The notes below the pieces were generated by a model. That model was not told where the DNA came from and made no database searches. It worked only from the letters and a program-made list of their open reading frames with translations. 64,000 nucleotides of DNA from Yersinia frederiksenii ATCC 33641 (lineage in GTDB: Bacteria > Pseudomonadota > Gammaproteobacteria > Enterobacterales > Enterobacteriaceae). The stretch is from assembly GCF_000754805.1 (NCBI RefSeq), contig NZ_KN150731.1:4265886-4329885 (forward strand), given 5' to 3'. A program made the translations under genes and the position numbers. Positions 1-64,000 of the stretch are shown one piece after another. Every line of letters begins with the position of its first letter. Positions within the stretch are counted from its first letter, which is position 1.

Positions 1-159
1 CACCGTTTATCAACCATCATTGATGCCGATGAGATTATTGTGATGGAAGCCGGCGAGATCGTGGAGCGTGGGCGGCATGAGGCATTATTGCTTAAGAATG
101 GGCGATACTCAGCCATGTGGCAAAATCAGTACCATGAAGAGGAACAACTCGCTTTGTAA
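1..159 (+). CDS. ABC exporter, C-terminal end only (partial)
   Basis: Frame 1 is open from the first base and ends with TAA at 157-159, giving 52 residues. It begins with HRLSTI, the H-loop histidine of an ABC ATPase, followed by [19 protein letters not shown], the usual end of the nucleotide-binding domain in MsbA/Atm1-type exporters that fuse membrane and ATPase domains. The membrane part, Walker A and signature motif lie outside the window, so the substrate cannot be judged. The gene is followed at 182-209 by a short hairpin that may end its transcript. The family is clear; membership of the heavy-metal/Atm1 branch is only a guess from the wording of the tail. Confidence 0.85.
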
Positions 160-181
160 CGCACTGTTGCATTATGAGTAT

Positions 182-209
182 TTAGGGCGGTTTGGCTCTT
201 CCGCCCTAA
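182..209 (+). terminator. Hairpin after the ABC exporter
   Basis: Perfect 9-base inverted repeat TTAGGGCGG (182-190) and CCGCCCTAA (201-209) with a 10-base loop, 23 bases after the stop codon. There is no clear T-run behind it, so termination is likely but not certain. Confidence 0.5.
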
Positions 210-529
210 GCTCCGGTAAAGTGAGTGTAAGCAAATACTGCCAGGGCTATGGCAATCATTATCATCGTTGTTTTTCGCATCTCAGTTTTACTCTCTTTCT
301 AGATTGTCAGTGTTATGTAGTTGCCTAAGAAGATAACGGAAAATCAGCGAAAAAACAGCGTGCAACTGCAAAATACCTCGGTGCTGTCTAAATCTAATGA
401 AATTAATGACTGCGCTAGCACGGGTGTCTTCTATGACAGACTTTCCTTGGAAGTTGACTTGCGTCTCGTTTTCATAATAATTATTTGTGCTAATGTAGAG
501 GGCGTGCTAGGCCGCATGAGGGGGTTAAA
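210..529. promoter_or_regulatory. Intergenic region with a possible promoter for the 64-aa gene
   Basis: No coding sequence is supported here: the overlapping frames have no ribosome-binding sites and unlikely composition. A promoter for the next gene may lie at 454-496. There is a TTGACT at 454-459 with AT-rich hexamers 15-18 bases on, and an extended -10 (TGCTAATGT, 488-496) closer to the gene. Neither is a strong match to sigma-70. Confidence 0.3.
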
Positions 530-724
530 ATGTCAGCACTTGAGAAGCTTGTTTCTGCCTATTGCCATACCAGCCTGGACTTTGTGGCATCCACGGTTGC
601 GTTTATGGAAAACCAAAAAAAGAAGATCAATATTGATGAGATTGAAGCCAAATTTTCACCAGAGGAACGCGATTTCTTTCGGGAAAGATTAGCTCACTAT
701 AGGGATATTTATCGGCCACTGTAA
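530..724 (+). CDS. Small conserved-looking helical protein, function unknown
   Basis: A 64-residue protein starting at ATG with a strong ribosome-binding site (GAGGGGG, 518-524). The sequence is soluble and charged, with no signal peptide, membrane segment or cysteine pair; the single Cys is near residue 12. It reads as two helices: residues 3-28 (LEKLVSAYCHTSL onwards) and 34-60 (DEIEAKFSPEERDFFRERL), joined by a basic KKKIN turn, so an alpha-hairpin of the Rop or small-regulator kind is plausible. I do not recognise the family. It stands alone, is followed by a strong hairpin and is convergent with the Mop-domain gene. The start, RBS and terminator argue for a real gene. Confidence 0.65.
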   Translation: MSALEKLVSAYCHTSLDFVASTVAFMENQKKKINIDEIEAKFSPEERDFFRERLAHYRDIYRPL

Positions 725-759
725 TGTAGCAACCAATACATCAATATTGCGTTATGCTA

Positions 760-785
760 AGTAAGCCGCCAGAGAGCGGCTTACT
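760..785. terminator. Terminator between convergent genes
   Basis: Perfect 10-base stem AGTAAGCCGC/GCGGCTTACT with a 6-base loop, lying between the stop of the 64-aa gene and the stop of the convergent Mop gene. It could serve both strands; the T-tract is weak on either side. Confidence 0.6.
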
Positions 786-823
786 CTATGTTTATATATC
801 TATTACAAAAAAAGTGAGTATTT

Positions 824-1255
824 TCAGGGTTTCTTGGTCGCAACAATGACACTTGATGCTTTAAATAACGCCGTGACCTCACTTCCTACAGATAATGCCA
901 TCTCTTCCAAACTTTCATTCGTAATCACTGAAATAAGCATTAATCCATTAACGGTAACGACATGAATGGTAGAGTTTACGGCGCCTTGGGTGACGGTTTG
1001 GACTTTACCGGTAAATTGGTTACGGGCTGAGAAATGTAAACCGCAATCCACTGAGGCTAAAATAACCCAAGGCGCTTTGATGAGAGCGACCGCCGGTTTA
1101 CCTACTGCCAACCCCAATGCTTTGCAGCTGGTTTTGGTAATAACAGTCGTTAGCTTTTCACCCCCCTCTAAAGTCAGGACGACTTCATCATTGACTGAAC
1201 CTTCAATAATGGAATGGACTGTTCCAGCTAACTGATTTCGTGCAGAGATAGACAT
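824..1255 (-). CDS. Molybdopterin/molybdate-binding protein with two Mop (TOBE) domains
   Basis: 143 residues made of two tandem copies of the Mop/TOBE fold. The first is MSISARNQLAGTV onwards (about 1-68) and the second restarts with FSARNQFTGKV (about 75-140). Each copy has the family pattern: SARNxxxG, then a GSVN/GAVN turn, then a valine-rich strand, then a T/N-x-S-xxx-L segment with G-K/S near the end. Known di-Mop proteins (ModG/MopI and the C-terminus of ModE) bind molybdate or tungstate in the cytoplasm as storage or buffering proteins. GAGGG stands just before the ATG. It is a single gene with no transporter or cofactor gene beside it. The family is secure; whether it stores or senses the oxyanion is inferred. 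Confidence 0.88.
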   Translation of the reverse strand: MSISARNQLAGTVHSIIEGSVNDEVVLTLEGGEKLTTVITKTSCKALGLAVGKPAVALIKAPWVILASVDCGLHFSARNQFTGKVQTVTQGAVNSTIHVVTVNGLMLISVITNESLEEMALSVGSEVTALFKASSVIVATKKP

Positions 1256-1499
1256 CGGATGCCCTCATGATCAGGTCAGATTGAAGTTGAGCCAGTTAAA
1301 GCTCTTACTCGACACCTCATTTGAGCAAATACACCTGTAGGAGTACAGATGTGACTCACATCAAGCGTATAAAAAATGTACATGTGCTGATGGTCACAAT
1401 ATTCCCCCTATTTCTTACCAAACTCGCGAGTCACTTGCTCATAAAACGGTCAATTCAACTAAGATTAAAGAAGGCAATGCACTGACTGTGGGGCCTGTT

Positions 1500-2144
1500 A
1501 TGTACCATAAAATAGATGGAAGTGAATACCGCCGTATCTTTATTGTCGGTGACATTCATGGCTGTTATAAAAAATTGATGGATGCGCTGGATCGTGTCCA
1601 ATTTGAGCGTGAGACCGATTTAGTGGTTTCTGTGGGGGATCTTGCTGATCGCGGTTCACAAAATCTTGAATGTTATGAGCTACTTAATGCGTCTTGGTTT
1701 CGTGCGGTTCGTGGCAATCACGAACAAATGGCCATTGATGTGCTGGCCGGAGGGGCGTTTGATACTTGGATAGCCAATGGCGGACGGTGGTTTTTCTCTC
1801 TGCAGGAGAGCAAGAAACATCAGGCAGAGCAGTTGATTAAACTGGCGGAGAAGCTGCCATTAGTGATTGAAATTAATACTGATAATGGCAAATATGTTAT
1901 CGCCCACGCTGATTATCCTTCTGATGAATATGTTTATGGCAAACCTGTTAGTGAACAGTTGGTGGTGTGGAATCGTAAGCGTCTGAATGCGGCTATGAAG
2001 GGGGAAAGTAATGAGATTGCCGGGGCTGATAAGTTTATTTTCGGTCATACACCCTTAGTAAAACCGTCGTTATTTAAAAATCAGCTTTATATCGATACCG
2101 GCGCAGTATTTGGTAACACACTGACTTTGATTCAAATTCAGTAG
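1500..2144 (+). CDS. pphA: Serine/threonine protein phosphatase, PphA/PrpA type
   Basis: 214 residues in the phosphoprotein phosphatase superfamily. The metal-binding motifs appear in order: GDIHG near residue 18, GDLADRG near 48, RGNHE near 73, HADYP near 132 and FGHTP near 184, ending YIDTGAVFG. Enzymes of this group are two-metal (Mn) phosphatases; E. coli PphA and PphB act on phosphoserine/threonine and histidine substrates and respond to misfolded protein. The wording matches PphA/PphB; GHTP and DTGAVFG are closer to PphA. A GTG four codons upstream (1488) also opens the frame, but ATG at 1500 aligns with the family start and has GTGGGG 6 bases before it. No operon partner. Confidence 0.87.
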   Translation: MYHKIDGSEYRRIFIVGDIHGCYKKLMDALDRVQFERETDLVVSVGDLADRGSQNLECYELLNASWFRAVRGNHEQMAIDVLAGGAFDTWIANGGRWFFSLQESKKHQAEQLIKLAEKLPLVIEINTDNGKYVIAHADYPSDEYVYGKPVSEQLVVWNRKRLNAAMKGESNEIAGADKFIFGHTPLVKPSLFKNQLYIDTGAVFGNTLTLIQIQ

Positions 2145-2360
2145 GTAGATATGTCGTTGTCGTTTGCTCGCCTTATTTCTGCAATACAAATGCCTGGTTA
2201 GCTGAATACACTCGTATTATTGACATTAAATCACAAAGAGGATGCCACCACGTTATTTTCCCCGCAGCGGGCATCGACTTGCTGAAGTTGCCAGAGTTCA
2301 TGGGGCTACGGTATTTAATGCTTGATACCCCCCACACTGAATGGAGGTGGGTTGTATCAA

Positions 2361-3326
2361 TCAAAATGAGATAAAGCGTGATGTATATTTATTGAGTAGC
2401 AAAATTCGTGATAGCAATACTGATGCGGCAAATACCGATAGCAGTAGGGTGAACCTCAGCGTGACATCCGATAAGTTATATGCGCTGGAGATAAAATAGA
2501 AAATACCATCATGCAGAATATAAACCCCGATCATTGATGGGCTAATATAGGCTAACGTTTTTTTTATCCATTCGTGTTTAGTATTAAAGTTATCAAATAT
2601 AACAAATAAACATAAACTTAGGATTAAAACGTGTAAATTATCGAGAAAATAGCCAGCATTCACTGTTTTATACACATAAATCGACATAAAACTTTCATAG
2701 TAATACATGGAAATGGCTGTCGGGATCAGAAGTACTTTGGCGGTAAGAACAACTCTTGGCAATTTTGTTATTTTTTGGCAAATCTTAGAGCACAGGAATC
2801 TGCCTGCTATATAATAGAAAATCCAAGTCCATAATCTAAAATATTGAGGAAAATCAATAAGATATGGTTTTTTACTAAATGCGCTAATTAAGTCGATAGA
2901 AATAGAAAATATAACCAAGCAGGAGAGGGTCATTATTGCCGTTCTATTACTTTTTAACACTTTAGAGATTATTGGGTTAATGAGATAAATAATGGCAATG
3001 CTAAATAACAGCCAACTCTGTAAGAAATATCCACGTTTGAAACCATCTTCATTGATAAAGTAGAAAAGTACGTTCCAGAAGATAATGATGCTTATTATCG
3101 ATTTGAGCTTTCTTAGTATATCTTGTTGATCTATTTCATCATTTGAGTCGATATAACCAATAATCATGAAGAATAGTGGAGTCGCGATGATCGATAAAAA
3201 GTATAAAACACTCATCACTTCGCCACCTAAAAAACACTGTTCAGTGCAAGTTTTACTGGCTGAGTAAAAGGTAACTGCAGAAAAACAGCTTAACGTTTTG
3301 AGTGCATGTAAACCAACATTTCTCAT
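2361..3326 (-). CDS. Membrane acyltransferase, acyltransferase-3 (WecH/OafA-like) family
   Basis: 321 residues with about ten hydrophobic segments. The string ATPLFFMIIGY (about residues 48-58), LFSIAIIYLINPII (about 112-125) and the late YISPSMIGVYILHDGI match the acyltransferase-3 family, which O-acetylates sugars of surface polysaccharides from the cytoplasmic membrane. WecH is the nearest pattern I recall. The first helix normally carries a catalytic His (LRGIA..VxxxH); here the segment reads LHALKTLSCFSAVTFYSAS and that His is missing. The base composition is clearly AT-richer than the neighbours and no good RBS precedes the ATG. It may be a horizontally acquired or decaying gene. No polysaccharide genes lie nearby. 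Confidence 0.72.
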   Translation of the reverse strand: MRNVGLHALKTLSCFSAVTFYSASKTCTEQCFLGGEVMSVLYFLSIIATPLFFMIIGYIDSNDEIDQQDILRKLKSIISIIIFWNVLFYFINEDGFKRGYFLQSWLLFSIAIIYLINPIISKVLKSNRTAIMTLSCLVIFSISIDLISAFSKKPYLIDFPQYFRLWTWIFYYIAGRFLCSKICQKITKLPRVVLTAKVLLIPTAISMYYYESFMSIYVYKTVNAGYFLDNLHVLILSLCLFVIFDNFNTKHEWIKKTLAYISPSMIGVYILHDGIFYFISSAYNLSDVTLRFTLLLSVFAASVLLSRILLLNKYTSRFISF

Positions 3327-3678
3327 AAAGTAGTCTGACTTAGAAAAAGGTTAGATGAGATATACAGCTTGATAGGGCATAGGCTTAGCATCTGAATCTT
3401 CCTATTTAGACTACTAATTTTTCTATATTTTTACATATAATCCCAATACTGTCACGTTTGAGACACTTAATTATAAATAAAGTATCAGGAAATATTTCTG
3501 ACAGAAAAAGACGTTTCCTACACTCCTCGGTGTTGACATCCTATATATCTTCCCTTCCCGCTATGGTCTACTAAAATCAGGGTATATATAGTCTATCTTT
3601 CTAATTTTTAATGATATTTCATTTAATCACATGTAGACGTGAGTTAACAATTCATAGGGTGCTGAAGCACAAACGGGT
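3327..3678. other. AT-rich divergent intergenic region
   Basis: It separates the acyltransferase (minus) from the LuxR-type regulator (plus), so promoters for both should lie here. A TTGACA occurs at 3533-3538 but has no good -10 at the right distance, and TATATATA at 3583-3590 has no clear -35. I see no repeat, RNA gene or operator that I can name. Confidence 0.3.
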
Positions 3679-4290
3679 GTGGCCAATATGATAAGTTGTA
3701 TGATAGTTGATAATGATAAATATCAAACGTTGGGTATGGTATCTATCGTAAAAAAGATATTTGCATCGTTAGGGTTTAAAAAAGAGATTAAATTCTATCG
3801 GAAAGCATATTATTCAGCAGATGTGATCTTTATTGGTGTAGACGAATTCAGTTTTTTTGAAGCATTAAAACGTCTGGATAAGGCTCCTTCAGCAGCAGAT
3901 GTTTTTTTGATCTGTGATGCCAGATTGAATAGCTTTTTACAGGGTATTCCACGCTTCAGTAATGTGACCATGATCTTTAGAGAAGACTCTGTTGAGGCTG
4001 CAACGAATAAGATAACTGCGGTGCTTAAACGCAAGCTACGTGGCATTAAAGATAATTTAACTGAGCATAAAGTCACTAAGGTGTTGAGTCTACCCTCCTC
4101 GGATCGACAGTATTTAACACCAAATGAAAATATTGTCTTGAAGTTGTTTAATGAGGGTTTTTCCGGCGGAGATATCGCCAGAATTTTGAAGAAGAGTGAA
4201 AAAACAGTCAGTGGGCAAAAACGGTCTGCTATGAAAAAACTGGGTGCCCGTACCGACGTTGAGTTAATTAAAATGTTTATGTTCAAATAG
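3679..4290 (+). CDS. LuxR-type transcriptional regulator (RcsA/BglJ-like architecture)
   Basis: 203 residues. The C-terminal third (about 140-200) is a LuxR/GerE helix-turn-helix: LTPNENIVLKLFNEGFSGG, then IARILKKSEKTVSGQKRSAMKKLG, with the invariant Glu/Val/Gly positions. The N-terminal part (MISCMIVDNDKYQTLGM) resembles a degenerate receiver: it keeps a D-N-D start but lacks a convincing phosphoacceptor Asp, as in RcsA and BglJ, which work as partners of RcsB. The frame opens at GTG 3679, with ATG at 3688 and 3700 as alternatives; none has a strong RBS. It faces away from the AT-rich acyltransferase gene and shares its composition, so the two may have arrived together. Target genes are unknown. 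Confidence 0.75.
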   Translation: MANMISCMIVDNDKYQTLGMVSIVKKIFASLGFKKEIKFYRKAYYSADVIFIGVDEFSFFEALKRLDKAPSAADVFLICDARLNSFLQGIPRFSNVTMIFREDSVEAATNKITAVLKRKLRGIKDNLTEHKVTKVLSLPSSDRQYLTPNENIVLKLFNEGFSGGDIARILKKSEKTVSGQKRSAMKKLGARTDVELIKMFMFK

Positions 4291-4394
4291 TTAATATAAG
4301 AACGGACTGCATTTTTGGTTAGTTTTATCGTCAACACCAGAGAATACCAAAGGGATTTTCTAGTGCTAGCGGGCAGGGATGCCAGCATCAATTT

Positions 4395-4443
4395 CCCGGG
4401 GGGAGGGACCCGGGCAGCCCCTGTTTTATGTCATTTGGGGCTG
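4395..4443. terminator. Two consecutive hairpins between convergent genes
   Basis: CCCGGG (4395-4400) and CCCGGG (4409-4414) form a GC-rich stem with an 8-base loop. It is followed at once by CAGCCCC (4415-4421) and GGGGCTG (4437-4443). They lie between the regulator (plus) and the cold-shock-like gene (minus). No clean T-run follows, so the terminator role is inferred from position. Confidence 0.45.
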
Positions 4444-4489
4444 TTGATGGGGAGTATTTTGGCACCACTTCAGTAAAAAGGTATTTGTA

Positions 4490-4972
4490 TTAAATACTCT
4501 TCAACTTCGCTACTGTGCTGTCGATATCAACTTCATGTTCAGAAAATGTGTAAGTTACATTTTGGAATGTAGTGATCGACAACATTTTCAATGGAACGGT
4601 CTTCTCTGAAATATCTTCTTCTTGTGGCCTAATTTTATTCATCAGTAAATTTACTGAGAGGATAGTATTCGCTTTATCAACCTCGGCCTGTGCGGGTACT
4701 TCTTTGACAAAAGTATTGAATGACTTGATGCTGGTGAGTTTGATTCTCTCATTGGCAATGAATATATATTTGCTCTCAATGGCCACTTTCACCGCATATG
4801 CAGACAATCCTTTCGTATTGGTTGTCGGTTCGAAAGTGACTTCCGCACCTTTTTTGATCATCTCGGGATTAGCAACTTTAATAACGTGAAAATAACGGTT
4901 ATCTCCATTCTCATCGGTGATAAACCCAAAACCTTTATCTTCAAAAAAAGTTGTTATTCTACCGTTCATCAT
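4490..4972 (-). CDS. Cold-shock-domain protein with an unknown C-terminal domain
   Basis: 160 residues. The first about 65 are a cold-shock domain: NGRITTFFEDKGFGFITDENG holds RNP1 (KGFGFI), and RYFHVIKV takes the place of RNP2 (normally VFVHFS). It ends GLSAYAVKV, like the GPxAxNV end of CspA proteins. Such domains bind single-stranded RNA or DNA. Residues 70-160 do not match anything I know: a mixed beta/alpha stretch (YIFIANERIKLTSIKSFNTF, then a late beta segment) with no metal or catalytic motif. The usual Csp is about 70 residues, so this is an extended member. The gene diverges from cspE across 270 bases. RNP2 is weakened, so nucleic-acid affinity may differ from CspE. Confidence 0.75.
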   Translation of the reverse strand: MMNGRITTFFEDKGFGFITDENGDNRYFHVIKVANPEMIKKGAEVTFEPTTNTKGLSAYAVKVAIESKYIFIANERIKLTSIKSFNTFVKEVPAQAEVDKANTILSVNLLMNKIRPQEEDISEKTVPLKMLSITTFQNVTYTFSEHEVDIDSTVAKLKSI

Positions 4973-5245
4973 GCATCTCGTATTAGTGTATCCAATGGAT
5001 AAGTATAATACAGGTGAATCGCTTTCAGATACAGTCTGGCGGTTTTGTGACGTGTTTTAGCCCTAGTCAAGGTGAGTTGTAAAAGATAGAAACATGGATT
5101 TCTGTGCTATAAATTGAGCAGAAAAGCCGACATTTTCACTTTTTGTCTGTTTTTTGTGATCTCTGCCGTGGACAAAAAACGCTTCTATTGCTGTACTGTA
5201 TTTGACACACATTTTGTGTCCAACAATCACGTAAAGGTAAGTTTG
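4973..5245. promoter_or_regulatory. cspE: Divergent leader region of cspE and the extended Csp gene
   Basis: 273 non-coding bases with both genes starting outward. The cspE side is probably a long structured 5' leader, as is usual for cold-shock genes. I can define no exact promoter or cold-box by eye. Confidence 0.35.
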
Positions 5246-5455
5246 ATGTCTAAGATTAAAGGTAGCGTTAAGTGGTTCAATGAAGCTAAAGGTTTTGGTT
5301 TCATCACCCCAGAAGATGGTAGTAAGGACGTTTTCGTTCATTTCTCAGCCATCGCTAGCAACGGTTTCAAAACTCTTGCTGAAGGCCAGCGTGTAGAATT
5401 TGAAATCACGACTGGTGCTAAAGGGCCATCTGCTGCTAATGTTATCGCTATCTAA
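5246..5455 (+). CDS. cspE: Cold-shock protein CspE
   Basis: 69 residues, the standard CspA-family length. It starts [20 protein letters not shown] with RNP1 (KGFGFI) and RNP2 (VFVHFS), and ends [10 protein letters not shown]. CspE is an RNA chaperone and antiterminator that melts RNA hairpins and is made constitutively as well as in the cold. The open frame extends 44 codons upstream, but ATG 5246 with AAGGTAA just before it fits the family start exactly. As in E. coli it lies next to crcB and ends at a strong terminator. Confidence 0.97.
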
Positions 5456-5471
5456 GTAGCCCATATCTCTT

Positions 5472-5499
5472 AAAACCCGCCTCGATAGGCGGGTTTTTT
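5472..5499 (+). terminator. Rho-independent terminator of cspE
   Basis: AAAACCCGCCT, loop CGAT, AGGCGGGTTTTTTA: an 11-base stem with a T-run, 17 bases after the cspE stop. Confidence 0.95.
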
Positions 5500-5811
5500 A
5501 TTTATCGCATTGAATTAGCACAGAAGCATATTTACTAAAAGAGATATTCTTTAAAGAAAATGAAGGTGATAGACAGGCAAAAAATCACTGTCAGCCATTC
5601 AACCCAAGTCTTGGGTAAACTAAACATAGAATTTATCCAGCGTATCAGTTACCCCTGTGGCTAACTGTTCTTTGCTGAGTCATTATCCGGCCCAAAGATT
5701 AAGGAAACATTAAGAGGGCCATTGCTAATGAGGCTTATTTTCCCTGCAAATAACTATCCTAGGCAATGTTATTACCTCTCAGGTAACCCGACGGGTTATT
5801 AACCCGTGAAT
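5500..5811. other. Intergenic region between convergent cspE and crcB
   Basis: No coding or RNA feature is recognised. Next to the crcB stop there is a perfect hairpin ACGGGTT-ATT-AACCCGT (5791-5807), which may end the crcB transcript, although no T-run follows on the minus strand. Confidence 0.4.
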
Positions 5812-6195
5812 TTACTGGCTAGCAAGAGAATTGACTAATATAAACGCCAGCATAGTCATGGCGAGCGAACCGGCTAAATTAAGTAAGACAGTTCCTGCGG
5901 CCCAGGCTAATTTCCCATCCTGAATTAAATAGACAACTTCAACTGAGAAAGTAGAAAACGTGGTTAGGCCACCACAAAATCCAGTGGTAATCAGTAGCTT
6001 CCATACGGGGTCAATATGTGTCATTCGGGTAAATAGGGCTAATGCCAGACCGATAATAAAGGCACCGACCACGTTTACGATGAGTGTTCCCACCGGAATA
6101 TGGCTTGGTAGGCTATTGAGCTTCATGCTGACCAGCCAGCGGGCAACGCTACCCACACCACCACCAATAAATACTGCAAGTAATGTATTAAACAT
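5812..6195 (-). CDS. crcB: Fluoride ion channel CrcB/FluC
   Basis: 127 residues with four membrane helices. Hallmarks are [11 protein letters not shown] near the start, [14 protein letters not shown] (the conserved Asn) and [15 protein letters not shown] (the Phe-box and Na-site turn). Fluc channels are antiparallel dimers that leak fluoride out of the cytoplasm. The gene starts 41 bases after the stop of the diguanylate cyclase gene on the same strand. AGGGA precedes the ATG. That gap is too short and has the wrong sequence for a fluoride riboswitch, so transcription probably comes from upstream or from inside the cyclase gene. Confidence 0.96.
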
Positions 6196-6236
6196 AAATC
6201 CCTATTCTAATGGGTATCCTGGTGCGAATACCTTGT

Positions 6237-7289
6237 TCAACTCGCTAACTCAATACGGTTACGGCCATTATCTTTTGCCAAATACAGTGCTGAATCGGCG
6301 GCTTTTAGCCATTGCTGATAGTTAATCATGTCGTGCCGGTAGTCGGCAATACCGGCACTGACTTTGAGTTGCAAAGTTGGGGCTTGGGTAAAGACTATAC
6401 CTGCCAGTTTTTCTTGGATCCTCGTTAGAATTTCCCTGGTTTGTTCGGCCGTCGTATTCGGCAAAATAGCACCAAATTCATCTCCCCCATAGCGACCAAC
6501 AATATCAATGGCACGTAGCCCCAGCAGTAACTCTTCAGCAAGAACAGTAATAGCCTCATCGCCGACGGCATGACCAAAGGTATCGTTAATAGCTTTGAAG
6601 TTATCTATATCAAGTAAAATTAGTGTGGCGCCATGTTGATAACGTCGACAGCTGTCAAATTGATTATGTAGTTGATGTTCCCAATGCCTGCGGTTATACA
6701 ACCCGGTCAATCCATCCCTTACGCTGATACGCAATAATTCTTCTTTATTTTCGGCCAGACGTTTTGCGGTTCGATAGGTGACTAGTCCCAGTAGGGAGGG
6801 GTAGATAAAAATCATTGGCAAGCAGGCATAAACTTGGATATGTGATGTTTCTGGCCTAAAGGGTAAATTAAATATCCACGCAGTCAGCAAACTACAGGCA
6901 ATCTGTAATGCCAGCCCTTTGTAGAAAATATTTTTCCCGCCAGAGGCAATATTGTTCATACTCATCATGGAAAGAATAACGACCGAGGGTAGAGCATTGA
7001 ATGACATTATTGCGACCCATACGCCTCCTATCGCTGAGTCTATTTTCATATTAATTATTTCTTGTTCAAATGGTTGTTCAGAGCGCAAGGCTAGAATGAA
7101 TGCAATATGTGGCCAGATGAGCCCATTGATGGCTAGCGCTATCCATAACCATAATGAAGCATGTTGTGTATAGAGAACCGAGCCGACACAAAACATACCA
7201 ATACCTAAGCCAAATGCTCGCGGTAAATAGGTCCTTTTAGCAAAACTTAACCCAGATCGACGGGTATTTATTCTACTTGAATAAGGCAA
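6237..7289 (-). CDS. dgcC: Diguanylate cyclase with MASE2 sensor domain (DgcC/AdrA type)
   Basis: 350 residues. Residues 1-175 are a MASE2 membrane domain (RSGLSFAKRTYLPRAFGLG, several helices, IYPSLLGLVTYRTAKRLAE). Residues 190-345 are a GGDEF domain with the active site GGDEF at 268-272 and the product-inhibition site R259-A-I-D262. It should make cyclic di-GMP at the inner membrane. The text follows E. coli DgcC (AdrA/YaiC), which activates cellulose synthesis, but here it sits between crcB and tatE, not at the E. coli place. The start is TTG at 7289 with GAGGGAA 7 bases upstream; the next Met would remove the first helix. No phosphodiesterase or cellulose genes are nearby. Confidence 0.93.
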   Translation of the reverse strand: MPYSSRINTRRSGLSFAKRTYLPRAFGLGIGMFCVGSVLYTQHASLWLWIALAINGLIWPHIAFILALRSEQPFEQEIINMKIDSAIGGVWVAIMSFNALPSVVILSMMSMNNIASGGKNIFYKGLALQIACSLLTAWIFNLPFRPETSHIQVYACLPMIFIYPSLLGLVTYRTAKRLAENKEELLRISVRDGLTGLYNRRHWEHQLHNQFDSCRRYQHGATLILLDIDNFKAINDTFGHAVGDEAITVLAEELLLGLRAIDIVGRYGGDEFGAILPNTTAEQTREILTRIQEKLAGIVFTQAPTLQLKVSAGIADYRHDMINYQQWLKAADSALYLAKDNGRNRIELAS

Positions 7290-7493
7290 TTGGCGGTTCC
7301 CTCGTTTTTTCTACTTTAGGGGGATGTTAACGGCAATGTCTCATCCGGAATGAGTCAAAAATAAGTAAGGTGAGACTCTTGAGTAAATCATAGTTCACTA
7401 ACGAAATCTGTTACATATTACTGTTGTTTTAAACCATAATTTATTCGTAAATAGCCCATGATTTAATAAATAGTGCTAACCAAGAAGGTATAT

Positions 7494-7715
7494 ATGGAAG
7501 GTATCAGTATTACCAAATTACTGGTAGTCGGCATATTGATAGTGTTGTTGTTTGGTACCAGTAAATTACGGACGCTGGGGGCAGATTTAGGCGCTGCACT
7601 TAAAGGCTTCAAAAAGGCCATGGGCAATGATGATGCACCTGTGGCAAGTACTACGGCTGAATCTAAAGCAGCAACGGATGTCAAAACCACACCACCTCTT
7701 GAGCATAAGGATTGA
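7494..7715 (+). CDS. tatE: Sec-independent translocase subunit TatE
   Basis: 73 residues: MEGISITKLLVVGILIVLLFGTSKLRTLGADLGAALKGFKKAM is a TatA/E N-terminal helix, the FGTxKLRTLG hinge and an amphipathic helix, followed by a short acidic/basic tail. TatE is a minor paralogue of TatA that takes part in exporting folded proteins across the inner membrane. The frame extends upstream to GTG 7473, but ATG 7494 with AAGAAGGTA before it matches the E. coli start (67 residues there). It stands alone, away from tatABC, and convergent with lipA. Confidence 0.95.
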   Translation: MEGISITKLLVVGILIVLLFGTSKLRTLGADLGAALKGFKKAMGNDDAPVASTTAESKAATDVKTTPPLEHKD

Positions 7716-7812
7716 TTTTATTCCCTCGTTTTAGCCAGTCGTTAGGCTATTTCGGAAAATTAATCATTTATTAGCTCAAGCATTATCAGTTATCCCAAAA
7801 TGGCTGATAACA

Positions 7813-7843
7813 AAAAACGGATCTCTAATGGAGATCCGTTTTT
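7813..7843. terminator. Bidirectional terminator between tatE and lipA
   Basis: Perfect 13-base stem AAAAACGGATCTC/GAGATCCGTTTTT with loop TAATG. It gives T-runs on both strands for these convergent genes. Confidence 0.95.
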
Positions 7844-7917
7844 GTCTATCTGTGGCCTAAGGTGTAATAAAGTATTGCAGCCAGTGAGGCCCGAACATGA
7901 GTTCAGACCTGACGTGC

Positions 7918-8883
7918 TTATTTGACTTCTAACCCTTTTGCTTGCAGGTCAGCATGGTAGGAAGAGCGCACAAATGGGCCGCAAGCTGCATGGGTAAAGC
8001 CCATCGCCATTGCTTCAGCTTTCATCTCATCAAACTCAGCCGGACTGACATAACGCTGTACCGGTAAATGGTGACGGCTAGGCTGCAAATATTGCCCCAG
8101 CGTCAACATGGTTACCCCGTGACGGCGCAAATCACGCATCACTTCAACGATTTCTGCATTGGTCTCACCCAAACCGACCATCAAACCAGACTTGGTCGGA
8201 ATATCAGGGTGAGCTTCTTTAAAGCGCTCCAATAATTTAAGCGACCACTCATAGTTAGCGCCAGGACGAACCTGACGATATACCCGAGGAACGTTTTCCA
8301 GATTGTGGTTAAACACATCCGGTGGTGTGACCGTCAAGATATCCAGCGCGCGATCCATTCGACCACGGAAATCGGGCACCAAAGTTTCAATTTTAATGGT
8401 TGGATTCTTGGCGCGGATTGCTGAAATACAATCGGCAAAATGCTGAGCACCACCATCACGTAAGTCATCACGGTCAACAGAGGTGATAACCACATAGCGC
8501 AACCCCATATCCTTGATGGTCTGAGCCAGTTTCTCTGGTTCATTGGCATCAGGAGTCACCGGGCGGCCGTGAGCGACGTCGCAGAATGGGCAACGGCGAG
8601 TACAGATTGCGCCGAGGATCATAAAGGTCGCGGTACCGTGGTTAAAGCACTCTGACAGGTTAGGGCAGGACGCCTCTTCGCAAACCGAGTGCAGACCGTT
8701 TTTACGCATTGCTGCCTTGATGCCCTGAATACGGCTGGAGTCAGCAGGGAGCTTGATTTTCATCCATTCGGGTTTACGTAGCAGCTCCTGACGTTCAGTA
8801 ACCACGGTTTTAATCGGGATTAACGCCATTTTATCTGCGTCGCGGTATTTGACGCCGCGTTCCATCTGAATCGGTTTACTCAT
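7918..8883 (-). CDS. lipA: Lipoyl synthase LipA
   Basis: 321 residues, same length as in E. coli. It is a radical SAM enzyme that inserts two sulfurs into protein-bound octanoyl groups. The auxiliary [4Fe-4S] cysteines are C68, C73, C79 ([12 protein letters not shown]), the SAM-cluster cysteines are C94, C98, C101 (CTRRCPFC), and the C-terminal RSSYHA serine ligand is present. It lies downstream of lipB, which supplies the octanoyl group, but 168 bases away, so it may have its own promoter. E. coli ybeF, between lipA and lipB, is absent. Confidence 0.98.
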
Positions 8884-9051
8884 AATCGTGCTGGTTCCAG
8901 TTCTGAATCTCTCAATTTGAGATTTTTCATTAAATTCAACGGGATGTGGCGTTCGTTAAAAAATATTTGAAAATTGTTTAAAAATTATATCATCTTTGTC
9001 CCACTTCATTCAGCCCCCAATTTTGTAAGTGTTAGTGGCTCGTTGGGTAAC

Positions 9052-9738
9052 TTATACTGCGTCAGATGATACATAGTCAGCCAGTGACCAAGGTTGTTGT
9101 TCTGCCTCGGGATAACCTAACTGGCGGGTAAATTCATGCACCAATATCGGTTGGATATCAGCCACTGTGGTGCCGACGTTCAGTGCACTGACTTGCGTCA
9201 TTTGCATTCCGGCATATCCACAGGGATTAATGCGCTGGAAGGGCTCCAGATCCATGTCAATATTCAATGCCAGACCGTGAAATGAACAGCCCCTACGAAT
9301 GCGTAGCCCCAGCGAACATATCTTCTGTTGACCAACATAAACACCGGGTGCATCTGGGCGTGCTTGTGACTCGATACCAAAATGGGTAAGTGTTTGTATT
9401 ACGGTGTTCTCAAGGGCAGTAACTAACTGCCGCACACCCACTTTGGCTCGCTTAAGATCAATCATGACATACATGATTTGCTGGCCGGGGCCATGATAGG
9501 TAACTTGCCCACCGCGGTCACTTTGGATAACCGGTATATCACCGGGCATCAGCACATGTTCGGCTTTTCCTGCCTGACCCTGAGTAAAGACTTTCTGGTG
9601 CTCAACTAGCCAGATTTCATCGGCACTGGTATCAGTACGAAACTCAGTGAAATTATGCATGGCTTGAGATACGGGGGCATAGGGTTGTAACCCTAGCTGG
9701 CGTAAAATGATCTTGTGTTGTTGCAAGCGAGGCATCAT
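9052..9738 (-). CDS. lipB: Octanoyltransferase LipB
   Basis: 228 residues. It moves octanoyl from acyl carrier protein to the lipoyl domains of dehydrogenases. [12 protein letters not shown] (about 75-86), the catalytic Lys139 ([10 protein letters not shown]) and Cys173 (NPCGYAGM) are all present. Two ATG codons in a row (9738, 9735) open the gene and no strong RBS is seen. The E. coli protein begins at the equivalent place. Upstream lies ybeD on the same strand, separated by a terminator at 9891-9916. Confidence 0.97.
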
Positions 9739-9890
9739 CTGGTTACAGAAATGGTAGCGTCAGTATACCAGTCCAGAAGTGTGGGGCCACTATTTTGATA
9801 TTTTAAAAAATAGATTAAGATTTTAAAAATCAAGTTTACATTTAAATTCATTTGGTTAGCGGCGTTAATGCGGAATTTAAGGCAAAATAA

Positions 9891-9916
9891 GGCCCGGAGA
9901 GAAAACCCATCGGGCC
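9891..9916 (-). terminator. Terminator after ybeD
   Basis: GGCCCG and CGGGCC form a 6-base GC stem with a 14-base loop. On the minus strand the stem is followed by TTATTTTG, suiting termination of ybeD before lipB. Confidence 0.7.
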
Positions 9917-9972
9917 ATTATAAGGCGAGTTTGAATTGATGTGATGGTTTGCCAATAGGCAAAGTGGCTAAA

Positions 9973-10236
9973 TTACAGCACCATCCGCACTAATTCCAGA
10001 TTGCCCAGTTCTTTATACAGCGTTTCCACCTGATCAATATGGGTTGCTGTGATGGTGATGGAAACGGAGTGATAGTTGCCTTTGCTGCTCGGTTTTACCT
10101 GCGGGGTATAATCACCCGGAGCATGGCGCTGTACCACTTCAACCACCTGGTTAACCAGCTGAGGTTCAGCGATGCCCATTACCTTGTAGGTAAAAGAACA
10201 AGGGAACTCAAGCAGTTCATTCAGTTTAGTTTTCAT
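9973..10236 (-). CDS. ybeD: DUF493 family protein YbeD
   Basis: 87 residues, same as in E. coli, with an ACT-like ferredoxin fold predicted from known structures of the family. It begins [21 protein letters not shown] and contains the conserved [15 protein letters not shown] strand. Molecular function is unknown; it sits constantly between dacA and lipB. A hairpin at 10298-10317 separates it from dacA. Confidence 0.95.
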
Positions 10237-10297
10237 GTGCGCTCCTGGGTTGTAGCCGGAAAAATCAGTATGAAATAGTTCCGACTCTAAAATTATA

Positions 10298-10317
10298 ACT
10301 CCCGCCGGAGCGGGAGT
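10298..10317 (-). terminator. Hairpin between dacA and ybeD
   Basis: ACTCCCGC, loop CGGA, GCGGGAGT: 8-base GC-rich stem. T-rich sequence follows on both strands (TATAATTTT on minus). It probably terminates dacA, fully or in part. Confidence 0.75.
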
Positions 10318-10367
10318 TTCATATTATTTTTAATATGGGGTCGGTCGGCTGATTTTCAAGTCTCCCC

Positions 10368-10403
10368 ATCATTTTTCAAGCTGCAGATGTGTTGGCTGCA
10401 CTC
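10368..10403. repeat. ERIC-element fragment downstream of dacA
   Basis: The stretch TTTTTCAAGCTGCAGATG (10372 on) followed by TGTTGGCTGCACTC matches one end of the enterobacterial repetitive intergenic consensus. Only about 36 of 127 bases are left; the central palindrome is not seen. Confidence 0.6.
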
Positions 10404-10431
10404 TGAGGTCTATAGGGTGAAAATCAGAAGA

Positions 10432-11643
10432 TTAGCCGAACCAGCGATGGAACATCAGCTTGATGTAGTCCACCATGCGGCCAAAGATTCCGCCTTCTTT
10501 CACTTCGTTCATGACGACCAGCGGGCGTTGGTCGATAGTTTTGCCATCCAACTGGAAGTTAATCATCCCGACAACCTGATTTTTTGCCAATGGGGCATGA
10601 ATTTCAGGTGTATTTAGCACATAGCTGGCTTTCAGGTCTTTCATTCTGCCACGTGGGATAGTCAGATAAACGTCTTTATCTACCCCTAACTGAACACGGT
10701 CGCTGTCACCAAACCATACTGGCTCAGAAGCAAATTCTTTACCCACCTTCAGTGGCGCAACAGTTTCAAAGAAACGGAAGCCCCAAGTCAGCAGTTTTTT
10801 ACTTTCGGTTTCACGACCTTTAAAGGTGTGTCCACCCAGTACCGCTGAAATTAAACGCATTTGTCCATCGGTTGCGGATGCCACCAGATTGTAGCCAGCA
10901 GCGTCAGTATGGCCGGTTTTGATACCATCAACATTCAAACTGGTGTCCCACAGCAAACCATTACGGTTAGTCTGACGGATATTGTTGAAAGTAAATTCTT
11001 TCTCTTTATAAATAGCGTATTCATCTGGCACATCACGAATCAGTGCCTGACCAATCAGGGCCATATCGCGAGCCGAACTGAACTGCCCTTCAGCATCCAG
11101 GCCGTGAACGGTTTTAAAGTGAGTATTTTTCAGGCCCAGCGCGTTAACGTAATTATTCATCAGGTTAACGAATGAGTCTTGGCTACCGGCTACGTAGTCG
11201 GCCATAGCAACACAGGCATCGTTACCGGATTGCAGGTTGATACCGCGAGTCAGTTTAGAGACTGGCACACGATCACCCGGTTTCAAGAACATCAGCGAGG
11301 AACCCTTAAACTCTGGGTTGCCTGTCGCCCAAGCATCTTTACCCACGGTAACCATATCTTCCGGCCCGATTTTACCTGCTTTGATGGCCTGCCCAATAAC
11401 ATAACTGGTCATCATTTTGGTCAGACTGGCAGGGTTGCGGCGCACATCCGCATTCATTTCTGCCAATACTTTGCCGGAGTTGTAATCAATCAGAACATAA
11501 GCTTCCGCGTCGATTTGTGGCACGCCGGGGATCATGGTTTTCAGATTGACGTCATCAGCGTTTGCAGCAGACGCTGCGCTCATAACAATAACAGTGCCGA
11601 GCGCCAGGCTCTTGATAATGCGAGAAGTAGTTACATATTTCAT
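10432..11643 (-). CDS. dacA: D-alanyl-D-alanine carboxypeptidase DacA (PBP5)
   Basis: 403 residues. A signal peptide (1-29, ending ANA) leads to the penicillin-binding domain with Ser73-x-x-Lys76 (SLTK), S139-G-N141 and K241-T-G243, then the beta-rich domain. The C-terminal amphipathic anchor ([17 protein letters not shown]) fixes it to the periplasmic face of the inner membrane. PBP5 trims the fifth D-Ala from peptidoglycan stem peptides and keeps cell shape. It follows rlpA, rodA and mrdA but 270 bases behind rlpA, so it has room for its own promoter. Confidence 0.98.
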
Positions 11644-11833
11644 GATCAGGACAACAACATCCGTGGGAGTAAGTTAAGAACGTGCCACACTATAACATAC
11701 CCATCTTTATTGACATCGCAGGGTTAGCGGCTTTCACTCAAGCCCCTTCAAGCCAATGATTTGGGTAGACACCAATGTGGCGTTTATACATTTCTACCGG
11801 CAGATTTATCTACCGGATTACTATTATTCTTGC

Positions 11834-11869
11834 AACCGTAACATCCTGTTTGTACAGCATGTTACGGTT
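11834..11869. terminator. Long hairpin between rlpA and dacA
   Basis: AACCGTAACAT and ATGTTACGGTT pair perfectly, and after one C:C mismatch CTGT/ACAG extends the stem, with loop TTGT: 15 of 16 positions paired. On the plus strand ATTTTTG follows; on the minus strand (rlpA direction) no T-run follows. It may stabilise the rlpA 3' end rather than terminate. Confidence 0.5.
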
Positions 11870-11913
11870 ATTTTTGTTAGACCGGCCTTAAATTGCTACA
11901 AGGTATGTATGAT

Positions 11914-13032
11914 TTAAGGTGCCGCGACCACAAATGACTGCTGCTGCGCTTCGCTTGACAGGCGCTGTTGTAGCGCAACGGCCTGCTGGCGAGTGCTGAA
12001 TGGCCCAAGCTGTACGCGGTGTACGCTGCCATTGGTCGCCACTTTTCCCGGCACACCAAAACGTTGGCTCAGACTTTGCTGCCAGGTTTGCGCGCGCTGG
12101 GCATCACTCAATGCACCGACTTGAACCACATAACCATAACTACCCGCAGTTGCCGTAGTGGCAGCTGAAGCGGTCGTTGATGAGGTTACCGGGCCTGGAT
12201 TGGCCACCACTGGTGGTCTGACGGGTTCAGAACTCATCGATGACTCGGTGCTCACGGCCGGTTCTGCGCTTTCGAGTACTCCAACCGGTACAGGCGTTGA
12301 GGCGCGCAGGAAACCACTGCTCTGTGGCGCAACAGGTTGCGTGGCATCCGCACCCGATAAATTACTGTTATCGATAGGTCGCACAGGTGCACTCACTGCT
12401 GGAGCATCCTGCTGTATTGGTGTCCCCATGCCACCAGAGGTCAAATCCGGGCGGCTTGGTAATGCATAACTTTGCTTGGCGATAGTCGTGCCGACCATGC
12501 CAGGGCCAGACAATGAGCCATCCGGTGCCACATTGATAAAGTCAATTTTCACCTTGGTATTATTCGAGATATTCAAACGATCAGCAGCGGCTTTGGATAA
12601 ATCAATGACTCGGCCCGGAGTATATGGGCCACGGTCATTCACCCGCACCACAATCTGGCGGCCATTACTGACGTTAGTCACACGCACATAGCTGGGAATT
12701 GGTAACGTTGGGTGGGCCGCGGTTAAGGCATTGGGATCGAAGATTTCGCCGGTAGCGGTAGCATTGCCATTCGCCTCTTCACCATACCAGGCAGCCAAAC
12801 CCACTTGAGTAAAGTTTTGTGGGTCCTTGACGATGGTGTACGACTGGCCATTGGCTTTGTAATCCTGATTAAAGTTAGGATTAAAAGGCTCATAGCGTGG
12901 CTCAGCACCGCCAATCTCTTCAACCGGGCCATTGTATGTCTGCTGCACTTGCTGCTGGGGTGCCGGGGGCTGGCTGGTACATGCTGACAACAGCACTCCT
13001 GCGATGCCGATCCAAAGCCATTCCTTACGCAT
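11914..13032 (-). CDS. rlpA: Septal ring lytic transglycosylase RlpA (lipoprotein)
   Basis: 372 residues. A lipobox (GVLLSAC, lipidated Cys18) gives an outer-membrane lipoprotein. Residues about 75-165 form a double-psi beta-barrel (GLAAWYGEEANGNATATGE with the catalytic acid, then VNDRGPYTPGRVIDLS). A Pro/Ser/Thr-rich linker follows, and the last about 75 residues are a SPOR domain (SYGYVVQVGALSD) that binds denuded peptidoglycan at the division site. RlpA of Pseudomonas cleaves naked glycan strands; enzyme activity in enterobacteria is less certain. Its start is 9 bases after the rodA stop, so the two are cotranscribed. Confidence 0.96.
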   Translation of the reverse strand: MRKEWLWIGIAGVLLSACTSQPPAPQQQVQQTYNGPVEEIGGAEPRYEPFNPNFNQDYKANGQSYTIVKDPQNFTQVGLAAWYGEEANGNATATGEIFDPNALTAAHPTLPIPSYVRVTNVSNGRQIVVRVNDRGPYTPGRVIDLSKAAADRLNISNNTKVKIDFINVAPDGSLSGPGMVGTTIAKQSYALPSRPDLTSGGMGTPIQQDAPAVSAPVRPIDNSNLSGADATQPVAPQSSGFLRASTPVPVGVLESAEPAVSTESSMSSEPVRPPVVANPGPVTSSTTASAATTATAGSYGYVVQVGALSDAQRAQTWQQSLSQRFGVPGKVATNGSVHRVQLGPFSTRQQAVALQQRLSSEAQQQSFVVAAP

Positions 13033-13041
13033 TGCTCACCT

Positions 13042-14154
13042 CTATAAATTCTTAGATAACATTTTTCGATGAGTATGTATCGACATCACGATACCAAACC
13101 CGGCCATCAGGACTATCAGCGCCGAGCCTCCGTAGCTGACCAAAGGCAAAGGTACGCCAACTACAGGTAAAATTCCACTGACCATACCTATGTTAACAAA
13201 CACATAGACAAAGAGTATTAGCATTAACCCACCGACCATCACCCGACCGAAGGTGGTCTGCGCATGGGCCGCAATCACTAGCCCCCGCATAATAAGACAC
13301 AAATAGAGTGCTAGCAGCACCAGTACCCCAATTAAACCGAGCTCCTCTGCCAGTACGGCAAAGATAAAGTCAGTATGGCGTTCCGGTAAAAATTCCAACT
13401 GTGACTGTGTTCCATGCAGCCAACCTTTGCCTGATAATCCCCCCGAACCAATGGCAATTTTCGACTGAATAATATGGTAACCGGCACCGAGTGGGTCACT
13501 TTCCGGATCCAGCAGCATCATCACCCGGTCTCGTTGATAGCCATGCATCAGGAAGAACCAGAGGATAGGAATAAACCCGGCGACTAATACAGCAGCAATT
13601 GCAATTAAGCGCCAACTCATACCCGAAAGGAATAACACAAACAGGCCGGAAGCAGCGATCAGAATTGATGTACCGAGGTCGGGCTGAGCGGCGACCAACA
13701 AGGTTGGCATAAAGATTAAAATCAGCGCGATACCGGTATTTTTCAGTGAGGGCGGGCAGACATCACGGTTCATGAAGCGTGCAACCATCAATGGGACAGC
13801 AATTTTAGCAATTTCAGAGGGTTGAAAACGAATAAAGCCCAAGTCCAGCCAACGCTGCGCCCCTTTACTGATTTGACCAAATGCATCAACCAAGACCAAC
13901 AAGATCACACAGACGAAATAGAGATAGGGCGCCCAGCTTTCATAGACGCGTGGTGGTATCTGTGCCATCACCAGCATAACAACCAGGCCCATTGCAATTT
14001 GGCCTACCTTGCGCTCCATCATGCCCATGTCTTGCCCGCTGGCGCTCCACATCACGAAGGCGCTATAAGCCAGCAGCGCCAGTACGCAAAGTAGAAACGG
14101 CAGGTCGATGTGCATTTTGTACCACAAAGAGCCTTTTTGTTGATTATCAGTCAT
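13042..14154 (-). CDS. mrdB: Peptidoglycan glycosyltransferase RodA (MrdB)
   Basis: 370 residues with about ten membrane helices, SEDS family. Landmarks: [26 protein letters not shown] (the catalytic-region Asp), [28 protein letters not shown] and the C-terminal [13 protein letters not shown]. RodA polymerises glycan strands for cell elongation together with PBP2, encoded just upstream (36-base gap). Confidence 0.98.
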
Positions 14155-14190
14155 GAGTTACCTTCATCCGTTTCAACTAACCCGCTCCAA

Positions 14191-16086
14191 CTAATCGGCT
14201 TCGACACCCGGAGGCAGAGGAGCGGCATCCGGTAATTCAGTATTGTTATCGCCCAACAAAATATGGTCGAGGATTTGACGGGTAATCGTCCCTACCGCAG
14301 GTCCTGCACCGCCATTTTCTAAAATCATGGCGACAGAGACTGTCGGATTTTCGTAGGGTGCAAATGCGACCATCAACTTGTGGTCGCGCAAATGCTCGGC
14401 CACTTTGTGCGCATTATAGGTTTCGTAGCTATAAACTTGTGCGGTACCTGATTTTGCCGCGGCCTTATAGGGAGTGCCCTCAAAGAACTTACGTCCCGTC
14501 CCATTAGGGCGGTTGGCAACACCATACATGCCATCTTTGGCAATCTCCCAATAACCGGAATGGATATCGCCAATCTGTGTAGTATCTTCTTGTTTATAAG
14601 GGACTAACTGCCCATCAATACGCGTACTTTGCAGCAAATGAGGTGTTCTAACCGCCCCATCATTGATCAGCGTCATCAAAGCTTTCGCCATCTGAATAGG
14701 GGTTGCAGTCCAATATCCCTGGCCGATACCAACAGGGATCGTATCCCCTTGATACCAAGGTTTTTTATGGCGCTTTTGCTTCCATTCACGGGTCGGCATC
14801 AGGCCAGCGCGCTCTTCAGACAAATCGATGCCGGTATATTCGCCATAACCAAACTTGCTCATCCATGAAGATAGGCGGTCAATTCCCATGTCATAAGCAA
14901 CTTGGTAGAAGAAGGTATCGGCTGACTCCTCCAGTGCCTTGGTGACATTCAAGCGGCCATGGCCCCATTTTTTCCAGTCACGGAAGCGTTTTTCAGAGCC
15001 CGGTAATTGCCACCAACCGGGATCGAACAAACTGGTATTTTTGTTGATAACACCAGCACTGAGTGCAGAAACTGCTATATAAGGTTTTACTGTCGATGCA
15101 GGGGGGTAAACACCCTGAGTCGCGCGGTTTATTAGAGGGCGATTGGGGTCATTCAAAAGCCCTTGATAGTCTTTACTAGAGATACCATCGACAAACAGAT
15201 TAGGGTCATAGCTTGGGTTTGACACCAAAGCCAATATTCCGCCAGTACGTGGGTCTGTCACCACAACGGCGGCGCGACTGCCACTAAGTAACTGTTCGAT
15301 ATAGGTTTGTAGATGTAAATCGAGCGTCAGGTAGATATCTTTACCGGCCTGTGGTGGCTGCTCATGTAACTGACGGATCACCCGACCACGGTTATTGACT
15401 TCAACTTCTTCATAACCGGTCTTACCGTGTAACACTGATTCATAATAGCGCTCAATACCTAACTTGCCGATATCGTGGGTAGCAGCATAGTTAGCCAGAA
15501 TGCCATCTTTATCCAGGCGCTCCACATCTTTATCGTTAATTTTTGAGACATAACCGATGACGTGGGTCAGTGCTGAACCATACGGGTAGAAACGGCGTTG
15601 ATAGCCTTTAACTTCAATCCCAGGGAAGCGAAATTGGTTGACTGCAAAACGCGCGACTTGCACTTCAGTGAGCGGAGTTTTAACTGCAATCGAGGTAAAG
15701 CGGCGTGAGCGCTTGCGTTCCTTTTCAAAATTGGCGATATCCTCATCCGTCAAATCCACTATCGGACGTAATGCATTGAGGGTTGCAGGGAGGTCTTCAA
15801 TCTTTTCCGGCATCAGTTCTAATTGATAGATAGTCCGGTTCATCGCCAATGGTGTGCCATTGCGGTCAAAAATCATACCGCGGCTAGGGGCGATGGGAAC
15901 GAGTTTGATGCGGTTTTCATTGGAACGCGTGCGATAGTCTTCAAAACGGACTATCTGCAAATTGTATAGGTTTGCGATCAATATCCCGCTTAGCAGCAGG
16001 ATACCGAGGAAAGCCACAAGGGCGCGGCGCACAAACAGGGCTGATTCAGCCGAATAGTCGCGAAAAGGGTTAGGTTCTTTTTTCAT
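14191..16086 (-). CDS. mrdA: Penicillin-binding protein 2 (MrdA)
   Basis: 631 residues. One N-terminal membrane helix (about 20-45), the pedestal domain, then the transpeptidase with Ser331-x-x-Lys334 (STVK), the SAD triad (LEESADTFFY) and KSGTAQVY. It crosslinks the strands made by RodA during elongation and is the target of mecillinam. It forms an operon with rodA and rlpA, and with rlmH 57 bases upstream. Confidence 0.98.
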   Translation of the reverse strand: MKKEPNPFRDYSAESALFVRRALVAFLGILLLSGILIANLYNLQIVRFEDYRTRSNENRIKLVPIAPSRGMIFDRNGTPLAMNRTIYQLELMPEKIEDLPATLNALRPIVDLTDEDIANFEKERKRSRRFTSIAVKTPLTEVQVARFAVNQFRFPGIEVKGYQRRFYPYGSALTHVIGYVSKINDKDVERLDKDGILANYAATHDIGKLGIERYYESVLHGKTGYEEVEVNNRGRVIRQLHEQPPQAGKDIYLTLDLHLQTYIEQLLSGSRAAVVVTDPRTGGILALVSNPSYDPNLFVDGISSKDYQGLLNDPNRPLINRATQGVYPPASTVKPYIAVSALSAGVINKNTSLFDPGWWQLPGSEKRFRDWKKWGHGRLNVTKALEESADTFFYQVAYDMGIDRLSSWMSKFGYGEYTGIDLSEERAGLMPTREWKQKRHKKPWYQGDTIPVGIGQGYWTATPIQMAKALMTLINDGAVRTPHLLQSTRIDGQLVPYKQEDTTQIGDIHSGYWEIAKDGMYGVANRPNGTGRKFFEGTPYKAAAKSGTAQVYSYETYNAHKVAEHLRDHKLMVAFAPYENPTVSVAMILENGGAGPAVGTITRQILDHILLGDNNTELPDAAPLPPGVEAD

Positions 16087-16143
16087 CCCGCAGCTTACTT
16101 CATTCTATTCAGGATCATCATATTACTCAGATTCATCGCCCGT

Positions 16144-16614
16144 TTATTCCCGATGATAAGGATGGTTGGTCGTAATACTCCAGGCACGATAAAGGCTTTC
16201 CGCCACTAAAACGCGCACTAAAGGATGTGGTAGCGTCAACGGAGAGAGCGACCAGCTCTGCTCGGCAGCAGCTTTACAGGCCGGGGCTAACCCCTCCGGC
16301 CCGCCAATCAGTAGACTGACATCACGGCCATCCTGCTTCCAACGTTCTAATTGCTGAGCCAACTGCGGGGTCTCCCAGGGAGTGCCTGGGATATCCAGCG
16401 TGACAATGCGGTTATTCTTGCCAACCGCCGCCAGCATTAGCTCGCCTTCTTTTTCCAAAATGCGTTTAATATCCGCATTTTTGCCCCGTTTACCGGCCGG
16501 TATTTCTACCAGTTCGAAGGGCATATCTTTGGGAAAGCGGCGCAGGTAATCGATAAAACCTGTCTGCACCCAGTCTGGCATTTTGGTGCCGACGGCTACC
16601 AGTTGCAGTTTCAC
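16144..16614 (-). CDS. rlmH: 23S rRNA pseudouridine-1915 N3-methyltransferase RlmH
   Basis: 156 residues, SPOUT methyltransferase with a trefoil knot. It carries the SAM-binding [14 protein letters not shown] and the C-terminal [26 protein letters not shown] with the terminal HPYHRE. It modifies helix 69 of assembled 70S ribosomes. It starts 3 bases after the rsfS stop, so the two are translated as a pair. Confidence 0.98.
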
Positions 16615-16617
16615 CGC

Positions 16618-16935
16618 TTAGCTCCAGAGTTTTTCCAGTTCATACATACGGCGGCTTTCTTCTTGCATGACATGCACAATCACTTCGCCCAAATCCACGA
16701 CTATCCAGTCAGAGACACCCTGACCTTCGATACCCAGAGGTATCATGCCTGCCATGCGGGATTCTTGAACCAGGTTATCTGCCAGCGCCATAACATGGCG
16801 TGTAGAGGTACCGGTACAAATGATCATGCAATCAGTGATGCTAGATTTACCCTGAACATCCAGAGCAATAATATCTTGGCCTTTCAAATCATCGAGTTTG
16901 TCGATAACAAACTCTTGGAGTGCTTTACCTTGCAA
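16618..16935 (-). CDS. rsfS: Ribosomal silencing factor RsfS
   Basis: 105 residues, DUF143 fold: [43 protein letters not shown] and a C-terminal [14 protein letters not shown]. It binds protein L14 (uL14) on the large subunit and blocks joining of the subunits in starvation. The next gene upstream, nadD, is 217 bases away. Confidence 0.97.
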
Positions 16936-17152
16936 AGGTTCCCCCTCGGGTGGTTTCTGTCCATAACGTTCTCAGGTACTGTCTCACGGGAAAATCCGTC
17001 GATGGTGACCGGTAGTGAACGGTTATGGTTTATTTATCGGCAGGATGCCGCTGAAAGCCAACTGTTTTATATCATTTCACAGGGGTTTTCAGCGAATACC
17101 TGAAATTTAGCGGCGGAGTATAACATGGGTCAATGCATCGCGATATAAACCC
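16936..17152. other. Gap between nadD and rsfS where E. coli has cobC
   Basis: 217 bases without a gene. In E. coli a phosphatase gene (cobC/phpB) stands here. I see no remnant of it. An 8-base inverted repeat, CGCTGAAA (17049-17056) and TTTCAGCG (17087-17094), is the only structure noticed. Confidence 0.5.
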
Positions 17153-17815
17153 TCAGCCGCGATACAAACCTTGTAACTCAATATATCGCTGAACCGCTGG
17201 TGGCAGCAGGTCAGCGCAATTTTCACCATTATGACGCCGACGGCGAATATCGGTAGCAGAAATGTCTAATAAAGGTGTATCTGCCAGATAGATTGCCCCA
17301 TGTGGCCGTGAGCTTAGCACTTGTGGATCAAAGACCTGATGGGCTTCAAGCCACTGTTGTAACTCGGCGGTGTCCAGTGTTTGCGAATAACCTGGGCGGG
17401 CGCAAACTAACAAATGGCACATATCCAACAGCGATTCCCAACGATGCCATTTATGCAGTGATAGTAATGAATCCTGTCCAATAATAAACGCTAAAGGCAG
17501 CTTAGCACCACGTTCTTTACGCAGTGCTTCCAGCGTATCAACGGTGAATGATGGGCTATCGCGTAATAATTCGCGTGAATCGACGCTGAACAGAGGATTA
17601 CCCGCAACCGCCAGTTCTACCATTTTCAGCCGCTGCTGTGCATTAGCCTCCGGTTGAGGGCGATGAGGCGGGACATTATTGGGCAATAAAATAATATGTT
17701 GCAAACCCACTTCTTGAGCTAAAGCTTCAACTGGCTTTAAATGCCCATAATGAATAGGGTCAAAGGTTCCGCCGAACAGGGCATAAAGGGTGCGAGTCGG
17801 GGAGCTATTGGGCAT
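17153..17815 (-). CDS. nadD: Nicotinate-mononucleotide adenylyltransferase NadD
   Basis: 220 residues. It joins nicotinate mononucleotide to AMP in NAD synthesis. The nucleotidyltransferase motifs are [15 protein letters not shown] at the N-terminus and [10 protein letters not shown] near the C-terminus, with [14 protein letters not shown] in between. The frame is open upstream to 17845, but ATG 17815 has GAGAG 9 bases before it and aligns with E. coli. It overlaps the end of holA by 11 bases, showing translational coupling. Confidence 0.96.
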
Positions 17816-18839
17816 CAAAAAAACTCTCAGGTAATGTTTTTCCACACATCAGCATAGACAGAGTTTCTAACTCAGGCCAGATTGACTGACCATAATCCTG
17901 TTTTAGGCGCACTTCTATCTGAGCCAATAAATGGATAGCTTGTTGCAGTTGCTGCATGGAAAGGCGTTGTAGTGCCTGAGTCATCAGCGGGCGGCGATTT
18001 TGCCACACTCTGAATTGGTCAAATAGCGTGCGCAGCGGGACTTGTTCCAGCTGACGTTTTAGCGTTAATAACTGCAATAACTCGCGTTGCAGGGTACGTA
18101 GCAAAATAACCGGTTCACTGTCTTCTTGCTGTAACTGTTGCAGAATATGCCAGGCGCGTTTGCTTTTCCCTGCCAACAAGGCATCAAGCCAGTGGTAAGG
18201 GGTGAAGTGCGCCGCATCGTTGACAGCTTGCTCGACTTTCGGCAGCGTCAGTTTACCGTCAGGGTAAAGCAACGATAGTCTTTCCAGGGCTTGCGATAAC
18301 GCCAGCAGATTGCCTTCGTAGCAATAACACAGCAGTTGAATTGCCGCGTCATCGATTTCCAGATTAAGGCTTTTAGCGCGCGTTCCAACCCAACGTGGCA
18401 GTTGTGCCAATTCAGGTGTTTGGCAGCTGACAAAGACTCCATTCTTGCTAAGAGCTTTAAACCAGGCACTATTTTCTTGGGCTTTGGTAAGTTTATTTGC
18501 TCGTAATATCAGCAGAATGTCTGGATGTAGCAGGCTTGATAGTTTCACTAACTGCTCATTCATGGGGGCAGTTAACCCACTGTCAGGGAAGCTTAACAGT
18601 AGTGTCTGGCGACTGGCAAACAGGCTCAGAGCCTGACAAAGACTAAAGATATTGTCCCATTCAGTGTGAGCATCCAGTGTAAAACTGAAATGCTCGCTGA
18701 AGTCATGCTGGGCTGCCACATGGCGAATGTGGTCCTGGCTTTCCTGTAGTAAAAGTGGCTCATTACCACACAACAGATAACAAGCACGCAGCCCCTCATG
18801 GAGCTGCGCGACAAGTTGTTCAGGATAAACTCGGATCAT
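17805..18839 (-). CDS. holA: DNA polymerase III delta subunit HolA
   Basis: 344 residues (E. coli 343). It is the wrench subunit of the clamp loader that opens the beta clamp. The start [34 protein letters not shown] is typical; delta has no functional Walker A, and none is seen. It overlaps lptE by four bases (ATGA) upstream and nadD downstream. Confidence 0.97.
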
Positions 18840-19459
18840 TTGGCTGAGGTACTGACGGCCGGTTTGCCAATATTGATTTCTTTGACATCAGCGGTTTTGG
18901 TGCTGCTGGTGACTGTGCTATTTCTTGCCGCAATATTAGCATCTTCCTGCGCGCTTTTAACTTCCGCAGCATGCACGGCCAGGAGCTGGCGCACTAACTG
19001 TTGAGCGGCTTGGTCCCGCATCTCCTGACGGAGAACTTCGGCTTCTGCATCTTTTGCGAGAGCTGTCAACGGGTTATCAAAGAAGGAACGGAAGACATTG
19101 ACCCGCAGTGGATAAATATCATGGCCAGGTATCAATACTTGGGCATTGACATGTAGCACTAATTGGTACTCGGCGGTTACACCGTTTTGGAAGATTGAGA
19201 CGGTGGTCTGATTTTCGCTTGAACCAATAACCCGCAGTATTGGCAAGTCTTTACGCATCGGATCATCAACAATGGTGACGTTGTTTAAACGTAATTGTTG
19301 ACGTACCGCACGAGTTAACGGGCCATAAGGGTCACTACTTTCCAGCAAAAGCTTTTGCAGTTCAGTAGGCACCTGAGTGGTGCCTCGCAGATTAAAGCCA
19401 CAGCCAGCGGTGACCAGCACCGCCAACCCCAGCAACAGCGTCAGAATACGATGTCGCAC
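18836..19459 (-). CDS. lptE: LPS-assembly lipoprotein LptE
   Basis: 207 residues. Signal peptide with lipobox VTAGC (Cys20), then [21 protein letters not shown] and the [19 protein letters not shown] strands of the family. LptE plugs the LptD barrel in the outer membrane and is essential for lipopolysaccharide export. The C-terminal tail is about 14 residues longer than in E. coli. It starts 14 bases after the leuS stop. Confidence 0.96.
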
Positions 19460-19473
19460 AACTCCTCCTTGTC

Positions 19474-22056
19474 TTAACCCACAACCAGGTTAAGCAGTTT
19501 GCCAGGGACATAGATTACTTTACGCACGGTAACCCCATCCAGGTATTTAGCGACCAAGTGCTCTTGACCAGCACGTTCACGCACTTGCTGTTCAGTTGCG
19601 TCGGCTGGTACAGTAATTCGGCCACGTACCTTACCATTAACTTGCACCACGACTAATTTAGAGTCTTCGACCATCGCTTGTTCATCTGCAACCGGCCAAG
19701 GTGCGGTATCGATATCGCCTTCACCCCCTAGAGCTTGCCACAAGCTGAAGCAAACGTGAGGAGTGAATGGATAAAGCATACGAACGACTGCCAGCAAGGC
19801 TTCTTGCAGCAGAGCTCGGTCTTGTTCGGTTTCCTGAGGTGCACGCCCCAGCTTATTCATCAGCTCCATCACCGCCGCAATTGCGGTGTTGAAGGTTTGA
19901 CGGCGGCCCACGTCATCAGTGACTTTGGCTATAGTTTTGTGCAAATCACGGCGCAAGGACTTTTGCTCTTCCGTCAGGCTGGCAATATCCAGTGGTGCAG
20001 TTGCCCCTTTTGCAGTGTGATCAAAGGCCAGACGCCAAACACGTTTCAGGAAGCGGTTAGCCCCTTCAACGCCAGACTCCTGCCATTCCAAGGTCATTTC
20101 TGCGGGTGAGGCAAACATCATAAACAGACGCACGGTATCGGCACCGTACTTTTCTACCATGACTTGCGGGTCGATACCGTTATTTTTCGATTTCGACATT
20201 TTGCTCATACCGGCGTAAACCAGTTCATGGCCTTCGGCATCGCTAGCTTTAACAATACGGCCTTTGTCATCACGCTCAACAATGGCATCAACCGGTGAAA
20301 CCCAGATACGTTCACCATTAGAACCGGTGTAGTAAAAGGCATCGGCCAGAACCATACCCTGACATAGCAGGCGCTTAGCTGGCTCATCAGAATCAACCAA
20401 ACCGGCATCACGTAGCAGTTTGTGGAAGAAGCGGAAGTACATCAGGTGCATGATGGCATGTTCAATACCACCAACATACTGATCGACGGGCAGCCAGTAG
20501 TTCGCCGCCGCTGGGTCCAGCATGCCTTCGTCAAATTGTGGGCAGGTGTAGCGCGCATAATACCAAGACGATTCCATAAAGGTATCGAAGGTATCGGTTT
20601 CACGCAGGCCGGGGATCCCGTTAACCGTGGTTTTAGCCCACTCAGGATCGGCCTTAATCGGGCTGGAAATACCATCCATCACCACATCTTCTGGCAGGAT
20701 AACCGGCAGTTGATCTTCTGGTGTTGGTACCACGGTACCATCTTCCAATGTCACCATTGGGATAGGCGCACCCCAGTAACGTTGGCGAGACACACCCCAG
20801 TCACGCAGACGATAATTCACTTTGCGCTGGCCGACACCAAGGGCAACCAGTTTATCGGCAATGGCATTAAAACCATCTTCATAACTCAGGCCATCAAATT
20901 CGCCAGAGTTAAACAATGTGCCTTTCTCGGTCAATGCTTCTTGACTTAAATCTGGCTCACTGCCATCAGCCGCTAGAATAACCGCTTTGATTGGCAGGCT
21001 ATATTTGGTCGCAAATTCATAGTCGCGGGCATCATGGCCAGGAACCGCCATAACCGCACCAGTACCGTAATCCATCAAGACAAAGTTAGCCGCCCAAATA
21101 GGTAGCTTCTCGCCATTCAGCGGATGGATGGCATATAGGCCGGTCGGCATGCCTTTTTTCTCCATGGTCGCCATTTCAGCTTCGGCAACCTTGGTATTAC
21201 GGCATTCGGCAACAAAATCAGCCAGTGCCGGATTAGTGGCAGCAGCTTGCAGTGATAAAGGATGACTTGCAGCGACAGCCACGTAAGTCACACCCATAAA
21301 GGTGTCTGGGCGAGTGGTGTAGACCGAGAGTTTGTCTTCGCTATCGACTACGTCGAAAACGATATCGACACCTTCAGAGCGGCCAATCCAGTTACGCTGC
21401 ATGGTTTTAACTTGTTCTGGCCAGCTTTCCAGCGTGTCCAGATCATTTAGCAGTTGATCAGCGTAATCCGTGATTTTGATAAACCATTGTGGGATTTCTT
21501 TGCGTTCAACCGGGGTATCACAGCGCCAGCAGCAGCCGTCGATGACCTGTTCGTTAGCCAGCACCGTTTGATCGTGTGGACACCAGTTCACCGCTGAGGT
21601 TTTTTTGTAGACCATGCCTTTTTCATACAGCTTGGTGAAGAACCACTGTTCCCAACGGTAATAATCCGGTTTACAGGTGGCAATCTCGCGATCCCAGTCA
21701 TAGCCGAAGCCCAGTAATTTCAACTGGTTCTTCATGTATTCGATGTTGTCGTAAGTCCAGGGAGCTGGCGCAGTATTGTTTTTTACCGCCGCACCTTCTG
21801 CCGGCAGGCCAAATGCATCCCAACCAATGGGCTGTAACACGTTTTTACCCAGCATACGCTGGTAACGGGAGATAACATCGCCAATGGTATAGTTACGAAC
21901 ATGCCCCATATGTAGGCGCCCTGAAGGGTACGGCAGCATAGATAGGCAGTAATACTTTTCTTTGCTGGTATCTTCAGTGACTTTAAAAGTTTGCTTCTCT
22001 TGCCAGTGAAGCTGTACTTGCGTTTCGATATCTTCTGGGCGGTATTGCTCTTGCAT
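19474..22056 (-). CDS. leuS: Leucyl-tRNA synthetase LeuS
   Basis: 860 residues, class I synthetase. HMGH at 49-52 ([19 protein letters not shown]) and KMSKSKNN near residue 620 form the ATP site. The CP1 editing domain with its zinc-like cysteines ([23 protein letters not shown]) is between them. It heads the operon leuS-lptE-holA-nadD. A hairpin at 22185-22216 lies about 130 bases upstream. Confidence 0.98.
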
Positions 22057-22430
22057 GGCGGCCGGTGGTCCTATAGTGAAAAACAGCTACGCCTGTAGCA
22101 TCATCTGTTTCATATCATAAAGAGAGATCCGCATAGCATAGCCGATAAGCGGCAGCTGCAACAACACTCTGCGTCCTACGGAAGGTTATTTCTGCACAGT
22201 GAATGGCAGAAATAACTAAAGTGGGGGAAGAACAACCTGATGATGACGTGACTTCAGTCATTTACGACTAAAATAATTAACGTTAACTTTAATATCATAG
22301 TCAGTAGGATCAGAGTGAGTTCTTTCAGATAACAGGAACAAGGTAACAAAAACAGGCGAAAAATGAGTTTTATCCCTACTTTCTTTGTCACAACTTTTGC
22401 TTTATCACAACCGTGGATCGAGGAGATTGT
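22057..22430. promoter_or_regulatory. Divergent region of leuS and ybeL
   Basis: 374 bases without a gene. It contains a perfect 11-base inverted repeat, GTTATTTCTGC (22185-22195) and GCAGAAATAAC (22206-22216), with no T-run. It could be part of the leuS leader or an operator. No promoter can be fixed by eye. Confidence 0.4.
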
Positions 22431-22913
22431 ATGAACAAGGTCGCTCAATATTATCGTGAGTTAGTGGCATCACTGACGGAACGCTTGAAAAATGGTGAAC
22501 GTGATATTGATAAACTGGTGGAGAGCGCCGAACAGCGGTTGCATGCTGTCGAAGACTTAACTCATCATGAGGTTGAGCAAATCGTGCAGGCGGTACGCCG
22601 TGATTTGGAAGAGTTTGCTCGTAGTTATGAAGAGAGCAAAGATGATTTCACTGACAGTGTATTTATGCGGGTTATCAAAGAAAGTCTGTGGCAGGAACTG
22701 GCCGATATTACCGATAAAACGCAATTAGAGTGGCGTGAGGTGTTTAAAGACGTCAGTCATCATGGGGTTTATCACAGCGGCGAGGTTGTTGGATTGGGTA
22801 ATTTGGTCTGTGAGAAGTGCCATTATCATCTGGCTTTTTATACGCCAGAAGTGCTGCCATTGTGCCCTAAATGTGGCCATGACCAATTTAATCGTCGGCC
22901 ATTCCAGCCTTAA
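22431..22913 (+). CDS. ybeL: DUF1451 zinc-ribbon protein YbeL
   Basis: 160 residues. The N-terminal two thirds are charged helices (MNKVAQYYRELVASLTERLKNGERDID), and the C-terminus has a zinc ribbon (CEKCHYH ... CPKCGHDQF, four cysteines). Function unknown; the family is conserved in enterobacteria. The frame opens earlier at GTG 22413, but ATG 22431 with AGGAG before it is the E. coli start. Confidence 0.96.
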   Translation: MNKVAQYYRELVASLTERLKNGERDIDKLVESAEQRLHAVEDLTHHEVEQIVQAVRRDLEEFARSYEESKDDFTDSVFMRVIKESLWQELADITDKTQLEWREVFKDVSHHGVYHSGEVVGLGNLVCEKCHYHLAFYTPEVLPLCPKCGHDQFNRRPFQP

Positions 22914-22947
22914 CGTCTATTCGGGCTAAACCGTTCGGCTACAGAGA

Positions 22948-22971
22948 GACACTCCGCGCTGGCGGAGTGTC
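22948..22971. terminator. Terminator between ybeL and rihA
   Basis: GACACTCCGC, loop GCTG, GCGGAGTGTC: perfect 10-base stem between convergent genes. T-runs are weak. Confidence 0.75.
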
Positions 22972-22977
22972 ATGAGC

Positions 22978-23916
22978 TTATTCACCGTAGCGGGTAATGC
23001 GTTCCACTAATAAGTCAATAAACCCTTGGCGATTTATCCCCATCAGCACGTTTGCATTGGGTTTATTGCCCGTGAGTTCATAATAATCAACCACTGTCAT
23101 GCCTTGGGTATATTCGCCGCGAGTTTCAATCCCGACCCAGCGTTCGATGCTGGTGAATAGTTCTGGAGCCAGTAACCAGGCGATGGTGCAAGGGTCATGC
23201 AGTGGAGCGCCTTGAAAACCCCAGCGTTCCTGACGGTGATACAGCATAAAGAAATCCAGCAAGCCCGCCACCACGTCTGCTACTGGGTTATTCAACTGGC
23301 GAATACGATCGATGTCTTCATCCATAACTTGTGCTTGATGAGTGACATCCAATCCCGCCATGGTCAGTGGAATTCCAGATTTAAAGACTCGTTCAGCAGC
23401 CTCTGGGTCGACGAAAATGTTAAATTCTGCTGCTGGTGTCCAGTTCCCTAACATCACCGCGCCACCCATGATGACAATGCGCTCTATTTTGGCCATCAAA
23501 GCGCCGTGGCCGGCCAGTAGCAAGGCGACGTTGGTCAATGGGCCGGTGGCGACGATGGTCACAGGATGAGGGCTGGCACGCAATACTCTCGCCATCAGTT
23601 CTACCGCATTTTCTGCTTGCGGAGCGAAATCAGGATCAGGTAGCGATGGGCCATCTAAGCCGCTTTCACCGTGAACATTGTCAGCAATGATGAGTTCGCG
23701 CAGCAAGGGTTGCAATGCACCGCCAGCCACGGGAATATCCTGACGCTCAAGTAACGTCAGAATGCGCAGCGCATTACGCAATGTTTTATCTGGAGTTTGG
23801 TTGCCAGCGCAGGTGGTAACGGCTTCAACTTTCAGTTCGGGAGAGGCTAGCGCCAGAATCAGCGCAATAGCATCGTCATGGCCGGGGTCACAATCAATGA
23901 TAATGGAGCGGGGCAT
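22978..23916 (-). CDS. rihA: Pyrimidine ribonucleoside hydrolase RihA
   Basis: 312 residues. It hydrolyses cytidine and uridine to base plus ribose. The calcium-binding DCDPGHDDA is at the N-terminus; [22 protein letters not shown] and the C-terminal histidine region (GAPLHDPC) follow. A GTG stands just before the ATG (GTGATG); ATG 23916 agrees with the family and has GAGG upstream. It lies downstream of the glt operon, with hscC of E. coli absent. Confidence 0.96.
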
Positions 23917-24015
23917 CACTTTTCCTCTTTTTAGTCACACTGTTAACCTGAGAATGCTCACAATAAATGGGATAAGCAATCACGCGGGACGTAAAAAGAG
24001 AACAAGAGCAAATTT

Positions 24016-24039
24016 CCTCCCCTACTGGTGCAGGGGAGG
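24016..24039 (-). terminator. Terminator after the glt operon
   Basis: CCTCCCCT and AGGGGAGG, 8-base GC stem with 8-base loop, just after the gltL stop. On the minus strand AAATTTG follows. Confidence 0.65.
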
Positions 24040-24047
24040 TGGGGAGA

Positions 24048-24773
24048 TTAGTGCAGGATTTTCGCCAAGAAATCTTTGGCGCGGTCAGATTTAGGATTGT
24101 TAAAGAAATCATCTTTGTTGCTATCTTCGACGATTTTTCCTTCATCCATAAAAATCACCCGGTTAGCCACTTTACGCGCGAAGCCCATCTCATGGGTGAC
24201 CACCATCATGGTCATGCCTTCCAGTGCCAATTTGACCATGACATCCAGCACTTCATTGATCATCTCAGGGTCAAGGGCGGAGGTCGGTTCGTCAAACAGC
24301 ATGGCGATCGGGTCCATACAAAGTGCACGGGCGATGGCGACACGTTGCTGCTGACCACCCGATAACTGAGATGGGAATTTATCGGCATGGGTAGAAAGGC
24401 CGACGCGATCCAGCAATTTCAAGCCCTTTTCTCGTGCTGCTGCTTTATCGCGCTTCAGGACTTTGATTTGTGCCAGCGTCAGGTTTTCAATAATAGACAG
24501 GTGAGGGAACAGTTCGAAATGTTGGAACACCATACCAACTTTGGATCGCAACTGCGCCAAATTGGTTCCTTTATCATTCACACCGATACCATTGACCAAA
24601 ATGCTGCCTTTTTGGATAGGCTCCAATCCATTGACGGTTTTGATGAGGGTTGATTTGCCTGAACCTGAAGGGCCGCAGACAACCACGACCTCACCTTTTT
24701 TAACTTCAGTGGTGCAGTCAGACAGCACCTGAAAGTGGCCATACCACTTAGAAACATTTTTCAGGGAAATCAT
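24048..24773 (-). CDS. gltL: Glutamate/aspartate ABC transporter ATPase GltL
   Basis: 241 residues, nearly word for word E. coli GltL. Walker [10 protein letters not shown]-loop FQHFELFPH, signature LSGGQQQR, Walker [13 protein letters not shown] and H-loop VTHEM are present. It powers import through GltJK. ATG 24773 overlaps the gltK TGA (ATGA); a TTG one codon upstream is less likely. Confidence 0.98.
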
Positions 24774-25447
24774 CAAACAGTCCTTTTCTTCAAATAGTTA
24801 ACCAGCATCGACGCGGCAAAACTGATAACGAAATACACCAAACCGGCAAACAGCACCATTTCAACCTGAGTCCCGTCCCGCTCACCAATAGTGGTCGCGG
24901 TGCGGAAGAAATCGGCCAGACTGAGGACATATACCAGAGATGTATCCTGGAATAACACAATCCCTTGGGTTAACAGCAATGGCACCATTGCGCGGAAAGC
25001 CTGCGGCAGGATAACCAATCTCATGGACTGGCCTTGAGTCATGCCTAGTGCCAGGGCCGCAGAGGACTGCCCGCGAGAGATACTTTGGATCCCGGCACGG
25101 ATGATTTCTGAGTAATAAGCCGCTTCAAATAATGAAAAGGCTACCATGGCAGAGATGAGGCGAATATCAGTTTTTGGTGATAAGCCCAGCACATTTTGTA
25201 ATAAGCTCGGGACCACCAGATAAAACCACAGCAGTACCATCACCAACGGAATAGAGCGGAACACGTTGACATAGGCGGTGGCAAACCAGCTGACGGCTTT
25301 TATCGGGGAGAGGCGCATCACGGCCAGAACCGTGCCCCAAATGATACCAAACACAATGGCGATAATGGTTATTTTGGCGGTAACCGCCAAGCCTTGCAGT
25401 AGGTATGGCAGGCTAGGGACAATAGAACTCCAATCAAATTCGTACAT
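24773..25447 (-). CDS. gltK: Glutamate/aspartate ABC transporter permease GltK
   Basis: 224 residues with about five membrane helices and the EAA loop typical of HisMQ-type permeases ([37 protein letters not shown]). It pairs with GltJ as the inner-membrane channel. Its ATG overlaps the gltJ stop by one base (TAATG). Confidence 0.97.
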
Positions 25448-26187
25448 TATTTACTCCCCAGATTGCCGGGTAACTGCACTTTCTTTTCAACTAATCGCAT
25501 CAACAGCATGATCACGGCATTGATTAATACATAACCAATGGTGATGGCGGTGAATGACTCATAGGCATGGGCTGAGTAATCCAACAGCTTACCGGCCTGT
25601 GCCGCCATATCGACCAGCCCGATTGTTGAAGCAATCGCTGAGTTTTTTACCAGGTTGAGCATTTCTGAGGTCATCGGGGGAATAATCACCCGGTAAGCAT
25701 TCGGCAGTAAAACATAGCGATAAGTTTGTGGCAGGGTTAATCCCATTGCCAGACCAGCCGCTTTCTGACCACGTGGCAGCGATTGAATCCCCGCACGTAC
25801 CTGCTCGCACACGCGTGCCGCGGTAAATAAGCCAAGGCAAATCATAGATGAGAGGAAGAACTGTATATTCGGGTCTAATTCACTTTTAAACCACATGCCA
25901 ATATCCACCGGCAACAGCTCAGGTACCACCAGATACCAGGTAAAGAATTGCACAATCAGCGGGACGTTACGGAACAGCTCAACGTAGCAAGTCCCTATCC
26001 CTGAAAGAATTCGATTGGGCACAGTTCTTAAAATACCGAATAAGGAACCAACGAAGAAAGCGATCACCCAAGCGCATAGTGATAAAGCGACAGTGACCTG
26101 AAAGCCAGACCAAATCCAGCCAAAGTAGGTGGTATTACCGAAAGGGGCAGGTTGCAGGAATATGCCCCAGTTCCAGTCTATTGACAT
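25447..26187 (-). CDS. gltJ: Glutamate/aspartate ABC transporter permease GltJ
   Basis: 246 residues, same as E. coli, starting [17 protein letters not shown]. HisMQ-type permease with the EAA loop [37 protein letters not shown]. It lies 178 bases after gltI, beyond a terminator-like hairpin, so it probably receives less transcript than gltI. Confidence 0.97.
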
Positions 26188-26365
26188 AAAAAACTCCCTT
26201 AAAAGGATGGATGACCCATCCTGATGACTGATGATTCAATGCGTCGCGGCCTCCCGAGGGTTAACAAAAAAATGCGGAGTGGGGAACGGCCACCCCGCAT
26301 CCTGTATACCAATCGGTCCATCATCAATCGAGTTGGGTAGACACTGCCTACCCTGATTATTATTG
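26188..26365 (-). ncRNA. sroC: gltI-gltJ intercistronic region, SroC-like position
   Basis: 178 bases between gltI and gltJ. In Salmonella and E. coli this place yields the small RNA SroC, a decay product of the glt mRNA that sponges GcvB. The sequence ends in a strong hairpin with a T-run. I infer a SroC-like RNA from position and terminator; sequence identity with SroC was not checked. Confidence 0.4.
26267..26300 (-). terminator. Intra-operon terminator after gltI
   Basis: ATGCGG (26272-26277) pairs with CCGCAT (26295-26300), and GTGG (26279-26282) with CCAC (26290-26293), one mismatch between. Minus-strand T-run TTTTTTTG follows. It should cut most transcripts after the binding protein gene, leaving a smaller share for gltJKL. 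Confidence 0.88.
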
Positions 26366-27304
26366 TTAGTTCAATGCTTTATCATTAGGGGCTTTGAACA
26401 GCGCCTTCATTTCATCAGACAGTGAGAAATTCAGGTTAAGATTTTTAGGTGGAATTGGGTTTTTGAACCAACGATCAAAGGATTTTTCAGCAACACCACC
26501 GGTTTGTGCAGTAGCGATGGTTTCATCCACCAGATTTTTAAAGGCCGGATCGTTTTTACGCAACATACAGCCGTAAGCTTCCTGGGATTGCGGGGTGCCA
26601 ACGATATCCCACTGATCCGGTTTCTTCGCTTTTGCACGTTCGCCTGCAAGCAGAGCATCATCCATCATAAAGGCCACTGCACGGCCACTTTCCAAGGTAC
26701 GGAAAGAATCACCATGGTCTTTGGCGCTGATGATGCGCATGTTCATTTTGTCTTTTTCATTCAGCTTGTTCAGCAGTACTTCAGAGGTGGTCCCAGACGT
26801 TACCACCACAGCTTTACCGGCTAAATCTTTGAAATCTTTAACTTCTGAACCTTTTTTGGTCAGTAAGCGAGTACCGACAACAAAAATGGTATTGGAGAAC
26901 GCAGCTTGTTGCTGACGTTCCAGGTTGTTGGTAGTGGAACCGCATTCAAAATCGAAGGTACCGTTTTGCAGCAATGGGATACGGTTCTGTGAAGTGATGG
27001 GGATCAACTTGACCTGCAGGTCTGGTGCGTTAAGTTTTTTCTTGATCGCATCGACAATCAGGTTGGAATAATCTTGTGAATAACCCACGACTTTTTGCTG
27101 ATTATCATAATAAGAGAATGGAACAGAAGACTCACGATGGCCGACTACGATAACGCCGTTATCTTTAATCTTCTTCAGTGTGTCAACGGAAGCATCTGCC
27201 TTTGCTGCGGCTTGCTCTGGTTTTGCTGCTGCTTCTTCTGCTTGGGCTACACCACTTGTTATCCCAGCTAACAGTAGCGCTAACGCCAATTTACGCATAT
27301 GCAT
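26366..27304 (-). CDS. gltI: Glutamate/aspartate periplasmic binding protein GltI
   Basis: 312 residues. Signal peptide (1-22, ending AQA) followed by an Ala/Lys-rich insert, then the type II binding fold with GVIVVGHRESSVPFSYYDN, FECGSTTNNLERQ and AFMMDDALL, all as in E. coli GltI. It delivers glutamate and aspartate to GltJKL. GGAG is 8 bases before the ATG. The leader carries a GcvB-type C/A-rich site and a far-upstream NtrC-like site. Confidence 0.98.
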   Translation of the reverse strand: MHMRKLALALLLAGITSGVAQAEEAAAKPEQAAAKADASVDTLKKIKDNGVIVVGHRESSVPFSYYDNQQKVVGYSQDYSNLIVDAIKKKLNAPDLQVKLIPITSQNRIPLLQNGTFDFECGSTTNNLERQQQAAFSNTIFVVGTRLLTKKGSEVKDFKDLAGKAVVVTSGTTSEVLLNKLNEKDKMNMRIISAKDHGDSFRTLESGRAVAFMMDDALLAGERAKAKKPDQWDIVGTPQSQEAYGCMLRKNDPAFKNLVDETIATAQTGGVAEKSFDRWFKNPIPPKNLNLNFSLSDEMKALFKAPNDKALN

Positions 27305-27350
27305 GGTCCAACTCCTTTGCTGTTGTTTTTTGCCTAATGTTTTCTGACTC

Positions 27351-27359
27351 GATGTTGTG
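27351..27359 (-). promoter_or_regulatory. Candidate GcvB target site in the gltI leader
   Basis: Minus-strand CACAACATC matches the CACAaCAY element that GcvB R1 pairs with; it lies about 47 bases before the gltI ATG. gltI is a known GcvB target in Salmonella. Pairing here is inferred. Confidence 0.55.
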
Positions 27360-27549
27360 ATACTTAAAATGTAGTCATGTTAAAAACGTGAAATGCGAAA
27401 AAATCGTCTTATTTTGTTGTACTGGCGTAACCACCGATATTTGTTGGTTCACACGCTATTTTCGTTGTTACTTGTATCAGATTATCTTTAAAAAATAGCC
27501 AATTGTTATGCGAATGATAGATAAATGTTTGTTTTTTGAGACGCAAATC

Positions 27550-27593
27550 GCACCAAATAGAGGCAATAAAACAGTGGCGCACTGTCATGGTGC
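27550..27593. promoter_or_regulatory. NtrC-type operator upstream of gltI
   Basis: GCACTGTCATGGTGC (27579-27593) fits the NtrC consensus GCAC-Y-N4-TGGTGC at every defined base. A second, weaker half-site copy (GCACCAAATAGAGGC, 27550-27564) is centred 29 bases away, about three helical turns, like paired enhancer sites. The stronger copy is about 275 bases upstream of gltI. Confidence 0.55.
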
Positions 27594-27880
27594 GTGTTGT
27601 GCCCTAAAAATGTGCGGACGAATAACGGCGATTCCTTTACTTGAAACCCACCAGCACCTACCTACTGCGGTAATCCCTATCAATAGCCAGATAATGGCTG
27701 ATTGCTAACACTATTTGATTAGAAACAATGCAAGGTCTGTGCCAGTAACCGAAGAAAAAGTGAGTAATAACTCTGCGAGTTGAGGCGATAGGGTGTCGTT
27801 CTGGGGAGGGAGAAGGAAGAGTCAACCAGCAGATGATGACATTGCTGCTGGTTGATTTCACTGTTGCCAGTTTGAAGGGA

Positions 27881-28465
27881 TTAGCTGAGCTGTTGGTTAT
27901 TGATGGCCAGGTGGGCTTTAAACACTTCCAGAGCCGTGGGAATGTTTTCTTTTCCGGCATGTTTTTCTGGATTCCACAGATCGGCAAAGGTAATCGCACG
28001 ACCACAGTGGATAAAGACCTCGTCCACTTCAATCACTAACACACTTCGTGCTGGTTGGCCATTTTGGCTAAAGCGCTCACATAATTGGGGGTCGATGGAG
28101 ATTTTTGCCCGGCCATTAACGCGAAAACCCTCGGTCCAGCCTGGTATCAAGAACAAAATACCAATAAATGGGTTATGCAGCAGATTGCGGATGCCATCCA
28201 GACGATTATTACCGGGTCTGTCTGGCAACATCAGGGTTTTGCTGTCCTGCACATGAATAAAACCCGGCTCCCCACCTTTGGGTGAGCAGTCGATTCCATT
28301 GGCACCTAGCGTACCCAGCACCGCAAAGGGGGCCGCTGCGATCAGCTTTCTGGCGTAATCATCAATGTAATCTATCTGTTTTTTCAACACATTCTGATTA
28401 GGTGAGGCGTAGTGCTCGCTTAGCTGAGCTTCAGTGGTGAGGATAAATTCTGGATTTAGTGACAT
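27881..28465 (-). CDS. Pyridoxamine-5'-phosphate-oxidase-like FMN flavoprotein
   Basis: 194 residues of the split-barrel flavin-binding family (MSMEG_1061/PPOX type). Typical parts: AAPFAVLGTLGANGIDCSPKGGEPGFIHVQDSKTLMLPDRPGNNRLDGIRNLLHNPFIGILFLIPG. The real substrate is unknown; relatives bind FMN or F420 and reduce varied small molecules. ATG 28465 with GAGAG 5 bases before it is chosen; a TTG six codons upstream also opens the frame. It is a single gene inserted between gltI and lnt, absent from the E. coli order. Confidence 0.85.
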   Translation of the reverse strand: MSLNPEFILTTEAQLSEHYASPNQNVLKKQIDYIDDYARKLIAAAPFAVLGTLGANGIDCSPKGGEPGFIHVQDSKTLMLPDRPGNNRLDGIRNLLHNPFIGILFLIPGWTEGFRVNGRAKISIDPQLCERFSQNGQPARSVLVIEVDEVFIHCGRAITFADLWNPEKHAGKENIPTALEVFKAHLAINNQQLS

Positions 28466-28569
28466 AAGGCTCTCAAATTGCAAATCATGCTAATTATTCG
28501 TACTGCGCGGCAAGATAACAGCAGTGATAACGATTCGCAATACTGATAATGGGGGAGTTTAAAGGGATG

Positions 28570-28594
28570 ACGGGCATATCAAGGACATGCCCGT
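28570..28594 (-). terminator. Hairpin after lnt
   Basis: ACGGGCAT and ATGCCCGT, perfect 8-base stem with 9-base loop, 9 bases after the lnt stop. The T-tract on the minus strand is short (CCCTTT). Confidence 0.6.
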
Positions 28595-28602
28595 AGAGCT
28601 GT

Positions 28603-30150
28603 TTATTTTTTATCTGAACGGCAGCGGATAGCGCGGTATAACGTCAATACCCCGAGAACCAAGGTGATAATCCACATTGGCCAAGAACCAAAACGAGCAT
28701 AAGGGGTAAGGCCCGTGGTTGGTGTGACTTTAACTTCCAGTACCTGCTGGGTAAACTGCGGGATCTGCGCCTGCACTTCACCACTCGGACCGATTGCTGC
28801 GGTAATACCATTATTGGTCGAGCGCAGCAGAGGGCGACCCAACTCTAGCGCTCGCATCCGTGCCATTTGGAAATGCTGCCATGGGCCGATAGAGTGACCA
28901 AACCAGGCATCGTTAGAGACGGTCAGCAGGAAATGGGTATCAGGTCTGAAATTATCCCGCACCTGCTGGCCCAAGACAATTTCATAACAGATAGCTGCCG
29001 TCAGGTTAAATCCAGCCACATTGAGCTGCGGCTGTACATAATCGCCTCTACTGAATGAGGACATCGGTAAATCAAATAACGGAGCCAGAGGGCGTAGCAG
29101 TGATTCCAGCGGCACAAACTCACCAAATGGAACCAGGTGATGTTTGCTATAGCGATTGTGAGTCGGGTATTGATAAGGCTCTTTGTCCCCTAACACAATG
29201 ATACTGTTAAAGAAGTGATAACCCTTACCCTCAGGTCGGCGCTGGGCGTCAATAATTCCAGTAATCAGGCTGCTATGGCTGGCTCGCATCAGGCCGTCAA
29301 CCATAGTGAGGAAGGTGTTCTGATCGGTTTCAATGTCAGGAATCGCTGATTCTGGCCAGATGATAATCGGCGCTTTACCCATATACGGGCGCGTTTCATT
29401 CAGATACGTTTGTAACGTGCTGAGCAGGACTTTAGGGTCCCACTTCATTGATTGTGCGATATTACCTTGCACCATAGCGACATTCACGGCGCGTTCGGGC
29501 TCGGGGGTGAACCAATGCAATTGGCGCAGTGGCCAAGGCAGCAGTAACATCGCCACGGCAATAATCGCGGCGGTAATACGGCGCTGATAGCAGGCGTAAA
29601 CCAGTAACCCACTGATAGACATCAACATGAAGGTGACGCCATCGACTCCAAGGATTGGAGCAATGCCCCGTAATGGACCATTAATTTGGCTATAACCAAA
29701 TTGTAACCACGGGAAGCCGGTCAATACCCAGCCGCGCAAGAATTCAGTCAGTTGCCACACTACCGGAGCGGTAATCGCCAGCCGCCACCAGCTTGCTTTA
29801 GGGCACAGTCGCGCTAAAACACCGGCAAACAGCATGGTGTAGAGCGACAGATATGCCGCCAGTAGCACCACCAGGAATATGTTGATAGCCATTGGCATAC
29901 CGCCAAATTCCGAGATGCTGACATAGACCCAGTTAATGCCGCTCCCAAACTGCCCCATACCCCAACAAAAACCAATGAATGCAGCTTGTTTCGTGCTGCG
30001 ATTCAATGTCAGGCTGAGTAAGCCAAATAGCGAAATAATAGCCGCTGGCCAGTGGTCAAATGGCGAGTAGGCCAACGTACCGCAAGCGCCAAAAAGTAGC
30101 GCCAGCAGGGCGCGAGCCCACTGGCGTTGAAGGTATGAAGCGATAGGCAT
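28603..30150 (-). CDS. lnt: Apolipoprotein N-acyltransferase Lnt
   Basis: 515 residues (E. coli 512). Six or more N-terminal helices, then a periplasmic nitrilase-like domain with the triad Glu (IIWPESAI), Lys ([11 protein letters not shown]) and Cys (AICYEI). It adds the third acyl chain to lipoproteins. The frame is open to 30189 inside corC; ATG 30150 ([10 protein letters not shown]) aligns with the E. coli start. Neither start has a clear RBS. It lies 7 bases after corC and is probably coupled to it. Confidence 0.96.
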
Positions 30151-30157
30151 TGAGGAT

Positions 30158-31036
30158 TTATTCTTCCAGTTTGGGTTGCGGAGCGTCATCCGGGATTTTC
30201 ACATGAACCTGAATGATACGTCGGCTATCCGCCATGGCAACTTTAAATAAGTAACCTTCAATTTCAATAGTTTCACCGCGAGCAGGTAAATGACCAAAGG
30301 CCTGCATCACTAAACCACCGATAGTGTCCACTTCATTGTCGCTGAAATGGGTATTGAATACTTCATTGAAATCTTCAATTTGTGTCAACGCGCGAATGGT
30401 GTATGTGTGCCGACTGAGCTGACGAACATCTCTGTCTTCCTCATCATCATACTCATCTTCTATTTCGCCAACGATCAGCTCAAGAATATCTTCAATGGTC
30501 ACCAGGCCTGAGACGCCACCAAACTCATCAATGACAATAGCCATATGATAGCGCTGGGAGCGGAACTCCTTTAGCATCCGATCAACACGCTTACTTTCAG
30601 GCACCACAACCGCCGTCCGTAAGACTTTATCAATGCTGAATGGCTCAGAATCCGTGCGCATAAACGGCAGCAGATCTTTGGCCATTAGAATGCCTTCAAT
30701 ATGATCTTTATCTTCGCTGATCACTGGAAAGCGGGAGTGAGCAGATTCAATAATGACATCCAGGCACTCATCCAGCGTTTGATTACGTTTCAATGTAACC
30801 ATCTGAGAGCGGGGGATCATGATGTCCCGCACGCGCTGCTCGGCGATATCCATCACACCTTCTAGCATGTCTCGGGTATCGGGATCGATCAGATCGTTTT
30901 GTTCAGAATCACGGATAAGCTCTACCAGATCACCACGATTTTTAGGTTCACCGTGGAATAACTGGTTAAGGATGAGAGTAAAGAACCCTTTCTTGGGACT
31001 GGGGCTATCGTTGTTTTGTGAGTGGTCGTCGCTCAT
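30158..31036 (-). CDS. corC: CBS-domain protein CorC (YbeX)
   Basis: 292 residues: two CBS domains (about 65-190; [51 protein letters not shown]) and a C-terminal CorC/HlyC transporter-associated domain. No membrane part, as in E. coli. It was linked to Co/Mg efflux with CorA and to ribosome metabolism with ybeY/ybeZ. Acidic run [11 protein letters not shown] after the CBS pair is conserved. Confidence 0.96.
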
Positions 31037-31160
31037 GGCGTTTTAGTTAAGTTTACCCATATTAAATTAAATTATTATCGGCAGCGGTAAACTCACACCG
31101 CCGACATCACTTGTTATTTTCACCCTGTCAACAGGGCATCAGTACACCCGATTAACGGGC

Positions 31161-31634
31161 TTATTCGGGGTCTTTCTCTGAAATATACGGGTCTGGATAA
31201 CCCAAATTCTGCATTATTTCAGTCTCAATCGACTCCATTTCTTCAGCTTCATCGTCAACGATGTGGTCATACCCTAGCAGATGGAGACTGCCGTGAACAA
31301 CCATATGCGCCCAATGAGCCAATAGAGCTTTATCTTGTTCAACCGCTTCTTGCTCTACGACCTGACGGCAAATGATTAAATCACCCAATAGTGGCAGTTC
31401 AATTTCAGGTGGGGCCTCAAAAGGAAAAGACAAGACATTGGTTGATTTATCTTTACCGCGATAGGTCAAATTTAGCTCATGGCTTTCTGCTTCATCAACC
31501 AGGCGGATGGTCACTTCAGCGACTTCCTGAAATTGGGGTAGCACCGCTTCCAGCCAACGTTGAAAATCGGCTTCAGTCGGTAAACCCTGACTATCGGCGC
31601 AGGCAATTTGTAAATCGAGGATAACTTGGCTCAC
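31161..31634 (-). CDS. ybeY: Endoribonuclease / rRNA maturation factor YbeY
   Basis: 157 residues. Zinc motif [15 protein letters not shown] (H-x3-H-x5-H near 114-124) and the [14 protein letters not shown] strand. It is needed for 16S 3'-end maturation and 70S quality control. It overlaps ybeZ by four bases (ATGA). The next gene corC is 124 bases on, a wider gap than in E. coli. Confidence 0.98.
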
Positions 31635-32704
31635 GGAGCCTCCTGCTCTGACGGGGTATGACTTTCCCGCTTACGTTGTTCGGCAATGGCATCTTTGCGT
31701 TTTTGTTCCGCCGCTTCCCAGGCTTCATAGGCAATAACTACCCGGGCAACCACAGGATGACGCACGACATCTTCACTATGGAAGAAGTTAAAGCTCAGCT
31801 CTTCCACATCAGATAACACTTCAATGGCATGGCTTAGGCCTGATTTCTGATGGCGTGGTAAGTCAGTTTGCGTTATATCACCGGTAATCACCGCTTTGGA
31901 GTTGAAACCAATACGGGTCAGAAACATTTTCATCTGCTCGATGGTGGTGTTCTGGCTTTCATCCAAAATGATAAACGCGTCATTTAGGGTACGACCACGC
32001 ATATAGGCCAGTGGCGCGACTTCAATCACATTACGCTCAATCAGTTTTTCAACTCGCTCAAAGCCCAGCATTTCAAATAGGGCATCATAAAGTGGGCGCA
32101 GATAAGGGTCGACTTTTTGACTGAGGTCTCCGGGCAAGAAACCCAGCTTTTCGCCAGCTTCAACCGCTGGGCGTGTCAACAAGATACGCCGTACATTTTG
32201 ACGCTCCAGGGCATCCACCGCGGCAGCCACTGCCAGATAAGTTTTCCCGGTACCGGCTGGACCAATCCCGAAAGTGATATCGTGGTCGAGAATATTGGCG
32301 ATGTACTGTGCCTGATTGGGGGTCCGAGGTTTGACCATTCCGCGCTTGGTACGGATATTCACCGCTTTTCCGTAGTCAGGTACGCTCTCGGCGGTTTGTT
32401 CCAAGACGCGGCTCTCTTTCACGGCAAGGTGAATAGCTTCAGGGTCGATATCTGGGATGACACCACGGATGGACGCAGTATCAACATACAGATGGCGCAG
32501 GATATCTGCCGCTGCAACAACGCAGATATTCTTACCGACTAACTTGAAACGATTATCACGACGATTAATTTCAATACCTAATCGGCGCTCCAACTGCTTA
32601 ATGTTGTCATCAAAAGGGCCGCACAAGCTCAGCAGGCGCTGATTATCGGCGGGTTCCAGCAAGATTTCTTGTGTCACGACGTGCAAACTGTTTCTCTGAG
32701 TCAC
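31631..32704 (-). CDS. ybeZ: PhoH-like ATPase YbeZ
   Basis: 357 residues. PhoH domain with Walker [15 protein letters not shown], Walker [12 protein letters not shown] and [16 protein letters not shown]. Works with YbeY in RNA processing. The open frame begins at GTG 32722, but GTG 32704 has AGAGGA 6 bases before it and is preferred; the duplicated TQRN codons at the two GTGs make the choice visible. A small repeat may have duplicated the start. Confidence 0.95.
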
Positions 32705-32949
32705 TGCATTCCTCTGGGTCACTTAGGGCCGGTTTATTTGAAGCCAAGGTGCAACTCCAATGACTTTAGATATATCACAAGCTGATGTAACACTAATAAT
32801 ACATGTCATTTCTGAATTATTCATGGTGCAGGGCGCTGACGCAAGTTTGCCACTTATCAATATGTCTCTTCGGCCTCTATTCAAATAGCGACCGTCATAT
32901 GGCGCAACTTTAAAAGTCGGAATCTGCGTAGCATCCCGCCAAAATAAAA

Positions 32950-32973
32950 CAGGCACTGAAAATACAGTGCCTG
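32950..32973 (-). terminator. Terminator after miaB
   Basis: CAGGCACTG, loop AAAATA, CAGTGCCTG; minus-strand tail TTTTATTTT. Confidence 0.92.
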
Positions 32974-32994
32974 CTTGTGCGAAGTGGCTCGAAA

Positions 32995-34419
32995 TTAAGG
33001 CTGATACAGGCCAACACCGATTTCATTTTCTTTGCGGGTTCGGGCAATTACCGATTGCGGTGACTCATGAACTCGCAGCTCCATTTGGTCTTCGGTACGT
33101 AGCAAAATACCCCGCAGCGAGCTGGCATAAACGTCAACAATTTCCACGTCAACGAATTTGCCAATCATCTCTGGTGTCCCTTCAAAATTGACTACGCGGT
33201 TATTTTCGGTGCGCCCAGCCAACTCCATGACATTCTTGCGCGAGGTTCCTTCCACCAGAATTCGTTGCACTGTACCCACCATCCGGCGACTGATCTCCAT
33301 TGCCTGTTGGGTAATACGCTGTTGCAAAATATGTAGCCGCTGCTTCTTTTCGTCCTCGCTGACATCGTCCGGAAGGTCTGCCGCTGGGGTTCCGGGGCGG
33401 GAGGAATAGATAAAACTGTAGCTGGTATCAAAGTGAACATCCGCCACCAGTTTCATGGTTTGCTCAAAATCTTGCTGAGTTTCACCAGGGAAACCGATGA
33501 TAAAATCAGAACTAATTTGGATATCAGGCCGCGCTTGACGCAGTTTGCGGATGATAGCTTTGTACTCCAGTGCGGTATGAGCGCGTTTCATCATTGTCAA
33601 AATACGGTCAGAGCCACTTTGCACTGGTAGGTGTAGGAAGCTCACCAGTTCTGGAGTGTCACGATAAACATCAATGATATCATCTGTGAATTCAATGGGA
33701 TGGCTGGTGGTGAAACGCACACGGTCAATACCATCGATGGCGGCAACTAAGCGCAATAACTCGGCAAAACTACAGATATCACCATCATAGGTCGCCCCAC
33801 GATAGGCATTTACATTCTGACCCAGCAAGTTCACTTCCCGCACACCTTGAGCGGCTAACTGTGCAATTTCAAACAAAATATCATCACTTGGCCGGCTGAC
33901 TTCCTCACCTCGGGTGTAAGGCACCACACAGAATGTGCAGTATTTATTACAGCCTTCCATGATGGAAACAAATGCTGTGGGGCCTTCGGCGCGTGGTTCT
34001 GGCAGACGATCAAATTTTTCAATTTCGGGGAAGCTGATGTCTACTATCGGGCTGTGCGTGCCTTGCACATGATTAATCATTTCTGGTAAGCGATGCAGGG
34101 TTTGTGGGCCAAAGATCACATCAACACAGGGCGCGCGCTGGCGTAGATGTTCGCCTTCTTGTGAGGCTACGCAACCGCCGACGCCAATAATCAATTCAGG
34201 GTTTTTCTCTTTCAATAATTTCCAGTGCCCCAGCAGACTGAATACCTTCTCTTGCGCTTTTTCGCGGATAGAGCAGGTATTAAGCAGCAGCAAATCAGCC
34301 TCTTCCGGGATTTCAGTCAACTGGTAGCCATGGGTGCTGGCCAGCAAATCAGCCATTTTTGATGAATCATACTCATTCATCTGGCAGCCCCAGGTTTTGA
34401 TGTGCAGTTTTTTAATCAT
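32995..34419 (-). CDS. miaB: tRNA-2-methylthio-N6-dimethylallyladenosine synthase MiaB
   Basis: 474 residues, E. coli length. UPF0004 domain with cysteines in [21 protein letters not shown] and GGCVASQEG; radical [21 protein letters not shown]-terminal TRAM domain. It adds the methylthio group at A37 of tRNAs reading UNN codons. The ubiF gene diverges from it. Confidence 0.98.
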
Positions 34420-34665
34420 TGCCTATCTACCGTCAAAAAATTCATCTTAAAAGTCACATAGCGCGGTGTGGCTCTTCGTGCAGTGCTGCATAAATAGAAT
34501 AGGGGTAGCACAAAGGCTCCTTGGTCATGAGGCTATTGTAGTCATTTGCCATTGCGATGACCACCGCATAACGGTTTACTTATTCTGATAGGGGATGAAA
34601 AATCCGGTACACTTGGGGTAAACAAGACACTTGCCGGTGCAGGTGTTATTAATCACTTTTAAAGC

Positions 34666-35856
34666 ATGGCCAAAATGAATAAATCGCAACCAAATTATGA
34701 TGTTGTGGTGGTGGGTGGTGGCATGGTGGGTGCTGCGGCGGCACTAGGGCTAGCCCAAACTGGCTGGTCAGTAGCATTACTGGAGCATGAGGCACCCGCG
34801 GAATTTGATGTCAATAGCGCTCCGGATCTACGGGTTTCGGCTATTGGTTGTACCTCTGTGTCATTGCTCAAGCAACTTAACGTTTGGCCGCGAGTACAGC
34901 AAATGCGTTATGCGCCTTATCGTCGCCTGGAGACCTGGGAGCAGCCAGGTTCTCACGTTATCTTTGATGCGGCATCGCTTTCATTGCCAGAACTGGGTTT
35001 TATGGTTGAAAACCGGATTTTGCAGTTGGCGCTGTGGCAACAGATGGCGGAATGCCCTAATTTGACGTTACTGTGCCCGTCACGGCTACAAAGCATGGCT
35101 AGAGTAGATGAGTGCTGGAAAATCACTTTAGATGCTCAGCAAGAGATACAGGGCCGTTTAGTGATAGGGGCAGATGGTGCCAACTCGCTAGTGCGGCGTT
35201 TAGCCGGTATTGGAACCAGTGGATGGCAATATCGTCAGTCTTGCATGCTAATTACCGTCGAAACGGATACCGCCCAACAAGATACAACCTGGCAGCAGTT
35301 TTTCCCAACCGGTCCTCGCGCTTTTCTGCCGCTGTTTGATAATTGGGCATCACTGGTGTGGTATGACAGCCCACAGCGCATCCGCCAGCTTCAGGCGCTG
35401 CCAATGGCACAACTGAACCAAGAAATTGCAGCCGCTTTTCCGTCTCGTCTGGGAGCGGTTAAGGCAATTGCAGCGGGTTCTTTCCCGCTGGTTCGCCGGC
35501 ATGCTCAGCAATATGTCCAGCCGGGGTTAGTGTTGTTGGGCGATGCCGCCCATACCATCAATCCGCTAGCCGGGCAGGGGGTTAATCTGGGCTACCGGGA
35601 TGTTGATGCGCTGCTAGAGGTGTTGAATCAGGCGCGTGAACGGGCTGAGCTTTGGCACAGTGAGCCGGTATTACTGCGTTATCAGCGGCGTCGTCGTACC
35701 GATAATCTGATTATGCAAAGCGGCATGGATGTATTTTACACCACCTTTAGTAATAATCTGCCTGCAGTGAAATTTGTACGTAATCTGGCGCTGATCACTG
35801 CGCAACGCGCGGGTAAGCTTAAGGAATATGCTTTGAGGTATGCGTTGGGGCTGTAA
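34666..35856 (+). CDS. ubiF: 3-demethoxyubiquinol hydroxylase UbiF
   Basis: 396 residues, FAD-dependent aromatic hydroxylase: N-terminal VVVVGGGMVGAAAALGLA, middle LVIGADGANSLVRR, and GDAAHTINPLAGQGVNLGY. It performs the C6 hydroxylation late in ubiquinone synthesis. It starts MAKMNKSQPNYD; the second Met (34675) is also possible. Convergent with the tRNA operon. Confidence 0.96.
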   Translation: MAKMNKSQPNYDVVVVGGGMVGAAAALGLAQTGWSVALLEHEAPAEFDVNSAPDLRVSAIGCTSVSLLKQLNVWPRVQQMRYAPYRRLETWEQPGSHVIFDAASLSLPELGFMVENRILQLALWQQMAECPNLTLLCPSRLQSMARVDECWKITLDAQQEIQGRLVIGADGANSLVRRLAGIGTSGWQYRQSCMLITVETDTAQQDTTWQQFFPTGPRAFLPLFDNWASLVWYDSPQRIRQLQALPMAQLNQEIAAAFPSRLGAVKAIAAGSFPLVRRHAQQYVQPGLVLLGDAAHTINPLAGQGVNLGYRDVDALLEVLNQARERAELWHSEPVLLRYQRRRRTDNLIMQSGMDVFYTTFSNNLPAVKFVRNLALITAQRAGKLKEYALRYALGL

Positions 35857-35960
35857 GTTCGTCCCACGGTTATGGCCTGTATGTAAATATTGGTTTTGCC
35901 TACAGGCTATTTAAGTTCAATGGCTCAATCAATAATTAAGAAAACAAAATCCAGAAAAGC

Positions 35961-35985
35961 AAAAAGCCCGCCGAAGCGAGCTTTT
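35961..35985 (-). terminator. Terminator of the tRNA operon
   Basis: AAAAGC..GC, loop CGAA, GC..GCTTTT: 7 of 8 stem pairs, then TTTTTGCTTTTC on the minus strand, directly behind the last tRNA. Confidence 0.85.
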
Positions 35986-35992
35986 CTAAATT

Positions 35993-36067
35993 TGGCTGGG
36001 GTACGAGGATTCGAACCTCGGAATGCTGGAATCAGAATCCAGTGCCTTACCGCTTGGCGATACCCCA
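35993..36067 (-). tRNA. glnV: tRNA-Gln (CUG)
   Basis: 75 bases with encoded CCA. Anticodon CTG in the loop ATTCTGATT, T-loop GTTCGAATC, acceptor TGGGGTA/TACCCCA. E. coli has two copies (glnV, glnX); only one is here. Confidence 0.97.
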
Positions 36068-36072
36068 AAAGA

Positions 36073-36149
36073 TGGTGGCTACGACGGGAATCGAACCTGT
36101 GACCCCAGCATTATGAGTGCTGTGCTCTAACCAGCTGAGCTACGTAGCC
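36073..36149 (-). tRNA. metU: tRNA-Met (elongator, CAU)
   Basis: 77 bases with encoded CCA, anticodon CAT in the loop CTCATAA, T-loop GTTCGATTC. Identical to the copy at 36536-36612. Confidence 0.97.
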
Positions 36150-36179
36150 ATCTTAAATCTTTATTCTTAAGAGATTGTA

Positions 36180-36254
36180 TGGCTGGGATACCAGGATTCG
36201 AACCTGGGAATGCCAGGATCAAAACCTGGTGCCTTACCGCTTGGCGATATCCCA
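36180..36254 (-). tRNA. glnW: tRNA-Gln (UUG)
   Basis: 75 bases with encoded CCA; anticodon TTG in the loop GTTTTGATC. Identical to 36340-36414. Confidence 0.97.
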
Positions 36255-36339
36255 ACTGAAATACAATTCTTTTTTTGCTGACTTAGCACTACCACAGCAC
36301 AACTTCACTGCTTTACAGCTATCCATCCAATAAAAAAGA

Positions 36340-36414
36340 TGGCTGGGATACCAGGATTCGAACCTGGGAATGCCAGGATCAAAACCTGGTGCCTTACCGC
36401 TTGGCGATATCCCA
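36340..36414 (-). tRNA. glnU: tRNA-Gln (UUG)
   Basis: 75 bases with encoded CCA, anticodon TTG; same sequence as 36180-36254, separated by an 85-base spacer. Confidence 0.97.
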
Positions 36415-36443
36415 TCCGCTGTGACAAACCGATGAACGAATAA

Positions 36444-36528
36444 TGGTGCGGGAGGCGAGACTTGAACTCGCACACCTTGCGGCGCTAGAACCTAAATCTA
36501 GTGCGTCTACCAATTTCGCCACTCCCGC
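36444..36528 (-). tRNA. leuW: tRNA-Leu (UAG)
   Basis: 85 bases with encoded CCA and a long variable arm; anticodon TAG in the loop ATTTAGGTT. Confidence 0.97.
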
Positions 36529-36535
36529 AAAAAGA

Positions 36536-36612
36536 TGGTGGCTACGACGGGAATCGAACCTGTGACCCCAGCATTATGAGTGCTGTGCTCTAACCAGCTG
36601 AGCTACGTAGCC
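36536..36612 (-). tRNA. metT: tRNA-Met (elongator, CAU)
   Basis: 77 bases with encoded CCA; first gene of the operon, anticodon CAT. Confidence 0.97.
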
Positions 36613-36640
36613 ATCTTTTTTCGCATTACCTTCATCGGCG

Positions 36641-36680
36641 TTGCGGGGCGCATTATGCGTATATGGCCGAATTGCGTCAA
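36641..36680 (-). promoter_or_regulatory. Stringent-type promoter of the tRNA operon
   Basis: Minus-strand TTGACG (36675-36680), a 17-base spacer and CATAAT (36652-36657), followed by the GC-rich discriminator GCGCCCCGC. This is the arrangement of stable-RNA promoters that ppGpp and DksA shut off. The first tRNA begins about 40 bases downstream of the -10. Confidence 0.85.
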
Positions 36681-36887
36681 CTAATTTTTTCCCAAAAAAG
36701 CGCTGAAAGGGTTCGTTTGTTTGGCTTGTGAACAGTCTGGCGATTAAAGCAGCAGTTATGATGATTAATTGTTGAATTTGCCCGCAAAAGGAATATGTCT
36801 GTCCTGTTTGATGTTGCAGCGGTGTTAGTTGCTCTTAATTACTGAGCTTCTTTGTATTATGGATTCAAGGGGGGGTTAATGGCAGAT

Positions 36888-36917
36888 AAAAAACAAGGCC
36901 GCACAGAGGCGACCTTG
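36888..36917 (-). terminator. Terminator after asnB
   Basis: CAAGG-x-CGC and GCG-x-CCTTG arms (one mismatch) with minus-strand TTTTTTA; 41 bases past the asnB stop. The rest of the gap 36681-36958 shows nothing further. Confidence 0.85.
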
Positions 36918-36958
36918 ATGGTTGAACGATAAATGCCGCTATCCGCAATAAGGTTCGA

Positions 36959-38623
36959 TTATTTATAAGCATCCTGATGCACGCCAACAGCGCGGCCAGA
37001 TGGGTCATCCATGCTTTTGAATGATTCGTCCCACTCAATAGCTTTCGCTGATGAGCATGCGACCGACGGGCCACCAGGGACACACTCGGCGGCACTTGGC
37101 AGCGGGAACAGCTCTTCAAATATTTCGCGATACAAGTAACCTTCTTTGGAAGATGGCGTGTTGTATGGGAAACGGAAGTGAGCAGTTTCCATCTGTTGAT
37201 CAGTAACTTGCTCAGCGGCTTTTTCTTTTAATGTGTCAATCCAGCTGTAGCCCACACCATCAGAAAACTGCTCTTTCTGACGCCATGCCACACTGTGTGG
37301 CAGATAAGATTCGAAACATTCACGCAGTACATGTTTCTCCATCTTGCCATTGCCGCACATTTTATCTTGCGGGTTGATACGCATTGCGACATCAAGGAAG
37401 TTCTTATCCAGGAAAGGTACGCGAGCTTCAACACCCCATGCAGACATCGCTTTGTTGGCACGGGCACAGTCATACATATGCAGAGCTAGCAGCTTACGGA
37501 CCGTTTCTTCATGCAATTCTTTGGCGTTTGGTGCTTTGTGGAAATAGAGATAGCCACCGAATACTTCATCAGAACCTTCACCAGACAGCACCATTTTAAT
37601 ACCCATCGCCTTGATTTTACGTGACATCAGGTACATTGGTGTCGAGGCGCGGATGGTGGTGACATCATAGGTTTCAATGTGATAAATCACATCGCGGATA
37701 GCATCCAGACCCTCTTGCACCGTGAAATGAATTTCATGATGCACAGTGCCTAAATGGTTAGCGACTTCTTTCGCGGCGCGTAAGTCAGGAGAACCCACTA
37801 AACCAACGGCGAAAGAGTGCAGTTGTGGCCACCAAGCTTCACTGCGCTCATCATCTTCTACCCGGCGGGCCGCAAATTTTTTGGTGATAGCTGAAATAAC
37901 GGAAGAATCCAGACCACCGGACAGCAGCACGCCATAAGGGACGTCAGACATTAAATGGCTTTTTACTGCTTCTTCTAATGCGTTAGCCAACTCAACTTTG
38001 TCAGTAACATTGTCTTTTACATTGTCGAAATCAAACCAGTCGCGATGATAATATTCGCGAATTTCCCCGTCTTTGCTCCAAAGATAACTACCCGCCGGGA
38101 ATTCTTTAATGGTGCGGCACACTGGAACCAGGGCTTTCATTTCTGACGCCACAAACATATTGCCGTGTTCGTCGTGGCCCATATACAGCGGAATAATCCC
38201 CAGGTGGTCGCGACCGATCAGATAGGCGTCTTTCTCTGTATCGTATAAGACAAAGGCGAACATGCCTTGCAGATCGTCAAGGAATTCCGGCCCTTTTTCC
38301 TGATACAGCGCCAGAATGACTTCGCAGTCTGAGCCGGTTTGGAATTCGTAGCGATCGCCATATTGTTGACGTAAAGCCTGATGATTATAAATTTCACCGT
38401 TTACCGCCAGAATATGGGTATGAGCAGCATTATACAGCGGTTGAGCACCAGTATTGACGTCGACAATCGACAAGCGTTCATGGGCGAGAATAGCTTTATC
38501 ATTGGCCCACACTCCAGACCAATCCGGGCCACGGTGGCGCATTAAACGTGACATTTCCAGCGCTTTTTTGCGTAACTCAATGGGGTCGGTTTTAAGGTCG
38601 AGGACCCCGAAAATAGAACACAT
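36959..38623 (-). CDS. asnB: Asparagine synthase B (glutamine-hydrolysing)
   Basis: 554 residues, E. coli length. Catalytic Cys2 exposed after Met (MCSIFGVLD), the glutaminase domain (HRGPDWSGVW, VNGEIYNHQ), and the synthetase domain with the pyrophosphate loop LLSGGLDSSV. It converts aspartate to asparagine with glutamine as nitrogen donor. GGGAGA is just before the ATG. Two sigma-54-like promoters and a palindromic GGTGCAATGCACC element upstream suggest nitrogen control. Confidence 0.98.
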   Translation of the reverse strand: MCSIFGVLDLKTDPIELRKKALEMSRLMRHRGPDWSGVWANDKAILAHERLSIVDVNTGAQPLYNAAHTHILAVNGEIYNHQALRQQYGDRYEFQTGSDCEVILALYQEKGPEFLDDLQGMFAFVLYDTEKDAYLIGRDHLGIIPLYMGHDEHGNMFVASEMKALVPVCRTIKEFPAGSYLWSKDGEIREYYHRDWFDFDNVKDNVTDKVELANALEEAVKSHLMSDVPYGVLLSGGLDSSVISAITKKFAARRVEDDERSEAWWPQLHSFAVGLVGSPDLRAAKEVANHLGTVHHEIHFTVQEGLDAIRDVIYHIETYDVTTIRASTPMYLMSRKIKAMGIKMVLSGEGSDEVFGGYLYFHKAPNAKELHEETVRKLLALHMYDCARANKAMSAWGVEARVPFLDKNFLDVAMRINPQDKMCGNGKMEKHVLRECFESYLPHSVAWRQKEQFSDGVGYSWIDTLKEKAAEQVTDQQMETAHFRFPYNTPSSKEGYLYREIFEELFPLPSAAECVPGGPSVACSSAKAIEWDESFKSMDDPSGRAVGVHQDAYK

Positions 38624-38718
38624 AGTAATCTCCCTAACTTCGCTGCTTTGGCGGTGATGATGTTGAATTTGAGTCGTTCATCGCTGGAACTCTTTTTTAC
38701 ATACTTGCTTATGATTGA

Positions 38719-38734
38719 TGCAAGTTATGCCCCA
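38719..38734 (-). promoter_or_regulatory. Sigma-54-like promoter 1 upstream of asnB
   Basis: Minus-strand TGGGGCATAACTTGCA: the -24 GG and -12 GC are at exact spacing (ten bases between), and TTGCA is perfect. The start would be about 85 bases before asnB. Confidence 0.45.
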
Positions 38735-38771
38735 TGACGATGCAGTCATCCGAATAATTTGTAGAAAGTGA

Positions 38772-38788
38772 TGCAAAAAACACGCCAA
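38772..38788 (-). promoter_or_regulatory. Sigma-54-like promoter 2 upstream of asnB
   Basis: Minus-strand TTGGCGTGTTTTTTGCAT fits the sigma-54 consensus YTGGCACGN4TTGCA except for two bases in the -24 part. GG and GC are at exact spacing. It would give a leader of about 140 bases. Confidence 0.55.
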
Positions 38789-38879
38789 TTTATAGCACCA
38801 TAGATTTGCAGCTATAGCAGGCGCGGTTCTTAGGGCATAAAAAGAAAATGCGCCAAAATAGGGAGGAATGGCAAGAAAC

Positions 38880-38898
38880 TTTGGTGCAATGCACCAAA
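38880..38898. promoter_or_regulatory. Palindrome with NtrC-like half-sites upstream of asnB
   Basis: TTTGGTGCAATGCACCAAA is a perfect 9-1-9 palindrome of GGTGC/GCACC half-sites, in the everted order relative to classical NtrC sites. It lies about 110-130 bases upstream of the start predicted from promoter 2, a normal enhancer distance. A similar degenerate copy (GCGCCAAAATAGGGA) is at 38850-38864. Confidence 0.45.
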
Positions 38899-38954
38899 AA
38901 AGGGAATGTAGCGAACAGGGAATAGTGGCGGCCATACATGACCGCCAACGTAAA

Positions 38955-39707
38955 TTAGATAATATCGATTTCTGCCACTGAAGGATAAACGTAGCTCGGA
39001 CGGAATGGCATGGCTTCAATATCGGATAACGTCGACACACCCGACAGCACTAGAATGGTCTCAAGACCAGCCTGGAAACCAGCCAAAATATCAGTACGTA
39101 GATTATCGCCGACAATCACAGTGCTTTCTGAGTGCGCTTGCATTTTATTCAGTGCAGCACGGATGATCCACGGGCTAGGTTTACCGACATAAAAGGGCTT
39201 ACGGCCAGATATTTTCTCGATTGGGGCACAGAGTGCGCCACAAGCTGGCGCGAAACCATGACCATGGCTATCTGGATTGGTGGCAATAAAACGCGCGCCA
39301 TTGGCAACAAAATAGGCGGCTTTATGCATCATATCCCAATTATAAGAGCGGGTTTCACCGACAATGACAAAATCAGGATTGATATCGGTGATGGTAAAAC
39401 CAGCTTTATACAATTCGTGAACTAATGCGCCTTCACCGACCACATAGGCTTTTTTACCATCCTGACGGCGTAGGAAGTCAGCGGTGGCCATAGCCGAGGT
39501 ATAAAATGCACTTTCTGGTACTTCCAGACCCGCAGAACTGAAGCGGTTAGCCAGATCCTGAGCGGTTTGTGACGGATAGTTGGTCAAAATAACCAACGGC
39601 ATTCCGGCTTCTTGAATTCGGGCCAGGAAAACATCAGCACCGGGAACAGGGTGATTGTCATGCAACAACACACCGTCGATATCACATATAACGCTTTTGA
39701 TTGTCAT
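38955..39707 (-). CDS. nagD: HAD-family nucleotide phosphatase NagD
   Basis: 250 residues. HAD motif I DIDGVLL at residue 9, motif II LTNYPSQT, motif IV VGDNLRTDILAG. E. coli NagD dephosphorylates UMP and GMP. It is the last gene of the nagBACD operon. Confidence 0.97.
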   Translation of the reverse strand: MTIKSVICDIDGVLLHDNHPVPGADVFLARIQEAGMPLVILTNYPSQTAQDLANRFSSAGLEVPESAFYTSAMATADFLRRQDGKKAYVVGEGALVHELYKAGFTITDINPDFVIVGETRSYNWDMMHKAAYFVANGARFIATNPDSHGHGFAPACGALCAPIEKISGRKPFYVGKPSPWIIRAALNKMQAHSESTVIVGDNLRTDILAGFQAGLETILVLSGVSTLSDIEAMPFRPSYVYPSVAEIDII

Positions 39708-39820
39708 TGTTTATATTACTCTTTCGGCCGCAGCAATAGGTCACTATAACATGGTCGATTACAGGATTGACCATGCAACTTCCTTATTCACGGGCTATCT
39801 ATAACCCGCCATTTTAAAAT

Positions 39821-41050
39821 CTACGGGTTCTGATTTTCCAACAGACGTTGTAACAATACCCCGTTCAGCATCGCCCGTTTAGCTAACGCAAAAGCGCCGA
39901 TGGCCGATTGGTGGTCAAGCTGCGAGGTGACTATTGGCAGATTTTGGCGAAAGTTTTTCAACACTTGCGTATTGATACAACCTTGGATGGCAGGAAGCAG
40001 GATTTTGTCGGCTTCAATGATTTCACCGGCAATAACGACTTTTTGCGGATTAAATAAGTTGATGGCGATAGAGATGGCTTTACCCAAGTAGCGGCCAACA
40101 TGCTCAATAACTTCAGTTGCCAGCAAGTCGCCTTTATTTGCAGCTTTGCAAATAGTACTAATATGGCAATCATCTAATGTCAGCTTGCTAGGGTAACCCT
40201 GAGCGAGCAGGTGGCGTACGCGGTTTTCAATTGCCGCATTAGAGGCTACGGTTTCCAGACAACCAAAATTGCCGCAATAGCAGCGCTCACCCAGCGGGTC
40301 AATCTGGATATGGCCGATTTCACCGACGTTGCCATTACTGCCTAAAAATATCTGGCTGTTAACGATGATACCGGCACCGGTGCCACGGTGTAGCCGAACC
40401 AATATGGAGTCCTCGCAGTCACGGGTTGCACCAAAATAGTGCTCAGCCAGAGCCAGGCTACGGATATCGTGGCCGACAAAGCTGGTGACATTAAAGCGAT
40501 TTTGCAGGTTTTCGACTAATGGCCAGTTGCTTACGCTGATATGTGGCATATAGCGCACGATACCTTTGCTTGGCTCAACCAAGCCCGGAAGAATAACTGC
40601 AATGGCAATCAGCTCGCGTAATTTGCGCTGATAGGCCTCAATAAACTGGCTGATGACATTAAATAGCGCGTATTCCAGTGTCTCTTGGGTGCGCTCTGGT
40701 AGCGCGTAGTGCTCTTCGCCTAGCGACTTCCCACTCATGTCAAACAGGGTAATGGTGGCATCATGGCGTCCCAGACGGACAGCAATGGTATGGAATTGGC
40801 GGTTTTCGGTGACGATAGAGATGGCGCGGCGGCCACCGGTCGAGGCTTGCTGATCGACTTCCTTAATCAGCCCGCGCTCCAACAGTTGGCGAGTAATTTT
40901 GGTGACACTGGCGGGGGCTAATTGGCTGAGATCGGCAATTTGAATGCGCGAAATCGGGCCTTGTTGATCAATAAGCCGATAAACCACGGCACCATTGAGT
41001 TGTTTCACAAGATCTACATTACCAATTTGTGACAGTCCGCCAGTGCTCAT
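39821..41050 (-). CDS. nagC: N-acetylglucosamine repressor NagC
   Basis: 409 residues, ROK family. Winged helix-turn-helix (GPISRIQIADLSQLAPASVTKITRQLLERGLI) and the ROK zinc motif CYCGNFGCLE in the sugar domain, near residue 275. Binds GlcNAc-6-P and releases nag and chitin operators. ATG 41050 is chosen; a TTG one codon earlier is less likely. It starts 16 bases after the nagA stop. Confidence 0.97.
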   Translation of the reverse strand: MSTGGLSQIGNVDLVKQLNGAVVYRLIDQQGPISRIQIADLSQLAPASVTKITRQLLERGLIKEVDQQASTGGRRAISIVTENRQFHTIAVRLGRHDATITLFDMSGKSLGEEHYALPERTQETLEYALFNVISQFIEAYQRKLRELIAIAVILPGLVEPSKGIVRYMPHISVSNWPLVENLQNRFNVTSFVGHDIRSLALAEHYFGATRDCEDSILVRLHRGTGAGIIVNSQIFLGSNGNVGEIGHIQIDPLGERCYCGNFGCLETVASNAAIENRVRHLLAQGYPSKLTLDDCHISTICKAANKGDLLATEVIEHVGRYLGKAISIAINLFNPQKVVIAGEIIEADKILLPAIQGCINTQVLKNFRQNLPIVTSQLDHQSAIGAFALAKRAMLNGVLLQRLLENQNP

Positions 41051-41066
41051 CAATAAAATTACTCGC

Positions 41067-42218
41067 TTATTTTAAAACCTCGTTACCGTTAACGATGGTT
41101 TTAATGATTTTATAATCGCGGGTAAATGCGGTTAGGTTGGCAACTTTGCCGACTTCAATACTCCCTAACTGCTTATCCACGCCAATGGCGCGGGCCGCAT
41201 AAAGTGTTGCCATACGCAATGATTCATCGAGCGCGATGCCGACATGTTCAACACTGTTCTGTACTGCTTCTATCATGGTCAGTGCTGAACCGCTTAAGGT
41301 GCCATTCTCATCTACACATAAGCCATCGCGATAGTATATTGTTTTGCCAGCAAAAATAAATTGATCAATTTCTGCCCCAGCGGGTGCGGTTGCATCAGTG
41401 ACCAGCACTAACTTCTCACCTTTCAACCGCTTAGCATTACGAATATTGGCCCAGTCGACATGTAGACCATCAGCAATGATACCGGTGTAGACTTCTGGCG
41501 TATCAAAAATTGCACCAATCAGGCCAGGCTCGCGCCCAGAAATATATGGCATTGCATTATAAAGGTGCGTTGAAAAACGAATACCGGCAGTAAACCCTTT
41601 ACGGGCTTGCTGATAGGTTGCATTCGAGTGACCGGCAGAAACCAAAATACCGGCATCAGTCAGTTGACGAATATATTTAGCATCAACAATTTCTGGTGCG
41701 ACAGTCAATTTGGTGATCACATCGGCATTAGCGCACAGATAATCAATCATTTCAGCGCTAGGTTGACGGATAAACGCCGGATTGTGGGTGCCTTTCTTCA
41801 GAGGGCTGATATAAGGCCCCTCCAGATGCAAGCCCAGAGCTTGATGCTGATTCTCTTTCTTTTGCAGGTATGAACGCATGACGTCGACGCCGTGCTTCAT
41901 AAACTCATCACTGCAAGTAATCAGTGTTGGCAGGAAGCTAGTGCAACCTGATTTTTCATTGGCGCGCTGCATGATATCCAATGTCTCTTCTGAGATGGCC
42001 TCAAGAGAGTCATTGAACTGGACACCGCCACAACCATTAAGCTGAACATCAATAAAACCGGGGGCCAGAATGGCACCACCCAAATCGCGTATCTCAATAC
42101 CAGCCGGAAGTTCATCGACAGGACAGATACGTTCGATCAATCCATCAGCCACGACAACGGCATGATTATCCAGTACTTCATGGCTGGTATAAATACGACC
42201 GTGAGTTAAAGCGTACAT
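41067..42218 (-). CDS. nagA: N-acetylglucosamine-6-phosphate deacetylase NagA
   Basis: 383 residues, amidohydrolase fold. Motifs [51 protein letters not shown] and VTDATAPAG (catalytic Asp). It makes glucosamine-6-P for NagB. Confidence 0.98.
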
Positions 42219-42237
42219 CTTAGCCCCCTGATAACTA

Positions 42238-43038
42238 TTACAGATTTTTGACGTTTTCAGCTTCTAATTCGCGGAAATATTTTACCGTTTTGACTTTCAG
42301 TTCCATGGTCGAAGGCTCATCACACACCATGATGGCTTTAGCATGCAGTTGCAGGCAACTGATGGTCCACATGTGGTTGATGCTACCTTCAACCGCAGCT
42401 TGTAAGGCTTGTGCTTTGCCATGGCCAGTAACCAGAATCATCACTTCTTCTGCATCCAGCAATGTACCCACACCTACTGTAAGTGCATATTTCGGCACGA
42501 GGTTTGCATCACCACCAAAGAAGCGGGAGTTAGCCATGCGGGTTTCTTGTGTCAGCGTTTTGATACGAGTACGAGAAGCTAAAGAGGATGCAGGTTCGTT
42601 AAAGGCGATGTGGCCATCAACACCCACGCCACCCATGAACAGGTGAATTCTACCGTAAGACTTAATTTTCTCTTCGTAGCGACGGCATTCTGCATCGATA
42701 TCAGGTGCATTACCATTCAGCAGGTTGATGTTTTCAGCAGGAATATCAACATGATCGAAGAAATTGGTGTGCATGAATGTGTAGTAACTTTCCGGGTGTT
42801 CTTGCGGCAAGCCGACGTACTCATCCATGTTGAAGGTGACAACATTCTTGAAGCTTACTTCGCCCGCTTTATGCATAGCGACTAAGTGTTTGTAGGCTTC
42901 CATCGGCGTGCCACCAGTCGGCAGGCCCAGTACAAACGGACGGTCAGCTGTTGGTTTAAATGCATTGATACGATTTACGATATGACGTGCTGCCCATTTG
43001 CCAACTTCTGTGGTGTTTTTCAGTGGGATAAGTCTCAT
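42238..43038 (-). CDS. nagB: Glucosamine-6-phosphate deaminase NagB
   Basis: 266 residues, E. coli length. [24 protein letters not shown] at the start, [10 protein letters not shown] (catalytic Asp), [17 protein letters not shown] (catalytic His). It gives fructose-6-P and ammonia. The frame continues 19 codons upstream, but ATG 43038 has AGAGGTG before it and is the family start. Confidence 0.98.
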
Positions 43039-43144
43039 CTTGCACCTCTTGGATTGCGAATAGTGGCTATACTCTACGCGGTTCGAATCATTCATCTAAG
43101 CGTAACTCAGATTTTGACTGATGCGCTGGTACAATGCTTTGTTC

Positions 43145-43163
43145 ATTTTTCGAATGATAAAAT
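43145..43163. promoter_or_regulatory. NagC-type operator on the nagB side
   Basis: ATTTTTCGAATGATAAAAT, with inverted ATTTT..AAAAT arms. Its centre is 95 bases from the other box (43241-43257), matching the loop-forming pair of E. coli (about 93 bases). Confidence 0.6.
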
Positions 43164-43210
43164 AAGTTTTGTGTCATGGCTAGTGCATTGGTGCTTTTTG
43201 ACTGGTTTTT

Positions 43211-43226
43211 GGTGACATTTATCACA
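43211..43226. promoter_or_regulatory. CRP site between nagB and nagE
   Basis: GGTGACATTTATCACA matches TGTGA-N6-TCACA at 9 of 10 defined bases. It lies between the two NagC boxes, as in E. coli. Confidence 0.75.
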
Positions 43227-43240
43227 GAATAGGGGGTTTT

Positions 43241-43257
43241 AATTTGCGTTACGAAAT
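43241..43257. promoter_or_regulatory. NagC-type operator on the nagE side
   Basis: AATTTGCGTTACGAAAT, close to the high-affinity NagC pattern TTTGCGnnACGAAAT. It would repress nagE and, by looping to 43145-43163, nagB. Confidence 0.75.
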
Positions 43258-43390
43258 AAATTTTTTACACTCCGCAATGAGTAATACGTGTCGTGAATAA
43301 ATAAAAGTGTGCCATGCGTTTTTCTAAAAGGTAGTGAGTCAATTAAATAAACTACTTAAAGGGTCCGATATCGGACGAATAGGGGGAAAG

Positions 43391-45424
43391 GTGAATATTC
43401 TTAGTTACTTGCAGAAAGTGGGTCGGGCTTTAATGGTCCCTGTGGCCACACTGCCTGCAGCCGCGATACTAATGGGTGTTGGTTACTGGATAGACCCAGT
43501 CAGTTGGGGTGGTGATAATGCACTGGCGGCATTATTTATCAAATCCGGTGCTGCCATCATCGATAACATGTCTGTGTTGTTCGCAATTGGTGTTGCTTAC
43601 GGTATGTCAAAAGACAAAGACGGTGCTGCTGCACTGACCGGCTTTGTGGGATTCTTGGTATTAACCACGCTGTGCTCTCCAGCTGCGGTTTCGATGATTC
43701 AAAAGATCCCGGTTGATCAGGTTCCTGCTGCTTTCGGCAAAATCAACAACCAGTTCGTGGGTATTCTGGTCGGTATCATCTCAGCTGAATTGTACAACCG
43801 CTTCAGCAGCGTTGAACTGCCAAAAGCACTTTCCTTCTTCAGCGGTCGTCGTCTGGTTCCAATTCTGACCTCTTTCCTGATGATCGTCGTTGCTTTCATC
43901 CTGATGTACGTATGGCCGCTGATTTATAATGCATTGGTGACCTTCGGTGAATACATCAAAGATATGGGCTCTGTTGGTGCGGGTATCTATGCCTTCTTCA
44001 ACCGCTTGCTGATCCCCGTCGGCTTGCATCACGCCTTGAACTCCGTGTTCTGGTTTGACGTTGCTGGTATTAACGATATTCCTAACTTCCTGGGTGGCCA
44101 ACAGTCTATCGATAGCGGTAAAGCTATTGTCGGTATTACTGGTCGTTATCAGGCCGGTTTCTTCCCTATTATGATGTTCGGTTTACCGGGTGCGGCGTTG
44201 GCGATTTATCACTGCGCACGTCCGGAAAATAAAGCCAAAGTGGCGGGTATCATGTTGGCGGGGGCATTTGCAGCCTTCTTCACCGGTATCACTGAACCAC
44301 TTGAATTCTCCTTCATGTTCGTTGCACCGGTGCTGTACTTTATTCACGCCGTGCTGACCGGTATTTCTGTGTTCATTGCCGCCAGTATGCATTGGATTGC
44401 AGGCTTTGGTTTCAGTGCTGGTTTGGTGGATATGGTGCTGTCTTCACGCAACCCACTTGCCACCCACTGGTACATGCTGATTCCACAAGGCCTGGTGTTC
44501 TTCGCCATTTACTACGTGGTATTCCGTTTCACCATCCAAAAATTCAACTTACTGACTCCAGGCCGCGAACTGGCTGTTGAAGGTAGTGAAGAAGATGGTT
44601 ATGACGTCAATGTTGATAAGAACCCAGAAGTTAACGAAAGTGAAATTAATGGGTTAGCGCGTCGCTACATTGGTGCTATCGGTGGTTCAGATAACCTGAC
44701 TGGCATTGATGCTTGTATCACTCGTCTGCGCCTGAATGTGAAAGACTCTGCACAGGTTAATGACAGTGTTGCCAAACGCTTAGGCGCTTCTGGTGTCATC
44801 CGCCTGAACAAACAAAGTGTGCAAATTATTGTCGGTACCCGTGCAGAACTGATTGCTTCGGCCATGCGTAATGTACTGGCAGGTGGCCCGGTTCCGGCGG
44901 CAAGCAGCACGGCTGCTGCAGCTGCTGCCAAGCCTCAAGCGGTGGTTAATACCGCGAAAACCGCCTCTCTGGTATTGGTTTCTCCCATTACCGGTGATGT
45001 TGTGGCTCTGGATCAGGTTCCTGATGAAGCCTTCGCCAGCAAAGCGGTGGGTGAGGGTGTTGCTATTCGCCCGACCGATAAAACTGTCGTTTCTCCGGCG
45101 AACGGTACCATTGTTAAGATCTTCAATACTGACCATGCTTTCTGTCTGGAAACTGAAACCGGCGCGGAGATTGTGGTTCATATCGGGATTGATACAGTGA
45201 AACTGAACGGCCAGGGCTTTGCTCGTCTGGTTGAAGAAGGTGCCACTGTCGTTGCTGGTCAGCCAGTGCTGGAGCTGGATCTGGCTTATCTGAATGCCAA
45301 TGCGCGCTCAATGATTAGCCCGGTTGTTGTCAGCAATATTGATGATTATGCCGGTATCTCAGTGTTGGCGGGCGGCTCTGTTGTCGCGGGCCAAAGCCCA
45401 CTGTTTGAGGTTCGTGGTAAATAA
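43391..45424 (+). CDS. nagE: PTS N-acetylglucosamine transporter NagE (EIICBA)
   Basis: 677 residues from GTG 43391. EIIC membrane domain (about 1-370; GITEPLEFSFMFVAP is the sugar-site loop), EIIB (GIDACITRLRL, phosphocysteine), an Ala-rich linker, and EIIA (VVHIGIDTV, phosphohistidine). It imports and phosphorylates GlcNAc. The frame opens earlier at GTG 43334; I prefer 43391 because AGGGGG stands 4 bases before it and MNILSYLQKVGRAL aligns with the E. coli start. The EIIC part diverges far more from E. coli than EIIA does. Confidence 0.95.
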   Translation: MNILSYLQKVGRALMVPVATLPAAAILMGVGYWIDPVSWGGDNALAALFIKSGAAIIDNMSVLFAIGVAYGMSKDKDGAAALTGFVGFLVLTTLCSPAAVSMIQKIPVDQVPAAFGKINNQFVGILVGIISAELYNRFSSVELPKALSFFSGRRLVPILTSFLMIVVAFILMYVWPLIYNALVTFGEYIKDMGSVGAGIYAFFNRLLIPVGLHHALNSVFWFDVAGINDIPNFLGGQQSIDSGKAIVGITGRYQAGFFPIMMFGLPGAALAIYHCARPENKAKVAGIMLAGAFAAFFTGITEPLEFSFMFVAPVLYFIHAVLTGISVFIAASMHWIAGFGFSAGLVDMVLSSRNPLATHWYMLIPQGLVFFAIYYVVFRFTIQKFNLLTPGRELAVEGSEEDGYDVNVDKNPEVNESEINGLARRYIGAIGGSDNLTGIDACITRLRLNVKDSAQVNDSVAKRLGASGVIRLNKQSVQIIVGTRAELIASAMRNVLAGGPVPAASSTAAAAAAKPQAVVNTAKTASLVLVSPITGDVVALDQVPDEAFASKAVGEGVAIRPTDKTVVSPANGTIVKIFNTDHAFCLETETGAEIVVHIGIDTVKLNGQGFARLVEEGATVVAGQPVLELDLAYLNANARSMISPVVVSNIDDYAGISVLAGGSVVAGQSPLFEVRGK

Positions 45425-45484
45425 TCAGTTTAAGATTCGCGCTATGATGTACTGAATGACTGGCCTGAGTTTTAAGCAACCTAG

Positions 45485-45516
45485 CGGGAAGAGAGCGATC
45501 TCTTCCCGTTTTTTTG
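45485..45516 (+). terminator. Terminator after nagE
   Basis: CGGGAAGAGA, loop GCGA, TCTCTTCCCG, then a long T-run. Confidence 0.96.
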
Positions 45517-45608
45517 TTTTATTTACTGTAACAAACGGTTGTTTCCGGGCCGGGCTTGTTGGATTATATGCGGTTATATTTGTTGCGTTTGCATTGAGGA
45601 ATAGAACA

Positions 45609-47276
45609 ATGAGTGAGGCAGAAGCCCGCCCAAGTAATTTTATCCGTCAGATTATTGACGAAGACTTAGCCAGCGGCAAACACACGTCGGTTCATACTCG
45701 CTTCCCGCCGGAGCCTAACGGCTATCTGCATATCGGCCATGCGAAGTCTATTTGCCTGAACTTTGGTATTGCACAAGACTATCAGGGCCAATGTAATCTG
45801 CGTTTTGATGATACTAACCCCGTGAAGGAAGACGTGGAGTTCGTTGAGTCAATTAAACACGATGTAGAGTGGTTAGGCTTCACCTGGAGCGGTGATATAC
45901 GTTACTCCTCAGACTATTTTGATCAACTGTACCAGTACGCTGTGGAGCTCATTAACAAAGGGCTGGCCTATGTCGATGAGTTAACCGCTGAGCAGATGCG
46001 TGAATATCGCGGCACATTGACAGCGCCGGGTAAAAACAGTCCTTATCGTGACCGCAGTGTGGAAGAGAACCTGACACTGTTTGAAAAGATGCGTGCGGGT
46101 GGCTTTGCTGAAGGTACAGCGTGTCTGCGCGCTAAAATCGACATGGCGTCGCCATTCATTGTGATGCGCGACCCAGTGCTGTATCGCATTAAGTTTGCCG
46201 AGCATCATCAGTCGGGTAACAAGTGGTGCATCTACCCGATGTATGACTTTACCCACTGCATTTCCGATGCTATTGAAGGGATCACCCATTCACTTTGTAC
46301 ACTGGAGTTCCAGGACAACCGCCGCTTGTATGATTGGGTGTTGGATAATATCTCCATTGAATGCCACCCACGTCAGTATGAGTTCTCGCGCCTGAATCTT
46401 GAATACACCATTATGTCTAAGCGTAAGCTGAACCAATTGGTGACTGAGAAGGTGGTGGAAGGCTGGGATGATCCACGGATGCCAACTATTTCAGGTTTAC
46501 GTCGTCGTGGTTATACCGCCGCTTCTATCCGTGAATTCTGCCGCCGTATTGGTGTGACCAAGCAAGATAACAACGTTGAGATGATGTCACTGGAATCTTG
46601 TATCCGTGATGATCTGAACGAAAATGCGCCACGGGCTATGGCAGTTCTTGATCCCATCAAGGTGATTATCGAAAACCGTGCCGCTGGGGAAGAGTGGCTG
46701 ACGATGCCAAATCATCCGAATAATCCGGACATGGGCACTCGTCAGGTACCATTCGATAGCGAAATTTATATCGATCGCGCTGACTTCCGCGAAGAAGCTA
46801 ATAAGCAATATAAGCGTTTGGTGCTGGGTAAAGAAGTGCGCCTGCGTAATGCTTATGTTCTTAAAGCTGAGCGTGTTGAGAAAGATGCCGAGGGTAATGT
46901 CACCACGCTTTATTGCAGTTATGACCCAGAAACCTTGAACAAAGACCCTGCTGACGGCCGTAAAGTGAAAGGTGTTATCCATTGGGTATCTGTTAAGCAC
47001 GCCTTGCCAGCGGAAATTCGTTTATACGACCGTTTGTTTAGCGTACCAAACCCAGCGGCGGCGGACGACTTCCTGTCGACCATCAACCCTGAGTCTTTGA
47101 TTATCCGCCATGGCTTTGTTGAACCAAGTCTGGTTGCTGCTGTACCAGAGAGAACCTATCAATTTGAGCGTGAAGGTTATTTCTGTGCTGATAGCCGTTA
47201 TTCACGTCCAGATGCTTTGGTGTTTAACCGCACTGTAGGTCTGCGTGATACTTGGGCAGCGAAAGCGGCTAATTAA
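45609..47276 (+). CDS. glnS: Glutaminyl-tRNA synthetase GlnS
   Basis: 555 residues (E. coli 554), class I synthetase: [17 protein letters not shown] (HIGH) and IMSKRKL (KMSKS). The frame is open far upstream across the nagE terminator, but ATG 45609 with TTGAGGA upstream is the real start. As in E. coli, it follows nagE. Confidence 0.98.
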
Positions 47277-47303
47277 TCTTTAGCCCTCAGTATTAGTAGA
47301 GCA

Positions 47304-47330
47304 GGCGTGGCTTAGTCCACGCCTTTTTTA
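47304..47330 (+). terminator. Terminator after glnS
   Basis: GGCGTGG (47304-47310), loop CTTAGT, CCACGCC (47317-47323), then TTTTTT. Confidence 0.93.
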
Positions 47331-47688
47331 TGGAATGTTTTTTTTATTAAACACCGATTCCTCCCCCTCTTTATCCTCTCGTTGTACTGTATCCCTTGGT
47401 CAATCTCGAAAGATCGCTTTCCTTTCTCTCTTGAGAGCACCTGTCTGTAAGTCTTTCTTAAATATTCGCTTTACGAATTAACTGAATAAATATCACTGTT
47501 TTTTCAATAAAAACGTATGTTTTATTCAATAAGCTGAAACCATTCAAGATGTCAATGAGAGACTATTTTCACTCAAGGTCTTGCTGTTATGCATTGTTTT
47601 TAAAGCTTTTGTGAGCTCTGTAATATTTTTTCACAGTTATGTGCTCGTTGTCATACTTTGAATAATTAGCTTCTTTTTTGATTGATAA

Positions 47689-47701
47689 TTCGCGTCGCGA
47701 A
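47689..47701. promoter_or_regulatory. NagC-like operator upstream of chiP
   Basis: TTCGCGTCGCGAA is a perfect 6-1-6 palindrome in an AT-rich flank (GATAA.. / ..AAATA), the shape of NagC boxes. It lies about 190 bases before the chiP start. Confidence 0.6.
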
Positions 47702-47862
47702 AAATAGTCTGTATCCCAGCAGCAATCTTCAGAGAGTTTATTTTTCGCAAGATCAACTGCTGGTGGAGATTTCTTCCCGGCAAAAATTTTACCCACTTAG
47801 GGTTTCTTTGAGGCTAAGTCTGTAAGCAGTGGTGAATACAGGCAAAGCACTTTAAATGTGAT

Positions 47863-47877
47863 GTCAAAGAGGAATTT
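47863..47877 (+). promoter_or_regulatory. ChiX small-RNA target covering the chiP RBS
   Basis: GTCAAAGAGGAATTT is the exact complement of the seed AAAUUCCUCUUUGAC that I recall from E. coli/Salmonella ChiX. It contains the AGAGGA ribosome-binding site of chiP, so pairing would block translation. Confidence 0.75.
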
Positions 47878-47883
47878 TTTTAT

Positions 47884-49287
47884 ATGGTTATGCACGGTGC
47901 TAAACGTAAAACGTTAGCGCTCGCAGTCGCGGGTGCAGTGTTAGGAACGGGCTTTATGGCAACCCCAGAGGCCAGAGCTGAAGGTTTTATTGATGATTCG
48001 TCACTGACCGGCGGTATTTACTATTGGCAGCGTCAGCGTGACCGTAAAGATTTAACGCCAGGCAGTGCTGAATACGGTAAGTATGTCGCCAACCTGCATC
48101 ACTCCACCTTTAACGCCAATCTAGACTTCTCCTCCGGTTATGCCGCAGATATGTTCGGCATTGACTTAGCGGCTTTTGGCGCGGTTGAAATGACCAACAG
48201 TGGCCCAGCGGCACCAAACGAAATTGGTTTCAGTGATGCCAAAACCCGTTGGGATGAAAAGTGGACTGGCGATAAGAGTGGCGTCAGTGTTTACAAAGCG
48301 GCAGCCAAATTCAAGTTAGGCAATTTCTGGGCGCGTGGTGGTTATATCCAACCTACCGGCCAGACACTGCTAGCACCACATTGGAGCTTCATGCCGGGGA
48401 CTTACCGTGGTGCTGAAGGTGGCGCGAAATTTGATTTCGATACTGCCGGTGCTCTGTCCATGTCTTATATGTGGACTGATGAATACAAAGCTCCGTGGTA
48501 TCAGAACATGTACAACTTCCGTCAGGCCGACGGTAAAACCGGTGTGAGCTACCTGCATTCATTCGGTGCCAAATATGACTTCAAAAATAAACTGGTACTG
48601 GAAGCTGCATTCGGTCAGGCCAAAGACTACATGGATCAGTATTTTGCCAAGGCATCTTATGCCTTCCCGGTTGCTGGCAATGATCTGCGTACTTCCTACC
48701 AGTTCTACGGTGCAAAAGACAAAGTTGATGGCGGCTTCAAAGATGTTAATGACGTCTATGACGGTCTAGCTTGGTTACAAGCATTGACCTTGGGCTACAC
48801 CACTGGGCCACTTGACTGGCGTTTGGAAGGAACGTGGGCCAAAGCTGATGGTAATCAGGGTTACTTCCTGCAACGTATGACTCCAGGTTATGCGACCTCA
48901 AATGGTCGTCTGGACGTGTGGTGGGATTCTCGCTCTGACTTCAACGCCAACGGCGAAAAAGCGCTGTTCGGTGGCGTGATGTATGACTTGAAAAACTGGA
49001 ATATGGCCGGTTGGTCGGTCGGGACTTCTTATGCGTATGGTTGGGATGCTAAACCAAGTACCAAGCCAATCTTTGACCAGAATGTGCGTCTGAAAGAATC
49101 TGCATGGAACTTTGATGTTCTCTATACCCTGCAAGAAGGCCGGGCGAAGGGCACATTATTCAAATTGCATTACACCATGTACGACAACCATACCAATATT
49201 CCAAGCTATGGCGGTGGTTTCGGTAACGTATTCCAGGATGAGAAAGACATTAAGTTCATCGTAATTGCACCATTTACTATCTTCTAA
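47884..49287 (+). CDS. chiP: Chitoporin ChiP (OprD-family outer-membrane porin)
   Basis: 467 residues. Signal peptide (about 1-32, ending ARA), then a beta-barrel with alternating aromatic strands, [17 protein letters not shown] at the start, and a C-terminal Phe (APFTIF). It takes up chitooligosaccharides through the outer membrane. First gene of chiP-chiQ-chb; regulated by the ChiX pairing and probably by NagC. Confidence 0.95.
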
Positions 49288-49301
49288 TTTTTTGATTGCC
49301 A

Positions 49302-49322
49302 TCCCCGGTAACTCCCCGGGGA
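49302..49322 (+). repeat. Hairpin between chiP and chiQ
   Basis: TCCCCGG and CCGGGGA, 7-base GC stem with 7-base loop, no T-run. It may lower or protect the downstream message. Confidence 0.55.
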
Positions 49323-49339
49323 CTTAATGGAGTGCAGCC

Positions 49340-49666
49340 ATGAAGAAACTACTTTTTGTTCTTGCCGCGGTGGTAGGGCTTAGCGCCTGTGCACCACAAG
49401 GGCCGGTTCAGCCAGAAGATAGCAAACTTAAACAAGCTTATAGTGCCTGTATCCAGGCTACCGAAGGCTCACCAGAAAGACTAATACCTTGCAAAGCGGT
49501 GCTGAACGTCTTGCAACAAGAGAGAGCCCATCAGGCCTTCACTGATAAAGAGACGGTGCGAGTATTGGATTATCAGCGCTGTATTGATGCGGCTCATACC
49601 GGTAACGGCCAAGCTTATGACGCCCAGTGCGGCAAACTATGGCAAGAGATTCGCAACAATAATTAA
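49340..49666 (+). CDS. chiQ: Lipoprotein ChiQ
   Basis: 108 residues with signal peptide and lipobox LSAC (Cys17). Four further cysteines (CIQ, PCKAV, RCID, QCGKL) may form disulfides. Conserved with chiP; its exact role in chitin-sugar uptake is not known to me. Confidence 0.93.
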   Translation: MKKLLFVLAAVVGLSACAPQGPVQPEDSKLKQAYSACIQATEGSPERLIPCKAVLNVLQQERAHQAFTDKETVRVLDYQRCIDAAHTGNGQAYDAQCGKLWQEIRNNN

Positions 49667-49723
49667 TCGGCAAAAAGAACAATCTGCGGCACCAATTAAT
49701 CAGCTACAGAAATTGAAACTAAC

Positions 49724-49775
49724 AATAATTCTGCCAGCAGTAATACTTCCAGTAGCAATGTTGGCAGAAATTATT
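49724..49775 (+). repeat. Hairpin between chiQ and chb
   Basis: AATAATTCTGCCA pairs with TGGCAGAAATTATT (one bulged A), 25-base loop. It ends 12 bases before the chb RBS. A role in message processing or in setting chb level is possible. Confidence 0.5.
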
Positions 49776-49795
49776 AATTACGGATGAGGTTAGTG

Positions 49796-52471
49796 ATGAA
49801 CAAATTCAAATTAAATGCGTTAGCGGCGATAACCGCAACCTTTGGCTTGATGGGGTACGCCAACGCGGACACCACCAATCAACAGATTGTTGACCAGCTA
49901 AGTACCTTGAAAGTTAACTATAAAATATTAGATAACCGTGCGGCTGAGAATGGTGTTGATTGTGCCAAGTTGGGTGCCGATTGGGCATCATGTAATAAGG
50001 TATTGATTACTCTGACCAACACCGGGGACGAGATCACAGGCCAGGATTGGGCCATTTACTTCCACAGCATCCGTCAGATTCTGACTGTAGATAACGACCA
50101 GTTCAACATTACCCACTTAACCGGTGATCTGCATAAAATTGAGCCGACGGCGAAGTTCACCGGTTTCCCGGCTAATCAGGCGGTTGAAATCCCGATAACC
50201 GGTGAATACTGGCAGTTGTTTGCCACTGACTTTATGCCGCGCTGGTATGCTACCTCCGGCGATGCTAAGCCAAAAGTACTGAAAAGTACCGATACCGAGG
50301 ATATCAACGAATATCTCACCCAGTTTACCGGCGATCACTGGAAACGCACCAAAGACGATAATAATGTATTGATGACGCCAGAGTCGCGTTTTGTTAAAAA
50401 CGAAGCAGTGAAAACCTTAGCGGCGGCTAGCCTGCGTGGTCAAATTATCCCGACACCGATGGCGGTGACAGTTCACCAGCAAGATGCAGATTTGAGTAAA
50501 GGTGTGGCACTGGATTTGAGTGTCTTGCCTAAGCCAGCCGCTCAAGCTGCCCAGCAGCGTTTTGAATTACTCGACCTGACCGTCAATTCGGCCGGCTTCC
50601 CGATTAAAACGTCAATTCTGCCAGCGGCCTTTAAAGGTGATTTGGCGGTTTCCGGTGCTTATGAGCTGAAGATTGGTGAGAAAGGCGCGCAAGTCATTGG
50701 TTTTGATCCCGCAGGGGTGTTTTACGGCTTGCAATCGATCCTCTCTTTAGTGCCGACTGATGGCAGCAAAAAAATCGCTACGTTAGATGCAAAAGATGCG
50801 CCACGCTTCGAATACCGAGGTGTTTTCCTCGATGTTGGACGTAACTTCAAAACCAAAGATGCGGTGCTGCGCCTGCTGGATCAGATGGCCGCTTATAAGC
50901 TGAACAAATTCCACTTCCACTTGAGTGATGATGAAGGCTGGCGCATTGAGATCCCTGGCTTGCCGGAGCTGACCGATGTGGGGAGCAAACGCTGCCACGA
51001 TTTGACTGAAAATACCTGCTTATTGCCACAATTGGGTTCTGGCCCGGATAGCAATAATCTGGGTTCCGGCCACTTTACCCGTGATGACTACATTGAAATT
51101 CTGAAATACGCTAAAGCTCGCCAAATTGATGTAATTCCTGAAATTGATATGCCAGCCCACGCCCGTGCGGCAGTGGTATCGATGGAAGCGCGTTACAACA
51201 ATCTGATGAAGCAGGGCAAAGAGAAAGAAGCTAATGAATTCCGTTTAGTTGACCCAACAGATGACTCTAACACTACGTCAGTTCAGTTCTATGAGCGCAA
51301 AAGTTATCTAAACCCATGTCTGGATTCATCGAAGCGTTTTGTCGATAAAGTGATTGGCGAAATGGCCCAGATGCACAAAGACGCGGGCATGCCATTAACC
51401 ACCTGGCATTTTGGTGGTGATGAAGCGAAAAACATTCGTCTGGGGGCTGGTTTCCAAGACAAAAATGGCACCATTGAGCCGGGCAAAGGCATCATTGATA
51501 AGAGTGTTGAAGATAAGCCGTGGGCTAAGTCTCAGGTATGTCAGGACATGGTCAAGCAAGGCAAAATTCAGGATGTTGAGCATCTCTCCAGCCACTTCGC
51601 TATTGAAGTTAGCAAACTGGTTAATGCCCACGGCATCGAAAAAATGCAGGCTTGGCAAGATGGTTTGAAAGACGCTAAGGATTCGAAAGCCTTTGCTACC
51701 AAACGGGTTGGCGTTAACTTCTGGGATACCCTGTATTGGGGGGGGGCTGACTCCATCAATGATTGGGCCAATAAAGGTTATGAAGTGGTTGCCTCTAACC
51801 CGGATTATGTCTACTTCGATATGCCTTATGAAGTTAATCCGAATGAACGCGGTTACTACTGGGCGACTCGTTTTAGCGATGAAGCCAAAGTTTTCAGCTT
51901 TGCACCAGATAACATGCCGCAAAACGCTGAAACCTCGGTTGACCGCGATGGTAATCATTTTAGTGCGAAGAGCGATAAGCCATGGCCGGGCGTACATGGT
52001 ATTTCAGGACAATCGTGGAATGAAACAGTACGCACTGATAAACAGATGGAATACATGATTTTCCCTCGCGTATTGCCACTGGCCGAACGAGCCTGGCACC
52101 GCGCCTCTTGGGAGCAGGATTATAAAGCGGGCCGTGAGTACCAAGGTGGCGAAACACATTGGGTCGATACTGAAGCATTGAACACCGATTGGCAGCGTTT
52201 CGCTAATATTATGGGCCAACGCGAATTGGCAAAACTGGATAAAGCCGGTGTTGCTTACCGCTTGCCGATACCGGGTGCGCGTGTTGTCAACGGCGTATTA
52301 GAAGCCAACATTTCCTTACCGGGGCTGATTATCGAGTATTCCACTGATGGTGGTAAGCAATGGCAGAAGTATGATGCCAAGCTGCAATCTACAGTCAGCG
52401 GTGAGGTGTTAATCCGTTCAACCAGCCCAGACGGAAAACGCAGTAGCCGTGCTGAGCCAGTGAAAGTTTGA
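49796..52471 (+). CDS. chb: Periplasmic chitobiase (GH20 beta-N-acetylhexosaminidase)
   Basis: 891 residues. Signal peptide (to about residue 24, YANA), then a CHB_HEX carbohydrate-binding domain (about 25-190), a GH20b segment, and the GH20 barrel with the catalytic Asp-Glu pair in [10 protein letters not shown] and [17 protein letters not shown], with [14 protein letters not shown] near its end. A CHB_HEX_C immunoglobulin-like tail follows. It splits chitobiose into GlcNAc for NagE. Close in layout to the Serratia chitobiase (chiPQ-ctb). ATG 49796 has GAGGT upstream; ATG 49784 is in the same frame but lacks an RBS. E. coli lacks this gene at the site. Confidence 0.95.
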
Positions 52472-52565
52472 TTATTGTTTTTAACGTGCTGTGTCTGATG
52501 TTATCTCCTGTTTGCTAGGTTCTTTAGGTAAACAACATTAAGTGAAGTTGAGTTGATGGTTTTTC

Positions 52566-52590
52566 CCCCGGCAAGTCCGGGGTTTTTTTT
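52566..52590 (+). terminator. Terminator after chb
   Basis: CCCCGG, loop CAAGT, CCGGGG and eight Ts. Confidence 0.93.
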
Positions 52591-52820
52591 GCTCCCAATA
52601 CAGACATAATCACCAGATAAAGGCGGTGAAATTGATGTCGAAATTAATAGCGGGCAAACATGAACAACTGAGGGAGAGATAAATAAGAGTGACCACCTGG
52701 CTCCCGACTTAACGAGAAAGGTGGCCATCATGCTGATGGATAATGCGGTGGTTTAAACCCTAAGGCTAGGTAGTACTTAAAATATTAGCGCTTAAAATTT
52801 TTATAAAATCAATGCGATAA

Positions 52821-52949
52821 TATGATGCCAAATAGGTTTCAAATTGCAGGTAGGTGGCAATTGAGAGAACCCGATGAGCTTACATTGAGTAAGTGGTTCG
52901 GGTGAGTGATAGCAGCCAACACACCTGCAGAGTCAAAGATGATGGGCAG
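52821..52949. repeat. ERIC element downstream of fur
   Basis: About 129 bases. The centre GAGCTTACATTGAGTAAGTG (52876 on) and the flanks GGTGAGTGATAGCAGCC and AACACACCTGCAG match the ERIC consensus; the left flank TTTCAAATTGCAGG is the mirrored end. Length is right for a full 127-base element. It touches the fur 3' end and could fold as an RNA hairpin there. Confidence 0.85.
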
Positions 52950-52952
52950 ACT

Positions 52953-53399
52953 TTATCTCTCGTCGTGCGCCGACTCATTTTCACGACAATTACCCACCTC
53001 ACAGTGGCCGTACAGATACAGACTATGATTGGTCAGCTTGATACCATGTTGTTTAGCAATTTTACGTTGTAGCGATTCAATCTCTTCATTACTAAACTCA
53101 ATCACTTTGCCGCAATCCAGGCAAATTAGATGATCGTGATGCAGCTTCTGCGTCAGCTCAAAGACTGATTTACCGCCTTCGAAATTGTGGCGGGTGACAA
53201 TGCCGGCATCATCAAACTGGTTCAGTACACGGTATACCGTCGCCAAACCAATTTCTTCACCGATATCGATCAGCTTTTTATAAAGGTCTTCCGCGCTGAC
53301 GTGGTGGCACTCCGGATACTGCAACACTTCCAGAATTTTAAGCCGGGGCAGTGTTACTTTTAAGCCAGCGTTTTTTAAGGCTTTGTTGTTGTCAGTCAT
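52953..53399 (-). CDS. fur: Ferric uptake regulator Fur
   Basis: 148 residues, E. coli length. Winged helix N-terminus, metal site HHDH (87-90), Cys93-x-x-Cys96 and the late CEVGNC pair. With Fe2+ it represses iron genes. Upstream a 25-base AT-rich stretch with ATAAT..ATTAT ends (53464-53488) matches the Fur box at about 11 of 19 positions, so autoregulation is possible. The upstream leader ORF (uof) of E. coli is not recognised here. Confidence 0.98.
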   Translation of the reverse strand: MTDNNKALKNAGLKVTLPRLKILEVLQYPECHHVSAEDLYKKLIDIGEEIGLATVYRVLNQFDDAGIVTRHNFEGGKSVFELTQKLHHDHLICLDCGKVIEFSNEEIESLQRKIAKQHGIKLTNHSLYLYGHCEVGNCRENESAHDER

Positions 53400-53854
53400 G
53401 CGGATTCAGTCCTGTTACTATCGATTCAAATTAAGGCTGTTCAGCCTATGACATCCGTGGCGCAATAATTACAATTGCGTCTCATTATAGAACTGCTAGC
53501 CCCAAATGAAAACCGTGGTTGTTAACAAAGATATAATTACACACTTTGCCCGATTAATCATGCAATGTATTGATGAATGGGATTGTTGCATCATTTAAGT
53601 ATAAGGTCGCTACCGGTAACGTTACAAATTTGTAGCGATTTATTTTCATTTTGCACGCATCATGCTGCTGATTTGTGGACTGCTTAACAAAGCTCATTCT
53701 GATAATAAATTAAACCAGCCATATTTTGTGGTTATTGGCTTCTGCAACATGGAGTTAAAGGTTGGGGGTAGAAAAAAGGACATCAAAGGAGAACTTGAGT
53801 TAATGGAAACGCTGGCGATATTTAATACCACCTTAGCGTTTCCTATTTGGCAAA
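53400..53854. promoter_or_regulatory. Region between fldA and fur
   Basis: 455 bases without a gene. It holds the fur promoter. The plus-strand frame 53662-53892 shows no supportive features. An inverted repeat GGAAACGCT (53805-53813) and AGCGTTTCC (53835-53843), just after the fldA stop, probably ends the fldA message, though no T-run is seen. Confidence 0.4.
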
Positions 53855-54382
53855 TTAACCGGCTAACTCGGCCAGATTCAGTTCTTCGCTGATCTGTTTT
53901 ACCCAAGCTTCTACACGTTCATTGGTCAGTTCTGGTTGTCTGTCTTCATCAATGGCTAAACCAATGAAGTGATCATCATCAGCCAAACCTTTAGAAGCTT
54001 CAAAGTGGTAGCCTGCGGTTGGCCAGTGACCGACGATCGCTGCACCACGTGGTTCGATGATATCGCGCACAGTACCCATCGCATCACAGAAATATTCTGC
54101 GTAGTCTTCTTGATCACCACAACCGAACAAAGCAACCAGCTTGCCGTTGAAATCGATCTCTTCCAGTGTTGGGAAGAAATCATCCCAATCACACTGGGCT
54201 TCACCGTAATACCAGGTTGGGATACCAAGCAGTAGAATATCGAAGCCTTCTAAATCTTCTTTACTGCTTTTGGCAATGTCGTGAACCTCAGCAACCTCTT
54301 TGCCCAGTTGCTTTTGGATCATCTTGGCAATGTTTTCGGTATTGCCAGTATCGCTGCCAAAGAAAATGCCTACAGTTGCCAT
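53855..54382 (-). CDS. fldA: Flavodoxin I FldA
   Basis: 175 residues. FMN phosphate loop SDTGNTEN (10-17), aromatic ring sites W57-x-Y in PTWYYGEAQCDWDDFF and GCGDQEDYAEYFCDA. It passes electrons to enzymes such as methionine synthase, pyruvate formate-lyase activase and ribonucleotide reductase. Confidence 0.98.
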   Translation of the reverse strand: MATVGIFFGSDTGNTENIAKMIQKQLGKEVAEVHDIAKSSKEDLEGFDILLLGIPTWYYGEAQCDWDDFFPTLEEIDFNGKLVALFGCGDQEDYAEYFCDAMGTVRDIIEPRGAAIVGHWPTAGYHFEASKGLADDDHFIGLAIDEDRQPELTNERVEAWVKQISEELNLAELAG

Positions 54383-54530
54383 ATAACTTAATACCTTTTT
54401 AATTCAAATAGTTGCGTTAAATTTCGAGCGTGTTGCCCAATAATATAACACATGTATAGGGCGACATCATGCCAGAAAACGCCATCTGGCTCATATCAAG
54501 TTTATGCGATATTAAATTTTTGTGAGTCGC

Positions 54531-54557
54531 TCAATCTTGCAGTGTCATTGCCGATAA
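54531..54557 (+). promoter_or_regulatory. Sigma-28 (FliA) promoter of the chemoreceptor gene
   Basis: TCAA (54531-54534), a 15-base spacer and GCCGATAA (54550-54557). The -10 is perfect and spacing is exact for the TAAA-N15-GCCGATAA consensus; one base of the -35 differs. It is 174 bases upstream of the chemoreceptor ATG. Confidence 0.75.
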
Positions 54558-54731
54558 CCTTTGTGTAACCGGAAGGTTGCAATTTGCGGTGCCAGGGGGA
54601 AAACCGTCAGATGAGAGTTTGTCGGGAAAGGAGTCGTCGTTAGCTGTATGGAACGTCCTTTATTGCTTTTCGGTCATCAAATAACACCAGAGTCTCTAAC
54701 GGTAACTATCCGATATATAAGGGGAACGAAC

Positions 54732-56390
54732 ATGCGGTTTTTAAAAAACATTACCATCAGGGCAGCATTACTATGGGTGCTTGGCGCTTTTTGTCTGCTC
54801 TGGGGCAGTGTATCTACTTATACGCTGTTATCACTTAACCAACTGACTCAATCTTCCAACGCCAATGCGGTGTTGGTTGAAAACATGAATTTGGTCAATC
54901 AGGGAACAGACCAATATTTCCGTATGGTAACTCGTCTTGCTCGCTCAGTTGATTATCGCCAAAACGGTAATATTGCGGACGCGGAGAAAGAACTCAATTC
55001 ATCTAACGTCGCACTGGATAATTTGAAGAAAAAACTCGCCGAGTTTAAAACCATCGACCACGCACAGATTGATCCCGCTTTAGTCACAGGAGTGATTGAT
55101 GGGTGGAGTGGATTAATTGATCAGGGCGTGACGCCGCTCTATCAGGCGGCAATGGACAACAATAGTGTGGCTTATCAGGATTTAGCGAAGAAAACTGTGC
55201 CGGCGTTGAGCCGCCAATATGGGGCTGTTGCCGAAACATTTAATCAGGCAGCATCGAAAGCCATTGGTGTGGCTAAAGATCAATTCTCGCACTTAACCAA
55301 AGTAAGCAGCATTACGCTTATCTCTGCGCTGGTCGCCGGTCTGGTGATTTTATTAGCCACAGACCGCTATCTAGTGGTCAATCTGGTACGCCCATTAGAC
55401 GATATTCGTGCGCATTTTCGGGTTATTGCTTCTGGCCAGTTGGGGCGGCCTATAGTCGATTTTGGTCGTAACTGTGTTGGGCAATTATTCCCGCTGTTGC
55501 GCGATGTGCAGACCAGTTTGGTAAACACCGTACAAGCGATTCGTAGCAGCACCGATGGGATTTACCATGGTGCCGCAGAGATTTCTGCCGGTAACACAGA
55601 TTTGTCATCCCGTACTGAGCAGCAGGCTGCAGCCCTCGAAGAAACCGCCGCGAGCATGGAGCAACTGACCGCCACCGTAAAACACAATGCTGATAATGCG
55701 CATCATGCCAGCCAATTGGCGGCTAATGCCTCAGCAACCGCGAAAAAAGGCGGGGTATTGGTGGCTGATGTGGTGAATACCATGAATGAGATTTCAGCCA
55801 GTTCACGCAAAATAGCTGATATCACGACTGTGATTAACAGTATCGCTTTCCAAACTAATATTCTGGCGCTGAATGCGGCAGTTGAAGCGGCCCGCGCCGG
55901 TGAGCAAGGCCGTGGTTTTGCCGTGGTGGCCAGTGAGGTCCGTAATCTTGCTCAGCGCAGTGCACAAGCAGCGAAAGAGATTGATAGCTTGATTAATGAG
56001 TCAGTTAGCCGAGTCAGCAGTGGTTCGGCGCTAGTGGAAAGTGCGGGTGTCACTATGGATGAGATAGTTCGCTCCATCACCAATGTGACTGATTTGATGG
56101 GGGAGATTGCTTCTGCCTCTGATGAGCAAAGTAAAGGTATTACTCAGGTCGGGCAGGCGGTGGCTGAAATGGACAGTGTGACCCAGCAGAATGCCGCATT
56201 AGTGCAAGAAGCTTCCCGAGCTGCGGCCTCACTAGAGGAACAAGCGACTCAGTTGAACCTGGCGGTTGCTGTGTTTAAATTACAATCAGATGAGGAGCGG
56301 GTAAAACCGGCAGCAAAACCGCGCGCGAAGGTATCAGCCGCAACGGCGGTCAGCAAGCCAGACAGCAATGCGAACTGGGAAACATTCTAA
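54732..56390 (+). CDS. Methyl-accepting chemotaxis protein
   Basis: 552 residues from ATG 54732 (GGGGAAC before it). Membrane helix 1 at about 7-30, a four-helix periplasmic ligand domain of Tar/Tsr type, helix 2 at about 195-215, HAMP (about 215-265), then the signalling hairpin with [20 protein letters not shown] and methylation helices. It ends with the CheR/CheB docking pentapeptide NWETF. The ligand is unknown. It lies between fldA and ybfE, where E. coli has no such gene, and has its own sigma-28 promoter, so it belongs to the flagellar regulon. Confidence 0.93.
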
Positions 56391-56461
56391 GCGAGTAGGG
56401 CATAAAGTAATAACGGCGTGGCGCAATGAATTACGCCACGCCGTCGTGGTAACCGAAAAGG

Positions 56462-56749
56462 TTAAAACCCGTCTTGTGAGTGCTCTAACTGAGCAAGTAA
56501 CATTTGTTCAATTAGTTCACTGCGGCTGATATTACGCTGCTCTGCAAGGCTGTTGAGAGCATCGACGGCATCAGCATTAATCTTCAGTTCCACACGTCGT
56601 AAGCCACGTACTTTATCGCGTCGCAGTTGATTTCGCTTATTAATTCTAAGCTGTTCATCACGGGATAATGGGTTTGTTTTCGGTCGCCCCGGACGGCGTT
56701 CATCTGCGAACAGATCCAGCGTCGTGCGATCCGTTTGTTCTTTTGCCAT
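56462..56749 (-). CDS. ybfE: YbfE (CopB/Arc-like small DNA-binding family)
   Basis: 95 residues. The C-terminus is a ribbon-helix-helix: RRVELKINADAVDALNSLAEQRNISRSELIEQMLL. Its E. coli homologue is LexA-regulated. No clear CTG-N10-CAG LexA box is seen upstream. Role unknown. Confidence 0.88.
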   Translation of the reverse strand: MAKEQTDRTTLDLFADERRPGRPKTNPLSRDEQLRINKRNQLRRDKVRGLRRVELKINADAVDALNSLAEQRNISRSELIEQMLLAQLEHSQDGF

Positions 56750-57051
56750 AGGTAGCGGTACTACAAGGGATTTACATCAAAAAGCTTGATGATTTGGTTT
56801 ACACGTTTCAAGTTGAGAACATAGATAGAATGCATTGAGTAACCTATTATCCTACAGCTTGAATTTGCATTTGCCACCAAAGCGCGAGGCAAATTTATAG
56901 CGCGCCATAATACCCCAGCCAACCGAGCAACGACAATGCTTTACTGTGAATAGATTGGGCTAATTTGTTCTTTTTTGCACAATTTTTCCACAGGTAATAC
57001 ATTTCTTTTCCCCAGGGAGTGATTTTTAAACAATCCTGCTGGCCGCCAACT
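56750..57051. other. Gap between ybfF and ybfE
   Basis: 302 bases. E. coli has these genes much closer. No feature seen except a lone TTTTCCACA (56984-56992) of DnaA-box type, which alone means little. Confidence 0.35.
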
Positions 57052-57819
57052 TTATTCGGGATCAATAAAGCGGTGAATCGCACGCAATACTGAATCTGGT
57101 TTTTCTGCGTGCACCCAATGACCGGTTCCGGCAACGACATGGGCACGGGCTTGCGGAAACTGGCGAGCAATCTCATCGCGATAGCTGTCTTGGATATAGG
57201 GCGATAGTTCACCACGAATAAATAAAATAGGGTGTGGCCAGGGGGGAATGGGTTGCCAGCCAACAATATTTTCGTACTGATTCCACAGTGCTGGCACATC
57301 AAAGCGCCATTCACCATTGTGGAATGATTTTAATAAGAACTGAATAACACCTTCTTCTTTTATTAATTCACGCATCAGTTGGGCTGCTTGCTGGCGCTGA
57401 GTCACTCCCGCAGCACTGACTGCATTGATCGCCGCGAAAATCTGATCATGACGACGTACCTGATAATTAACTGGGGCGATATCAATGGCAACCAGCTTTT
57501 CAATGCGGTCTGGTGCAATGGCTGTCATTGCCATCGCGACTTTACCGCCCATAGAATGCCCAATGATAATCGCTTTCTCTATGGCGAGCTGGTCCATTAA
57601 TTCCAGCACGTCTTGTGCCATATCCGGGTAACTCACCTGCGGCGAACGCGGAGATAATCCGTGGTCGCGCAGGTCTACCTGAATCACATCATGGTCTTGG
57701 TGCAAATCACGAGCGAGCACACCAAGATTATCAAGGTTACCAAATAGGCCATGAATTAAAATAATGGGCTGGGCTGGTGTGGGAGAAAGTGCGTTTTGTA
57801 AGCGGAAGTTTAATTTCAT
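57052..57819 (-). CDS. ybfF: Alpha/beta hydrolase (esterase) YbfF
   Basis: 255 residues. HGLFGNLDNLG oxyanion loop, nucleophile GHSMGGK (Ser), late Asp region (RGELSPY) and the catalytic His in GTGHWVHAEKPD. E. coli YbfF hydrolyses acyl-CoA and short esters in vitro. The start follows E. coli (MKLNFRLQ); an ATG four codons earlier (57831) is equally possible since neither has a clear RBS. Divergent from seqA. Confidence 0.94.
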   Translation of the reverse strand: MKLNFRLQNALSPTPAQPIILIHGLFGNLDNLGVLARDLHQDHDVIQVDLRDHGLSPRSPQVSYPDMAQDVLELMDQLAIEKAIIIGHSMGGKVAMAMTAIAPDRIEKLVAIDIAPVNYQVRRHDQIFAAINAVSAAGVTQRQQAAQLMRELIKEEGVIQFLLKSFHNGEWRFDVPALWNQYENIVGWQPIPPWPHPILFIRGELSPYIQDSYRDEIARQFPQARAHVVAGTGHWVHAEKPDSVLRAIHRFIDPE

Positions 57820-58045
57820 GGTGAAGTTCATACTGAGAGATATTGTGGTTAGGGTATCATGACTGGGTAAAGGTGTGCTGCTCCATGATTATTTGCCTTA
57901 TCAGGTATATGTGGGTGATTGAGTTGTTACTGATGCGCAGAGCGGATTTATCCGGGTAAAGCCATGATAAAGGTACTCGTTAGCGCGCTTTGACTTTATA
58001 ATCCTAAGATATGCATAAGAAAGTAGAAAACCGTACTGGATAAAG

Positions 58046-58576
58046 ATGAAAACTATTGAACTCGACGAAGAACTTTATCGCTATATTGCCAGCCATACGC
58101 AACACATTGGCGAGAGCGCGTCTGATATTTTGCGGCGCATGCTGAAGTTTACCGCTGGTCAACCGGTACCCAATTTGCCTGCTAATAGTAATGATGCAGC
58201 CAAAACGGTGGTCGCGCCAGCGCCACGAGACCGGGTTCGTGCAGTGCGTGAATTGCTGCTATCTGATGAGTATGCGGAGCAAAATAGGGCAGTTAACCGC
58301 TTTATGTTGGTGCTATCAACACTATATACCTTGGATGCACAGGCATTTACTGAGGCGACAGAATCATTACATGGCCGTACCCGGGTTTATTTTGCCGGTG
58401 ATCAGCAGACATTATTGCAAAACGGGACGCACACCAAGCCCAAACATGTCCCTGGTACGCCATACTGGGTCATTACCAATACCAATACCGAGCGTAAACG
58501 CAGCATGGTGCAACATATCATGCTGACAATGCAGTTCCCGCCGGAGTTGACTGAGAAAGTCTGCGGGACTATCTGA
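58046..58576 (+). CDS. seqA: Replication negative modulator SeqA
   Basis: 176 residues. N-terminal oligomerisation helix MKTIELDEELYRYIASHTQHIGESASDILRRML, a variable linker, then the GATC-binding domain (NRFMLVLSTLYTL, HGRTRVYFAGDQQTLLQNG, THTKPKHVPGTPYWV). It sequesters hemimethylated oriC. pgm follows 85 bases on, as in E. coli. Confidence 0.97.
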   Translation: MKTIELDEELYRYIASHTQHIGESASDILRRMLKFTAGQPVPNLPANSNDAAKTVVAPAPRDRVRAVRELLLSDEYAEQNRAVNRFMLVLSTLYTLDAQAFTEATESLHGRTRVYFAGDQQTLLQNGTHTKPKHVPGTPYWVITNTNTERKRSMVQHIMLTMQFPPELTEKVCGTI

Positions 58577-58661
58577 TTTCATTTAACCATCCTCTTTTAC
58601 CGCTGTTGTCTTTTAGTGTGCCATCAGGGGTAAAAGTGCAAGCTTATAGGGAGTCGTGACT

Positions 58662-60305
58662 GTGGCTAATCACCCTCGTGCCGGGCAGGCTGCTCAGCAA
58701 AGCGATTTGATTAATGTTGCTCAACTCACATCGCAATATTATGTATTGCAACCTGAGGCTGAAAATCCAGCCCATGCGGTTAAGTTTGGTACTTCTGGCC
58801 ACCGCGGCAGTGCGGCGCGCCACAGTTTTAATGAGGCTCATATTTTGGCTATTGCTCAGGCGATTGCTGAAGTTCGTCACCAGCACGGTATCACTGGCCC
58901 ATGTTATGTGGGTAAAGATACCCATGCATTGTCTGAACCGGCTTTTATTTCGGTATTGGAAGTGTTGACGGCGAATGGTGTAGATGTTGTGGTGCAGCAA
59001 GACAATGGTTTCACCCCCACTCCCGCTATTTCCCATGCCATTCTTTGCTATAACAGCAAAGGTAAAGATCTGGCTGATGGCATTGTGATTACGCCATCAC
59101 ATAATCCACCTGAAGATGGCGGCATCAAGTATAACCCGCCCAATGGTGGTCCAGCAGACACCAATCTGACCTCGGTAATTGAAAAGCGAGCTAACCAGTT
59201 ACTCAGCTTGAAATTGGACGGAGTTAAACGTCAGACACTCGATAAAGCCTGGAAAGGCAATCATCTGCGTGAGCAGGATTTGATTCAGCCGTATGTTGAA
59301 GGTTTGGTTGAGGTGGTGGATATCCCCGCCATTCAAAAAGCAGGCCTTAAGTTAGGCGTTGACCCACTCGGCGGTTCGGGTATTGCCTATTGGCAACGTA
59401 TTGGCGAGTACTATAAGTTGGATTTGACGCTGGTTAATGATTCCATCGATCAAACTTTCCGCTTTATGCATCTGGATCATGATGGTGTGATCCGCATGGA
59501 TTGTTCGTCAGAATCTGCCATGGCGGGTTTATTGGCTTTGCGCGATAAGTTTGATTTAGCGTTTGCTAACGACCCGGATTATGATCGTCACGGCATTGTA
59601 ACTCCTACCGGGTTAATGAATCCGAATCATTATTTAGCAGTATCAATCAATTACTTGTTCCAGCATCGTCCACAATGGGGTGCTGATGTGGCGGTCGGTA
59701 AAACACTGGTATCCAGTGCGATGATTGATAGAGTGGTGGCCGATTTGGGCCGTAAACTGGTGGAAGTTCCGGTTGGGTTCAAATGGTTTGTCGACGGATT
59801 ACACGACGGCAGCTTTGGTTTTGGTGGTGAAGAGAGTGCTGGGGCATCTTTCCTGAGTTTTAATGGCAAACCTTGGTCGACGGATAAAGACGGCATTATC
59901 ATGTGTTTGTTAGCGGCTGAGATCACGGCTGTTACCGGCAAAAATCCACAGCATCACTATGATGATCTGGCTAAGCGCTTTGGTGCTCCAAGTTATAACC
60001 GCATTCAGGCTCCGGCAACTCAGGCGCAAAAGAATGCTCTGTCTAAGCTCTCGCCTGAAATGGTGAAAGCGAGCACACTAGCAGGCGACCCTATCACTGC
60101 CCGTTTGACCACTGCACCGGGTAATGGCGCGTCTATTGGTGGCCTGAAAGTGATGACCGACAATGGTTGGTTTGCTGCCCGGCCATCAGGTACTGAAGAT
60201 GCTTATAAAATTTACTGTGAAAGTTTCCTTGGCGCTGAACACCGCGAAAAGATAGAGCAAGAAGCGGTAGAGATTGTTAGCGAAGTTTTGGCGGGCGCGA
60301 AGTAA
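58662..60305 (+). CDS. pgm: Phosphoglucomutase Pgm
   Basis: 547 residues (E. coli 546). Phosphoserine loop [20 protein letters not shown], metal loop DPDYDRHG, sugar loop [10 protein letters not shown] and phosphate loop [17 protein letters not shown]. Interconverts glucose-1-P and glucose-6-P. Two GTG starts compete: 58656 and 58662. The AGGGAG site (58648-58653) is 8 bases from 58662, and MANHPRAGQ aligns with E. coli, so 58662 is preferred. Confidence 0.95.
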
Positions 60306-60329
60306 TTTGCATAACGCCTGACTCACAGC

Positions 60330-60357
60330 AAAGAGGTAGCCGATTGGCTACCTCTTT
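60330..60357. terminator. Terminator between pgm and the EamA gene
   Basis: AAAGAGGTAGCC, loop GATT, GGCTACCTCTTT: a perfect 12-base stem between convergent genes. The T-run is short. Confidence 0.85.
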
Positions 60358-60385
60358 GACTTAATGACGGTCTCTTTGACTTAAT
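60352..60385. repeat. Direct repeat of 14 bases beside the pgm terminator
   Basis: CTCTTTGACTTAAT occurs at 60352-60365 and again at 60372-60385, period 20. The first copy overlaps the terminator arm, suggesting a small tandem duplication. Confidence 0.75.
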
Positions 60386-60400
60386 AGATGGTCATGGCAA

Positions 60401-60829
60401 TTAACCTAAAGCCACCATCAACGCACCCGCAGTAATTAACGCCACTCCCAATCCGGCAATCAGCGATATTTTTTCGCCAAACAGAACAAAGGCGAGAATA
60501 ACAGCAAAAACGACGCTGAGTTTATCAATGGGAGCCACTTGCGAGACATTGCCGTTTTTAATCGCCATAAAGTAAAATAGCCAAGATAGGGCACCTGCCA
60601 CACCGCTGAGGATGATAAACAGCAACGCTTTTTTATCTGCCAATACCGCACCGACTAAATTAAACTTCCCTTGAACCACCACGACGCCAACTAAAAATAG
60701 CGCCATTACCACCGCGCGTACCGCAGTTGCAGTATTGGCATCTAAATGTTGTAAACCGATTTTACCGAAGATAGCGACCAATGACGCAGTGAGAGCCGAA
60801 AGCAGCGCGTATATTAACCAGGTGCTCAT
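60401..60829 (-). CDS. Half-size EamA/DMT-family transporter
   Basis: 142 residues, about five membrane helices, one EamA domain: TWLIYALLSALTASLVAIFGKIGLQHL, AVRAVVMALFLVGVVV, FYFMAIKNGNVSQVAPIDKLS and FGEKISLIAGLGVALITAG. Full members have two such domains; single-domain ones work as dimers. Substrate unknown. It lies between pgm and kdpE, convergent with pgm. Confidence 0.85.
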   Translation of the reverse strand: MSTWLIYALLSALTASLVAIFGKIGLQHLDANTATAVRAVVMALFLVGVVVVQGKFNLVGAVLADKKALLFIILSGVAGALSWLFYFMAIKNGNVSQVAPIDKLSVVFAVILAFVLFGEKISLIAGLGVALITAGALMVALG

Positions 60830-60923
60830 AATAAATAAGACCTATTATCATTAAAAATGTAATGCTACTCTGCCAAACTGGTTTTTTCTAGTCTTGATCT
60901 AAAGCATCAGGGTGGATAAATCG

Positions 60924-61613
60924 TTATGGAATAAAGCGATAGCCAACACCGGTTTCAGTTAACAAATGTTTAGGGCGCGTCGGGTCTATTTCTAATTTCT
61001 GACGTAAATGCCCCATATAAATGCGCAAATAGTGGCTGTGCTCAACATAATTAGGCCCCCATACTTGGTTAAGTAATTGGCGTTGGGTTATCACCTTGCC
61101 AGCATTAGCCAATAGTGCCGACAGCAAACGAAATTCTATTGGCGTCAGGTGCAGGTTTTCACCGGCTCGGGTGACTTGACGGTTAATCAAATCGACACTG
61201 ATATCGGCAAAATTGACCAGTGGGCTTTCCTGACTACCGCCGCTATGGCGACGCAAAGCCACCCGTACCCGAGCCAGTAATTCACTGATCCCAAAGGGTT
61301 TACTCAAGTAATCATCAGCTCCGGCATCCAGTGCCGCAACTTTATCCTCTTCACTATTACGTGCTGATAACACGATAATGGGAATCGCACTCCACTGGCG
61401 TAGATCTTGGATATAACTGAGGCCATCACCATCCGGCAGGCCCAAATCTAAAATAATCAGATCCGGTTTGCGGGTACCGGCTTCAATCAAACCCCGCTGT
61501 AGAGTATCACTCTCAAATACCCGCCAACCCTCACTCTCCAGCGCAATACGAACAAAGCGCCGGATCTCTTTTTCATCTTCAACAATCAGGATGTTAGTCG
61601 GGGATATGATCAA
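60924..61613 (-). CDS. kdpE: Potassium response regulator KdpE
   Basis: 229 residues from TTG 61613. Receiver domain with phosphoacceptor Asp56 (LIILDLGLPDGDG) and acidic pair VEDE; OmpR-type winged helix at the end (LTPIEFRLLSALLANAGKVITQRQLLNQVWG). It activates kdpFABC at low K+. The start is uncertain: TTG is only 2 bases after GAGGAG; ATC (61610) or ATA (61607) would be better spaced but are rare start codons. It overlaps the kdpD stop. Confidence 0.94.
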   Translation of the reverse strand: MIISPTNILIVEDEKEIRRFVRIALESEGWRVFESDTLQRGLIEAGTRKPDLIILDLGLPDGDGLSYIQDLRQWSAIPIIVLSARNSEEDKVAALDAGADDYLSKPFGISELLARVRVALRRHSGGSQESPLVNFADISVDLINRQVTRAGENLHLTPIEFRLLSALLANAGKVITQRQLLNQVWGPNYVEHSHYLRIYMGHLRQKLEIDPTRPKHLLTETGVGYRFIP

Positions 61614-64000
61614 ATCTCCTCAGTATCACTATTCTCACTTTCAATTTCCGGTGCTTTTTCCAGTGGCAAAATAAAGTGGAAACTGGCACCGCCAGCTTGA
61701 TTGGGTTCAACCCAGATACGGCCGCCATGTACATCAATAATGGCACGACAAATGGCTAAACCCAAGCCCACACCTGGAATAGCTGACTCTTTGTTACCAC
61801 GGGAAAATTTATCAAAAATCAGCTGTTCCTGCCCAGGAGTCACTCCAGGGCCATTATCCCAGACTTCCACCTGCAACCATTCACCTTGCACTACCGCTCT
61901 AATCCCCAGCAAAGCATCAAAGCCCGCGTATTTATGGGCATTTTCCAGCAGATTGATAAACACGCGTTCTAACAAGCTGCCATCGCAGTTGATTAGCACC
62001 AATTCATCGGGCAGTTCGACATTAATGTGGTGGTGATTGAGGGCAGTTTCCAGCATATGTAATGCGCTACCGACAATCTCTTCGAGTGATTGCCACTCTT
62101 TGCGCAGGTTAAAACCGCCAGATTGAATGCGCGCCATATCCAATAAATTATTGACCAGCCGAGTGGTACTCAACACTTGCTGGCGGATCTCACTCGCTTG
62201 CGGGGCATGCCGCGAACCTTCGGCGGCCAAATCCAGCGTTAATATTTCGGCTTGACCGAATAATACGGTTAGCGGAGTTCGTAAGTCATGGGAAAGTGCT
62301 GCCAGCAGTGAGTTACGTAACTGCTCCCGCTCAGCATCCAATTTTGCCAGCTCAGCACTGCGGGCCAGATGCAGTCTTTCCAGCGCATTGGCAATCAAGC
62401 TGGTAAAGGTTTGCAGTAAGCGTTGCTGTTCCGGCACCATTAATTGGCGCAGGTTTGCCGGTTCAATGGCTAATACGCCAAAAGTCTGTTTGGATGCGGT
62501 TAGTGGCAGTAATTGATAAGGCACTCCCGGTAAAGTATCCGTCCCGGCACCCGCAGGTGCTCCTTTGTCAAAACTCCAGCGGGCGATGGCTTCATCGACA
62601 GAAAGGCTGCCCCTTTCATCAGTAGCGACTTGTTGTAAACGGCCATCTTCCTGTGGCAACAACAAGTCTGTTTTGGCTTGAAAACTGCTGGAAAGAAAGT
62701 GGCGGCTAGTTTTGGCAATATCAACAGGGGTGAGGGCACGGCTTAATCCGCGCGACATTTCATACAGGTGCCGGGCGCGTTGCTCACGATAGCGAGCAAT
62801 TCTGGCCTGATAGCGCACACCGGCGGTTAAATTCCCCACCACGATACCGACAATCAGCATCACACCAAACGTCAGCAGATACTGCACATCGGTAACTGCC
62901 AGTGACCAGTGGGGTTGGACAAAGAACAGGTCAAAGCTGGCGACATTAATCACTGCCGCTAATACAGAAGGCCAGCGGCCATAAAACAGCGCGATGATAA
63001 CCACGCCCAGCAAGTAGACCATGACCAAGTTTGCCTGATCGAAGCCGGGTATTAACCACTGTGATAGTAATGTGATTAGCGCACATAAGCCGATGGCGGC
63101 TATACAGCCGCGCAACTGCATACGCCACTTTTCAGTAAAAGTGCGCGAGTCCGTTTCTTTGGTAACACTGCCGAGGTTATCCCCCTCCAGTGAGATAATC
63201 ACTAAATCCAGGTCCGGCCCCAGTTTACCGAGGCGGTCAGCAAAACTGCCGCGCAATTTCCAGGGTTTTTCTACCCGGCGGCCAATGATGATTTTCCCCA
63301 GATTATGTTCACGGGCGTAGCGCAATACCGCCTGTTCTTCCCTGGGTTCTGACAGTGTGGCGGTTTCCGCCCCCAACTCTTGCGCCAATTTAAGTGTCCG
63401 CAAGATGGCGCGGCGCTTGGCTTCCGGCAGTGCATGCAGACGTGGGGTTTCAACATAAACCGCATGCCAGATACAACCCAGACGAGCAGCGAGCCGGGCG
63501 GCGGTCCGTACCAATTTTTCATTACCGCTGTTATGACCAATGCATAAAAGGATGGCATCGCGGGTATGCCAAACTCGCTCTCGCCCCTGAGTATCTCGAA
63601 AGGCGCGCATCTGGTCATCAACACGGTCGGCGGTGCGGCGCAGAGCCAGCTCACGCAGGGCGATTAAATTACCTTTACGGAAAAAATGCTCGATGGCCCG
63701 TTCGGCCTGACCGGAAATATACACTTTGCCTTCATTCAGGCGCTGGCGCAGGTCATCCGGCGGCAGGTCAACCAGCACTACTTCGGTGGCTTCATCGAAC
63801 ATATGGTCAGGAACGGTTTCCCGCACCCGAATTCCGGTGACGCCGCCAACCACATCATTCAGACTTTCCAAATGTTGCACATTCACGGTGGTCAGCACAT
63901 CAATACCGGCGTTCAGCAGTTCCTCGACATCTTGCCAGCGTTTAGGGTGACGGGAGCCCTGGGCATTACTGTGTGCCAACTCATCCATCAGGATAAGCGC
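61610..64000 (-). CDS. kdpD: Sensor kinase KdpD, C-terminal 797 codons (partial)
   Basis: The frame is open to the window end; the first about 100 residues (including Walker A) are outside. It starts inside the KdpD N-terminal domain (ALILMDELAHSNAQGSRHPK), followed by a USP-like domain, four membrane helices, a GAF-like part, HisKA (LSHDLRTPL, phospho-His) and HATPase_c (NLLENAHKYA, DNGPGV, GVGLGLAICRAI). It senses K+ limitation and phosphorylates KdpE. kdpFABC probably lies just outside the window. Confidence 0.96.
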   Translation of the reverse strand, partial: ALILMDELAHSNAQGSRHPKRWQDVEELLNAGIDVLTTVNVQHLESLNDVVGGVTGIRVRETVPDHMFDEATEVVLVDLPPDDLRQRLNEGKVYISGQAERAIEHFFRKGNLIALRELALRRTADRVDDQMRAFRDTQGRERVWHTRDAILLCIGHNSGNEKLVRTAARLAARLGCIWHAVYVETPRLHALPEAKRRAILRTLKLAQELGAETATLSEPREEQAVLRYAREHNLGKIIIGRRVEKPWKLRGSFADRLGKLGPDLDLVIISLEGDNLGSVTKETDSRTFTEKWRMQLRGCIAAIGLCALITLLSQWLIPGFDQANLVMVYLLGVVIIALFYGRWPSVLAAVINVASFDLFFVQPHWSLAVTDVQYLLTFGVMLIVGIVVGNLTAGVRYQARIARYREQRARHLYEMSRGLSRALTPVDIAKTSRHFLSSSFQAKTDLLLPQEDGRLQQVATDERGSLSVDEAIARWSFDKGAPAGAGTDTLPGVPYQLLPLTASKQTFGVLAIEPANLRQLMVPEQQRLLQTFTSLIANALERLHLARSAELAKLDAEREQLRNSLLAALSHDLRTPLTVLFGQAEILTLDLAAEGSRHAPQASEIRQQVLSTTRLVNNLLDMARIQSGGFNLRKEWQSLEEIVGSALHMLETALNHHHINVELPDELVLINCDGSLLERVFINLLENAHKYAGFDALLGIRAVVQGEWLQVEVWDNGPGVTPGQEQLIFDKFSRGNKESAIPGVGLGLAICRAIIDVHGGRIWVEPNQAGGASFHFILPLEKAPEIESENSDTEEI

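Follow-up and report, generated by a model that had tools for sequence, protein, structure and literature searches.

The region upstream of asnB in Yersinia frederiksenii ATCC 33641 raises the question of whether the gene for glutamine-dependent asparagine synthetase is transcribed from a sigma-54 promoter under the control of NtrC, the regulatory arrangement of glnA. A first-pass annotation, made from the letters of this DNA, proposed such control through two sigma-54-like promoters, a perfect palindrome of NtrC-type half-sites and a degenerate copy of the latter; the strings on which it was built (TTGGCGTGTTTTTTGCAT, TGGGGCATAACTTGCA, TTTGGTGCAATGCACCAAA and the GGCGC copy around 38850) were all found where it had placed them. 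Here, the window denotes the whole stretch of 64,000 nucleotides that was analysed. The gene order around asnB is that of E. coli K-12, namely, umpH (nagD), nagC, nagA and nagB, with asnB downstream. The asnB gene is represented by a single match per genome in 25 of 25 Yersinia genomes, and asnA was also found in all 25 genomes searched. The features on which the argument turns are the following.

36959..38623, minus strand: asnB, glutamine-dependent asparagine synthetase B, 554 aa; an open reading frame that scores 1024.9 bits against the NCBIfam asparagine synthase B model
38719..38734, minus strand: P2, ATGGGGCATAACTTGCAT, with the core TGGGGCATAACTTGCA in GG-N10-GC spacing; sigma-54 score 11.2, rank 15 in the window
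38771..38788, minus strand: P1, TTGGCGTGTTTTTTGCAT, read as a sigma-54 promoter from its first rank by the matrix, its conservation and its match to the published peak IGS19
38844..38874, minus strand: older asnB promoter-like element TTGC-N17-GCATTTT (TTGCCATTCCTCCCTATTTTGGCGCATTTTC), overlapping the supposed degenerate copy at 38850
38880..38898, no strand assigned: half-site palindrome TTTGGTGCAATGCACCAAA, RGTGC-N3-GCACC in everted order, conserved
38891..38905, minus strand: the palindrome in its best NtrC-like reading, TCCCTTTTTTGGTGC (in several species, GCCCTTTTTTAGTGC), centred at about -137 from the expected start

In P1, the -24 GG lies at 38786-38785 and the -12 GC at 38774-38773, giving GG-N10-GC within a TGGC...TTGCA context, and a start 12 bases past the GC would fall at 38761. 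The sigma-54 matrix was built on Table 1 of PMC7657599, which has 37 motif rows; 30 were used, and IGS19 and six weaker secondary motifs were omitted. With this matrix, P1 scores 20.1 (training range 9.5-21.4) and ranks first among the approximately 128,000 positions of the window. A consensus match alone would be insufficient for P1 because the two-mismatch consensus, of which P1 is one instance, has 22 matches in the window compared with 14.1 expected, a count that is reached in 2 of 100 shuffles. In the aligned asnB upstream regions of 25 Yersinia genomes, GG-N10-GC is kept at P1 without exception, as TTGGCGTGTTTTTTGCAT in 19, TTGGCGTATTTTTTGCAT in 4 and TTGGCGTATAAATTGCAT in 2.

Binding of RpoN to the identical sequence is already known from Y. 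pseudotuberculosis. The RpoN ChIP-seq study of strain YPIII (Mahmud et al. 2020) lists in its Table 1 the peak IGS19, on the plus strand before YPK_3001, with peak strengths of 8.9, 7.7 and 6.2 and a PSSM value of 11.21, and its motif is the same 18-mer as P1 (PMC7657599). The tabulated neighbours allow the two loci to be aligned. IGS20 (CTGGCACAAACCTTGCAT), before YPK_3010, lies 10.95 kb from IGS19, and CTGGCACAGACCTTGCAT in the window, which shares 17 of 18 bases with the IGS20 motif, lies 11.04 kb from P1. IrGAs14 (TAGGCACGAGATTTGCAT), inside YPK_2997 and on the opposite strand, is 3.68 kb from IGS19, and its counterpart in the window, TCGGCACGAGGTTTGCAT, is located inside nagB, on the strand opposite to P1 and 3.72 kb away. 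The relative strands of the three peaks agree with those of the three window sites, so that P1 and IGS19 share not only the 18 bases but also the same place relative to two neighbouring peaks. Because the spacing to both flanking peaks matches the window, YPK_3001 is, by this sequence comparison, very probably asnB, and the order of the locus tags from YPK_2997 to YPK_3001 would fit nagB-nagA-nagC-nagD-asnB. At both neighbouring sites, the window thus differs from YPIII; of the 25 Yersinia genomes, none has the exact IGS20 motif and 2 have that of IrGAs14.

According to the same study, 88% of the intergenic sense RpoN sites accompanied an expression change in the rpoN deletion mutant, activating as well as suppressing effects are described for intergenic sites, and the 'associated sigma factor' column is the product of a motif screen rather than of mapped starts (PMC7657599). 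The main text of that paper contains no mention of asnB, asparagine or NtrC, and YPK_3001 appears in it once, in the table. In the open-licence literature, supplements aside, we found no transcript start for asnB, no rpoN effect on YPK_3001, no NtrC binding to asnB and no induction of asnB by nitrogen limitation; nor did we find there that asnB had been named as the target, that the site had been traced across the genus, or that similar cases elsewhere or an association with Nac had been described.

Taken together, sequence, conservation and the published RpoN binding in a sister species strongly support P1 as a real sigma-54 promoter, in agreement with the first-pass annotation, and we infer that transcription from it depends on RpoN. 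The annotation had also set this arrangement apart from E. coli, a contrast that holds as scanned: in E. coli strain E69, no position within 500 bases upstream of asnB scores above 2.6 for sigma-54, and the E. coli sigma-54 map does not mention asnB in its main text (PMC4591121).

The second proposed promoter, P2, has the GG-N10-GC spacing in the window but is poorly conserved: of the 25 Yersinia, 16 keep the spacing and 4 have lost it, and in the remaining 5 the region was not found. P2 was rejected as a second promoter on account of this poor conservation and probably is not one; the expected conservation of the -24/-12 elements across Yersinia applies to P1 and not to P2. The asnB leader around P2 (38680-38745, minus strand) contains the inverted repeats ATGAC...GTCAT and ACTTGC...GCAAGT, and the -12 half of P2 forms one arm. 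The RNA structure of the leader is weak, and an Rfam search yielded nothing beyond a cobalamin match below the threshold (E 0.2; 14.7 bits compared with the required 31.5).

The support for NtrC is indirect. The palindrome is present and everted, as the annotation had it, and it is conserved: the exact string occurs once in the genome, the remaining matches at up to 3 mismatches all having 3, and the surrounding block is found as TTTRGTGCNNNGCACCAAA in 23 of 25 Yersinia and as CCCYNTTTTRGCGCA in all 25. Its perfect symmetry is not general, with all 8 pairs intact in 8 of 25 species and one pair replaced by A-C in 16. The palindrome was therefore rejected as an RNA hairpin on the strength of this A-C mismatch. 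NtrC-type half-sites, and only half-sites, are present within about 80-160 bp upstream of the expected P1 start, and CCCYTTTTTRGTGC of the left NtrC-like site is found in 23 of 25 Yersinia.

How closely these half-sites approach a genuine NtrC site was gauged with a matrix of 13 distinct Yersinia glnA and glnK sites (GCACY-N5-RGTGC), where the glnA sample comprised 24 of 25 loci (L191, below the family cut-off, was dropped) and the glnK sample 14 of the 16 genomes searched. The left site of asnB scores 5.8-11.7 depending on the species, compared with about 23 for glnA, which itself trained the matrix. Within nagD, the window contains a hit of 7.0, which exceeds the asnB left site (6.5), and about 28 positions per 64 kb score 6 or more. 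The canonical site GCACY-N5-RGTGC precedes asnB in 0 of 25 Yersinia, compared with 23 of 24 for glnA and 13 of 14 for glnK, and the near-canonical GCACY-N5-NGYGC is likewise found before asnB in 0 of 25. Given these modest scores and the lack of a canonical match in all 25 genomes, the asnB block is best described as a pair of NtrC-like half-sites, one good and one poor. Because the canonical site was sought and not found, P1 is not filed as an NtrC promoter, even though it would behave as one on the reading favoured below, and control of asnB by NtrC is likely, to judge from the sequence, rather than established. Thus, of the proposal that asnB is driven by sigma-54 and NtrC, the sigma-54 part stands at P1 and the NtrC half-sites are in place, but the canonical NtrC site is missing.

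Across the whole genome, the plain NtrC consensus has 186 hits at up to 2 mismatches, compared with 69 for the reversed control. An NtrC-like pair 39-42 apart was set aside as evidence as it is not rare enough alone, the window containing 2 such pairs including that of asnB.

The distance from the end of the block (GCGCATTTTC) to P1 ranges from 54 to 180 nt across Yersinia. That the block and P1 are conserved while the spacing varies is in keeping with a block that works from a distance. In the species denoted L015, the extra spacer sequence contains a motif with 74 hits in that genome and 49 in the genome of the window, and thus harbours a dispersed repeat, presumably ERIC-like. Such a variable spacer, lengthened by a repeat in at least one species, is a ready-made test of whether the block works from afar.

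The degenerate NtrC copy claimed at 38850 is better explained by the older promoter-like element. In the family, 165 genomes, 3 of them Yersinia, had an asnB match; from the remaining 162 we examined the asnB upstream regions of 97, for the most part with a single genome representing each genus. A second set consisted of named loci, 69 of 80 usable (11 lacked a recognised start codon), some of which overlap the 97 genomes. TTGC-N16/17-GCATTTT precedes asnB in 24 of 25 Yersinia, in 55 of the 97 other family genomes and in 33 of the 69 named loci, and its carriers include E. coli, Klebsiella, Serratia and Rahnella. Outside Yersinia, the element is often followed by CWTAA. From this distribution it is read as the putative ancestral promoter of asnB; no sigma-70 consensus match was found at the element in the window. 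Conservation around 38850 is no proof of NtrC because the right part of the sequence there occurs in non-Yersinia genomes that lack sigma-54 sites, and the conservation of the second half-site is thus confounded by the older promoter element. The 38850 element and the left half of the palindrome can be read as a direct repeat of CCCYNTTTTRGYGC, a string that occurs 3 times in the genome and twice in this region, but the 38850 element was rejected as an NtrC copy.

Outside Yersinia, sigma-54 and NtrC sites were scored in the 300 bases before asnB. The sigma-54 threshold is passed in 7 of the 97 genomes, 6 of which have an intact -12 GC: Budvicia aquatica (L059, G202), an Enterobacteriaceae MAG (L060, G156), strain B14 (L055, G168), and the genomes G083, G027 and G166. 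The seventh, G099, scores above the threshold but lacks the -12 GC and is terminator-like; it was counted as a miss, among the 91 others. All six resemble Yersinia asnB in combining a sigma-54 site with an NtrC-type site upstream, which starts 78 to 128 nt before the start of the -24 element. The NtrC scores of the six are 11.6-23.6, and 1 of the 90 genomes below the sigma-54 threshold reaches 11.5 (Fisher 4.9e-8 for co-occurrence among the 97 genomes with G099 as a miss, uncorrected for ancestry). Unlike Yersinia asnB, these six have canonical (G156, G083, G027) or near-canonical (G166, G202, G168) NtrC sites and lack the older TTGC-N-GCATTTT element altogether. The near-canonical pattern GCACY-N5-NGYGC is matched in 6 of 6 sigma-54 genomes vs 1 of 91 others (G165).

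Among the 69 named loci, a sigma-54 score at or above the threshold occurs within the 300 bases in Budvicia aquatica, the MAG and B14 only; Serratia, Rahnella, Ewingella and Rouxiella, as sampled, all remain below it. Counterexamples to the pairing are L088 and L106, where an NtrC-like site stands alone in these 300 bases, no sigma-54 site accompanying it; that of L106 (Rouxiella silvae), GCACTTTTTTAGCGC, scores 11.7 at 274 bases before asnB and might be due to chance or represent a relic. In at least 5 of the 6 sigma-54 genomes, asnB apparently follows nagC directly, an order also seen in sigma-54-negative genomes. It was rejected as a mark of the sigma-54 group, a rough signature of the nagC end being present in 29 of the 97 stretches.

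In a tree of 60 AsnB sequences, which included 7 of the 25 Yersinia and did not extend to G083, G027 and G166, the sigma-54 label requires three changes, one for Yersinia, one for Budvicia together with the MAG, and one for B14. A single origin followed by losses might also account for this pattern, and the six non-Yersinia sigma-54 genomes may represent two lineages only.

Elsewhere, Nac connects NtrC to sigma-70 genes. Using E. coli Nac as the query against 246 family genomes (E 1e-60, with up to 9 candidates scored per genome, so that a divergent Nac could escape), a hit was obtained in 106 of the 246 and in 0 of the 3 Yersinia of that draw; a published search found no NAC in any Yersinia (PMC4658026). 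A Nac hit is present in 0 of the 6 sigma-54 asnB genomes vs 66 of the 91 others (p 7.5e-4, uncorrected for ancestry). The absence of Nac is at most permissive because 25 Nac-negative genomes have no sigma-54 site before asnB. A broader scenario, which we offer as a conjecture that is rather doubtful in its entirety, is that Nac-less enterobacterial lineages wired asnB directly to NtrC and sigma-54 more than once. In Yersinia, this would have occurred through a sigma-54 promoter below the old promoter, with the adjoining sequence turned into a diverged NtrC enhancer that maybe silences the old promoter, so that a glnA-like switch was rebuilt at a second gene.

In E. coli, glnA has a dual promoter and is activated by NtrC and sigma-54. 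The asnB region resembles glnA of Yersinia and E. coli in possessing a -24/-12 promoter with a half-site cluster approximately 100-140 bp upstream, and in carrying a putative older promoter at the upstream sites, one without a sigma-70 consensus match in the window. Because the older element, which lies just below the palindrome, has been kept, the layout would resemble that of glnA, with a general promoter upstream, next to the NtrC-type sites, and the sigma-54 promoter further down. It differs in that the canonical site is nearly universal in Yersinia glnA and missing from asnB, where the half-sites are asymmetric and everted.

The reading we favour, with moderate confidence, is that P1 is a genuine sigma-54 promoter of asnB, activated by NtrC from about 130 bp upstream under nitrogen limitation, with the older promoter retained. 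The sigma-54 RNA polymerase would occupy the -24/-12 element of P1; when nitrogen is limiting, NtrC in its phosphorylated form would bind the cluster of half-sites at 38880-38905, some 130 bp upstream, and contact the polymerase by looping. A start at about 38761 would give asnB a leader of about 138 nt. The role of NtrC as the activator, induction by nitrogen limitation and any effect on the older promoter are inferences. When ammonia is scarce, more glutamine-dependent asparagine synthetase would be made, and the ammonia-dependent AsnA would serve nitrogen-rich growth; such a division between AsnA for rich conditions and NtrC-driven AsnB for nitrogen limitation would make sense. Against this division, and against the NtrC model, counts the observation that in Y. 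pestis evolved in the laboratory in nitrogen-rich medium, GlnA went up and AsnB went down (0.37 and 0.49, single-peptide values for AsnB; PMC4658026).

The same Y. pestis observation would suit a different account, in which RpoN-bound P1 is silent or inhibitory and the older TTGC-N17-GCATTTT element drives asnB. This account gains from the retention of that element in 24 of the 25 Yersinia and from the suppressing, as well as activating, intergenic RpoN sites described in YPIII (PMC7657599); the -24/-12 element, however, is strictly conserved in all 25 Yersinia genomes, and sigma-54 and NtrC-type sites are paired upstream of asnB outside Yersinia as well, both of which argue against it, and we regard it as the least probable of the alternatives weighed here. 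Somewhat less improbable, although still unlikely, is that P1 is a sigma-54 promoter and that another enhancer-binding protein reads the everted RGTGC-N3-GCACC palindrome. The half-site order indeed differs from that in the Yersinia glnA and glnK sites, no asnB region of the 25 Yersinia contains a canonical site, and the exact palindrome is unique in the genome with modest NtrC scores. Yet the freedom at R of RGTGC recurs in the glnA and glnK sites, a canonical or near-canonical NtrC site accompanies the intact sigma-54 site before asnB in each of the six non-Yersinia genomes, and asnB is a nitrogen gene.

The palindrome might also be unrelated to sigma-54, acting either as a terminator of the nag operon or as an operator of the older promoter, for which we see about the same small chance as for a different activator. 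A pattern scan does return a terminator-like call for it, and only about 5 bases separate its end from the TTGC with which the older element begins. As an RNA stem, however, it would contain the A-C mismatch in 16 of 25 species, and in L031 the palindrome is located about 435 bases past the nagD stop and yet stays with the asnB promoter.

Activation of P1 by NtrC, as favoured here, would make a testable circuit, leading from nitrogen limitation to asparagine synthesis via sigma-54, out of a ChIP-seq table entry that had drawn no comment. It also hints at a way in which such genes could be wired directly in bacteria without Nac.

Three sigma-54-type sites are found within 15 kb around asnB, namely, P1, the nagB-internal site and a site upstream of a gltI-like ORF. 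The last of these, CTGGCACAGACCTTGCAT (27728-27745, minus strand), ranks second for sigma-54 in the window with a score of 18.0 and lies upstream of ORF 26366-27304, which resembles gltI. The third-ranked score, 16.2, belongs to TTGTCACAACTTTTGCTT (22385-22402, plus strand). The sigma-54-like site TCGGCACGAGGTTTGCAT (42492-42509, plus strand) is antisense within nagB, at the position that matches peak IrGAs14 (PMC7657599). It corresponds in place to the nagB-internal site of E. coli, which by mutation is a promoter of nagE and is tied to low nitrogen (PMC4591121). A GC-rich inverted repeat, GGCGGTCATGTATGGCCGCC (about 38925-38950 of the window, minus strand), is located just past the nagD stop and could mark the end of the nag operon or an attenuator.
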